DNA of 64,000 nt from Thereva unica. Taxonomy: Eukaryota > Arthropoda > Insecta > Diptera > Therevidae. The DNA is taken from the NCBI GenBank assembly GCA_949987705.1, contig OX465282.1, positions 97,452,070 to 97,516,069 of the forward strand, read 5' to 3'. Made by a program: the position numbers and the translations under genes. Shown here piece after piece: positions 1 to 64,000 of the stretch. Position 1 is the stretch's first letter. Each line of letters opens with the position of its first letter. The notes below the pieces were generated by a model. That model had not been told where the DNA came from. It made no database searches and saw only the letters and a program-made list of their open reading frames with translations.

Positions 1-204
1 GCTTACTTACCTAATGCAACGGCTCTATCTCAGCTGGACTATTTTCTGGTCGATGACATTCAGAAAATCTTGTTTCATAACCAAATTAGTCCCCCCAGTA
101 ATTTTGACAATAATTTTCTTTTCTTGTTCTACAACATGCACCTTCGGCCTGTTCCTCAGTTTCAAATAATATCATTCCGTGACTTCAAACGCATTAATAA
201 TTAA
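1..204 (+). other. Open frame entering from left edge, unidentified
   Basis: Frame 1 is open from the first base to a TAA at 202-204, about 67 codons with no ATG near the start. The composition is rich in Phe, Leu, Asn and Asp. I recognise no domain. It could be the end of a gene or transposon ORF lying to the left, or chance openness in AT-rich DNA. Confidence 0.2.
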
Positions 205-229
205 TTTGCAGCAACTTGAGATTGCATGT

Positions 230-335
230 CGAGAGTTATCTGTCTTCTTCTTCTTCGATGTCTCTACAGCCCAATTCGAGCCTTGGCCTGCATTTCTTCC
301 TCCAGACGTCTCTATGCTCCGCAGTTTGTTCTTTA
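230..335 (-). mobile_element. RTE-like retrotransposon, 3' end remnant
   Basis: Read on the minus strand, this stretch matches the extreme C-terminus and tail seen in RTE family B (around 46050-46110): the words 'GGCCAAGGCTCGA' and 'TTGGGCTGTAG' and then a GAAGAAGAAGAAG run. The same 'AGACGTCTGGAGGAA' stretch recurs at 9580-9610. Only the last few dozen codons and the tail survive, as usual for short non-LTR relics. Confidence 0.55.
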
Positions 336-1000
336 CTGCAAATACATATATCAGCGGCGGCGTAATGTAAAATTATTTATCCGTCACTTTTACCCAGAGC
401 CGTCAAGGAAAGAACATCGAGTTAACTTGAGGGAAAAAGTTTTCTGTTTACTCAACGAAATCTCTACCTCTGTTCATGGAAACAGTAATGCACGTGGGGA
501 ATCCCCTGTCCAAACACATATGCAAAACCCGGGTTAATCCGACGGATTTTGTGTTTTCTTGGATTTAACGAAACTTTACTTAAGCCGTATTTCAGTTGGC
601 GCTTAGTCTGAGTTAACCCAGGGTAAATTGATCACATTCGGATACACGCACATAAAGATACTTAGAGGATTTTGTGTCGACGCACGAGCACAACTGATTT
701 TGGATCAATCGGTGTTAGTTTTTAGTAACGAGGTTTTGGCAAAATGTCAAGAAGTTCAGATGAAGTGCAACCACGCAAGTGAACTCGTTTCCGACCGGCA
801 AGAACAGGCGCACCCGAGCAGTACAAACTAGTTTGAAATGGGTTTCGTTTCTGCGTGTATGGATTCTCACTTCCGATCATAAAGTGATCATAAAACAGTT
901 GCGTGTGCAACTGAAATTGCAAAATAGCCGGACTCGTGTTCGGATGGCCTAAATCTATTTTTATTAATATTTGGCAATATTGTTAGTATTTATTTCTCTA
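336..1000. other. No gene seen
   Basis: Mixed-composition sequence. Short open frames on both strands overlap one another and show no motif I recognise. Confidence 0.4.
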
Positions 1001-1579
1001 TTAAGTCATTACTGATCCCGCAAAATTACTGCGTTCGCGGGATTGGATTCCATACTGTGGTAGCGATTCCTCATTCCATATCCTACATATTAGCCTATGT
1101 AAACATTCTACGACTGCCTTGTCGCAGTACTTAAGAGGTTCAGCAGCAATTTCGTCTCCTCTAGGGGCTTTATTGTTTTTGAGCTTATTTATGGCTTTGT
1201 TTAACCTCGTCCAGGGTTTGTCTCTTCTTGTTGATGTTGGAGCATTTTGGTTAAGCAGGTCTTCCAAGTAGTTTTCTCATTTATTTATGACTTCCGTTGG
1301 GTTACTAATAATACCGCCATTGTCTTCTCTGGACATACTAGTTCTGGGTATAAATTTGTTAGTAATCGACCTTATATCCTTATACGCTTGTCTAATGTTT
1401 TTGTTGCTAAAATTCAAGCTAGCGTCCAGGAATCTACCATTTCGTTGTTCCCTCTTCTTTTTCCTCAACCTTCGATCTGCGTATCGTCGTTTTGCTTTAA
1501 AGACGAAGAAAGCTGAAATTAGAACTCCTTTGAAATATATGGGGTAGGTGATCTTCTCAGATCTTGAATTTAAAAACAA
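1001..1579 (-). pseudogene. RTE-like reverse transcriptase fragment
   Basis: Two minus-strand frames in series carry the linker and N-terminal reverse transcriptase region of an RTE-like element. Upstream, at 1579-1277, is the basic linker ending in 'IRQAYKDIRSITNKF', the counterpart of 'IRQAYKGTRQITNKF' in family B (about 44340-44400). Then comes the 'AINKLKNNKAP' and 'DEIAAEPLKY' block at 1267-1001. The endonuclease, palm and C-terminus are missing and a frameshift separates the two blocks, so this is a dead internal fragment. Confidence 0.75.
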
Positions 1580-2727
1580 GATTGTAACTAAATGTTGTTT
1601 TTTTATTTAACTTTTGAAATCGAAAAAAGTATTCTACTGGAACTGAAATATAGATTGTTTAGTTATTTAGAAATTGTCTTATCCGTGTTCTCGTTGTTTA
1701 AGAAAGTATAAACGAAAAACGTTGGGTATTGAGGAAAACTCGGAAGTGCACGCCACTTAATGTCAATACTGCAAAAAAGCAAGTTGTTAACTTAAAAAAT
1801 GTAAAGCGCTTTTGCTGGATAAATTTTGCTTCATCTTGATTCTGTTTGTAATATAAAGTAAATTCTAACTATTTTATACGAGATAAATTGTAAAATTTCA
1901 GTGTTAAATATTATATATAGACTACTGGTTTATTTGTGTTAACAATTTAATACATAGACTTGGTGACGTGGTGTTGTAAATTGGGATCTGGTAACAAAAT
2001 ATTCAATTAACAATCTAAGAATCATAATAGATTAACCCGTACAATACCTTCCTAAAATAATAGGTACAACATGTTTCAATCATCAGCATTTTTACCCTTT
2101 TCATTAATCATGAATCGTCGTTAACGGGTGTAAAATAAATATTTATATTAAAAAAGTAAAAGTTATCGTAAACTTGAGAAATCTACTGTTTTTTTTTAAT
2201 TTTACGAGGTATTTCAAGTGTGTGCTTGAATTGTAAGTGCCTAGAGATAAATATGTAATATCACACACAAACTTGAAGAATTGCTAACAGATAGCGAAAG
2301 TAGTCAGGTTTATATTTTATCTTTTCACATAACTTATATAAGTACAGTTTGTAAAGTTCAACAGTTTTCTTATTTAGCTCTATCGAACTGGTACGGAATG
2401 TGAGGAGAAACTTCTCAATCCAACTATTCTAATTTGTCTACACTGTTTCACGCTGTATGTAGTTTCCCAGTGTCATGTTAAAAAATTGCATCTTTACGAT
2501 TAACTAACGCCGATTTATTTAGCCTTAAAACTTGATGAAGGATCTTTAATTAAAATTAGGAAACTGCACCAGTTATTGTACCAACTCTAAATTAATTACA
2601 CCTACAAAGTTACGCCCTACGTACACAGTATCAATTTTCTTGGATGCATATGTGGATTCTCTTTGGTTTAGCAACTTCTTTTTCTAATCATTAAGGTCGC
2701 TTCTGTAAATTAATTTATCTTCCTCCT
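1580..2727. other. AT-rich stretch, nothing recognised
   Basis: Strongly AT-rich DNA with stop codons in all frames. I see no exon, RNA gene or transposon motif. Confidence 0.4.
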
Positions 2728-2812
2728 AAATGGCGCTACAGTTCTTTAGGACTCCAGTCTCTTCCAGTCGTGTCGACGTCCATGCTACCAATGCTTCTTC
2801 CGCCTCCAAAGC
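2728..2812 (-). mobile_element. RTE-like 3' terminal fragment
   Basis: On the minus strand, 'TGGAAGAGACTGGAG' followed by 'CTGTAGCGCCATTT' mirrors the stop-codon region of RTE families in this window (compare 'GGGCTGTAGCGCCATTGG' at 46088-46105). It is a 3' end of less than 100 bp. Confidence 0.45.
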
Positions 2813-3096
2813 AATTTTATAAAGCAGGTCATAAGCATTTCTTTCTACAAAAAGAAGATGTATATCAATGCTTTCTTCTAAATCGTGTTTGGTAATCTCT
2901 TACTATGTCCATAGTCGGCGGATAATGTGGGTATGGTGGGTAGCAGTACCCACCCGGGAAATTCCAGGAGGACAAAATACCCACCCGGAATTTGTGAGTA
3001 ACCAAGCGTGTGATATCTTTTTATTTTCCAAATTGTACACTTCAAGTTTCACTAAACTCAATTTATATAAAATATTCATAGAAGATATATAAATAA

Positions 3097-3403
3097 TGGC
3101 CTCGATTCCCAGATCCGACGGGAGGGAAGTGAGTGCGGATTTGACACTTTGCGATTCTCAAATCCGCAGTCCCGGATTGGTTTAAATCGAAAATTCGGAG
3201 TGAAGACTCACGCGATAATGAAATATACGATGTCAGATTATCTTAGGCGCATTTGTCGTTCAAATCCGCAGAAAATTTGTTGCGGATCACACATTTACAG
3301 CGCGGAAAATGTCAAAAAGAAATTCGGGGTTGCGGATTTGAGAATCGCAAAGTGTCAAATCCGCAACTCACTTCCCTCCCGTCGGATCTGGGAATCGAGG
3401 CCA
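3097..3403. mobile_element. MITE with about 75-bp terminal inverted repeats
   Basis: The left arm starts TGGCCTCGATTCCCAGATCC at 3097 and its reverse complement closes the element at 3403. The arms run about 75 bp (3097-3171 and about 3327-3403) and are nearly identical, enclosing about 155 bp of non-coding DNA. The whole unit is 307 bp. An open frame through the interior is just a consequence of the arms. No clear target duplication is visible, so the superfamily is unknown. Confidence 0.8.
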
Positions 3404-4963
3404 ATGGTTAAGATTCTTACCCCTATTCTAAATTGGTTGCCAGTAATAAGACAAGCTTTGGCTACTCGCGCTTACTTCCTACTTTGGCTACTCCTACTTA
3501 CTTTCGTTTCTATGTCATTGTGGCCAGAAGTTTTATCTACTTCATTTCTACTTTTCATTTAGCAGAATTTACTTCAGATTGAGACTTATCGCACTTTTGT
3601 GATTGCGTTGGGACTTTTGACTGCTTTTAGAATACAGGGATGAACTCCGCCGAGTTATCTTTGTGACATTGCCTCTAGTACCGCAATTCGCTGAACCTCG
3701 CACAATCAACGAAGACGCGCATTATCTTATCCCGGATATCTGAACATGCCAGTCACAGCGGGGAGTACTCGAAACGATAGGAGCATTCGCTGTATCCTTC
3801 CATTTCCACTCAAGAGCTGCGTGAAGTCGTAATTCTCTTTCTCAGACTCCCTCGTAACCCACCCCCCACGTTTAGGATAAGTGTGTGACTCCACCGGCCC
3901 TAAAAAGACTCGCTCCACTATCCTTGTCAGTACTGACTCACCGTGTGTCATCTGCTGCCGCAATGTATTTGACTACCTTCTAACATATTCTGGATCATAG
4001 ATACGCATGCCTTCTTTCGCTAGTAGGTTATGGGAGCATCCGCGTTATCACGCACGCTGCATCGATACACGTGGTTGTGTAAGCGCAAAACGGGCTAAGG
4101 GCGTTTAGTCTGCATGCGGCCGTCCATTTTCTACTGTTAGCTAGCTGTCCTGTTCAATGCTATTGCTAACAATGCCGCTGCGTATAGCAGGAGTTAGCTC
4201 ATCATCTTCGACATCAGGTAGCGACGACTCGGTCTACAGCCGCCCACGTTAGGCAGCACTCTTGAGTGTGCTTTTAAAATTAGACTGCGGGCGGGTTGTA
4301 ACTGAATGATCTGATTGAATACCTTGATCCTTGCGGACACTAGTTTTCTCCGTTATCACAACTTCAGTTTTCTGCTCAGCAAGCGTTAGACAATCGCTTT
4401 CAGGCCACACTTTAATATCTCAGATCATTGTAGAGCCCATAATTCTATCGGGGATGTCGTCTTACGAGCACTGCTCCATGTCATACGCGATCTCGATTGT
4501 AACTGTTCTTTTTAGAAGGCGTAACCCCAACACATCATTATCTTTGTGGTACCTAGGAGACAGGACAGATTTTTGGAGAACTCCGCATTTTGTTCTGCAC
4601 ACCGTTAGCCCATCTTCTTCACAAGGAAGTGGCCTACCTACTTTCATTTTTAGGTAAAATACTAACCTACAGTGCGAGTTTATTGGGAAAACGGCATAAG
4701 AATTTGTAAAAAGAAATAAATAAAATTAGTTTATTTGTGTTGTGGTTTTCGGATGTTAATTGTCTAAGGAATATACAATCAACAGAATTTTTGTTTACCT
4801 TTTCTCTGCTTCCATTTTGCTAAAGATAGAACTGTCGATACCTACAAACGTTCGAGAAAATTGTCACTTGACACTTCCACCTAGTGACAATTAGAATTAG
4901 ACAATTAGACGTTTGTCGATCTAGTCGCCACGTGTCACTTAGTTTGACAATGAGAATTCCAAT
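3404..4963. other. GC-richer block of unknown origin
   Basis: From about 3600 to 4650 base composition is markedly less AT-rich than its surroundings. Minus-strand frames such as 3963-3727 have protein-like composition but no motif I can name, and all are broken by stops. A decayed LTR retrotransposon or another old insertion is possible. Confidence 0.3.
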
Positions 4964-5119
4964 TGACGGTGATTACACTGTTCGTTCCTACGTACGTTCC
5001 TCACGAGCTTTTAGATGAACGGGGAAGTGGGGATGAAGCCCCTCATCATCTCCACTTCCCCGTTCATCTAAAAAGCTCGTGAGGAACGTACGTAGGAACG
5101 AACAGTCTAATCACCGTCA
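4964..5119. repeat. Near-perfect hairpin (foldback element)
   Basis: Left arm from TGACGGTGATTA at 4964 and right arm ending TAATCACCGTCA at 5119 are reverse complements over roughly 70 bp, with a spacer of about 14 bp. The arms include the palindromic word CCTACGTACGTTCC. Weaker outer complementarity may extend the element to roughly 4840-5170. Transcribed, it would fold into a long hairpin. Confidence 0.85.
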
Positions 5120-5208
5120 TTGAGAGTCGAACTGACATTTGTCACGGCACTCGACAACGAGGATAAGGCTGTATGTCTATATGTATATGATAAATGGGTT
5201 CAGTCTAA

Positions 5209-5482
5209 TTAACATAATATCTGAAAGAACTTTGTAAAAGCTGTGCTCAACATCGTGATTGGTCTGTAGTTTTTGCGGTTTATCAATTCATCCTTTTTGT
5301 CGACTGGGACAATTGCGCCTAGAAGGTATCTTTCTGCTTCTCCATAGTTTGCAAATGAGACTATGTAAGGTATAGCATAGTTTGTCTCCATCATATTTAA
5401 AAATTTCTATGGATATACCATCTTGGCCTGGAGGTTCATGATTTTTTAGTTTCCCTATGGCAGTAGTCAGTATGCGTGCCAA
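5209..5482 (-). pseudogene. RTE-like reverse transcriptase fragment
   Basis: Minus-strand frames contain 'IGKLKNHEPPGQDGI' (the 'K-N-KAPG-DGI' block before the RT fingers), then 'LICKLWRS' and, after a frameshift, 'KNYRPITMLS' (the 'NYRGI-LLS' RT motif). The two halves are in different frames, and nothing further of the element is present. Confidence 0.75.
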
Positions 5483-5539
5483 AACAAATACATTCTATTT
5501 TTATAAAAACGACGTTGCAAACAATAATAAATAATATTA

Positions 5540-6130
5540 AAATGTTGAATAATGGTGCAACGGTGTGTTTTGTGAATAAGATGAGATTTAAATGAGGAAG
5601 GAATACCTTATTATACGGAATACGATGACTATAGATTTGTGGAGTGTGTAGATTTGTGAAGGTTTTGTCCAGAAATTCGTTGCCAATGATAGCCTTGCGA
5701 GATGGAGCGTTATCGTGGTGCAAAAGCCATGCGTGTTCTTTCCACAAATCTGGTCTTTTTCGACGAATTTGCTCTCTCAAACGCCGCATAACGTTCAGAT
5801 AATATTCCTTATTTACTGTCTCGCCGTCTGGCAAGAATCCTGAGTGCACAACAACGCGGTCAACGCTATCTATATCACCTTTACTTTTGCTCAACTTGGA
5901 AGTGATTTCTTCGGTTTCGGCACAGTCATTCTGATGCTTATTGGTTCGTTTGCATGTCAAACTCGGCAGCTCATGTCTCATCACCAGTTACAATGCACTT
6001 TGTGAATGTGGGTTCGGAATTTACGAGTTCTAACATTTGTGACCGCGATTAAGTTATTGTAGAAAATTCAGGTCTTTCAGCACTAGTCGAGCGGCAACAC
6101 GGCAATTGTTCGTGCGACAGAAACGTCAGC
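5540..6130 (-). pseudogene. mariner-family transposase remnant
   Basis: Read on the minus strand from about 6030, the frame gives the first catalytic block 'CIVTGDET' and 'EFDMQT'; the usual Trp after TGDET is a TGA stop near 5980. It continues with 'HSGFLPDGETVNKEYYLNV', then 'LREQIRRKRPDLWKEHAWLL' and 'HHDNAPSRKA' with the second catalytic Asp. These are hallmarks of D,D34D mariner transposases, which cut and paste the element at TA. After the second block the frame decays, and the third Asp and the ends are not recognisable. It is a non-functional copy. Confidence 0.9.
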
Positions 6131-8290
6131 GGCTATCTCAGACTTAAACGACGATTTTTAGTCACCCTTTCCTTTACTTTAGGCTATGTTAAGTTTAGTC
6201 GATTCGTTTCTGTAACTCGCAAATCGAGAAGTTCTCTACTTGAATTCTCTATTACATGTCATTTTGACATCATTCTCCACCACTGTGCCCACATTTTACC
6301 ATATCATCCTCAACTGCACTGTGTACGTGACGTGATGGGATAGAGATTTTATCTAATGAAATTACAGAAAGGAGCTACAGAGCTAGGCAAATCTTCCCCA
6401 GATCTCGATTGCTTTTAAATGCACTGTACCACTCATGATCACGTGGTTTTAATGAAGTCGATTCACTGTTCAGACAAGAAAGTCATTTGCAATGCAAAAT
6501 TTAAGACAGATTCTTTGTTCGATATTTTTATCTATTTTAAAAATCGCACACTTGAAATGAAATGACAACATGCGCACTGTACTCAAACTAAATGATAAGT
6601 GGCGCTCAAACTCCGAGTCAACCCCGTTTTATCATAAAAAATTAGACTGGATACTTCTTTAAACTAACTTTATTAACTATTTTTTTTTTGCAAAGATGTG
6701 AAGTTCTTCTGCGTGGTGTCACTTTTTACTTAGGGGTCGTCCATAAATTACGATTGCGATTTTTCGACATGATATGCAACAAACTCAGGATTCATTACTT
6801 GAAGATATGCAATTGAATAAACGCCACAACCAGTTGAATTCCTTAAGGATGTTTCCTAAACCAAAATACTTAAAATACTTTTGATAGCACCTTTACCAAG
6901 CATATTTTAAAAGCTGCACGTTTACTTAACTTAACTTCATTCTCTTTATATATAAAATGTTTTTTTTAGTCCAAATTGGTTAGTCAAATTTCGAGTATCT
7001 CTAAACATGCATTAACATCTAAACTAATATCATTCTTGCAAAAAGTTCATAGTTATATGGTGGATTATATTTAAACCATTTTAAACAATTACTAATTTCT
7101 TTTACTAACAATTATAACAGCTGTATTATTAATTTATTCGTAAAAAGGCAGTGGATGACTACCACTTATGAATACTGCGGACAAGGTATATTATTCTGTC
7201 TCTTAAAACGCAGGGTTTCTAAATTAAATAAAGAATTAAATATTAAATACAATTATTAAATTCTAAATAACTAAGACATTTAACTACCGTAGGAATTTTC
7301 ACGTGCATGTGTATTTATAATATAAGCGCACATTTTCCAAATTTTCCAATAAAATTTTTATTCTAGTGTTCATTCAATGTACCTTACACCATTCGCTACA
7401 AAAACCTTCAATTAATGTTTCTCCCATTTACCTATAATAAATTTCGCCCCATAATAAAATATGATTCAAAACATTCAGTCTCATATGTACTAGAAAAAGG
7501 CTCCAGATATAAGTAAGTTCTATTCAAAAAACTTCCCCAAATATTATATTTCGCTATCTGGTTAAATTGTTTCCTTAAATGCAACAAATCAAAATCTTTC
7601 CTCTTTTTAAGGTAAGTGCTCCCTTCATAGGATCCCCTTGACTAGTAAAAAAGAGATTCATATAAGCTTTAAAATCTCATATACTCGTTTATACTCATAT
7701 TATAAAATTGAAAATAAAATTGTAAATTTTAAGATGATTTAATTTTTTCTTCTCTTTATATAAATTTTAGAAAATGTTCATTGATGATAATGTATATTAA
7801 TAACTCAAAAACCCGCGTGCGTTGCAAAAAATTGTAGAGTATGTTACAACTTTTTTAAGATTCGATGATGAAAAATTGTGTACTACAGACAATCGTCCGC
7901 ATATATCTTGCTATGAATGGATTAAACTGCCTGTGCAGAGCTTCGAACATGGTGCACTCCTCCCCTCCAAATTGTTTTTGCCGAAAAATGGCCAAAAAAG
8001 TAATCAATTTTACTATGCATCCCAAAAATGCACAATTTGGTGCTCCTAAAAAAATTTTCTACTTTTTTTTTCTTTCGGTTTGAAACGAACAGAACAGGTA
8101 AAAACATGTTCAGGACTCCTAATCTATCGTACTACCATTTTTACATTTCGAAAGGTTGTTCCCATATACTGGCTGTAGCAACAAAAACTTAACATTCAAA
8201 ATTAGTTTTTACATTTTAGTTCAGTTTTAAAATAAAAACCGTATTTTTTAGTTTTTTTAAACTATAGTTTGCTTTTTACTTTTTAGTCTA
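6131..8290. other. AT-rich stretch, no gene seen
   Basis: Long AT-rich region with many short overlapping frames and no domain, RNA gene or clear repeat. The higher-numbered end of the neighbouring mariner copy may reach slightly into it. Confidence 0.35.
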
Positions 8291-8990
8291 TTATATCTTT
8301 TCCGCCATTTTGTGGTGACCGCCATATCAGATTTAAAATGACGTCACACAGCTTACTGTACTATACTCGTCATACATTTTCACACTACACATATCGAGGG
8401 CGTTATGAAGAAAAAGGTAACAGTATTCAACTTGTCATACCCTTTCATTTCCATACGGAGCGCGTTGTAATCACCCGGTTTGTGTTGGCCGCCATTTTGA
8501 TTTGCGCCATTTTGAATTTGGAATGACGCAACACAGCTAATAGTATATTACTTGTCATATCCTTTTATTTGATACCCATACCGAGTGGCTTGCAAACAAA
8601 ATGTGAATTCGCCATTATTTGTTGGCCGCCATTTTAAATAGATTGTCGAACAGTACAAAGGGGCTTTCCCTAAGCCTCTAGTCTATCACATAAAAAAAAT
8701 TGATTTTGGAATGACACCTCACCGCTTGTATTCTATTTGTCTCACTCTTTCATTTGATACCAATGCCGGGAGTCAAGGAACACAATTGCAAAATTCGGCC
8801 GCCATATTGGAACCACCAAGTTGATTTTTTTTACAAAATGATCCGATTGCATGCTCTGGCATATTCTACTTTTTATTCAGTCTTCCCCCATCTTGTGTTG
8901 GCCGCCATTTTGAATTTGGAATAACGCCACTTAGGTAAATGTACTCTACTCGTAATACCTTTTCATTTGATACCCATGTCAGGGAGCGAT
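8290..8990. repeat. Degenerate array around CCGCCATTTTG
   Basis: The words 'GGCCGCCATTTTGAATTTGG', 'CACACAGCT', 'CTTGTCATA' and 'TTTGATACCCAT' recur several times, with CCGCCATTTT-type cores near 8302, 8489, 8505, 8628, 8803 and 8898. Spacing is irregular (about 100-190 bp), so the copies have diverged and suffered indels. The core in reverse complement appears again at 55.9-56.2 kb. Confidence 0.65.
8641..8699 (-). repeat. About 60-bp dispersed repeat, copy 1
   Basis: On the minus strand this reads T-run, ATGTGATAGACTAGAGGCTT, then AGGGAAAGCCCCTTTGTACT and CGACAATC. Diverged copies are at 17284-17340 and 29896-29956. Function unknown; it may be the end of a transposon family. Confidence 0.6.
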
Positions 8991-9164
8991 TTGAATTGAA
9001 CTTCAAGAGCCAGTTTAATCTGCGGTGCTTACCTACTTGAGAACTTGACTTCAAGCTGGCTTGAAATACGTTTGAGACTTCGCATAAGTGAGGATTCACG
9101 ATTCACAAATCGCACCTCTACAGGATTTTACTTGGAGGATGCTTAAAGCTGCCCTTCTGTCTAT

Positions 9165-9750
9165 GAGTATATGGTCAATTTGGTTGCTGGGAGATTGCCA
9201 TGTGTATTTGGGAAATATGTTGAACTCTGACGATCATATTTTTGCTCATCGCAAAATCGATAACACGTTGTCGGTTATCGTTGGATGTTTCTTGGAGACT
9301 TTCCTTTCCAATGGTCGGTCTGTCCCAATTCTCTCTTACAATTTTGGCGTTGAGGTCTCCTATAACCATTTTGATGCCATTGAAAGGGACAGTGTCATAT
9401 GCGTGTTCAAACTTATAATAGAAACTGTCCATGATTGTGTCTGCTTTCTCCTCCGTCTCCGCATGTGTGTTTATGATAGAAAGGGTGCAGAATTTCATTC
9501 GGAGTCGTATTGAACGTAGTCGCTCACTTATTGGCGTTAATTCTATGATATTATCTATCATTGACTTGGCCTCCATCAACTTTTTCCTCCAGACGTCTCT
9601 GCTCCGCAACTTGTCTCGAGTTTCTTGTGTTGAGCAATTTTGCTGTATCGGCCTTAACATTGTCTTCCCACTTTGACCGTGGTTTGCCAACTGGTCTTTT
9701 GCCATCTGGTAGTGATACATGGCTTTTTTTGGTATCCTTGATTCATCCAT
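9165..9750 (-). pseudogene. RTE-like C-terminus fused to endonuclease
   Basis: A single minus-strand frame of 191 codons begins with the C-terminal tail of an RTE polyprotein ('MDESRIPKKAMY' to 'DVWRKKLMEAKSM', residues 1 to about 64). It then passes straight into an APE-type endonuclease region ('NTHAETEEKAD', 'FNGIKMVIGDLNAKI', 'ETSNDNRQRVIDFA'). In an intact element the endonuclease precedes the RT by hundreds of residues. This is therefore the 3' end of one copy abutting the endonuclease of another, or a large internal rearrangement. Confidence 0.75.
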
Positions 9751-10217
9751 TCTTTGGACGTAGGGAATCCAATCCCGGTTTTCGATAAACCGGTTTTACC
9801 GGCCAATTTTGATTTTAAAGTGACCGGTAATTATAGAAAATATTTTGCGAATTCATTTTTTTTGCTCAAGTTTTGCTCAACAATGGACATATAGCAAAAA
9901 ATACAAGTTGCACTTTCTGCATGTATTATTCTACGATCTAAACTTCAGAGTTTTTTTACAAGAGTAGACAAATACATAATAAAACCCAGAACAGACTGTC
10001 TCTCGTATATTTAAGCATAATATTGTCTCTTTCGCTCTTTTTTGTTGTCATAGTTACTAAAACAGTAATTGGCTATATAATTCTGTGTCGTTTCTTTCTC
10101 TACTCATCAATCTAAAACAAAGAGAATTAGTGTTGTATTTTAGTATGACAAAGAAAATTCTATAGATCTTTATTCTTTAATTTGAATAATAAGTTCATTC
10201 GTTTTAAAATATTAGCT

Positions 10218-10352
10218 ATGGAACGAAAGCAAATCGATACAATAAAAATATGGAGCTATTACATTCGGCATAGAACTGGAAAAGATAGCGCGAAATATAT
10301 TGGATGCAAAAACATGTTGCAAACTAATGAGGAGGATCAACAAATGGATTGA
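10218..10352 (+). pseudogene. Possible hAT transposase N-terminus (BED-like finger)
   Basis: From ATG at 10218 a short frame reads 'MERKQIDTIKIWSYY', then 'GKDSAKYIGCKN', and stops at about 10350. This resembles the BED finger at the start of hAT transposases (an aromatic 'W-YF' and an 'AKC--C' pair), but the first Cys is Tyr. The rest of a transposase does not follow. Weak identification. Confidence 0.35.
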
Positions 10353-10361
10353 ATCTTCATT

Positions 10362-10600
10362 TCAAAATTTAAGGTAATATTGTGACAACAACTTGCTACG
10401 ATACCCTAATTTAACCAATCTTATTGGATTTTGGTCCATCGGCTGCAAAATTGCTGTATGTTGCATGGTAAACAATATTGCAACAATATTTTCTCCATCA
10501 GATTTGAGTAGTGGCTTGTGTGCTGTGCAATTATCAATCAACAACAATGCTTTGGGTGATAATCTGTTTTCACCAGAGAATTTCCGCACCTATACAACAT
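10362..10600 (-). pseudogene. pogo/Tigger/jerky-type transposase fragment
   Basis: The minus-strand frame contains 'ALLLIDNCTAHKPLLKSDG', 'ENIVAILF' and 'TAILQPMDQNPIRLVKLGYR'. These match the DDE-domain core of pogo/Tigger and jerky-like transposases ('LL-DN--AH', 'N-TAILQPMDQ-VI---K--YR'). Only about 75 residues remain, without the CENP-B-like DNA-binding domain or the ends. Confidence 0.85.
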
Positions 10601-11449
10601 AAAAGCAAAAAAACATGAAATTCAATTCAATATTCCGGTCTATGGAGCGTTTTGTTTTTTGCATTTTCAAATGTATTGGATACCGCATCCAAAATTTCAT
10701 TCCGTTTTTTTTCTTTGTTTTTAAAAAACTACTTCAGAAATACGATATTCTATTGCTAATCGTTTACCGTGAACACCATTATCTATTTTTTTTTTAAATT
10801 TAAATCTGATTTGTGTCGATTTTTGATTTTTTAGACAGAAGAATGACAACACATATTGATCGAACACAAATTGCAACTGACAAATTTTGGTGTATAGATC
10901 TTTTCAAATGTTGTGACACTCCGTGCATCCTGGGGTACAAAGCTCTTAAAAATGTTTAAAAGCTCGGAGGAAGCTCCATATAACTCCTATCAAATCACTT
11001 GCTGTCATTTAATCATTCACGACTGCGTATTGCTAGGGGAGGTGTATTTTTCTGGGCCTTTAATGTTTAACTAAAAAATTTACAAATTATGAATGAAGAA
11101 TGTCCATTTTTATATATTTTTTATTTTTAGTTTAAAAAATACGAAATTTGTGTTTCTAACACCCTCATTACTAGATTGTTGACGTTTTCTGCCAGTCGCA
11201 TGCGCGCTCCTGCTTGGGGAGGTTGTGTTGCTTGCAGCTACGGAGAACTATCAATTTATGAATGAAAATGCTCAATTTTTTCAGCATTTTTATAAATTTA
11301 TTTTAAATTTAGGAATGAGAAATATTTCGGATAATTATGGTAAAATTATGCTTATTATGATAAATAAACTGACATGGTTGAGCAGGGGTTTTATTTAAAA
11401 GCTCTGCTCAATACATATAAAGATAAATTAACTTTATTCATTCGCAGTG
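10601..11449. other. AT-rich stretch, nothing clear
   Basis: Non-coding AT-rich sequence. Two related stretches at about 11030-11160 and 11200-11340 share phrases such as 'TATGAATGAA' and 'GGGGAGGT', suggesting an old duplication or transposon interior. Confidence 0.35.
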
Positions 11450-12250
11450 TTGCCAGATCAGGGCAATCTCCCCTAAATTTGGGAGAATGTTAGCCCGCCA
11501 GGGGGATTTCGGGAGAAAAACCGGCAGGGGAATGCAAATTTTACGTATATTCTTGATTTAGTCGAGTCAATTTAGAAAATAATAGTTGTTCAGCGAATCC
11601 CCATTTCGCAACTACTTAACGTCGGTCGAATATATCGACTATGGATATGATACTAAAAATATGAAACTAAAGGAAGTTGCAAAAGAATAGCTTCCATTTA
11701 GAGAAAATCAGCATTTGTCCTCGAAATTATCAAGGAATGGAGCCTTCTTCATTGTTTTGAAATAAAAAATGAATGATCTACGTGTTCTGGGTGAAAGTTC
11801 TTGAAGAAGTAGATGCTGGGGATGAGCCTAGATATAACGGTATTTGCGAACTTGCAACCGTTTTGTTGTCGTTGCTATTTTCAAATGTCTCCGTTGAGAG
11901 GCTATTTTCCATTGCAAAAGTTGTTAAAGATAAGCTACGCAATAGGATGTCAATAATGACTGAATGCAATTGAATACGGTTAAAACAAACGCCAAAAACG
12001 TCTAACTTTGAGCCATCGACAATGATTATGAATCTGTTTCCTTCAGGAATGTTTCCAAAAGTGTTTTTGTTGTCGAAATCCTCGATAAACTTATCAAAAT
12101 ATCTATACATCAGTTCAGCACTGGTCACTAGATTTGACGTTTAAGTGGGCTGACCTTTTCCAAATCTTCTGACCAGTTTCAAGAGATACATACATGTGGT
12201 GTATTCGACATACATGTGGTGTATTTGCGTTCATTGAGTCTTTTTTTTCT
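11450..12250 (+). mobile_element. hAT-like remnant with C-terminal dimerisation domain
   Basis: At 11450 the sequence CAGTGTTGCCAGATCAGGGC has the look of a hAT terminal repeat. Downstream, at 11773-11973, a plus-strand frame encodes 'ICELATVLLSLLFSNVSVER' and 'LFSIAKVVKDKLRNRMS', the C-terminal dimerisation domain of hAT transposases. The catalytic core between is gone and no matching right end was found. Right boundary is approximate. A short duplication, ACATACATGTGGTGTATT, lies at about 12188-12228. Confidence 0.65.
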
Positions 12251-12371
12251 GATCTAAATTGCCCTGCTCTGGGTTGAGAATTCTCCTTTTTTTCTGCTTC
12301 ATCAAATATGTAGGACAGTTGGCAAATCGAAAACAGAAGAAATCGGAAAATAGAACCAATGCGTTCCGTTC

Positions 12372-13405
12372 CAGCGTGTCCAGCGAACCTTGAAACCTTG
12401 AAAACCTGGAAAAAGCCTGGAATTTTGAAAACCTTAAAAAAACCTGGAAAAAGCCTGGAATTTTTTCAGAAACATTGAAAATTTTAATTTTTTTATAACT
12501 TCGACACTGTAGCTGAAAATGTGGACGATAAATTGCTCGCTCCTAAACTGGCGTTTTTCGTTTTTGCCGCACCTTAGAGCCCTTCTTGACAGAATTTCAG
12601 AGTGGTCTACCACTGGCACCATTTCTACACACTGGACTGTTCGAATTGATGCGAAAATTCATGAAGCTAGTTGTCAAACCTGACGTTCTAAAAAGCACGA
12701 AATTGATGATTCGAATCGATATGAAAGATTCAAAAAATCTTGTGAGTACGAAAAATTTCGAATTGGACAATGCTACAAGACATGCCCTAAAACAGTGGAA
12801 AAAATCCCTGAGAAAGATGATGTTTGTCTGCATGAGAACATGCGAACATGTCTTGTAGCTTTGATAGCAAAACTTCAGGAGAGGTCACCGCTCAAATACG
12901 CACTTACACTTGCGATTTCTTGTCTTGATCCAGCGGTAACCCTTAGCGACAAGGATCATCAAAGGTTATCAAAATGTTTGGGACTGGTGGTTTCAAATGG
13001 CTGGATGTCAGGAATGTAAGCCGATCGAGTGAAAGAAGAATTTATTCATCTTTACAATCAAGCTGAGTTTCAAGAGAAGCTGAAGACTTTTGACAGGAAG
13101 GAAGACCGTTTGGACAAGTTTTGGATAGATGCTGTTAAGTTGTCATAGAGAGGATGTGAAAACTTCGTGCAGTTTGTGCAACGCATTCTGATTCTTTCGC
13201 ATGGAAATGCAACTGTCAAGCGAGGCTTTTCTGCCAACGCAGAATGTGTTGTTGAAAATCAAACCGAGAGAAGTTTAGTTGCTCCCTCGTAATATGAGTT
13301 AACATTATGTTTTCACTGTAAAAAACCTTGAAAATTACATTTTCTAACCTTAAAAAACCTGGAAAAAGCCTTGAATTTGAAATTCAAGTTCCGCTGGACA
13401 CCCTG
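12372..13405 (+). mobile_element. 1034-bp hAT-like element with TIRs and CGTTC duplication
   Basis: The left end CAGCGTGTCCAGCG at 12372 and the right end CGCTGGACACCCTG finishing at 13405 are inverted copies. Both sides are flanked by CGTTC (12367-12371 and 13406-13410). Subterminal DNA at each end repeats 'CCTTGAAAACCTGGAAAAAG' and 'GCCTGGAATTTT'. Inside lies a decayed plus-strand transposase. The 5-bp duplication is shorter than the 8 bp usual for hAT. Confidence 0.8.
12586..13300 (+). pseudogene. Decayed hAT-like transposase
   Basis: Plus-strand frames read 'ENMRTCLVALIAKLQERSPL', 'SCLDPAVTLSDKD' and then, past a stop, 'LKTFDRKEDRLDKFW', 'FVQRILILSHGNATVKRGFS' and 'VENQTERSLVA'. The last block is the hAT C-terminal signature (usually 'SHGNASVERGFS-N--LVEN'). 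Several stops and one frame change kill the ORF, and the N-terminal part is missing, in line with the short element that contains it. Confidence 0.8.
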
Positions 13406-14280
13406 CGTTCATTTTTAAAGGTTGGAAATTCGACATTTCCATAAACTTTCCATGAACGGAGTGGTAGCCGCAATCAACCGAACGGAACAAAGGGGGAAGC
13501 GAACTGGTAGATGATGCTACACGCATCATCATCATCTAGCATCAGCGTAGATGATGCTACACCACAATAGGGGCTGGGGTAGCTGCAACTACGCCGATTT
13601 GCGCCCAACTACCCCGACGAACGTACTACAATGAAAATGAAACGCACTTGTTATAAGAGGGGTGAAATTTGACAACGAGGTTTTAAAAAAAAATTAAAAA
13701 AATAAACAAACGAAAATATAGAGAAAAGAATATCGACTCAATCAACAGGCCTAACAACAACTAATAAGGGCTGCTAACATAATGTGTTTGTATTGCATTT
13801 TTACAATTATGTATTTATATTATTCAAGCAATATAAAACGTAGCTCGTCGAGCAAATTCTCTTGTATTATTCACACGCTCGAAAAAGTTAAGTAAATAAC
13901 TTTTCTCGATATTTAACTTTTGTGTGAGTTAACTTTTCTGAGATTCCGCTGTAATTGTATTTCGATCGAGGACCCCACACTTCTTCATAATATAATGTTC
14001 CAACAACACCTAATCATAATTGTTTCTCTTTGCTTTTAAGATTTTAAAAGTTTAATCAAATTATTGCTAAAATCCTAATAATATATCCAGTTTAATTTTA
14101 ACAAGTTGCCGAAATTGTTTGATTTCGTGCCTAAATGTAGTAATTAAAAATATAAATAATAAAAATAAATGCACAATTTATGTTCTGTTTTGGTAAATAA
14201 TTATAGCGGGGTTTATGTTAAATTTCTATATTTCAAAATAATACTAAATAAACTAAAAATTGAAATTAATAAAATTGCAG
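13406..14280. other. Intergenic or intronic AT-rich DNA
   Basis: No gene seen. A small duplication of GTAGATGATGCTACAC occurs at about 13507-13560. The right part, up to the acceptor AATAAAATTGCAG ending at 14280, is probably intron of the next feature. Confidence 0.4.
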
Positions 14281-14505
14281 GAAGATCTTAATGATTTAGA
14301 AGATGTACATGTATCTGGCGGTGGCGGCCCAGTTACTACTCAACCAATGGCTGGACAAGGTTCTGGAGCAATGCCAGTTTTTGCAATGCCACCACCACCA
14401 CAATCAGAACCGTCCAGCACAAATCCATTCAGAACGGGAGCAACCGAATCAACATCATTAAACACAACAGAACAGGCGACCTATACTCCAGGTATAACAA
14501 AGTAA
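14281..14505 (+). CDS. Terminal exon of an unrecognised gene
   Basis: A good splice acceptor (AATAAAATTGCAG) precedes an open frame starting GAAGATCTTAAT at 14281 and ending TAA at 14503-14505. The 74 codons read acidic first ('EDLNDLEDVHVSGGGG'), then Pro, Ser, Thr, Gln and Gly rich, with an NPF tripeptide ('SSTNPFRTG'), a motif bound by EH domains of endocytic proteins. Codon use and low complexity suggest a disordered C-terminal tail. The TAA is followed by about 950 bp of AT-rich 3' sequence. Upstream exons were not found in the preceding 14 kb of transposon debris. I cannot name the protein; an endocytic or vesicle-traffic role is only a guess from NPF. Confidence 0.6.
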   Translation, partial: EDLNDLEDVHVSGGGGPVTTQPMAGQGSGAMPVFAMPPPPQSEPSSTNPFRTGATESTSLNTTEQATYTPGITK

Positions 14506-15470
14506 CTCAGTCATATTATTGAGTAATATTAAAAATCCTATGGAAAATTTTTAGATATGTTTGACAAAAAATACTAGAAAATAATTTAAAAAAAAATGAG
14601 GTTGTTTGCATGCATTTATATAAAAATGGGTCCTGTTTTTATAGGTTTATCATCGCCACGACATGGATAAACTCACGAATTATTGTGATTCAATTAAACA
14701 ATATTTTCGGCCCAAAACAAAAACAAAAAAAAGTAAGCAATTTATATTACTTTTCATTCTCCTTGAAATATATAAAAAAAAAGAAACAAATGACCTTCGT
14801 ACTCGGTATTACGAATGATAATAATTGTAAGATTGCAAGCATTATGTGTCCATACAACCTAAAATATACATACTACGAAAACGTATATTAATAATAATAT
14901 AATTATAATTATAAAAACAAAAAAAAACAATTCTTAAAATTAATGTTAAGTATGAATGTTCAATAACTTCCTTTATAGTTAACTTATTTATCTTGTTAAA
15001 TACCATGTACATATACCTACACAAATAATATGAAATTGTGTTTGTTTTTCAAAATTTTTGCTGACAAAAATGATGCAGTGTTTAGGAGGATATATGTTAA
15101 TTTTATTTATTGACTTTAATAAACACAAAAAAGTATTTAAGCAGTCAAATAAAATGCTCGTATAATAATCCAACTATGTTTTAAATTTTTTTTTTTTTTT
15201 TTTTCGCTTTTGTATATCCATTTAAAAAAAAACATTTTATAATTTCCAAATCGTTCCATATCTCATGTTGTAGTTGTATACCCCTTATATTATTACCCGA
15301 GCCGCTTATAGTGCTTAGAATTCTAATCTGCACGATTTGTAAATTTTGTAAAGGTTGTACCAGTTAAAAAAAAACAAAAAAGTACGGGAACGATCTGAAT
15401 AAGTAAAGTGAGAACGTGTTAGGTTAACGAAATGTGGTAAATAAAATAAAAACTTTCCAATTAAAAATTT
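14506..15470 (+). other. Probable 3' UTR of the preceding exon
   Basis: AT-rich non-coding DNA after the stop, with a T-tract at about 15188-15205 and an AATAAAATAAAA polyadenylation-like run at about 15439-15451. No coding content. Confidence 0.4.
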
Positions 15471-15727
15471 TTGTTCTTTTATTTTATTTTTACTTAATTT
15501 GTATTCATGAAGCTGCCCTTACATCTTCTTAAAGAATGGTTAGAAAACCTCCAAAGTTAAATAGATAAAGTTGTAATATTAGATAATCGCAATGTTATTT
15601 GTGAGTTTTTGGAAATAAGAGTTTCTAGAAGTGAAAATCTACCTAAATCACATTCGATTAAAAGAGCCTCCATCGCTTAAAACAAGTTCTTCAAGTCGCC
15701 CAAATTAACGGGTTGATAATTAAATAG

Positions 15728-15890
15728 GAAAAGTGGCAGTTTGCAAGGAAATCGATCGAATTCTTAGGGCACATAATTGAGAACGGCTCGGTCAAGCCCT
15801 CCAACGAGGAGATGATATTGGCAGTGGTGAAGTGTCTGAAAAAACTTAGGTTTTACCTCTTAGAGATGGAGTTCATCATCTTCACCAGCG
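15728..15890 (+). pseudogene. gypsy/Ty3 pol fragment with internal deletion
   Basis: An open plus-strand stretch reads 'KSIEFLGHIIENGSVKPSNE' (end of the Ty3/gypsy RT domain, usual form 'EFLGHIIS--GVKP') and passes directly into 'LAVVKCLKKLRFYLLEMEFI' (start of RNase H, usual form 'AVV-A--KFR-YL-G--F'). The roughly 50-100 residues normally between are deleted without breaking the frame. It then ends. This is an old fragment with no LTR pair nearby that I can identify. Confidence 0.75.
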
Positions 15891-16503
15891 GTTTTCAAAC
15901 TGTGGGGCGCTTATAGCACAAAGAGAGGGCGTGGAAGATTTTATTTTTTTGATTTTTTGACTAATTTTTTAATTTCTACTTAAATTCTATTGTGTATTTT
16001 TTATTAGCAAAGTCGAGGAGGAAGAAGATCCGCATTGGCCAGGTGAACCGCCAGGACGCCCGAATATAGGAGAAGCGACGGAAATTGGAAACTAGCGGAA
16101 ACATAAAATAAACCGTTTTTGGATTTAGATTGTGTCGGACAGGGCTCATATATTGTCATCGAGTGAACTGACTTAGTTAAATATTAGAATAACGAGTTTT
16201 CGACTATTTCGCTCAGGCTGGACATTATTTTCTGTTTATCAAAAAAGCCCATTCAGTAGCAGTAAATCGAAGTGAAGTGAATTATGTGAAATAAATATAT
16301 AATGCGAAGATGACATGGAACCGTTACGCCAGAGTAGTAGGGCTATGCGATTATCAGCATAGTGACGTCATCGGTTATCGTCTTGGATGTGGATGTGGCC
16401 TTGTGTGTTAGTGAGCGCCATCTGCGTGCGATTGGGTGAACTTTGCTGAGTCTCGGATGAACTTTGTGAATAGGGAACTTTACTGGACATTTCTCCCGCA
16501 AGG
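15891..16503. other. Non-coding, possible LTR-element leftovers
   Basis: Contains short runs that may derive from the end of a gypsy pol or its LTR (around 16010-16110), but no paired repeat was found. The phrase 'GGTGAACTTT' and variants at 16434-16475 recur at 16978-17035. Confidence 0.3.
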
Positions 16504-16920
16504 GGCGCCAATGTATTATAACGTAAACCTGAAGTGACATTTATCTCCCTGTAACATAATAACGTATTATATAACGTAAAAAGGAGGGGAAATTTATCTG
16601 CCTGTCAGACAGTTTTTGATTATTGTGATTTTACGGTTACTCAATGATAAAACCTTATATTATAAAAAAATATGCATCCTTGTTGTGTATTTGGATGCAA
16701 TAATATTACGAGCAAAAAGTACGGAAACTATGGGAAATAGCTGTAAGCAATGCTGTTGCAAAAAGTTTAAGGGTACAAAACATTCAAGACTTTGTTCAGA
16801 TCACCTTAGATCTAAAGATTATGTTAAAGAAGGATTTGATGAATGGGTCAATAGATGAATATTATATTTTAGTTGCTTTTTCTGTTATGTTGTTCGTTTA
16901 CGTTATACTTCGGTGGCGCC
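16504..16920 (+). mobile_element. Short element with inverted ends and a THAP remnant
   Basis: GGCGCCAATGTATTATAACG at 16504 and the reverse complement of GGCGCCACCGAAGTATAACG ending at 16920 form imperfect inverted ends of about 25 bp. Between them, at about 16671-16856, is a frameshifted THAP-type zinc finger: 'HPCCVFGCNNITSKKYG', then in another frame 'SRLCSDHLRSKDY'. THAP fingers head P-superfamily transposases, so this may be a tiny deletion derivative of such an element. Confidence 0.5.
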
Positions 16921-17283
16921 ATCCGAATTTACCTTTGCGTAAGATTTCCTATTAAAATGAACTTCCATGTGCCTCGGGTGAACTTTAATGCTGGATGAGC
17001 TTTTGAACTTTGTTTCATGGTTAAACTTCAATGTGCCTCGGCTGAGCTGTGGAAATTAAGTTAAAGTTACATGTGCCTCACGCGAGGGAGGGGTCTGAGA
17101 CGTTGGTCCAGGGCCCAGAACCCTTCTGTGGCATCTCTTGGTCCACCTCCAAGTCCTTGATAGAGGAGTGGATTAAGGAATAAACCTAGCCTATTGGGAG
17201 ATAGTCGCAGGTCTTATACAAGCTAAAGACCCTTTGGTCCCTGTGCTTTGGTCTTATTTGTTGTCACAAGAAGTGAAGCTAAT
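16921..17283. other. Non-coding, no gene seen
   Basis: Contains two diverged copies of 'ATGTGCCTCGG(G/C)TGA' at about 16968 and 17030 and a GC-richer stretch at about 17080-17160. No coding content recognised. Confidence 0.3.
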
Positions 17284-17340
17284 TTTTTTATGTTACAGAC
17301 TAAAGGCTTAGGGAAAGTCTCTTTGTACTGTCGACAATCT
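17284..17340 (+). repeat. About 60-bp dispersed repeat, copy 2
   Basis: Begins with a T-run, then ATGTTACAGACTAAAGGCTT, AGGGAAAGTCTCTTTGTACT and TCGACAATCT. It matches 8641-8699 (reverse) and 29896-29956. Confidence 0.6.
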
Positions 17341-17395
17341 AATACAGCGGTGTGCTGATAGTCGATTCTTGTCTTCTGACATAAACGACAGCTTA

Positions 17396-18060
17396 TTTGG
17401 TGTGCTGACAGTCGTTTTTATTGTAGTTTTGTTGTCACTTTTGGTCGGGCTGTTTGCGTTAGTGACAAAGTAGGAAAATTTGAAAGCAAATACATATTTA
17501 TTATTTTGGAGTGTTGTTAAAGGGTAGAGATATGCTGACAAATTACACAAATGTTTGGGAAGAAATAATAACATAAATTTTTTTATTTTTCGCGTTTGCT
17601 ATCTTCATCTTCCGAACTACTAAGCCACAGCTCAGCAGAATTTAACGTCTTTAATCTCAAATTGTTTATAATTTATTAAAATTTTCGCGAAACACAAACT
17701 CAAAAACGTCTGTTCTTCAAACTAAAAATGTTTATTCCTCACAAACACTTAGCTCATACACTCTCTGACCCCTGTGCTGACAGTCGTAATTTCACTGAAA
17801 CGACAATTTCTTCAACTCAAACGACTTGTCCCGCCATCCGACTCTCAGCACCCCAACTAAAAAACGACACAACAACGACATATACATGCGACTGTCATAT
17901 AACTCGACTTTCAGCACAGGGGCCCTTATATGGTGTGCTGACAGTCGTTTTTATTGTAATTTTGTTATCACTTTTTGTTGGGCTGTTTGCGTTAGTTAAA
18001 AAGATGCAAAATTTGAAAGTGTAAGTAAAATTGTTACATTTAAACTAGAAAATACATATA
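17396..18060 (+). repeat. Direct repeat of about 100 bp flanking a MITE
   Basis: The stretch 'GTGCTGACAGTCGTTTTTAT' to 'GGGCTGTTTGCGTTAGT' occurs at about 17400-17464 and again at about 17936-17998, with similar following sequence ('AAATTTGAAAG'). A MITE copy lies between. The second copy has an open frame of about 25 residues with a hydrophobic run, but I do not believe it is a gene. Confidence 0.55.
17769..17922. mobile_element. CCCCTGTGCTGACAGTCG MITE, copy 1
   Basis: A 154-bp unit starting CCCCTGTGCTGACAGTCG and ending CGACTTTCAGCACAGGGG, an 18-bp inverted pair with one mismatch. The interior carries 'ACGACAATTTCTTCAACTCA' and 'AACGACTTG', shared with the copies at 19841 and 20081. Confidence 0.75.
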
Positions 18061-18119
18061 TGTTGTTTTGGATTGTTTAATTTTAAGTTTTTAATAATTT
18101 CAGAATAAAAATTACAAAT

Positions 18120-19188
18120 GAGGAGCGTCGGAACAAAAACCGATATATACCATTTACCACATTTTTCACAAATTAAAAAAAAGCTTGTAAATTTTTTAAT
18201 GTTACAAAAGTGGAAAATTATAGAATGTCAATTTGCAGTAAAAGTGACATCGATTGGTGTGTGAAACTTGAAGGAGGGTAGATACTTAATTTAGCGAGAT
18301 ACTTGGCGGACAAGTTTGGATATATCGGTTTTTGACACGATCATTTGGTTATATCGGTTTTTTTAAGCATTTTTATGGGAAAAATATCTCTTTTCTCAGC
18401 AATTAATTAACCGATTTTAATGATTTTGAGTGCGTTGGAAAGAGGACACCCCAACGCAACTTTTGGTACAATATGGAGCACCAGGGCTCCCGTGGAGGGG
18501 CCCCAATGCACTTTTCTGCATCGAGGTGCACTAAGTGCATTATGTTATACTAATATTAAATTAAGGTGAATGAATGTATTCTTCCCGTGTAGAGGAGAAA
18601 TTTACGAAAATTTTGAGCCATCAACCACCCCCTAACATGTATGGGGGCGGAGATATGATTTTTTTTTTGCATAAACATGCAGTTTTGTGCAGCGGTGTAC
18701 TCAAATGCACTTTTCTCAGTAATTAATTAACCAATTTTAATGATTTTGACTTTGTTGGAAAGAGGACACTCCAACGCAACTTTTGGTACAATATGGCCCC
18801 AATCACGTGAGGGTAAGGCGAAGTATTTACGAAGAGCGTTCAGATATTTTTTGGGAATCGATTTAATAAAAGAATAGAAAAATAGATTAAGCTTCTTTGT
18901 AAACGTGTACCTAATCGGAATTTGAACCGACCATTGTTGAATTGTGTAAAACTTAATAAGAATTATCGGTTTTTAATCCAACAACAAGAACCTGTTGAAT
19001 TTAAAAATTTATTTGTCGGGTTTTGATCTGACCACAGTATTTTGATATTTTTTTTAAGATGGATGTAACTGTTTTTTAATTGATTTCTTTCCTTAAGGGT
19101 GTATAATTAAACATTTTGTAACAGAAAAAAATGAAAAAAAAAAATATGTCCAAAATGCGACATATCGGGTTTTGTTCCGACGCTCCTC
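18120..19188. mobile_element. 1069-bp non-autonomous DNA element, AAAT duplication
   Basis: GAGGAGCGTCGGAACAAAAA starts at 18120 and its reverse complement ends at 19188. Each side is flanked by AAAT (18116-18119 and 19189-19192). The inverted ends match over about 28 bp. The interior has no coding frame worth the name. It does contain an 85-bp direct repeat (18394-18480 and 18713-18797; 'GTTGGAAAGAGGACAC' and 'CAACGCAACTTTTGGTACAA') and repeated 'ATATCGGTTTTT' motifs. Superfamily not assigned. Confidence 0.8.
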
Positions 19189-19240
19189 AAATAGAAAACA
19201 ATTCGAAACATTAGTTCGAATTTTAGAAAACCATCCAGAT
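19189..19240. other. Spacer between two mobile elements
   Basis: Short AT-rich spacer; nothing recognised. Confidence 0.4.
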
Positions 19241-19465
19241 GGTTCTAGCCAAACAGGCCCTTGACTGGAATCCGCAAGGATCCCGTCGAGTCGGAAGACC
19301 TTGAACAACTTGGAGGAGAACCCTACTAGCAGAAGCCGCAACAACTGGGAGATCCTGGTTGGAGCTGAGAACTGTCGCGCAAAACAGAATCCGCTGGAGG
19401 GCAACTGTTTCCGCCCTATGTCCCATGAGGGATTAAAGGAGCGCAATGATGATGACGATCCAGAT
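19241..19465 (+). pseudogene. RTE family A, 3' terminal fragment
   Basis: Matches the last 200 bp of the family A ORF at 61550-61748: 'AKQALDWNPQGSRRVGRP', 'TTWRRTLLAEAATTGRSW' and 'WRATVSALCPMRD' followed by the stop and then ATGATGATGACGATCC. One in-frame TGA replaces the Arg codon after VGRP. It is a heavily 5'-truncated copy, the usual outcome of incomplete reverse transcription at insertion. Confidence 0.85.
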
Positions 19466-19840
19466 GTGGTTAAAGGGCAGAGATATGCTTGAATCGCCTG
19501 GCACCAAATTACAAAAATTTTCGGGAAGAAATAACTTAATAATTAAATAATTTAGGTCCACCCGTACGTGATCTATTTAGGTTGGCAAAAGGTAATGTGG
19601 TAAATATGTACAAAAAATGTATGCGCTATATTTGTACAAGGGAAATTAATGGAACTGGCCCAACAAATTAAAATATATTTTCCCTATTGAGGAGTCTGTC
19701 GCCAGTTCACTGTCATTAGACAGAACAGTAAACTGTCCCGGAAGAATTTTCGGACTTCCATTGCAAAATTTTACCGAAATGGATGAAAGTTCAAACTCAA
19801 AAATGTTTATTCCTAACGAAACACAAAAAATTCAACTTAG

Positions 19841-19984
19841 CTGTGCTGACAGTCTTAATTTGACTAAAACGACAATTTCTTCAACTCAAACGACTTGCAC
19901 GGCACTCGATTCTCAGCACACCAACTAAAAAACGAGACGACATCTACATGCGATTGTCTTATGACTCGACTTTCAGCACAGGGG
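19841..19984. mobile_element. CCCCTGTGCTGACAGTCG MITE, copy 2
   Basis: 144 bp from CTGTGCTGACAGTCTTAATT to CGACTTTCAGCACAGGGG, with the same interior as the 17769 copy ('AACGACAATTTCTTCAACTC'). Confidence 0.7.
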
Positions 19985-20080
19985 CTGTCGTTTGCGTTGA
20001 AGAAAGGGATCCTTCAGTCGAATCACGACTTTCAGTACAGAGGGGGGCCCAAACCCAACTTAGCATTTCCACTCTAGGCT

Positions 20081-20169
20081 CCTGTGCTAATGTCGTAATT
20101 CGACTAAAACGTCACTTTCTTCAACTCAAAAGACTTGTGACGAAACATGACTCGACTTTCAGCGCAGGG
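20081..20169. mobile_element. CCCCTGTGCTGACAGTCG MITE, shortened copy 3
   Basis: 89 bp from CCTGTGCTAATGTCGTAATT to CGACTTTCAGCGCAGGG. The middle third found in copies 1 and 2 is missing. Confidence 0.65.
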
Positions 20170-20439
20170 ACCTATGCCTCATGTCGACTGTTTAAGCCAA
20201 TGGTTTCCAAACATTATGATACTGCGGCCCCCTGCTACAAAAATAAATCCTTGTTGCCCCCATAAAATATGAAAATTTGCATACTAGATGGAGTGCGCCA
20301 TCTAGACTTTCGGAATTTCAACATTGAATAACTGGGCATTTTTAACCGATTTTGACAAATGAGCAAGATTTATTTAGGATATTCTCTACCTTTTATGTCG
20401 ATTAAATGACACCTCCAGTCGATGTGAAAACAGCAGCTG

Positions 20440-20795
20440 TTTTCGGGCGTTATAGCAGCTACTTCGGCTGGTATGTTAGCTTTGAGTTCGTCAATGGTCT
20501 TGCTGGCATAAACTTGACTTTTACCAGAACTTCATGGTAATGGCTGCGGTGTGGCCGTCTTGTTGAAAAAAGGTTGGTCAGATCTTTTTCACCCGTTTTC
20601 GGACCCACAAAGTGCACCAACATGCAATGATAACGTGCACCGTCGCCGTTTTCTCGAACTTGAAAGAAAAATGGTCCGATGATGGTTTTTGAGCACACTT
20701 CGGCCCAAACAGTAACTTTCTCATGGTGCAGTGGTGTTTCATATCATGAACGACGTGTGGGTCTTCACGATTGTTTTCAATGTAAAACACTACAA
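20440..20795 (-). pseudogene. Tc1/mariner-type transposase fragment
   Basis: Minus-strand frames show 'NREDPHVVHDMKHHCTMR' at the higher coordinates, then 'KVTVWAEVCSKTIIGPFFF' (usual form 'W-G----GIIGPFFFE') and 'GDGARYHCMLVHFV' (usual form 'G-RY--ML--F'). The following 'QDGA--H' block is present only in a shifted frame. This is the catalytic-domain start of a common insect Tc1/mariner lineage, inactivated by indels and truncated on both sides. Confidence 0.75.
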
Positions 20796-20797
20796 AG

Positions 20798-21435
20798 AAG
20801 TTCGACAGAAAATGAAATCGGACCGGACGCTGTATCAGACAATCCAGCGGTTAGGCGACAAAACAACATCAAAAAATCGGATGAAATTTTCGAGATTCCC
20901 CATGAGCGCCTGCAGCGGGGGAGAGAATTCTTCCACAAGCTGAACAACCATTACGCCACAATCCAGCACCGGAACCGCCGATTATCGAATAACCGACGAA
21001 TCAGTTTCTCGATACCGAACCGACAATTATCGAGGTAAAGACGGCAATAAAATCGCTGAAAAATGGAAAAGCGCCGGGAATAGACCAATTAACCGCCGAG
21101 ATGATCAAAGCCGGAGGTGATGTCTTATCACAAGGAATTCATGTCCTCATAACACACATATGGCATTCGGATCGTGTTCCGTCGGCGTGAAAGAAAGCGC
21201 TCGTCCCAATTTTGAAGAAGGGCGACAGTCGGGAATGCAAGAACTATCGCGGTATTAATCTCTTATGGATCTGAAACGTGGACACTACTTAAACCGGACG
21301 TTAAGAAGCTCGAGGTCTTCCAAATGCGATGCTTGTGGCAGATCCTCGGTGTCACAAAAACTTCTCTGGCGAGACCGTATCCGTTGCGCGGACATCCCGC
21401 TCGGACCGCCAGCTAAAGGGTGAAAGAAGAAGAAG
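20798..21435 (+). mobile_element. RTE family C, internally deleted copy
   Basis: Starts in the linker ('VRQKMKSDR'), continues through 'LGDKTTSKNRM' and 'AIKSLKNGKAPGIDQLTAEM', 'KKGDSRECKNYRGINL', and then jumps to the C-terminal block 'YGSETWTLLKPDVKKLEVFQ'. It ends at the family's typical AAAGGGTGAAAGAAGAAGAA tail. The jump at about 21250 removes the whole RT palm. Related copies are at 26497 and 36435. Confidence 0.8.
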
Positions 21436-22035
21436 AATGTTCAAATAGCAGTTTTGGAAAAAGTTAGGCGCAACCAAGTAATGGAATATGTCAAACAAAC
21501 AATACAATCTCTTATCCAAATGGCAGTCCGGTTTTCGACCAAATTATAGTTGTGAGACAGCCATATTAAAAGTTTGTATGGCATCCATGAGTCGCTCGAT
21601 AAGGACCACTTAACTGTATTAGTTCTACTTGACTTTAGCAAAGCCTCGTGGGCAAATGATGCCAAAATGACGTAAACAGATTATGTTTCAGATGTGCATA
21701 GCTGTGATTGCTCTTTCTTGGTCACGTCATTTTGTCCGCGAACAAATGTTCAATTACCTTGGTGGATACCTACCTTTTGACTCGGTAAGTCACCACAAAC
21801 TGCTTAGTAAGCTTAATAAGAATGTTAACTTTTCATTTTCGGCTGTGAAGCTGATAAGTATTTTCTGACTGGCAGATCCCAAGTTGTTAAAGTTGGAAAT
21901 GACTACTCGTCCGCTGCGTCTCTTTATTTAGGTGTGCTTCATGGCTCAATTCTTCGTCCACTTTTATTCAGCCTATACATGAATGACCCACCAAAAGTAG
22001 TACGAAATTGTGCTATCCACTTTCATATATATAAC
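21436..22035 (+). pseudogene. CR1/Jockey-like RT, upstream half (split by P element)
   Basis: Plus-strand frames encode RT palm motifs: 'HESLDKDHLTVLVLLDFSKA', 'HHKLLSKLNKN', 'GRSQVVKVGNDYSS' and 'HGSILRPLLFSLYMNDPPKV', then 'VRNCAIHFHIYN'. At 22035 the frame is cut by the P-superfamily element. A small insertion of about 125 bp (about 21650-21775), with partly inverted ends containing CAAAATGACGT and ACGTCATTTTG, separates 'DFSKA' from 'FDSVSHHKL'. The reading continues at 26274. Confidence 0.8.
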
Positions 22036-22990
22036 CACAGACAATATAACTATACCCAGATATGCCACGCCGAACAAAATTTTGTCCTAAGGAGATTTTC
22101 AAGTGGATTTACTAATTTTCCAGATCAGAAAGCTCGGCATAAGACTGCGCTGAGCTTCTCGCGTCTGGAGAAGCGATTCTCAAAAAGCTTTGAAGTTATC
22201 TCCAAGCATCTGCGGTCGCCTGCGCAATTTGAGAATAAAAAAGGGCTTGAGTGCACTGCACACACAAAAAAGCATATAAATAAGCATACACAATAAGAAG
22301 AATGAATCACCAAAACGGGCATTTAAAAGAATTTGCAGTTTTTGTGGCAGAACATCAGATTAGTGATTTATAATTTTTTTTATTAGAGACAGACAAATGA
22401 ACAGATTTAAAGGTGTTGAAACGAAAATAAATAGAGAACAATAATTTAATATCGTGATGGATGGAATAATTCGGACAGTTAAAAAGACGAAAATTGAATT
22501 GAAATCTTCTAAAGCCGGCAACAAATGCTGCTTACCACATTGCGGGCGATCTAGAAGGGAATTTCCTGAAACAAGGATTTTCAAATTTAAAAAATTTGCA
22601 GTTTTTGTCGAAATCCGTAACCTGCTCAGTTCCAAATAAACATGCCGGCCGTGACCATGAGCCTATATACATATGTATTTCAAATTCCTCAATTTATGAT
22701 TTTTCAGGTCGGGCTGCGCTAATAATAATGAAATGTAGGGATAAGTTATGTTCTGGATTTATCAAATTTTCAGAATAAAAGTAATTTTCTTGTTCGAATA
22801 ATATTTATTTTTTCATTAATGCATTTTTCTACATCTTACAAGCTATTGTTTATTCATGTGTGAGCCAACGTATTTAATTTACTGTTATGTATTTGTCCTT
22901 TTTTTCTTATTAACTATCCACGCGCAATGCTTACGAATTAAAACTTTTATCAGGAAAATTAATATTGCTTTTCTATGTAGAAAACAAGGA
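22036..22990 (+). repeat. Left long inverted arm of the P-superfamily element
   Basis: Inverted copy of 25319-26273. It includes a duplicate of the THAP-encoding first exon on the plus strand ('NKCCLPHCGRSRREF', about 22510-22560), so this arm has coding-looking sequence facing the centre. Confidence 0.9.
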
Positions 22991-23063
22991 GGCTCTTCTT
23001 GAAACCAGAATTTATATTCACTATCATTTGTGCAAGATATGCTTTGTTCAATTATGCAATGTT

Positions 23064-25852
23064 TTATTTTCCGTATTTCTTTGTTATTAGTGAATTTTTT
23101 TTTCGAATACTCGATATGTATCTTGCATATTTTGAAAAATAAATCAGAATGTGAACATAAGCCTCCAAAGTCACTACCTGACGTTTTATAATTTTTTTTA
23201 GTATAAACATTTCAGAAGGAAAGGATATAATTTCATCTTGTTTAATTATGACTTCTCTGCAATTTTCACACGTGATACGGTGGGCAATGTAGCCACAAAA
23301 ATATCGTGTTGACGTTATTTCGATATTATCAATATTCTCGGAATTAAAATCATCAGCCCCTTGATCAAAATAATGTTCGTTTTCTGCATATACTTCATTA
23401 TAAGTAAAATTAAGAAGATTAGTATTTTGAACTTCTATTGCACTTGAACTTTGAATTTCACTTAAAATTTCTCCCAAAGTGAACTGATAACATTTCGTTC
23501 TCATCTTCCATGCAATTACCTTTAGAGGTGAAATGCAGAAATTTCATTGATAGCATTTTTGCTACAATTACATATATTGAATTCGTAAACCGAAAGATTT
23601 TTACAATTGTCCCCTTTTGCCCTTACATAAGAAAATCCATTTTCCAAAGGATGCAACCAGGAGGTAAATATAAAAAATACTTCTCCCTGTGCGAAGATTT
23701 CATTTGCTAGAGAAAGAACTCCCCTCGTAGTTTGTATTAATCCATCAATACAATAAACCCTGTTTCCGGTGTACTTGATTTGTTGCAAATATATTATAAG
23801 CTCTTGCAATTTTTTCCAAACAATATTTTCTTTTTTTAATCAGCTTTTGAAAGAATTTGTATCTTTTAGTACTTGGCTGTTCAGGCAGTCAAATAGTTAT
23901 TAATTTTTGGAATAAATTTTGCTGTTGACAAATTTTGCTTTTAAATTGTTTGTTTTCTGTAGCTGATAGAATAGCAGCTGCAACAATATGACTCAACACT
24001 TGCGCAGCTAGTTTAACTCTCTTTTTTTCGAAGGATGTGGGTTGAATGTGCAGTCATTTTGGTTGTCTTACCCTTTTCGTGATCATAAATTTCACGTACT
24101 ACATAAATATTTACTGTTCCATCAGGAGTTTCCAGATTACCTCTCAAAAGTATATTTCTAGTGGATTTAATTAAATGAGGAACATCATACTATAAATAAA
24201 TTTTTTTGCCATTATGATGGAAATATGGATTCTCCGGACTCGTTTTCAAAATATTATAAAATCCACGATTATTTGGTCCTTGGTCACAAGTTATGGCTTT
24301 AACATCAAGGCCAAGTAATCCAACTTGCTCCATAAGTTCTTTAACAATTCGTTCCAAATCATATGCTTTTATAGAGCTTGCTGAAACTACAGAATAAATT
24401 ATGAACTTCCAATTGGTAATTAGTCCTCTCAACATAAAGACACAGATGGCACTGCCAAGTGCATCTTCTCTTTTCAAAACCCAAGTCCACTAAACCGTCT
24501 ATAATTTCTACTGATGAATTGTAGGTCAAATTGTGTCTAATCGAAACTTCATCGAAGATTAAAATGCATTTTTTCCCAACATTGTTCATCTTTTTCACTG
24601 CATTTTGAAGAGCGTTCATGATTGTTTCCTGGTTGCAGATTTTTGGTTAAATTCCAGCGATTTAATGAGGAATTCAATTTGAGTAGATTCCTTAAAAATA
24701 AATACGCTGAAGTAGTAGATAATAAAAATTTTGTGCAAATATTTTTTCGCCGTCATTCCACGAAGTTATCGGCCTTCATCTTAAAATCATTTTACACAAA
24801 ACTTTTTCATTTTCGGTTAACTCCATCGAAGTCACATGATCCTCAATACTGAAATTTTTCTTAATTCTAACCTTATTCTTTAATCTAATCACAATTTTGT
24901 TTAATTTTGAATTTTGATTTTTTTAAAAATTAGGTATTTATTTTTCTATAATGGTTAATAGCTTCCGACAGTTTGGAACACTTTTTGGAATGAAATTGCA
25001 CATTCTTTAAATTTTTTGTACATGAACTACACAGTCAAGGAGGAGATTCGGATCTCTTCCGTTTATGACCAGGAGATCGAAGCAAAGTTAACGGTATTTC
25101 GCGTTCTTCACTATCGAGCAAGGACCTAGAATCATCTGACTCCAAATATCCTCCTAAATTCAAATTCGGCATAGCACGTCTTTTTAAAAACCTTTTAAGT
25201 CTAAAGAAAAATGTTTCTCACATAAAAACAATGATGACGACCTTGCAATAATTTCCTCAGACAAATTACCCTTATCTACCCACAGTTTGAAAAGAGGACT
25301 GTCAAATCCCGGAAAGAATCCTTGTTTTCTACATAGAAAAGCAATATTAATTTTCCTGATAAAAGTTTTAATTCGTAAGCATTGCGCGTGGATAGTTAAT
25401 AAGAAAAAAAGGACAAATACATAACAGTAAATTAAATACGTTGGCTCACACATGAATAAACAATAGCTTGTAAGATGTAGAAAAATGCATTAATGAAAAA
25501 ATAAATATTATTCGAACAAGAAAATTACTTTTATTCTGAAAATTTGATAAATCCAGAACATAACTTATCCCTACATTTCATTATTATTAGCGCAGCCCGA
25601 CCTGAAAAATCATAAATTGAGGAATTTGAAATACATATGTATATAGGCTCATGGTCACGGCCGGCATGTTTATTTGGAACTGAGCAGGTTACGGATTTCG
25701 ACAAAAACTGCAAATTTTTTAAATTTGAAAATCCTTGTTTCGGGAAATTCCCTTCTAGATCGCCCGCAATGTGGTAAGCAGCATTTGTTGCCGGCTTTAG
25801 AAGATTTCAATTCAATTTTCGTCTTTTTAACTGTCCGAATTATTCCATCCAT
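23064..25852 (-). pseudogene. P-element-type transposase, broken
   Basis: Minus strand, in order. THAP finger part 1 is at about 25850-25670 ('CCLPHCGRSRREF', 'FKFKK'). Part 2 is at about 25320-25184 ('LFKLWVDKG', 'ARSSSLFLCEKHFSLD'), with an intron or frame change between. A basic/Leu-rich linker follows, then 'KCILIFDEVSIRHNLTYN', 'LITNWKFIIYSV', 'VGLLGLDVKAITCDQGPNNR' and 'ENPYFHHNGKKIY' at 24620-24190. Next come 'QTTRGVLSLANEIF' and 'FIFTSWLHPLENGFSYVRAK' at 23809-23522, and 'CGYIAHRITCENC' at 23504-23064. These follow the RNase H-like and C-terminal blocks of P/THAP9 transposases. Stops and frame changes occur at about 24190-24480 and 23520, so the copy is probably inactive, though real introns may explain some breaks. 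Confidence 0.85.
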
Positions 25853-26273
25853 CACGATATTAAATTATTGTTCTCTATTTATTTTCGTTTCAACACCTTT
25901 AAATCTGTTCATTTGTCTGTCTCTAATAAAAAAAATTATAAATCACTAATCTGATGTTCTGCCACAAAAACTGCAAATTCTTTTAAATGCCCGTTTTGGT
26001 GATTCATTCTTCTTATTGTGTATGCTTATTTATATGCTTTTTTGTGTGTGCAGTGCACTCAAGCCCTTTTTTATTCTCAAATTGCGCAGGCGACGGCAGA
26101 TGCTTGGAGATAACTTCAAAGCTTTTTGAGAATCGCTTCTCCAGACGCGAGAAGCTCAGCGCAGTCTTATGCCGAGCTTTCTGATCTGGAAAATTAGTAA
26201 ATCCACTTGAAAATCTCCTTAGGACAAAATTTTGTTCGGCGTGGCATATCTGGGTATAGTTATATTGTCTGTG
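25319..26273 (-). repeat. Right long inverted arm of the P-superfamily element
   Basis: Carries the first, THAP-encoding exon of the transposase on the minus strand and presumably its promoter. It is almost identical to the left arm; noted differences are near 22208/26096 and 22565/25743. Confidence 0.9.
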
Positions 26274-26496
26274 ATATAACGATGATGTCCAATTGTCTCT
26301 CACTCGTCCGATTGGACTAATCGAGGACTGTCTGTATTGTGCGAATAAACGAAGACCTGCAATGTGTTCATGAACGGTCCAATGGTTTGTTGCTTAATTT
26401 ATTTAAAACAAACTGCTTAGCTATTTATAGAAACATCATAGACACAGGAGAATTATCACCTATGGTATTAAATAATGCCGTTATTGTCTCACCGAG
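26274..26496 (+). pseudogene. CR1/Jockey-like RT, downstream half
   Basis: Resumes the host ORF after the P insertion with 'DDVQLSLTRPIGLIEDCLY' and then, after a frame change, 'RINEDLQCVHERSNGLLLN' and 'KTNCLAIYRN', standard post-palm RT sequence. It ends abruptly at 26496, where an RTE family C fragment begins on the other strand. Confidence 0.8.
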
Positions 26497-27597
26497 GATC
26501 TGCCTCAAGCATCGCATTTAGAAGACCTCGAGCTTCTTAACGTCCAGTTTGAGCAGTGTCCACGTTTCAGATCCATAAAGAAGAATCGGAAGGATCAATG
26601 TTCGGTAAAGGCGTACTTTTGTTTTGATGGAAATATCTGTTCGTTTCTGTTGCCTGGACGATGCGACTATGAACGTCGGCCGTCGATGCTATTTTCGTTT
26701 CCTAAACCAATGATCCCAAATATTTGAACCTCGAAACCTGTTCAATTTGGGTTCCATCGAGGTGAACACTGGCCCTCGATTCGTCCGTGAGCGGTGGTCT
26801 GAGCGCTGGTCTTTTCTGCATTGATTTTTAACCCGTATGACTCCGTATCGGCGAAGACGGCGCTATCGTCGGCGAACATTTTGTCGGTTACGAAGTTGTT
26901 GTCGTATCCAACTCCGAGTCGTCCATCGAATGCTTCACGCATAATCGTGTCAATCACAACATTGAAGAGAAGTGGCGAAACGACGTCTCCCTGTCGGACA
27001 CCCGTTTGAATCGGGAACTCCTCGGAGAAGTCGCTTCGAATACGAATGCTGCTTTTATGATTTTTAATGGCACGTGTTCGGTTCCCAAAGCTCTCCACAA
27101 GCTGTTCCATTCGATGCAATCGAAAGCGGATTTGAAATCGATGAAAACGACGACAGTTCGTTTGCCACAACGAATTCTTTCTTCCATTAGCTGCCGGAGT
27201 GTGAATATTTGATCAATATATCCTCGATGTGGTCTAAATCCCGCTTGTTCTTTCCGGTTCGTTTGCTCTCGATGTTTCTGTAGCCTCGAATGTATGATTA
27301 TCGTAAATACTTTGCCGACGATCGAAAGAAGGCTAATACCGCGATGGTTCTTGCACTCCCAACTGTCGCCTTTCTTCAAAATTGGGACAACGATCGCTTT
27401 CTTCCACGCAGAAGGGACCTGATACGAATGCCATATGTGTGTTATGAGAAAATGAAATCGTTGTGATAAGACATCACCTCCGACTTTGATCATCTCAGCG
27501 GTTACTTGATCTATTCCCGGCGCTTTTCCATTTTTCAGCGATTTGATTGCCATCTTCACCTCGATAATTGTCGATTCGGTATCAAGAAACTGATTCG
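26497..27597 (-). mobile_element. RTE family C, RT domain fragment
   Basis: The minus strand from 27559 encodes 'MAIKSLKNGKAPGIDQVTAE', 'HRGISLLSIVGKV', 'EQAGFRPHRGYIDQIFTLRQ' and 'VVVFIDFKSAFDCIEWNSL'. A frame change follows, then 'FPIQTGVRQGDVVSPLLFNV' and 'KMFADDSAVFAD' (the catalytic A/F-ADD box), then 'YGLKINAEKT'. After about 26740 further frame changes lead to a C-terminal part ending near the 'LKKLEVF' region. Endonuclease and 3' tail are absent. It is a rearranged internal fragment. Confidence 0.85.
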
Positions 27598-27603
27598 TCG
27601 GCT

Positions 27604-27765
27604 GTCAATATTGTTGCTATAGTTTTTAACTGTGCACCGATCACTATTTCAAATAACATCATCTCCAGAGTAATTTGATTCCCATAATTTTACTCAAAAA
27701 CAGGAGATGATGTTATTTGAAATAATATTCAGTGCACAGTTAAAAATTATAGCAACAATATTGAC
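27604..27765. repeat. 162-bp hairpin element
   Basis: Two 63-bp arms (27604-27666 and 27703-27765) are inverted copies with a few mismatches: left GTCAATATTGTTGCTATAGT, right reverse complement GTCAATATTGTTGCTATAAT. The spacer is 36 bp. It sits about 480 bp downstream of the SRPK stop. Confidence 0.85.
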
Positions 27766-28248
27766 TCTCTAAAGGCCCCCATACACGGTCAAATGATTGT
27801 TTCTGGATCCGCCCCGGAACGTAAGTGTATTACTTTACAAAATAATATCAAAACTGTATATAAAAAACTGTTTAGATCGTATTTCGAAGATTTATTTTTC
27901 GCATCGTTTTAACAAATTCTATATTTTTACGAATATAAATATGTGTTCTTTTTTTTGTTTTAAAATGTGGGTAGCCCTGATGAAAAATCATTAAAATTTA
28001 TTTATCTCTACATTTAATAATATTCAAACACCAATATTCCATTTAATGATATTTTTTTTCCTTTTTTGTTTTTTGTTTCCTAGTTTACCACCTTCAATCG
28101 ATATACCATTTTGTTTTTTGTAACATTTTAAATTACAGCTAGTTTTACTAAATATGTGTCTCTCCTTGTCGCTAAAGACTCTTTTAAATTTAATTTAATT
28201 TTTTTTTTGTTTTTTTGTTGTGATATCAGTCATTAAAAATGATAAATT
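27766..28248 (-). other. Probable SRPK 3' UTR and flank
   Basis: AT-rich non-coding DNA immediately after the SRPK stop on the minus strand, with several T-runs and no recognised motif. The transcript end is not defined. Confidence 0.4.
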
Positions 28249-40111
<11,863 letters not shown>

Positions 40112-41189
40112 TTTGCATAACGGCTCCGGGCCTGAACTGCGTTCGTCGTTCTAGCGCACTGCGTCCTCACGATTTTCAGACATTCATCACAAGAAATATA
40201 ATTAACAAAAAAAATATAATTATTAACACCGCGACGAAAAAAAATAAACTATATTCAAAATCGACACTTAACACTCCTTTGACACACGCTTACATAAGAC
40301 TGAGAATAATTCGGAATAAATACATCGAAGACATATTTTCAGTGTCGTCATTTTATTTATAGAAATTCAAAATTTTTCGTCCTAGTACTGAACTTTTCTT
40401 CTGTGCCGCCGGCGGGTTATTTTTGAGCTCGCTTTCTCTCGCTGTTAGAAAGCATGTCATCAACAACACCAAGAGGACGTCCAACCACCTGTTGACGGAC
40501 TACATCGCTCTATCTACACGCGCGCTGCTGCGACTCTCTTCGGTTGCTGTGTTGTGCGTATTGCCGCGATTTCGAGTCCTCCATATTTTTGCATGTAAAC
40601 AGAATTTACGTGTACTTGCATACATACATCTAGATTTGACGACGCTCTTGAAATATTTATTTCAGTGTTTCGAAGCGTAAACAAAATGGCAAGATTGGAG
40701 ATTGTTGCCAAAAAATATATATATAAAAGTTCGGCAGTGCGTTATATAGAAACGCATTTTAATACAGATTTAATATAACAAAGTTTAAAAAAAAAGTGGA
40801 TAAATCTAGTTTTATATTTTTATTTGTTGGCAGCAATGCTTTCTGATACGTTCATGATTTGCAACTAATATTCTTGTACTAAGGTAAAAATAGAACTCGC
40901 TGAAAATTTCAATCATTTGATGAACACTTTAGTTATGACGTTTGTTTAGATTTATGATCGCGTGCAATTCAAAAAAATATATACATATATGTATGTATAT
41001 GAGAGGGATTGGTTCAATTCGTAACAAAATTAACCAGAGGACATTGAGTGAAATAAAAATAGAGAGGCATAATGTGACTTCAAGCTGAAGAGTTGCAGAA
41101 CTAATTCTTCATTTTTTAGATGCAAGAATCGAACAAATTTAATGTTTCAAAAAGAAATTTAATGCGTCTTATCTGCATCTACATTAACT
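40112..41189 (-). promoter_or_regulatory. Probable SRPK 5' UTR and promoter region
   Basis: Upstream of the ATG at 40111 the minus-strand frame is closed by a TAG, so the leader starts here. A GC-richer patch at about 40400-40560 and ATATATATA tracts near 40715 and 40980 are the only features. No exact promoter element can be assigned. A stray RT scrap ('AAGAACTACAGAGGCATCAC', about 41193) marks the edge of the next retroelement block. Confidence 0.35.
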
Positions 41190-41584
41190 TGTAAGAACTA
41201 CAGAGGCATCACACTCCACTGGGAACGGGCGTGCAAGGCGTGCACCGCACGCGGGCGCCACTTTCAGGGGGCGCCAAACACAGCAATCTATCCATCGAAC
41301 TCATTTTCATCATTTGCACCTACTTATAAAAAAATCCTTAAAAAATAACCCGATCAACTGAAATCGTGTGCAGGTTCAAACCACCTAAGAAAGCTCGATC
41401 TCTGAAAATAGTATAGTGTAAGGACAGAGAATGTAAAATTAAATTCCCAAGATAGAAGTCAAATTTATTTTGTAAATAAAAATTGTCATTCTGATCTGAT
41501 TATTGACAAAATTTTAAACATTTTGACTTCTAGTTATGGAGAATTATCCATTTTCATGTGTAGTCACAGGAAACCATAGTCAAC
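41190..41584. other. Unassigned, GC-rich start then AT-rich
   Basis: After the RT scrap, a GC-rich run ('GGGCGTGCAAGGCGTGCACC', 'GGGGGCGCCA') at about 41225-41277 could be the end of a DNA transposon. The rest is AT-rich without motifs. Confidence 0.3.
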
Positions 41585-42800
41585 GCTGCCAATGACAATG
41601 GATGACGTGGTAGTCACCAAACGGGGTAACTAATACTCAAATTGACCACCTCCTAATTGAGAGAGGAAGACCACTTCCTAATTGAGGGCCACGAGTATAT
41701 AGGACGTAAGAACAATGAGAGAAGCATACTGTGACTCGGACCACTATCTAGCCAAGGTGAAATTGAGAACCCGGATAGAAACCAAAACGCATAGAGGGAA
41801 AACTCAATCAAAATACGATATATGCAGATATACTAAAACTGGAAGTAAAAAGAGATGCCTACCAGGATGCTGTCGTACAAGGCTTGAAAGAGGCAGAAGA
41901 ACAGCGCAACGAAAAATACAAGGAAATTAAAAGCAGCATAAAGGAGGTAGCAGAAGAAATATTAGGCTGGGCTCCCGGACAGGCTAGAATTGACTGGTAT
42001 GATCAGGACTGTTGAGCCGCAATTGAAGAAAAAATCCAGAGCCACCGAGAGTACATCGCAAGACCGCCAAGAGCAAGAATGGGAGTCTTTAAGCAAAAAA
42101 GAAAAATCGCAGACAAGATTTGCAGAAAGAAGAAGAGATAATATCTTAACAGAAGGATCTTCCAGATCCAGGAAGGGAGAATTGGACAAGCGTACAAAGT
42201 AACTCTCCAGATCACCAATAAGTTTCAGCCAAGAACGGAAATCTGCAAAGACATAGATGGGAACCTTTTAGCAGATCCTGATAGGATAAAAGAAAGATAG
42301 AGAGAATATTTTCAGAACCTATTGAATCTTACTCCCATACTGAAAGAGGATGCACTGACAGAGGCATTTTTAACTCCTCAAGATAATATCTCAATAGAAC
42401 CACCAACACTGGATGAGGATCGTGAACCTATAAAAAGACAAAAAACCAACAAATCGCCAAGCGCCGATGCTGAGCTGCTAAAGGTAGAAGGACCACAACT
42501 ATTGCGAGCCTTACAAGAATTTTTATGTAGCATATGGGAGGAAGAAGTTATACCAGCATCAGCTACAAAACCTTCACAATCCTTGTGAAACAAAAACTAG
42601 AACCTATAGCGGAAACCCCTTTGGGACAATATCGGTTTTAGGGCAAACAGGTCAACATCGGACCAGCTGCTGACCTTGAAACAAATTCTGAAGAAAATCT
42701 GGGAAAAGAATGTAGATATATACCAGATATTTGTCGGTTTTCAATAGGCATAAGATTCAATAAACAGAGAGAGGGCTATACGAGATTTTATGGGTATTAG
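41585..42800 (+). pseudogene. RTE family B, truncated copy 1 of a tandem set
   Basis: Collinear with 43673-45060: end of the endonuclease ('MREAYCDSDHYLAKVKLRTR'), linker ('SKYDI', 'RRKRYL'-like) and N-terminal RT ('PTLDEDREPIKRQKTNKSPS', 'ELLKVEGPQLLRAL'). A deletion follows to 'LVKQKLEPIAE' and 'FVGFQ'. It stops at about 42800, immediately before the 5' end of the next copy. Many stops and indels. Confidence 0.85.
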
Positions 42801-42805
42801 AAGGG

Positions 42806-45800
42806 GAGTCAAATGGTAGCAACGGCCTCAGGGACCTTTGATGGTGCCGGTACGTCAAAGAGATAAATCCTGGGTAACGCCACCTGCGATCTAAGGTCTT
42901 CACGATCTAAGATTTTCCGATATGCTACCGAATCCTACCTCAACCTCCACGAAGATGTAGATTTTACATCGGGTGTCCCCTGGATGCTCTTATCTACACA
43001 AGAGTAACAGACTGAGGAGGGTGAAAGGCGAGTGTTTCGCGCCTCAAAACGAAGCAAATACCGGACTGGTCCTCCAGGTTGGGGGTTGGGCGGCAGGCTG
43101 ACAACCTTCCACCGTAAGGGCAGGCCTCGGACAGGACGGACTCAACGGCAACGACTCAGGCAACGGAACATGGAATTCGATTTTGGAACATGGAACGTCA
43201 GGACGCTCAACAGAACGGGCGCTCTGCGTTCGCTTTTATTACTTCTCAAAAAATATAACATAAAGATCACAGCCCTTCAAGAAACAAAATGGACCCACAG
43301 TGGTATAATGGATCTAAAAACCCACACGGTACTCTCCACTCCAGCGGATCATCAAATGGAAGAAGAGAGTTCGGAGTAGCATTCATCATAGAGAAGGAAA
43401 TGAAATCTCTGATTCTGGACTTCAAACCAGTCAGCAATAGAATATGCACACTTCGAATTAAAACAAGGCTACATAACATTAGTCTTATAAACGTCCACGC
43501 GCCCACAGAAGAGAAAACGGATGAGGAGAAAGAGGAATTCTACCAGGAGCTAACAAACACCATTAGGTTAATACCGTCAAACGATATTAAAATGGTGCTT
43601 GGAGATATGAATGCCAAAGTAGGAAAAGAAGAGGAGTTCCTAGGAGTCATAGGAAAGCATAGCCTACACAACGTTACCAATGACAATGGTAGTCGATTGA
43701 TCGATTTCGCAAGCTCAAACGCAATGGTAGTAAGCTCAATAGTGTTCCCGCACAAAGATATACATAAGATGACGTGGCAGTCACCAGACGGAGTAACTAA
43801 TAATCAAATTGACCACGTCCTAATTGAAAGAAGAGGGGCCACGAGTATACTGGACGTAAGAACAATGAGAGGAGCGTGCTGTGGCTCGGACCACTATTTA
43901 GTCAAAGTGAAATTGAGAACCCGGATAGCAACTAAAACGCATAGAGGGCAAACTCAACCAAAATACGATATAGATAAGCTAAAACGGGAAGAAATAAGAG
44001 ATGCCTACCAACATGCTGTCGTACAAAACTTGAGAGAGGTAGATGAGCAGCCCAACATCAACGAAAAGTGGGAACAGGTCAAAAGCAGCATAAAGGGGGC
44101 AACAGAAGAGGCACTAGGCTGGGCCCCCAGACAGACTAGAATCGATTGGTTTGACCAAAACTGTAGAGCCGCAATTGAAGAAAGAAACCAGAGCCACCGA
44201 GAGTACATAGCAAGGCCAACAAGAGCAAGGATGGAAGTCTTCAAGGAAAAAAGAAAAATCGCAGACAAGCTGTGCAGAAAGAAGAAGAGGGAATATCTAA
44301 ATAGGAAAATCTTACAGATACAGGAAGACTTCAATGAAGGGAGAATTAGACAAGCGTACAAAGGAACTCGCCAGATCACCAATAAGTTTCAGCCAAGAAC
44401 GGACATCTGCAAGGACATAGATGGGAACTTGTTGGCAGATCCTGATAGGATAAAGGAAAGGTGCAGAGAGTATTTTCAGAACCTATTGAATCCTATCTCC
44501 ATATTAAACGAGAATGCAGAGACAGAGGCATTTGAAATTCCCCAAGATAACATCTCAATAGATCCACCAACACTGGATGAGGTGCGGGAAGCTGTAAAAA
44601 GACAGAGCAGCAACAAATCGCCTGGCGCCGATGGAATAGCAGCTGAGCTGCTAAAGGAAGGAGGACCCCAACTATTACGAACCTTACACGAACTCATATG
44701 CACCATCTGGGAGGAAGAAGTTATACCAGAGGACTGGAAGAAAGCGATTATATGTCCAATATACAAGAAAGGAGATAAATTAAACTGCAAAAACTAGAGA
44801 GGCATCTCACTCCTCAGCACCAGCTACAAAATCTTCACAATCCTTGTGAAACAAAAACTGGAACCTATAGCGGAAAGCCTTATAGGAGAATATCAAGCTG
44901 GTTTTAGTACAAACAGGTCAACATCGGACCAACTGCTGACCTTAAGGCAAATTCTGGAGAAAACCTGGGAAAGGAATGTAGATGTATACCAGATATTTGT
45001 CGACTTTCAACAGGCATATGACTCAATAAACAGAGAGAGGCTATACGAGATCTTATCGGAAATAGGAGTCCCCTCAAAGTTGGTACAACTAATCAAATGC
45101 GCCACAAATAGCTCACTGGCGAAAGTAAGGATCCAAAATATTGTAACAGAGGAGTTCGAAGTACGTCAAGGGCTCAGACAAGGAGATGGGCTGGCCCCCA
45201 TGCTTTTCAACCTGGCCCTAGAATGGGTGATAAGGAAAACGTCAGTCCAGCGAAGTGCATCAATAGCTACCCAGTCGGTACAATTACTTGGATATGCGGA
45301 TGACGTAAACATCGTGGGAAGGTCCTTTTTGGCAGCAAAAGAAGTCTATGTCGAATTAAAAGAGGCGGCAAAGGACATAGGCCTGAAGATTAACGAAGAA
45401 AAATCGAAGGTGATGCAACAATCCAGAGCAGGACGATTTAGAATGGGAAGAAATATAACCATCGACGAACATAACCTAGAAGTAGTCGATAAAACAGTCT
45501 ACCTTGGGTCTACTATCACAAAAAGAAACGAAGAAAAAGAAGAAATAACCAGACGAATACTATTGGCTAATAGAGCCTTTTATGCCCAAAAACAAATCCT
45601 GCACTCAAGATTTGTACACAGGAAAACGAAACTCTCACTCTACAAAACAGTAATACAACCAGTACTGTGTTATGGCAGCGAGACTTGGACTATGACCCAG
45701 GACATAGAGGAACGAGTCAACAGGTTTGAGAGGAAAATTCTCAGATGCATAATAGGCCCAATCAGAGAGGGTGGAATATGGCGAAGAAGATACAACAACG

Positions 45801-46105
45801 AGTTGTATGAAATTTTTGACGACCCACAACTCTCAACTTTAATAAAAATCAACAGACTGAGACTAGCCGGCCATGTGATCAGGATGGAGGACAATCGTAT
45901 CTCAAAACGGCTTATGGCATCAGAAATTTCGGGAAGTAGGCCAGTAGGTAGACCCAGGAGGAGATGGATAGACTCTGTGACGGCTGACGCAGAGTCAATG
46001 CTCAACATCCGGAACTGGAGACATGCTGCAAGGGACCGTCAAACATGAAATGGGAGAAATGCCCTAGAGGAGGCCAAGGCTCGATTTGGGCTGTAGCGCC
46101 ATTGG
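42806..46105 (+). mobile_element. RTE family B, near full-length element
   Basis: About 3.3 kb: a 5' UTR of about 360 bp, a single long endonuclease-RT ORF, and a 3' end at 'GGGCTGTAGCGCCATTGG'. Single-ORF architecture with APE endonuclease and RT and a very short 3' end fits the RTE clade. It is preceded by a truncated copy and followed by two more fragments, all in the same orientation. Confidence 0.85.
43170..46048 (+). pseudogene. RTE family B endonuclease-reverse transcriptase, two lesions
   Basis: From ATG at 43170: 'MEFDFGTWNVRTLNRTGALR' and 'ITALQETKW' (APE endonuclease start). A one-base shift follows near 43335, then 'RLHNISLINVHAPTEE', 'DIKMVLGDMNAKVG' and 'CCGSDHYLVKVKLR' (the SDH catalytic box). 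The linker is followed by 'NKSPGADGIAAELLK' and a TAG at 44795-44797 where 'NYRGISLL' is expected. Still in the same frame come 'YQAGFSTNRSTSDQLLTLRQ', 'IFVDFQQAYDSI', 'VRQGLRQGDGLAPMLFNLAL', 'LLGYADDVNIVGRS' and 'SRPVGRPRRRWIDSV'. One nonsense codon and one frameshift separate this from an intact ORF of roughly 960 codons. The protein would nick DNA and prime reverse transcription at the target. Confidence 0.88.
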
Positions 46106-46590
46106 ATAGATGGAGAAGTCCCCTTAAAACTGGTCCAACTGATAAAATGCGGGGATGGGCTGCCCCAATGCTCTTCAACCTCCCCGTAGAATGGGTGATA
46201 AGGAAAACGTCTGTCCAGAGAAGTCCATCAGTGAACATCGTGGGAAGGTCTTTTTGGCATCAAAAGAAACTGAGAGAAAAGTTCTCAGAGGCATAATAGG
46301 CCCAACCAGACAGGAATGACTATGGAGATACCTACAACAAAGAGTTGTATGAAATTTTTGACGACTCACAACTCTCAACTTTAATAAAAAATAACAGATT
46401 AAGACTAGCCTGCCACGTAATCAGGATGGAGGACCATCGTATCCCAACACGGCTTATGACATGAGTAATTTCGGTAAATAGGCCAGCAGGGACCGTCAAC
46501 TGCAAAGGACTGTCAATTTTGAAGAAATGCCCTAGAGGAGGTCAAGGCTTGATTTGGGCTGCAGCGCCATCGGATGGATGAACGGATGTG
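46106..46590 (+). pseudogene. RTE family B, internally deleted copy 3
   Basis: Joins 'PLKTGPTDKMRGWAAPMLFN' and 'LPVEWVIRKTSVQRSPS' (palm) directly to 'NIVGRSF' and then the C-terminal 'IIGPTRQE' and 'LYEIFDDSQLSTLIKN'. It ends at 46560-46590 with 'GGGCTGCAGCGCCATCGGAT'. It lies directly after the near-full copy with no spacer. Confidence 0.8.
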
Positions 46591-46924
46591 CAATAAATTC
46601 CCACGTTCAATATCATTTTTATTCGAACTTTGAATTTTGAATATTAATTACTCGAATGCAAGACGTCCAATGTATTTTAAAAAATTTTATTGAATGTATG
46701 AGATATCAATAAATAATGAGTTCAAATTTCAGATTTTTAATTTGGAATATGCTCCTTCAATCGATTTTCGATCAGTTTTTTATACACTCTTAACTAAAAT
46801 ACCTTTCAATAAGCTCAGTCAGAAAAAACAAGATAAGGGAGGGGCGGCAATGTCTATTTTGCACGCGGGCTCTGAAGCGGCTAGCGCCGGGCTTGCTCCT
46901 CAGTACTAGTTAGAAAACCATCAT
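46591..46924. other. AT-rich spacer, no gene
   Basis: Non-coding, AT-rich at first and GC-richer from about 46830. Nothing recognised. Confidence 0.4.
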
Positions 46925-47053
46925 AATTCAAAAACAAAAATTAGAACCGATAGCGGAAAGTCTTATAGAAGAAAAACAAGCACGTTTTATGACAAACAGG
47001 CCGACATTGGACCAGCTGCTGAACTTACGTTAAATCATGTAGATATACAGGTT
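46925..47053 (+). pseudogene. RTE family B, copy 4 fragment
   Basis: 'KQKLEPIAESLIEEKQARF' and 'TNRPTLDQLLNLR' match 44850-44960. The match is broken off near 47053, where the gag-only element begins. Confidence 0.75.
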
Positions 47054-50000
47054 GTATTGCTGAAACTGTCAAAACGCCCGGCTGTAGATAGGTCTTGGCT
47101 CGCTAGGGCGTTTTGAAACTTTTTTGGTGACTTCCTCTTTGGACTCCGACTTGGTCACACGTTAGTGGATAGGCTAGTCAGTGCTTTTCCTTTTTTTTTC
47201 TTTTTAAAGTGTTTTTACAGTTCAGTGCTTTATAGACGAAGTGTTTCTTTTTAAAATTAATTTTGTTTTTTCTTTCTGGTTTTCATTATTTATTAATTAT
47301 TTATTGATTTTGTTTGTTAATTAGTTGTAAAAGAATGTCGTTCAGTCAAGTGTTTTAAGTTTTTACATTCTCTTTTACATGTGCTTTTGTGATAAGCTTT
47401 TAAAATTTTTTTTTTATTGCATACAAAATTTTTCTTTTTTAGGTGCTTTCTTTTTTTTTTCTTTTTTTAGATTTTCTAGTGTAAATTTTTGAGTTTCCTT
47501 TGCTATTTTCAAAGCACCTGGCCACCTTTACTGCCTTTTATGGAATTTTTTTTTAGAATTTTTAGTGATCCATGTGGTTAGTGAGTCCCGCTATTTTGTT
47601 ACCAATACATTGTTTGACAAAATTTAACATTACGGTGTAATTTACTGAATCCTGGTATAGCGGCATTCTTCAAATCCCGTTATTTTACCTAAGAATAGAA
47701 AATTTTTTCCATTGCTTGTTTTTTTTTTCCCTTTCTTTTTTTTTAGATATATGATGAAATTACCGTCTCACCTTGTGACATGTTAATGTTTTAGTGATTT
47801 TTATTTTTGTTAGACAGTGGCAGTTTCAGTTCGATATTAAATCGAAATTTAGCTTCAGTTTCATATAAAATTTCATAATTTCATAAATTCAATAGAATTC
47901 CGTTGGGTACTTCAATTTTTTTTTACTCTAACCAACCACTTGCCTCCAGTTTTGGGTCTTCAATCTTCACACCCATCCAACCGTTACTCCCTTTACTTTA
48001 TTAAAATGGATAAAAAAAATTCTCCTCTTATATCCGGGGAAAATCGAAAGGAAAAAATAAGTGTCACTAAAAGAACGTCAGCTAGGTTAATTAACAAAAA
48101 AGGCGCACCACCAAGCATAATTAAGGTAGTCCCTGAATTAAGACCTATGGTGCAGCCCAAAGCTGTAGTTCCTGTCAAAAAAAACCTAAAAGGAACAGAG
48201 AAGGTAGGCGCATCGTTGAAGTGTAAAAGTGATACTCTGGGCAAATCTCCAACCTTGTCCTCTCAAGACTCATCAGCTACGATAGGGATCACTCAACAAA
48301 ATTTAGCTGAAGCTTCACGGATTTTACCAAACAATCCATCTATTTCTACCAATAATATCCCAATTGAATACAACAAAAACGATGTTGGTCCCTTCACAGT
48401 TATAGTCCGGCATATCAACCCTGATTCAAGGGAGAACAAAAGCCTGAACCCTCTTTCCTTGGGAAAATTCTTATTATCAACCACAAAGGGTGTACTTTCA
48501 ATTCCCTATACTGCAAAACACAAATGTAAAGTCATCTTTGACTCTGCAGAAAATGCAAATAATTTCATTAATAAGTGCCCCGTAGACTCAACTTTCAGAG
48601 CATACATTCCGCTGGGTCTAGTAGCCACTCCCTTTATTGTTCATGGCGTGGATTTAGGACTGAGTGAAGAAGAACTGATTGAGGCTTTAAGATTATGCAA
48701 TCCCTCAATCAATTTCAGAAGGTGCTTCAGATTAAAGTGGAAAACCTTTTCTGAAGGGAGGGTGGTCACTAAAGAGGTGAATAAAATAAAAATTTATGTA
48801 AGTGGAGACAAGATCCCAGAAAAAATTAATCTATATTACTCGAGTCTCAAAACGAACAAATTTGTCTCCCCCCCTGTAAGGTGTTTCAGATGTCAGAGGT
48901 TTGGCCACCTCAGCAAGGAATGCAGATCCAAATGGACGATCTGTGGTAAGTGCGGAACGCAAAATTGTGAAGAAAGAAGAAATTGCGTCAAAGCCGCTAA
49001 ATGTGCAAATTGCAAAGGAAACCATGGAGCATTTGAGAAAGTGTGCCCCGTGTGGCTCAAAGAAAAGGAATTAGTTACAATAATGCGAAGGGGCAACTAT
49101 GCAAGATCGGACGCGCTTAGGATCTACAAGGCAAAGAATAGACTTCTCAATGCTCAATATCGTAAGAAAGGGACTGTAAACGGTATAAGCCCTACACGTT
49201 CTGGGGAATTGCAAGTACGGGGTGTGGGTTTAGATAAAAATAACCTGTTCCATGCTGAAGAAAACAAAGGTAAAAAATCTCCGAAGAGGCCTAAAACGTG
49301 GAAAAAAAGGCCTAAGAAGAAATCTTCAGTGGCTGATGTCGCAGGAAAGGGAAATATAGATCCTCTCATTGAGGACTCGGATTGTGAATCGATCAGTTCT
49401 AGAATCTCCTCAAGGATACTCCAAGATAATACTGGCCTCGAAAAATATAGGTCCTTTACAACCAATTATTGGTTCTCGACTCTAAAAAAGGATTAACACA
49501 TCAGCCCTTTAGGTTTTCACTCCAAAGGACTCTCCTCTGAGTGAAGTCAATTCCAGCAAGAAGTCTTCTAATCTAAGTAAATAGATTGTCTATATTGATC
49601 TGTTTTCATATCTTACAGTTTCAAGTGTGTACGTCCAGTACAATCTACCTTCATATCTTAAGTGTCTATCTTTATTTTATCCCTGAACCTGAGTCGGTAT
49701 GGGTGTCTACGTGTCACACCAACATCCCAATCAATGGAAAAAATTTTCTTTGTTTATCATTGTTCCAGCATTAGCTCGATATACACTAGAATTTATCTTT
49801 CCTAGTCTGTTTGAGCTTCATAATCCATGTAACCTTTCATTAAACTATCTTTTTGTGTTCCACTGAATGATGAGGATTTAATCTACTAAATGGCAGTAAA
49901 GGTGACATCTTTAATACATCAAGGTTATATTTTATTATTGATTAATCCTTTAAAGCCTGATTAGACCTCATCTAACTTTGACTACACTGACAAACTATAT

Positions 50001-50213
50001 CAACTGTTTTAAAAAAAACGTAATTCCCAGCTGCGTTTTGGCCACGTTGCATGGGATAGTTAGTTAACAAAGAGGAAATTTAGGAGGCCAATTAAAGTTG
50101 TTTATATCATTGATTCGTGGTCGATGTAGCTTCAAGGCTGGGACCAGTAAGAGACCTTTGTGGTCCACTAGCCCTATGCTAGTAAAATTTAAAACAACAA
50201 CAACAACAACAAC
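47054..50213 (+). mobile_element. Non-LTR element with gag-like ORF and no RT
   Basis: About 3.1 kb: a 5' UTR of about 950 bp that starts with a hairpin (CAAAACGCCC ... GGGCGTTTTG, about 47069-47117), then one intact zinc-knuckle ORF (48006-49496), then about 700 bp of 3' UTR ending in AAATTTAAAACAACAACAAC at 50180-50213. The (CAA)n end with no LTR is a non-LTR retroposon end. No reverse transcriptase or endonuclease motif exists after the ORF. The 5' boundary is inferred from the point where family B homology stops. Confidence 0.7.
48006..49496 (+). CDS. Intact gag-like ORF1 with zinc knuckles
   Basis: 496 codons from ATG at 48006 (context AAAATGG) to TAA at 49494-49496, with no interruption. 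The first 130 residues are basic, Ser/Thr/Pro-rich and probably disordered. Residues about 130-300 form a folded region like the PRE/C2HC-associated domain of I and Jockey gags ('VDSTFRAYIPLG', 'EELIEALRLCNPSINFRRCF'). Then come CCHC knuckles: 'CFRCQRFGHLSKEC' (CX2CX4HX4C), 'CGKCGTQNC' and 'CANCKGNHGAFEKVC'. The C-terminus is Lys-rich ('KKSPKRPKTWKKRPKKK'). Such proteins bind the element's RNA and carry it to the nucleus. The absence of any following ORF2 makes this a gag-only element that would need an RT in trans. Its intact state, amid wrecked neighbours, suggests youth or constraint. Confidence 0.85.
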   Translation: MDKKNSPLISGENRKEKISVTKRTSARLINKKGAPPSIIKVVPELRPMVQPKAVVPVKKNLKGTEKVGASLKCKSDTLGKSPTLSSQDSSATIGITQQNLAEASRILPNNPSISTNNIPIEYNKNDVGPFTVIVRHINPDSRENKSLNPLSLGKFLLSTTKGVLSIPYTAKHKCKVIFDSAENANNFINKCPVDSTFRAYIPLGLVATPFIVHGVDLGLSEEELIEALRLCNPSINFRRCFRLKWKTFSEGRVVTKEVNKIKIYVSGDKIPEKINLYYSSLKTNKFVSPPVRCFRCQRFGHLSKECRSKWTICGKCGTQNCEERRNCVKAAKCANCKGNHGAFEKVCPVWLKEKELVTIMRRGNYARSDALRIYKAKNRLLNAQYRKKGTVNGISPTRSGELQVRGVGLDKNNLFHAEENKGKKSPKRPKTWKKRPKKKSSVADVAGKGNIDPLIEDSDCESISSRISSRILQDNTGLEKYRSFTTNYWFSTLKKD

Positions 50214-50300
50214 TTTTTTGGTAGAGGTTTACACATTACCCTGTATTTTTGTAACCCTTTCAGATATTTTCATGAATAAGGCAGCAATCTACGCAGAATA

Positions 50301-50674
50301 CTCCCACCTATCTAAAACTGTAAAAGTCAAGGGGTCAACCCACCAACGCCCAGAGTTATGAGTCATCAAATTTTTTTTTCACTAAAATTTCCACTTAACC
50401 ACCTTTTTCTCCAAAAAATACGTAATTAACCAATAAAAAAAAATTGGAAAGCTTTGACAATTTCCTATGAATAATGTCTAAAAACTATTATGCTACGACC
50501 TTTACTGTTGAAGTTATTAGCAATTTTAATGTTGAAATTGGCACTGTTTCGTCCTTTTTTAGTACTTTTTCACCTGAGTTTTGTCGAAAAGTACCAAATA
50601 AGGGCAATTTGCCAATTACCAACATTAAAATTGCTTAACTTATTGCGACTTTTATAGTTTTAGATAGGTGGGAG
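50301..50674. mobile_element. 374-bp MITE with nested inverted repeats
   Basis: The ends CTCCCACCTATCTAAAACTG (50301) and the reverse complement finishing at 50674 match over about 28 bp. An inner pair, 'AGCAATTTTAATGTTG' (about 50518) and 'CAACATTAAAATTGCT' (about 50621), forms a second stem. Non-coding. Confidence 0.75.
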
Positions 50675-50784
50675 GCGGCCGAACTATCCTGCAACGAGCA
50701 TTCTGATGCCCTTGAAATGGCCGAGGACTACGTTTCAATCACTTTTGGTATTCACCCGTTGTAAGGATTAATTTTATTTTTACT

Positions 50785-50995
50785 CGGGGAAGCCGCAATA
50801 AGTGAATACCAAGCTGGATTCAGAAGGAATAGGTCAACAATGGACCAACTTTTTTCAATAAGGCAAATCATCCGAAAATGCTGGGAATACAATATCGACA
50901 TGTATCAACTTTTCATCGACTTTAAACAAACTGCGACAGCATCGACAGGGAACAAATGTATGCGACAATGCTGGATACTTCTGTGATTTGAAATT
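50785..50995 (+). pseudogene. RTE-like RT fragment
   Basis: 'EYQAGFRRNRSTMDQLFSIR', 'YNIDMYQLFIDFKQT' and, after a shift, 'DREQMYATM' cover the RT fingers to palm motif A. About 65 residues survive. Confidence 0.8.
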
Positions 50996-51239
50996 TCAAA
51001 AGTGTCTGCCGAGACGTCACAACCGCTATAATCGTTTCCTATTGTTATTTTCTAACAACATTAGTAATATATTTTAAAATATGCAAATGGCAGCCTTGTG
51101 GAAATACTGTTGAAGGTCATCTGGTTTTAACACCTGAGGAGCTCTAAACCTACCGTGACCGGGCCTAGTTAGTCCCAATCGCACGCACAGGCTTGAGCGA
51201 GTGACTGGACAAAATTTTAGATTTGTTGAAATAAATTTT

Positions 51240-52241
51240 TTCTTAGTATTGATAAATTTAAAGAAGGTTTTATAACCATGTTTCCGTAAAAGCGATTATA
51301 TCAAAATCGCTGGCCGAAGTTGATAGGAACACATCATGGGTTTTGGATCTCATTCCACTTACCTTTTGGAAATAGAGGGTGAGCGTCTTAAGTTTTGTGA
51401 AACCTGGCGTAAGTCAGGAGTGCGATGTACACGTGTGCGGGGAACAAAGTATTTAGAGAAAACACCGGGAGGCCAATGTCGGGTCCAAAAGCTTTTCAGC
51501 GGTACTGGGCGGTGCAGACAGAACAAAGGAAGCGACTGGTTTGGAAGAATTGCTAATCTTTCTGCAGGAGATTGTCTCAGGGTTGATTTCTTTTCCCCTT
51601 AAATAATCTTTAATTGCTTCTGCCGTAGTGTCAGGGGAAAATCGCGAAATGAAAATATTTCGCGGCCTGGGTACCGTTACAAGGTTGGTGCAGGTTACTG
51701 AAGACCCAGTAACCCCAGCGTCCAATTGCCCACCAATATTGCCACAGGAGTTAGATGACGTATCAGACTCTGAGATAGAGTTTGAGTTTATTGGAAGTAA
51801 AGGGGCGGGGACTGACAAGCTAACAGAGTTCATAGTGACCGCTTCTGTAATAGTCACTTTACGACTGCGTCTATGTTTACTTGTGTCACAGGATTTTGGG
51901 TGGTTCGGAGCCAGCCTAGAGTCAGTCCCTATCGAAGGGCTCTCCTCCGTTATTATGGAAAGGCCAACGACATTACCAACCTCTGGAGTAGCGGTGGCTG
52001 GAGACTCGCATTGCACCTCCATACAGTGAACGGCACAGGGATGCTTACTATCGAAAACACTAAATTTTTCCTTTAATAAGTTCAGGGCTGAGTAATTTTG
52101 AGTCACTGTACGTGATAACGACGCGACTTCAGTCCTGACATGCATCGTACATCTGTTAATATCATTTAGCACTGCAGAAAGGGGGGCCGAGGTTTCAGCT
52201 GAAAAGGAAGAAGTAGGAGCACTAGGGTTAAGGATCATCAC
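51240..52241 (-). pseudogene. CR1/Jockey-like ORF1 and start of ORF2
   Basis: The minus strand has a 262-codon frame (ATG near 52238) with a Ser/Thr-rich head, a Lys/Arg patch ('KHRRSRKVTI') and, near the end, 'RNIFISRFSPDTTAEAIKDY' and 'CRKISNSSKPVASFVL', an RRM-like fold typical of ORF1 in insect CR1/Jockey elements. After the stop another frame gives 'VSGMRSKTHDVFLSTSASDF' and 'DIIAFTETWL', the start of the ORF2 endonuclease, which is then cut. Truncated 3' part. Confidence 0.8.
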
Positions 52242-52692
52242 CGTATGATTAAGAAGTTGACCAGTGAGGATGATAGTTTAATGTAGTTCCGAATAAATTT
52301 CATTTGCCAGCCATTTTACCATGACATGATGTGCCAAACGTTTATTAGGAAAATCGCGGTAATGGCGAGCATTAAGGCAATCCTGAGAATCTCCAATCAA
52401 TAACCCTCGAATAGAAGATAGAAATATAAGAAAGAAGAAATGGAAAGAAAGTGATTAAAATGGTTATCAACAAAAAACTGCTTCACATTCAGTTTGTATT
52501 TTGTACTGACACTATTCATACCAAGTCCCACTTGGTATTCGCCTGAATCAAAGGTTTGGACCTCTTGACGCTGAGTCTTAGCTGAAAATGATGAAGAAGT
52601 TTGTTTATTGCGGCAGATCTACTTTGAACTTTAAATTCTATAACAAACCTTTTAGCAATTTCCAATATTAAAAATAAAGTATAAGGGTAATA
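52242..52692. other. No gene recognised
   Basis: Short frames only, and no repeat identified. It ends at the TA target of the pogo-like element. Confidence 0.4.
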
Positions 52693-53803
52693 CAGTCGAA
52701 CCTTGATAAGTGAGAATTCAAGGGACCGCAATATATTTTCGCTTATGGAGGTTTTTCACTAATCCAAGTTTTTCGCTTATACAGGTTCAGGAGTGGGTTT
52801 TCTCATTTATACAGGTTTAAAAGAATACAGCAAATTCAAGTATGTATGTAGTAATAAATATATATATATATATTGTATAGTTTTTATTCATTAGAATTTG
52901 ACATAACAAAAAGAAAACAGAAAATTAGATTTTTTTGGAATATTCTTTATCTCTGTATCCAAAATCTGTGATTGGTCGGCTTCATCTTCACTGTCAATTC
53001 CGTCAGTACACGTGCTCTCACGATTCTTGACGATATCGTAGGTGTGTTCACCGGCAGTAGCCACGTCGTCGTCAATCTGAACTAAGTCATCAAATGTTAG
53101 CGTTGGCATACTGGTTTCGTGAAACACAAGCTTGGCCCAATCCTCATTGCTAGGTTCAACTTCAACCTCTTTTTCCTCTAGCAGAAAGTCATGTTCATCT
53201 GTTTTGATACAGTCATGTTCATGCAGTTTTTGACAATAACGTCTCTCCCCACCACTCTACCCGTATGTACGCCATTTCAAGGTTTATCACTTAACGGCAA
53301 TACTCGATTTTTCGTGTTTGTTTTGAGTGCGTGTTAAACCTTTCTTGCAATTGATACACTAATCTGTAATAAGTTCGGCAAGTAGGTCAGAACACACGCC
53401 AATTTAGCCGTACGAATAAAATGTGATAGAAAAACAATGTGTAGTACCACGAAAATAACAGAAAAACAATGGGTCGTCATTTGATACGAGTTTTAAATGG
53501 GAAAATTCAATGGAAAACTCGAAACACATGATTTGAAACGACTTGTGTGCGGTCACCCCAGCCATTGTAGTTCCTCGAAATTTAATAAAAACTAGCAAAT
53601 CATGCGCTAAACTGTCGCTTATAGAGGTACAAATAAATAAGTCTCAGTTATAGAGGTCCACGAGAGAAAAGCGGCTTTCTCTTATAGAGGTTTTTAATTC
53701 TCACTAACAGAGGTTTTAGAGGGTTAAAATGACGGGACCTGGCAATTACTCTCCCTTGTAGAGTTTTCTCACTTACCCAGTTCTCACTCACCCAGGTTTG
53801 ATG
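52693..53803 (-). mobile_element. pogo/Tigger-like deletion derivative, TA flanked
   Basis: Left end CAGTCGAACCTTGATAAGTG at 52693; the right end reads on the other strand CATCAAACCTGGGTGAGTGA from 53803. TA flanks both sides (52691-52692 and 53804-53805). Subterminal DNA at both ends repeats variants of 'CTTATAGAGGTTTTT'. A minus-strand frame at 53127-52891 reads 'LTFDDLVQIDDDVATAGEHT' and 'GIDSEDEADQ', the acidic C-terminal tail of pogo/Tigger transposases. At 1.1 kb it has lost the DNA-binding and catalytic domains. Confidence 0.85.
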
Positions 53804-54362
53804 TATAACGTATAAGATTAATACAGATAGATATGTGAGATAAATTACCCAATCTTTTGAATAGTCATCCTATTTAGTTAGAAATTAGTACTGGCAAAGA
53901 ATCGCCAAGATCTATATACATGAATGAATTATGCTGTTTTAAGGAACTAACGCTACAAAGTATCGTTAAAATTAATCAAGCACCGCTGAATTCTTCAACG
54001 AGCAAGTTATTAATGATACAACAAATTTAATTCCAGCATTTATTAAATTTCCATCCTTGGCATACGTGTGCACCACGTACATAGTAACTGCCGCTATCCT
54101 TAATCAATTTCCATTTAAGGAAATACCCGAAGTGACTCAGACTTAAGAAAGCACACAAAGAGAAAAAAATCTAATAATCATAAAATATGACTAAGATTAT
54201 GACAATCTCACGCCATCTGCAGTTTTTTAAATAGAAAAACTCCAGTCCAGTCGCTACTCGAAATGAAATGAATCCTGCTGAAAATTATAGGCTTGTATGT
54301 ATGCAAATGTATGCATAATTAATAAAATGCAAATAATATAAAAAAAAGAAATATTTACTTAC
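53804..54362. other. AT-rich, no gene
   Basis: Non-coding. If the exon at 54363 belongs to SRPK, this is its first intron. Confidence 0.4.
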
Positions 54363-54931
54363 AAACTCACAAATGGTCCCCTCAGAGCAGGCATGTCCCG
54401 CCTACGGTTCAGTGGCGGTGATAACGATAGCGATAAGAAGTCCTGTTGTGCCCGCTCTTCACTTGTATCGAAATATCCACTGCTTGACAGATAGTTCGAT
54501 TTTTTCAGAAGGTCGTCCCGATATCCCAGAGGTGACGGGCATGTTTGATAGCTCGAGAAAATGTTATTCTTTTCGTCAAATAAACGATTTAGGTTAATCG
54601 TCGTTAATTTAGGCTCATTTTTAACACTCGCAAAACTTACGGCGGGCGGACTCGACGGTGACGGGAGGGCACAGGAAATCGATGTGTTCTGCAACGGGGT
54701 GGTAGACTGTGATCCGTAGTAGAACTGATGATTGAAGTAAACAGGACGAGACTCCGAGTAGCCACTTATCGTCGAGAGGCTTGTGGGATTTGAGAAGCGG
54801 GGCTGATTCGTCGTATGCTTGGTTTGATGTCTTAAAATTAGTAAAGCAGTATCTTGGAGTCGCGGTGGTACTTGGGCTGTCCCAGACCCAGAAATCGTTG
54901 TCGTTGGTAGAACCGGTGCCAGGTTTGACAA
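54363..54931 (-). CDS. Candidate alternative 5' exon of SRPK
   Basis: The minus-strand frame stays open from 54931 to a consensus donor (GAGTTT|GTAAGTAAA) at 54363/54362, which cuts the codon after two bases. SRPK exon 2 needs exactly that phase, giving '...RDMPALRGPFVS-L-SEPRGTI'. The 190 residues are Ser/Thr/Pro/Tyr-rich with no domain. This frame has no ATG upstream of the 'RRRDM' Met; a TAA closes it about 18 nt before its start. An overlapping frame begins with a good ATG at 54965 ('MVGKCVNTISKFVKPGTGST') but ends at 54621. So either a one-base indel joins the two frames, or an upstream exon supplies the start through the acceptor-like CCATTAG near 54936. It may instead belong to another gene. 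Confidence 0.45.
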
Positions 54932-54965
54932 ATTTACTAATGGTATTTACACACTTGCCAACCAT

Positions 54966-55909
54966 TCCACTTCCAAATATGTTAAAACTGTTGAGTTAGA
55001 AACCGCAACGCTACAACACTTCCGGATGCATTTTGATGCTGTTTTCCACATAAACCACAACAAAGAACAAATCACTGGAAAATTCCTTTGCACAAATTTT
55101 ATGTGAATTTTCGTAGAAGGCAAGATTTATTTTGACTGCTTATGGAATGGAATTTTACCCTCATCGAGAAAAGACGAACAAAGTTAATGCGCATGACCAA
55201 TATTGGTGATTGTTTGAGGGTAGGTCACGAAGATGGTGCCAGATCTGAGTTGGTAATCGCTGGTGTACTATATGAAATCGTCGTAACAAGCCCGCCAAAT
55301 TTTGAATTTTTCGTTGAAATTTAATATAAATCAAGGATTTAAAATGCGATGCGAATCTTGAATGCGAAAAATTATTAAGAAATTACTAAATAAAAAAATA
55401 ACGATACTATGAAATAATCGCAACTGTATAAAATCTTTAGTTTAAGGTATACAATAATAACAATACGTTAATCTGCATGCTATTGTAAAGTTAATTGCAA
55501 GAGTTTCCCAACTCAAAATCCTTGCATATTTTTCATGTTTCACCCGTGAATATCTTGTATATAAAAATGAATACCTGTTTAACTTGGTCACGCCATAACT
55601 TGAGAATCACTTTACCGATTTCATTAACATTTTTCATAGCTTTCTAATAGAAGGTTCTTACGGAAAGAAAAATTAAGAAAATTCGGCAGAACATTGGATA
55701 AACTCAGAAAACTTAACGGCTAATGTGTGTATGTTCGCATATTCGCAATAGGCTCCTACATCGTGCAACCGATCTTAATGAAATTTTAATCATGTGCTAT
55801 GAACAGAAAGACCATACGCTATTATATTACTTTCTAAAGCCACTCCAAGATGGCCTTGTCATGGAGAGTTCGTTAAAAATCATCGCAGAGCTTCGAAATA
55901 TTGCATAAA
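54966..55909. other. Intergenic, nothing recognised
   Basis: AT-rich with isolated short frames. Possibly the promoter region of the preceding minus-strand exon on its left side. Confidence 0.35.
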
Positions 55910-56250
55910 GGTCCATGGGGCTCCCATGATGCACCTCGAAGCTCGGTTTTGAAAATTTCAAAATGGCCGCTGCAATATGACCAAAATTCAAAATGGCCGC
56001 GGAAATATTCTTGAATTTGTCAATGAAAATGGATATCTAGGGGTTTTTTCGGTAGCAAATAACGAATTTGGGGTCAAAACTTATAACTTCAAAATGGCTG
56101 CGCCAATATGGCTAATGAATTTTGTTAATTTTGTTGCGGTTCTAATGAAAATGGGTATACGGGGTTTTCCAAGGTAGAAAATAACGAATTTATGATCAAA
56201 AATTACAAATTCAAAATTGCGGGGCCAATATGGCTAACGAATTTGACGTG
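55910..56250. repeat. Short array around CAAAATGGCNGC
   Basis: Three to four diverged units share 'ATTCAAAATGGCCGC' or 'TTCAAAATGGCTGC', 'CAATATGGCTAA(T/C)GAATTT', 'TGAAAATGG(G/A)TAT' and 'AAATAACGAATTT'. The unit is roughly 130 bp. The core is the reverse complement of the 8.3-9.0 kb array. Confidence 0.65.
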
Positions 56251-56339
56251 GATCTTCCAGGACGAAAACCGCATTGATACTCTCCTAGTATTCTTTCCAC
56301 GTATGGTTGTAGTCTGTACTCGTGAAAAAACTTTATATG

Positions 56340-57050
56340 TTGTATTCAATAGCGTTATTCCTCTATAGTTGCTGCAAGATAGAGAGTCTCCTTTTTTGTG
56401 TAAGGGACATTCTATGCCCTCGCTCTACTCATCAGGCATTTCTTTCCGTCTCCAGATTTCCACTATTACTTCATGCCGTTTTCGGATAGTTTCCCCTACG
56501 CCTTGCTTAATAAGTTCTGTAGATATGCTGCCAGACCCTTATTATTTTTTAATGTTCGCAATGCTTGAAGTACTTCTTGTATGGTAGGTGCTGCTGTGGT
56601 GTCACCCTCATCGTCTGCATTCATGTTCTGTACATTTCGGATACCACTGTGCCCCTGCTCTGGGTTCATTAGTAGTTCCTCGAAATGCTCTGCGCCTCTA
56701 GCCAATACTTCACTCTAGGCTTAAATTGTTTCCGTTGTTGTTTTAGAAGTTTCTTACATCATTTAAGCCTGCTGATTCTTCTATTTTTTTCATTTGCTCT
56801 TCCCAATACCGCCTTTTTTCGCTTTGTGCATTTTCTTCTCAGCTCGCCTCTTTTCCCTATACATACTCCTCTTCAAAGTTTCTTGTTCTGTGTCTATTAA
56901 GCATGACTTGGTATGCTCGGTTTTTCTCCATTGTCGCCTGGGCGCATTCTTCATCGAACCACTATACCCTTCGTCCTTGTTGCATGAAACCTAGAACATA
57001 TTCAGCTGTTCCTATTATTGTTATTTTTATATCGTTCCATTGAATACAAA
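56340..57050 (-). pseudogene. RTE-like linker and N-terminal RT fragment
   Basis: Minus strand: 'WFDEECAQATMEKNRAYQ' at about 56970, 'EEYVQGKEARRKMHKAK' and 'GAEHFEELLMNPEQ' at about 56690, 'EVLQALRTLKNNKG' at about 56540. These match the linker and 'A--KLKNNKAPG' entry of RTE-like RTs. Frame breaks throughout. Confidence 0.7.
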
Positions 57051-57590
57051 GACAGGGGCTTCTAAATACAGCTGCGGAGATTTTCAATGAATTACTGAGA
57101 ATCATCCAATCGACTCCTTCTTTGGCACAGTTTACCAAAAGACTAAAAGAATACCTGATTTGTTGAATAAAATATGTATGTAATATTATATATGTAAAAA
57201 GTAGGCTACCCTAACTCTCATACCAGCTTCGCTGACTGAGTAGGGTTTTTAGATAAACAATTGTAAGATGTCATTTTATATTTTAAGCAAAATGTAAAGA
57301 AAATGTTTAAAATAGATATATAAAATAATAAAATAAAAATAAAATAAATAAAGCTTCAAACCACTCAATAATACAGAGCCCGCAAACGCAGATACATAAT
57401 ATAATATAATAATAGAGTAACCCTTCTAACACAGAAGGCGCACTTCTCAGCTGGGCTGAGAAACATTTAACGCTGCTCTGTGGCTCAGCTGCAAATATAA
57501 CAGCATATACATATACTGAAACAAATAATATAGAAGCGCGCAAAAGCAAAGAAGGAGTCACGCCGCATCAAAAAGAGATTTTTAAGAGCA
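57051..57590 (-). other. Likely 3' UTR of CR1/Jockey-like fragment plus AT-rich DNA
   Basis: Non-coding on both strands, with (AAATA)-type and TATAAT runs around 57310-57420. Its position directly after the CR1-like C-terminus suggests 3' UTR. Confidence 0.35.
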
Positions 57591-58110
57591 ACTTAGAGCA
57601 TGCTAAAAACACTGATATTTTTATTGACAATAATAAGGATGCGGTTAACAGGTTCGTACTTGCCGTAATTCGTATTAGAGGAATTAATGTGTAACAGAGG
57701 TTTACCTCTCAGGTTATAATTATTCGCTCTAAACAACACACGGCTAGGCAAGAAACCTGAGCTCACCTTACCATTCAGTAGCCGATGAACAAAAATAACG
57801 TCAGCAACCTTCACTAATTAGCAAGCTAAAAAGCATCTCAGATTGTAGCTATTCACTCTAAATGACGTACGGTTTCTTAAGAAACTTGAATCCACCTTGC
57901 CATTCATCAGCCGATGAACAAATATAGCGTAAGCGACCTTGCGATGCTTTTAGACAGAGCTTAAGTTGATTTTTATTTAAGTAAGTGATTTTTATTTATG
58001 TAAGTAAGACGGAAGAATAAGAGGGTTATCTATCCCAAGAGAGGCGGCTGAGAGCAAATCGGACAAACTTCCTTTGAACCGATTCGATTTCCAATTTGGA
58101 AGTATTTTAT
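57591..58110 (-). pseudogene. CR1/Jockey-like ORF2 C-terminus
   Basis: Minus strand: 'LEIESVQRKFVRFALSRLSW' at about 58100-58040 (the 'IE-VQR-F-R-' motif after the RT). Two partial, diverged copies of the next block follow at about 57960-57840 and 57814-57593, the second reading 'VADVIFVHRLLNGKV', 'NNYNLRGKPLLHI' and 'NTNYGKYEPVNRI'. The tandem duplication of the block is an oddity of this copy. Confidence 0.7.
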
Positions 58111-58489
58111 TTATATATTTATTTAATTATAACAACAACACAATTAAGTACAGGAACTATTAAATACAATTAGTAAATGAAATTGCATTTTAAGAGGTAC
58201 GAAATTTTTTTTTTTGGAATTTGTTCGAGTACATCTGACAATGAAAAAACCAAATTTGTGGGGTCGCAGTGTCTTGGGAAAAGCCGCCATCTTGAAAAAG
58301 GGGGAGAGGTCGTTTATAATAAATAACTCGTTTGCATGCAATGATAGCTGAAAATGATCAATGTGTTGTTATCTACGAAATAAGCCCTCAACGAGGTCTG
58401 TAAGTTGATTTGGCTCAAAGTTCAACCTTGATCTTGTGGTTGGAGTTGAATGCAGTTTTTTGCGATTAACTCGTAAGATATTAATTTGT
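58111..58489. other. No gene recognised
   Basis: AT-rich at first. Right end approaches the 5' UTR of the RTE family A element. Boundary is approximate. Confidence 0.35.
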
Positions 58490-61400
58490 GCGGGTTGATG
58501 CCGCCTGGGGGGCGAACGGCTAACAAAGACCTCGGAAAGTGGTGGCACCCGATTTGTCACTTCTGTCAAGACCCGAGAAAAGTCACTGCAGACGAACACC
58601 TAGCAGACCTGTTAGCAAGTCCTAATCCCACCTCCCCGCGGTGCCCCCTGGGGTACTTCTTCGGAAGGAGCTAACGGGAGACGGGCGAATGGCGAGCTCT
58701 CTGCGCCACAAAACAGAGTTTTAAGTCGGTTGGGCTGAGGGTTAGCAACCCGCTCCCATAAAAAACACCATTGCTACGAATCGGCAAACAATGCCTCGGA
58801 ACCGGATGGACAACACGACGACGACCTTTGCTTTTCGAACAAGGACACGAATCGGATCATGGAATGTGAGAACACTGCTTGCTGAGGGACGACTGGATGA
58901 AGTCCTCAACGAGATGAATCGATATAAAATCAAGATCATGGGACTTAGCGAGACCAGATGGCCCGATGCGGGGGAACATATCTGCCCAAAACGGTGAGTC
59001 CTTCTTATATTCTGGTAGAAACGAAACTGAAAGCCGTAGGAGTGGCGTTGGCGTAATACTCACCAAAGAAACCAGGTCCAGCCTCATTAGCTGGTCACCA
59101 GTTTCTGAGAGGATTATTACCGTGCGCCTGCGTACCAGGATAAGAAGAACTACGGTAGTCCAATGCTATGCTCCAACTGAAGACGCAGACGATGACATCA
59201 AGGACGAGTTCTATATGCGACTGAATGAGGTTTTTCGCTCTATTCCAAGGGGAGACATCATTGTTTTAATGGGTGACTTAAACGCACAGATCGGCCGTGA
59301 CAACACCGGCCTTGAACATACAATTGGAAACCAAGGTCTAAGCCAAGTTACCAATAACAATGGGGAGCTTTTCTTTGACTTTTGTAGTTCCCACCAACTC
59401 ATGGTAGGTGGAACTCACTTTTGTCACAAGAAGATACACAAAGAGACCTGGGTATCGCCCGATGGTAGAACGAGAAATCAGATAGATCACGTGGCCGTCA
59501 GCCGCAGATGGAGAACTATTCTTGAGGATGTCAGGAGTTTCAGGGGAGCGGATACTGGAAGCGACCACCATTTGGTTGTAGCAACTATTCGCCTTAAAAT
59601 CGCCGCAATCAGAAATGTGCAACAAACTGCTAGAACCCGTAGACGGTTTAACGTAGACCTCCTGCGGGAGAGCGTTAAAAAGCGGGAATTTGCTGGAAAC
59701 CTACAAGACTTATTAAACCAGCAAATCGTTTCTGACGACACAAATATTGAAGAATTGTGGAGTACGACGAAGGGCGCGATATTGACGGCTGCGGAAATGA
59801 GCATCGGTTATGTCCAAAGAAACCAGCAACACTGGATCTCGGACACAACCTGGCAAAAAATAGAACGCAGAAGGGCCCTCAAAAATAACGTAAACTCTAC
59901 AAACGACCCGGAAAGACGTCACCAATTAGAAGGGGAATACTCCCAATTACATCGGGAGGTTAAGAGAAGTGTCCGGCGTGATAAAAGGCAGCAGATAAAT
60001 GAGCTCGCAGAAAAAGCGGAAAACGCGGCAAACACTGGCAACAGTAAGGTGCTGTACCAAATCACTAAACAGCTCTCGGGAAAGCACTCTACTAAAAAGC
60101 ATGCCGTTAAGAGTGCGGATGGAAGGCTGCTGTGCAGCGACGAGGAGCAACTCCAAAGATAGAGAGATTACTTCTTCGCCGCCCTGAATGGTACACTTAC
60201 ACAGGAACCTCAGGAAAACAACAACAATGCACAGCCAATAAGAATCGCCACTCGGGCCCCATCCAAGACGGAAATAGTAACCGCAATTCATGCCATGGCC
60301 AATGGTAAAGCAGCTGGGAAAGATGGCATCCCGCCAGAATTCTTGAAAGCCGACTCAAGCCTCATAGCAGATGCGCTTCAGCCAATCCTAGAAATAGCAT
60401 GGAGGATTGGACGGAAGGTATCATAGTCAAAATACCAAAAAAGGGGGACCTAACAATATGCGACAACTGGAGAGGTGTCTGTTTATTATCTACTGTGGGC
60501 AAAATTTTTTCCCATATATTACTATCTAGGATAAGTGAGGCAGTTGATCGAACGCTTAGGAGGCAGCAGGCCGGATTCAGGAAGGGCCGCTCCTGTATTG
60601 ATCATATTAACACCTTGAGAATAATAGTGGAGCAGTCTACTGAATTCCGATCCCCCCTTTACCTTGCTTTCGTAGACTATGAGAAAGCGTTCGACTCGGT
60701 TAATAGGAGCTTCATTTGGAAGGCACTACGGCGACGTGGACTGCCTGATAAAATAATAGAATTGATAAAAGCCCTATATAACAATTCCAAATGCAGAGTT
60801 CTCCATAATGGAAAATTATCCGACAGCTTTGAGGTGAGCTCAGGAGTACGACAAGGATGCCTACTTTCGCCATTACTATTTCTTATAGTAATAAATGACA
60901 TCCTTGTCGGCGCTATAGATAATAGAACAGGCGGCATACAATGGGGTTTGCTAAACCGCCTTAAGGATTTCGACTACGCCGATGATATCTGTTTGCTGGC
61001 CCACAGACACCAGAACCTCAAAAACATGTTAAGCAATTTGGCAACAGAAAGTAGTCCAGCAAGCTTAAGGCTAAATTCGACTAAAACTAAAGAAATGCAG
61101 ATAAATGCAAACACCATTGAACGGACAGCGCTGAATAACCGTGACGTGGAACTGGTAGATAACTTCTGCTACCTCAGTAGCATTATTACCGAAAATGGTG
61201 GGGCAGAAGAAGACGTCAGTTCCAGAATAAATAAAGCACGAGGCGCATATGCATGCCTGTCCCACATATGGAGATCAACGGTGATTTCCACTAACACCAA
61301 ATTGCGGCTGTTCAACTCCAACGTTAAGGCAGTTCTTTTGTATGGTTGCGAAACATGGAAAATCACCCAATTCATCACAGGGCGCCTACAAGTCTTCATC

Positions 61401-61770
61401 AACAGATGCCTGCGTCGTATCCTAAAAATCCGCTGGCAAGATAGAATTTCAAACGAAGAACTATGGCGCCGTGCCGGCCAAGAAACGATAGACGACCAAA
61501 TCAGGCGAAGGAAATGGAATTGGGTTGGCCACACCTTGCGACGCGAAAACGAAAATCTTGCCAAACAGGCCCTTGACTGGAATCCGCAAGGTTCCCGTCG
61601 AGTAGGAAGACCTAGAACAACGTGGAGGAGAACCCTACTAGAAGAAGCCGCAACAACTGGGAGATCCTGGTCGGAGCTAAGAGCTGTCGCGCAAAACAGA
61701 GTCCGCTGGAGGGCAACTGTTTCCGCCCTATGTCCCATGAGGGATTAAAGGAGTTTAAAGAAGAAGAAGA
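58490..61770 (+). mobile_element. RTE family A, near full-length element
   Basis: About 3.3 kb with a GC-richer 5' UTR, one endonuclease-RT reading frame and a short 3' end running into 'AAAGAAGAAGAAGATG'. The 5' UTR part from about 58640 is shared with the copy in the SRPK intron at 35483. The 3' end is shared with 19241-19465. Confidence 0.85.
58791..61748 (+). pseudogene. RTE family A endonuclease-reverse transcriptase, three lesions
   Basis: From ATG at 58791: 'RIGSWNVRTLLAEGRLDEVL' and 'LSETRWPDAGEHICP'. An extra A in the AAAA run at about 58988 shifts frame. Then 'VVQCYAPTEDADDD', 'GDIIVLMGDLNAQIG' and 'ADTGSDHHLVVATIRL' (endonuclease catalytic boxes) follow. A TAG at 60160-60162 replaces a sense codon before 'RDYFFAALNG'; then comes 'NGKAAGKDGIPPEFLK'. 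A second shift occurs near 60395. The rest is open to the stop: 'GVCLLSTVGKI', 'QAGFRKGRSCIDHINTLRI', 'AFVDYEKAFDSVNRSF', 'SGVRQGCLLSPLLF', 'FDYADDICLLAHR', 'LYGCETWKIT' and 'RRVGRPRTTWRRTLL'. About 985 codons in all. Inactive but young. Confidence 0.9.
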
Positions 61771-61849
61771 TGCCGATTAACAAACTTGAAGTGCTAGTCT
61801 AATAATCTTTAAAATGAGCCCTTGGTCGTCATTCTCGCTTGTATAGTTT
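61771..61849. other. Spacer
   Basis: Nothing recognised. Confidence 0.4.
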
Positions 61850-62290
61850 GCGAGCAATCTAGCGCCAAAGTTCGCACTGCACGTGCCTGAAATAACTGAT
61901 AGATAACGCCATTTTTTTGAATATCTCCTTAACGGTTGCTCATATGAAAATGTAGTAAACAGCAGAAATAGGCTTATTTGACACGATGAAACACGAAACA
62001 AAAGGTTTACTGGAAGCTTGCTCCGTTTGATGGGGAGAGGTGAGACAGGGCTTGAGGGAACACGTGCTCCTTCAGGCCCTCTCCCATCTCTCCCGTTCAA
62101 ACCGAGCAAGCTTTCAGGAAACTTTTTGTTTCGTGTTTCATTGTGTAAAATGGGCCATACGAGCATTAAAATATCTTTCAAATGGGCTATTGACCGAAAC
62201 TCTATGTCGTGTCATGTGCGCGACATAGCGGGTGAAAATTCAACCGCGAAAGTTACGACACTTCTCGACGAATAAGTCTCTTCCAGCCAG
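61850..62290. mobile_element. Foldback element with about 58-bp strong inner arms
   Basis: ACACGATGAAACACGAAACA at 61981 is mirrored by the reverse complement ending at 62146. The inner arms (61981-62040 and about 62089-62146) match well. Weaker complementarity continues outwards on both sides, so the element may span roughly 61850-62290. Non-coding. Confidence 0.7.
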
Positions 62291-62402
62291 TTTCGCGAGT
62301 CGGATGAATTCGAATTTTAAGTAACGCTCGGAATTATTTATATTTTTAGTTATTGAACAACTTTGGAAAATTTTAATAATGGGAAATAGTAAGAATCACT
62401 GA

Positions 62403-62703
62403 AATTTGTTCATGAGCAAGCTTTTCAAACATTTTGGAAAAGAACGGAAGAATAGAAATAGGACGAAAGTCTTGAGTACTTGATTTTTGCGATATTGGGA
62501 TTTTTTAGCCAACTTCCACTTTTAGTAGGAAAAGTGGAAGACCATATTATTGTATTAAATATATGAGTAACGTAGGGCAGTATCAGCGGTAGAATCATCT
62601 TTATAAACTTAAGATTGATGTCGTCAAGTCCCACAGAGTGGAATTTAACACTTAACACTGCCGCATATACTTGTTGCTGCGAAACAGGAGTAGTGAAGGC
62701 CAT
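62403..62703 (-). pseudogene. CR1/Jockey-like RT N-terminal fragment
   Basis: Minus-strand frame: 'SVGLDDINLKFIKMILPLIL', 'PYVTHIFNTIIWSSTFP', then a broken 'KNPNIAKIKYSRLSSY' that corresponds to 'I-PI-K----DFRPIS'. It covers the RT entry only. Confidence 0.85.
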
Positions 62704-62907
62704 TTTCGAGAATTCACCATGGTAGCTACCAGTCGAACCAGAAGTTAATTTACCACCCCCCTTTATCCTGTTGGTGAGACTCTGGTTACCTTACCGGTGA
62801 ATAGTAGAACATGTTGAGTGGTGACTTATGGCAAGTAATCAATTTTCGAACGTGGTAGATTAACTTCTGGTTCGACTGGTAGCTACCATGGTGAATTCTC
62901 GAAAATG
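62701..62907. repeat. Perfect 48-bp inverted repeat
   Basis: Arms 62701-62748 (starting CATTTTCGAGAATTCACCAT) and 62860-62907 are reverse complements, with a 111-bp loop. The left arm overlaps the first codons of the RT fragment at 62703. Confidence 0.85.
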
Positions 62908-63500
62908 CCTGAAGGGACCACATCTGGGAGGCGTACTCGAGTAAAGGCCTGACTAAAAATATGTACAAGGGTCTGGTGATGCGGGGGTTTTTGAATTCCT
63001 TAGACCATCCTAGGACTAAACTTAATGAGATATAATTGATGTGAGTGGAAAAATCCAGCTTACAATCAAACCTATCCCCAAGATCAGTTACAGAGCTTAC
63101 GCCAGACATTATGTTGTCAAGAAAAGTATAGCCAAAAATTATCGAACCACGTTTCCATCAAAAAGTCAGAAGAAGAGAAGAACTAGGTTGTTATTAGTAC
63201 ACCAAGAATAGGTGTTGTCAATTTGCAATCCTCGGTATTCTTTATGAGACGGTACAGTTTGATGCCATCGGCGTAAATAAGGATATTACAGTACTTTAGT
63301 AAGGTGACAATGTCATCAATTGATAAGATAAATGCAGAGGACCTAGATGACTACCTTGCGGGAAGCCAGAGGACGCTTCAATGTTTCTGGATTTGACTCC
63401 ACGACTAAGATACACCACAATAAGTCTTCAAATCGAAATATATCTTGCTATTTGAAAACCCAAGGCCCAAGAGTTGAAATACATTATCATTACTGTATGA
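62786..63500 (-). pseudogene. CR1/Jockey-like RT palm to C-terminus
   Basis: Minus strand: 'YCNILIYADGIKLYRLIKN' near 63280 (YADD box with the last Asp changed to Gly), then at 63109-62786 'VTDLGDRFDCKLDFSTHINY', 'LYIFLVRPLLEYASQMWSLQ'. Upstream frames are broken. It is placed before the RT N-terminal fragment at 62703, the reverse of natural order. Confidence 0.8.
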
Positions 63501-63734
63501 CACTATTCTAATAAAATGCAATGAGAAAAGCAGGTCATAAGGGCATTACGACAGTGCAATAATTTGATTTGTGGCTATAAATATAATTTAAGTAAAAAAA
63601 ATCACCGCTATTGTCCAAAAAACAGCCTTAGCATGAATAAGTTTGATTTTAATAATTACACTTTAAAGCATTTAATAATATACTCAAAACTAATTTCTGT
63701 GCAAATGTATGAATATAAAATAAAATAAATAATT
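63501..63734 (-). other. Probable 3' UTR of the OCIAD-like gene
   Basis: AT-rich, non-coding DNA after the TAA at 63737-63735 on the minus strand, with TTTATT runs. Confidence 0.4.
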
Positions 63735-63973
63735 TTACTGCCATACATCTCCATAACGATTTTTAACCCTAGATCTTTCAGGTTGCTCTATATCTTCAAC
63801 GGGTCTCTCTGGTGCGCGAATCACAGGTGGAGCTTCGGCGGGGATAGGCCTGTTAAAGGGATTTTGTGATCTCTTTAAATACTCTTCACGATTTTTCTTC
63901 CTCAGTTCTTCGTAAGTAACTTTATCTTTTGGAGGTTCAAGTGGTAAATTGTCCTCAAACGCCATAGCAGGAC
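63735..63973 (-). CDS. OCIAD1: OCIA-domain protein, last exon (partial gene)
   Basis: The acceptor CTTTTGTAG|GTCCTG opens the exon at 63973, and the frame runs to TAA at 63737-63735. It encodes about 76 residues after the first in-exon Met: 'KVTYEELRKKNREEY' in the middle and 'VKNRYGDVWQ' at the very end. These match the C-terminal tail of OCIAD1/Asrij ('SYEELR-KNRE-Y' and 'NKYGDTW'). In flies Asrij is an endosomal/mitochondrial membrane protein that maintains blood progenitors; its two-helix OCIA domain would lie in upstream exons beyond 64000. The Met at 63965 is internal, not the start. Identification rests on two short motifs. Confidence 0.7.
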
Positions 63974-64000
63974 CTACAAAAGATTAGTAAAATTTAAAAA

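What the first reader, a model, noticed from the sequence alone, without database searches (positions are those of the whole stretch)
22036..26273. P-superfamily element with 955-bp, near-identical inverted arms
Classical P elements have short (tens of bp) terminal repeats. Here each arm is 955 bp and I could find only about two differences between them, so they were either made recently or are kept alike by gene conversion. The core codes for THAP plus P-type transposase. This may be an uncommon long-TIR lineage of the superfamily.
Basis: partly seen in the sequence, partly recalled or inferred. Interest (0 to 1): 0.8.

Follow-up and report, generated by a model that had tools for sequence, protein, structure and literature searches.

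The report
Broken P transposon with long arms
A dead jumping gene of the P-element group in a fly-like genome carries two almost identical 955-base mirror-image arms, each patched together from both ends of its own transposase gene; fruit-fly Galileo elements show a similar habit, so this is a relative of a known kind rather than something new.

Summary
In detail: 22036-26273 has inverted arms of exactly 955 nt with two mismatches and no indel, ends CACAGACAATATAAC, and a perfect 7-bp target-site duplication ATATAAC; with one copy removed, a LINE reverse-transcriptase frame reads through the site. The minus strand is a P-superfamily transposase (Pfam RNase-H domain 4e-11; 48 homologues, best 1e-134) but broken: 10-11 frameshifts and at least 4 stops in the unique core. 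The arms are chimeras: each holds the first half of the THAP codons (native to the right end) and the transposase C-terminus (native to the left end). The inner junction carries AAACAAGGA, also found in the THAP codons. This reads as repeated copying of one arm onto the other with template switching. The arms are more alike than the core's decay allows (2 differences; about 59 expected, 12 at the lower bound), so they were made or levelled late. The closest described kind is Galileo of Drosophilidae: long arms, mostly 7-bp duplications, arms taking in transposase codons. The host looks dipteran, probably not a drosophilid. Other genomic copies could not be searched (tool did not complete). New member of a known kind.

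The parts
22036..26273 (-). whole P-superfamily element, 4238 bp; transposase gene on the minus strand
22029..22035 (.). 7-bp target-site duplication, left copy (ATATAAC)
26274..26280 (.). 7-bp target-site duplication, right copy (ATATAAC)
22036..22990 (+). left (3') arm, 955 nt; begins CACAGACAATATAACTATACCCAG
25319..26273 (-). right (5') arm, 955 nt, inverted copy with 2 mismatches
22991..25318 (-). unique core, 2328 nt, decayed transposase (10-11 frameshifts, at least 4 stops)
25721..25852 (-). first half of the THAP codons (exon 1a, MDGIIRT...KCCLPHCGRSRREFPETRIFKF), native place, inside the right arm
   Evidence: 70% identical to P0001 over 33 aa, E 5e-16
22457..22588 (+). inverted extra copy of exon 1a in the left arm
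   Evidence: (arm identity)
25193..25315 (-). second half of the THAP codons (FPGFDSPLFKLW...LCEKHF), in the core
   Evidence: (PF05485 E 0.022, below cut-off)
24190..24619 (-). TNP-like RNase H N-terminal domain in two frames (shift near 24470)
   Evidence: PF21787, E 4e-11 and 4.3e-10
22885..22998 (-). transposase C-terminus (EEPPCFLHRKAILIFLIKVLIRKHCAWIVNKKKRTNT + stop), native place, running 106 nt into the left arm
   Evidence: E 3e-11 to P0004, 4e-10 to P0005
25319..25424 (+). inverted extra copy of the C-terminal codons in the right arm, lying between the two THAP halves
22321..22345 (+). 25-bp subterminal motif, copy 1 (arm offset 286-310)
22585..22608 (+). 25-bp subterminal motif, copy 2, at junction J1 (arm offset 550-573)
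25319..25327 (-). inner edge of the right arm, junction J2: AAACAAGGA, shared by the C-terminal copy and the THAP codons
21829..22035 (+). left part of the interrupted LINE reverse-transcriptase frame (Jockey-like by recall)
26281..26479 (+). right part of the interrupted LINE (outer limit approximate)

Best explanation
It is a dead, non-autonomous cut-and-paste transposon of the P superfamily, Galileo-like in build. Shown: long arms, 7-bp duplication, insertion into a LINE, broken transposase, arms made of sequence from both ends of the gene. Inferred: the ancestor had an uninterrupted gene and shorter ends. (1) While a gap or break at the 3' end was repaired, the 5' end (terminus, leader, first half of the THAP codons) was copied there in inverted orientation (junction J1, at a 25-bp subterminal motif). 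(2) Later the 5' arm was recopied from the longer 3' arm; the copy tract ran past the old arm into the 3' untranslated part and the last 34 codons, and returned into the THAP codons at the shared AAACAAGGA (J2). Step 2 split the THAP codons and alone would cripple the transposase unless the stretch is spliced out. The last arm-to-arm copying came after most of the core's decay. The element has probably moved only with transposase supplied in trans.
For: Arms 2 differences, 0 indels in 955. RNase-H domain hits; 48 proteins at E<=0.001 among the 7,993 candidates scored, best 1.1e-134; P transposase 6p5a at E 8e-8, with aspartates aligned at chain positions 230 and 303. C-terminus reads in frame from core into left arm; THAP first half in right arm in gene orientation. 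J2 carries AAACAAGGA, also in the THAP codons; a common suffix of 9 or more had frequency 4e-5 among 200,000 random pairs. J1 sits on a 25-bp motif repeated at arm 286-310. If the arms had aged like the core, 59 differences are expected from the 3 stops in 706 codons (12.3 at the lower 95% bound, P of 2 or fewer 4e-4) or 91 from 5 stops in 756 codons (29.6, P 6e-11); 0 indels in 1,910 arm bases against 10 or 11 frameshifts in 2,328 core bases has P 0.0025 or 0.0014. Galileo papers give the same copying model and a 69-bp overlap of arm and transposase end.
Against: Only one copy was seen, so the order of steps and the ancestral state are inferred. The core sequence after J2 is about 5 nt shorter than the THAP copy in the arm, so the return was not clean or has since changed. 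The shared 9-mer was noticed after the fact. An intron covering most of the split stretch cannot be excluded: one search found 4 of 35 splice pairs tried (7 donors x 5 acceptors near the edges) that keep the frame open, each adding 12 or more residues. With only the 6 shifts counted against P0001 the indel test weakens to P 0.027. Short-read polishing could level the arms artificially.
Confidence: 0.75

Rival explanations
1. A stable long-arm family: all copies, including active ones, have these 955-nt arms; the stretch between the THAP halves is an intron, and the arms are kept alike by continual gene conversion or by selection for extra THAP binding sites.
For: Galileo is described with arms of about 300 bp to 1.2 kb, though copies in D. 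mojavensis range from 18 to 1,250 bp, and with THAP binding sites repeated inside its arms; one splice pair (TCC|GTAACC ... AACAAG|GA) keeps the frame with 12 extra residues.
Against: Galileo is said to have no introns (passage); homologue P0001 reads straight through this point; no splice pair tried restores the contiguous THAP reading; the inner 106 nt of the split stretch are the inverse of the C-terminal codons, odd for an original intron.
Confidence: 0.17
2. Assembly or polishing artefact: the real arms differ more or are shorter, and consensus building made them alike.
For: Identical repeats of 1 kb are hard for short reads; no reads were available.
Against: Two differences remain; each arm joins different inner sequence; both outer ends have the same 7-bp duplication and rejoin one LINE frame; a 151-residue kinase exon nearby aligns without gap or stop.
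Confidence: 0.05
3. A simple one-step fold-back: one end was copied whole onto the other after the gene had died, with no successive conversions.
For: The arms are nearly identical while the core is decayed.
Against: One copied end would not hold both the native first THAP codons and the native C-terminus; at least two junctions (J1, J2) are needed.
Confidence: 0.03

Closest known systems
Galileo (P superfamily, Drosophilidae)
   Same: Arms of about 0.3-1.2 kb, 98-100% alike within a copy; 7-bp duplications in most copies (three 8-bp cases in D. willistoni); THAP plus P-type transposase, broken in all copies sequenced by 2013; arms lengthened by recruiting neighbouring sequence, including the transposase 3' end (69-bp overlap in the nearly complete D. 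willistoni copy) (PMC3573991 passages, PMC4168063 passages and section 6, PMC3688188 abstract and two sections).
   Different: Host seems a non-drosophilid fly; duplication ATATAAC fits GTANTAC at only 4 of 6 fixed positions; arms contain codons of both gene ends; relation of the transposases could not be tested because no Galileo protein was at hand.
1360 (Hoppel, ProtoP)
   Same: P superfamily; 7-bp duplication, motif GTTNAAC (PMC3276498 passages), which ATATAAC fits at 4 of 6 fixed positions.
   Different: P-superfamily members other than Galileo are given arms of 30-50 bp (PMC3688188).
P element of D. melanogaster, Anopheles P elements, zebrafish Pdre2
   Same: THAP plus RNase-H transposase (for P).
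   Different: 8-bp duplications; arms of 27-31 bp in seven Anopheles subfamilies and 13 bp in Pdre2.
Foldback-type elements such as Tetris (D. virilis)
   Same: Long inverted arms.
   Different: Here P-type transposase remnants lie between the arms; comparison from passages of PMC4079207 only.

Membership tests
P superfamily | P-type RNase-H transposase | tested here: met
   PF21787 above cut-off in two frames; 48 homologues; 6p5a E 8e-8
P superfamily | N-terminal THAP domain | tested here: met
   first half 70% identical over 33 aa to P0001, whose record carries PF05485; second half only a weak PF05485 hit, E 0.022, below cut-off; the domain is split in this copy
P superfamily | 7- or 8-bp target-site duplication | tested here: met
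   ATATAAC on both sides
canonical P element | 8-bp duplication and arms of about 30 bp | tested here: not met
   7 bp and 955 bp; reference values
Galileo | arms of several hundred bp, nearly identical | tested here: met
   955 nt, 99.79%; reference
Galileo | 7-bp duplication of consensus GTANTAC | tested here: inconclusive
   length fits; ATATAAC fits 4 of the 6 fixed positions; one insertion only
Galileo | conserved terminal 40 bp (17 fixed positions) | not tested
   the alignment is in a figure, which is not held
Galileo | transposase falls in the Galileo clade | not tested
1360 | short arms | tested here: not met
   955 nt; reference

The most novel reading that the evidence does not exclude
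Long arms arose independently of Galileo in a separate P lineage of non-drosophilid flies, by successive template switches between the two ends of one element, and this arm growth itself cut the THAP codons. Arm conversion would then be a recurrent self-made route by which P-type transposons become non-autonomous fold-back elements.
Probability: 0.35. Interest if true: 0.45.

Novelty: new member of a known kind. Interest (0 to 1): 0.3.

Why it matters
It extends the long-arm, arm-copying habit of Galileo to what is probably a fly outside Drosophilidae, and its junctions let one read likely copying steps from a single copy. [quoted passage not shown] Otherwise it is an ordinary dead transposon.

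Tried and rejected
Other copies: whole-window self-BLAST and a 17-nt end pattern with up to 3 mismatches found only the two ends. The 24-nt end has no exact match in viral contigs. Alignment A1 (13 of the 48 homologues) found no relative in genome contigs (32 stretches matched a pattern, 0 confirmed) or viral contigs (28 matched, 0 confirmed); these tools warn that records of the window's own genome may be left out, and the collections are prokaryotic and viral. A Pfam scan of the three minus frames with stops as X gave only the RNase-H domain, in two of three frames; a PDB search of one of those frames gave nothing.

Corrected while checking: one search set 4 stops against a 706-codon set that holds only 3 of them; one search recounts (3 in 706, or 5 in 756 with the coiled-coil piece). 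The expected number of arm differences falls from 79 to 59 and the lower bound from 21.6 to 12.3; the conclusion and the odds stay.

Rejected: that the element lies in an intron of the SR-protein kinase gene. The last coding piece found ends at 28258, so the element lies about 2 kb beyond it. Rejected: a simple copy of one end onto the other (see rivals). Not built: trees against Galileo or 1360, for want of their proteins. Identifying the host by an RTE-type protein failed: best hits only about 50% identical, from many phyla. Literature: seven searches; one search returned nothing and one search was too broad to tell anything; I saw no non-drosophilid long-arm P element in the rows listed, which is weak evidence of absence in an open-licence library.

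Full report
What is there. The two arms 22036-22990 and 25319-26273 are 955 nt long and differ at two sites without any indel. They begin CACAGACAATATAACTATACCCAG. Outside them stands ATATAAC on both sides, a perfect 7-bp target-site duplication. When the flanks are joined with one copy removed, a LINE reverse-transcriptase frame runs through the site, 69 codons before and 30 after it (...VVRNCAIHFHIYNDDVQLSLTRP...); the LINE copy is itself degraded further on, and naming it Jockey-like is recall. The element is thus a true insertion with two real ends.

The gene. On the minus strand two frames match the Pfam P-type RNase-H domain PF21787 at 4e-11 and 4.3e-10, both above the curated cut-off. 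A piecewise read-through of 810 residues found 48 proteins at E<=0.001 among the 7,993 candidates that were scored, the best at 1.1e-134 with 47% identity over 59% of the query, and the D. melanogaster P transposase 6p5a at 8e-8, with aspartates aligned at chain positions 230 and 303; that these are catalytic is recall. A frameshift-tolerant alignment counts 6 shifts against P0001 (which covers only 25315-23904), 11 against P0005 (one of them, at 22902, inside the arm) and 11 against P0004. Stops at 25037, 24778, 24192 and 23842 are seen with every one of the three references that reaches them; further stops in weakly aligned stretches differ between references. The gene is dead.

The arms are chimeras. 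The first half of the THAP codons lies at 25852-25721 in the right arm, in gene orientation (70% identical to P0001 over 33 residues); the second half begins in the core at 25315. The C-terminus runs from the core into the left arm (22998-22885; E 3e-11 and 4e-10 to P0004 and P0005), 106 nt of it within the arm. Because the arms are mirror copies, each arm also holds the other end's codons in reverse. Thus the inner 106 of the 408 nt between the THAP halves (length) are the reverse of the C-terminal codons. At the inner junction AAACAAGGA is shared by the C-terminal copy and the THAP codons; common suffixes of 9 or more had frequency 4e-5 in 200,000 random pairs. The core side is about 5 nt shorter than the THAP copy in the arm. 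At the other junction a 25-bp motif from arm position 286-310 recurs at 550-573.

Timing. In the 706 codons of the pieces used, 4.55% of substitutions would give a stop; the 3 stops there imply about 66 substitutions, and arms ageing likewise would differ at about 59 sites, or 12.3 at the lower 95% bound of the stop count. Two were seen (P 3e-23 and 4e-4). With the coiled-coil piece added (756 codons, 5 stops) the figures are 91 and 29.6 (P 1e-36 and 6e-11) (which corrects). Zero indels between the arms against 10 or 11 frameshifts in the core has P 0.0025 or 0.0014; with only 6 shifts it would be 0.027. These tests assume equal neutral rates. The last levelling of the arms is therefore probably younger than most of the core's decay.

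Mechanism. The simplest history has two copying events: the 5' end copied inverted onto the 3' end (J1), then the enlarged 3' end copied back over the 5' end, past the old arm into the C-terminal codons, with return at AAACAAGGA (J2). Marzo and others proposed this kind of arm copying for Galileo (PMC3573991, passages). The D. willistoni paper reports a 69-bp overlap of arm and transposase end and a copy with transposase segments in its arms (PMC4168063, section 6). Of 35 splice pairs tried none restores a contiguous THAP reading; four keep the frame open with 12 or more extra residues, so an intron is unlikely but not excluded.

Host and place. Kinase exons between 39625 and 28258 on the minus strand match SRPK of flies. 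In a search with one exon (3,663 hits, best 120 listed) the best named hits are hoverflies (91%); Drosophila SRPK is at 86-89%. Over several exons, among the rows printed, hoverfly proteins give 86-87% (354-360 residues aligned) and drosophilids, house fly and other flies 81-86%. The host is probably a dipteran outside Drosophilidae; the species is not known, and the difference is small. The element lies about 2 kb beyond the last kinase coding piece.

Comparison. 7-bp duplications are typical of 1360 and Galileo, 8-bp of P (PMC3276498 passages; PMC4168063 passages). Anopheles P arms are 27-31 bp (PMC1562414 passages), zebrafish Pdre2 13 bp (PMC10983969 passages). Among the papers seen, Galileo is the only close match in build. 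Whether this element descends from the Galileo branch is untested; a quick tree of 49 rows pairs it with unnamed P0001 (SH-aLRT 99) within a set of 16 (100).

Limits. A single copy carries the whole argument.

Noticed in passing
window 28258-39625, minus strand: Coding pieces of an SR-protein kinase (SRPK79D-like), 86-87% identical to hoverfly SRPK over several exons; helps place the host among flies.
   Followed up: partly
window 20993-21361 and 26480-27601: Fragments of a second, RTE-like (by recall) reverse-transcriptase element in opposite orientations (86-92% alike) flank the LINE and the P element; more of it at 37630-38764.
   Followed up: partly
window 27604-27765: 162-bp palindrome (63-nt arms, 92%, 36 nt between), MITE-like, next to the reverse-transcriptase fragment.
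   Followed up: no
window 4960-5122 and 61976-62151: Two more short palindromes (91% and 84% self-complementary), possible MITEs.
   Followed up: no
window 43259-46048: Nearly intact reverse-transcriptase element: 512 and 416 codons in one frame, parted by a single stop.
   Followed up: no
window 5436-5987, minus strand: Mariner-like transposase fragment (HAWLLHHDNAPS; name by recall).
   Followed up: no
window 23639-23656, minus strand: Where homologues read NQDPVEN or HQDILEN the element reads LHPLEN: two residues, including an acidic one, are missing near the likely (by recall) catalytic glutamate.
   Followed up: partly
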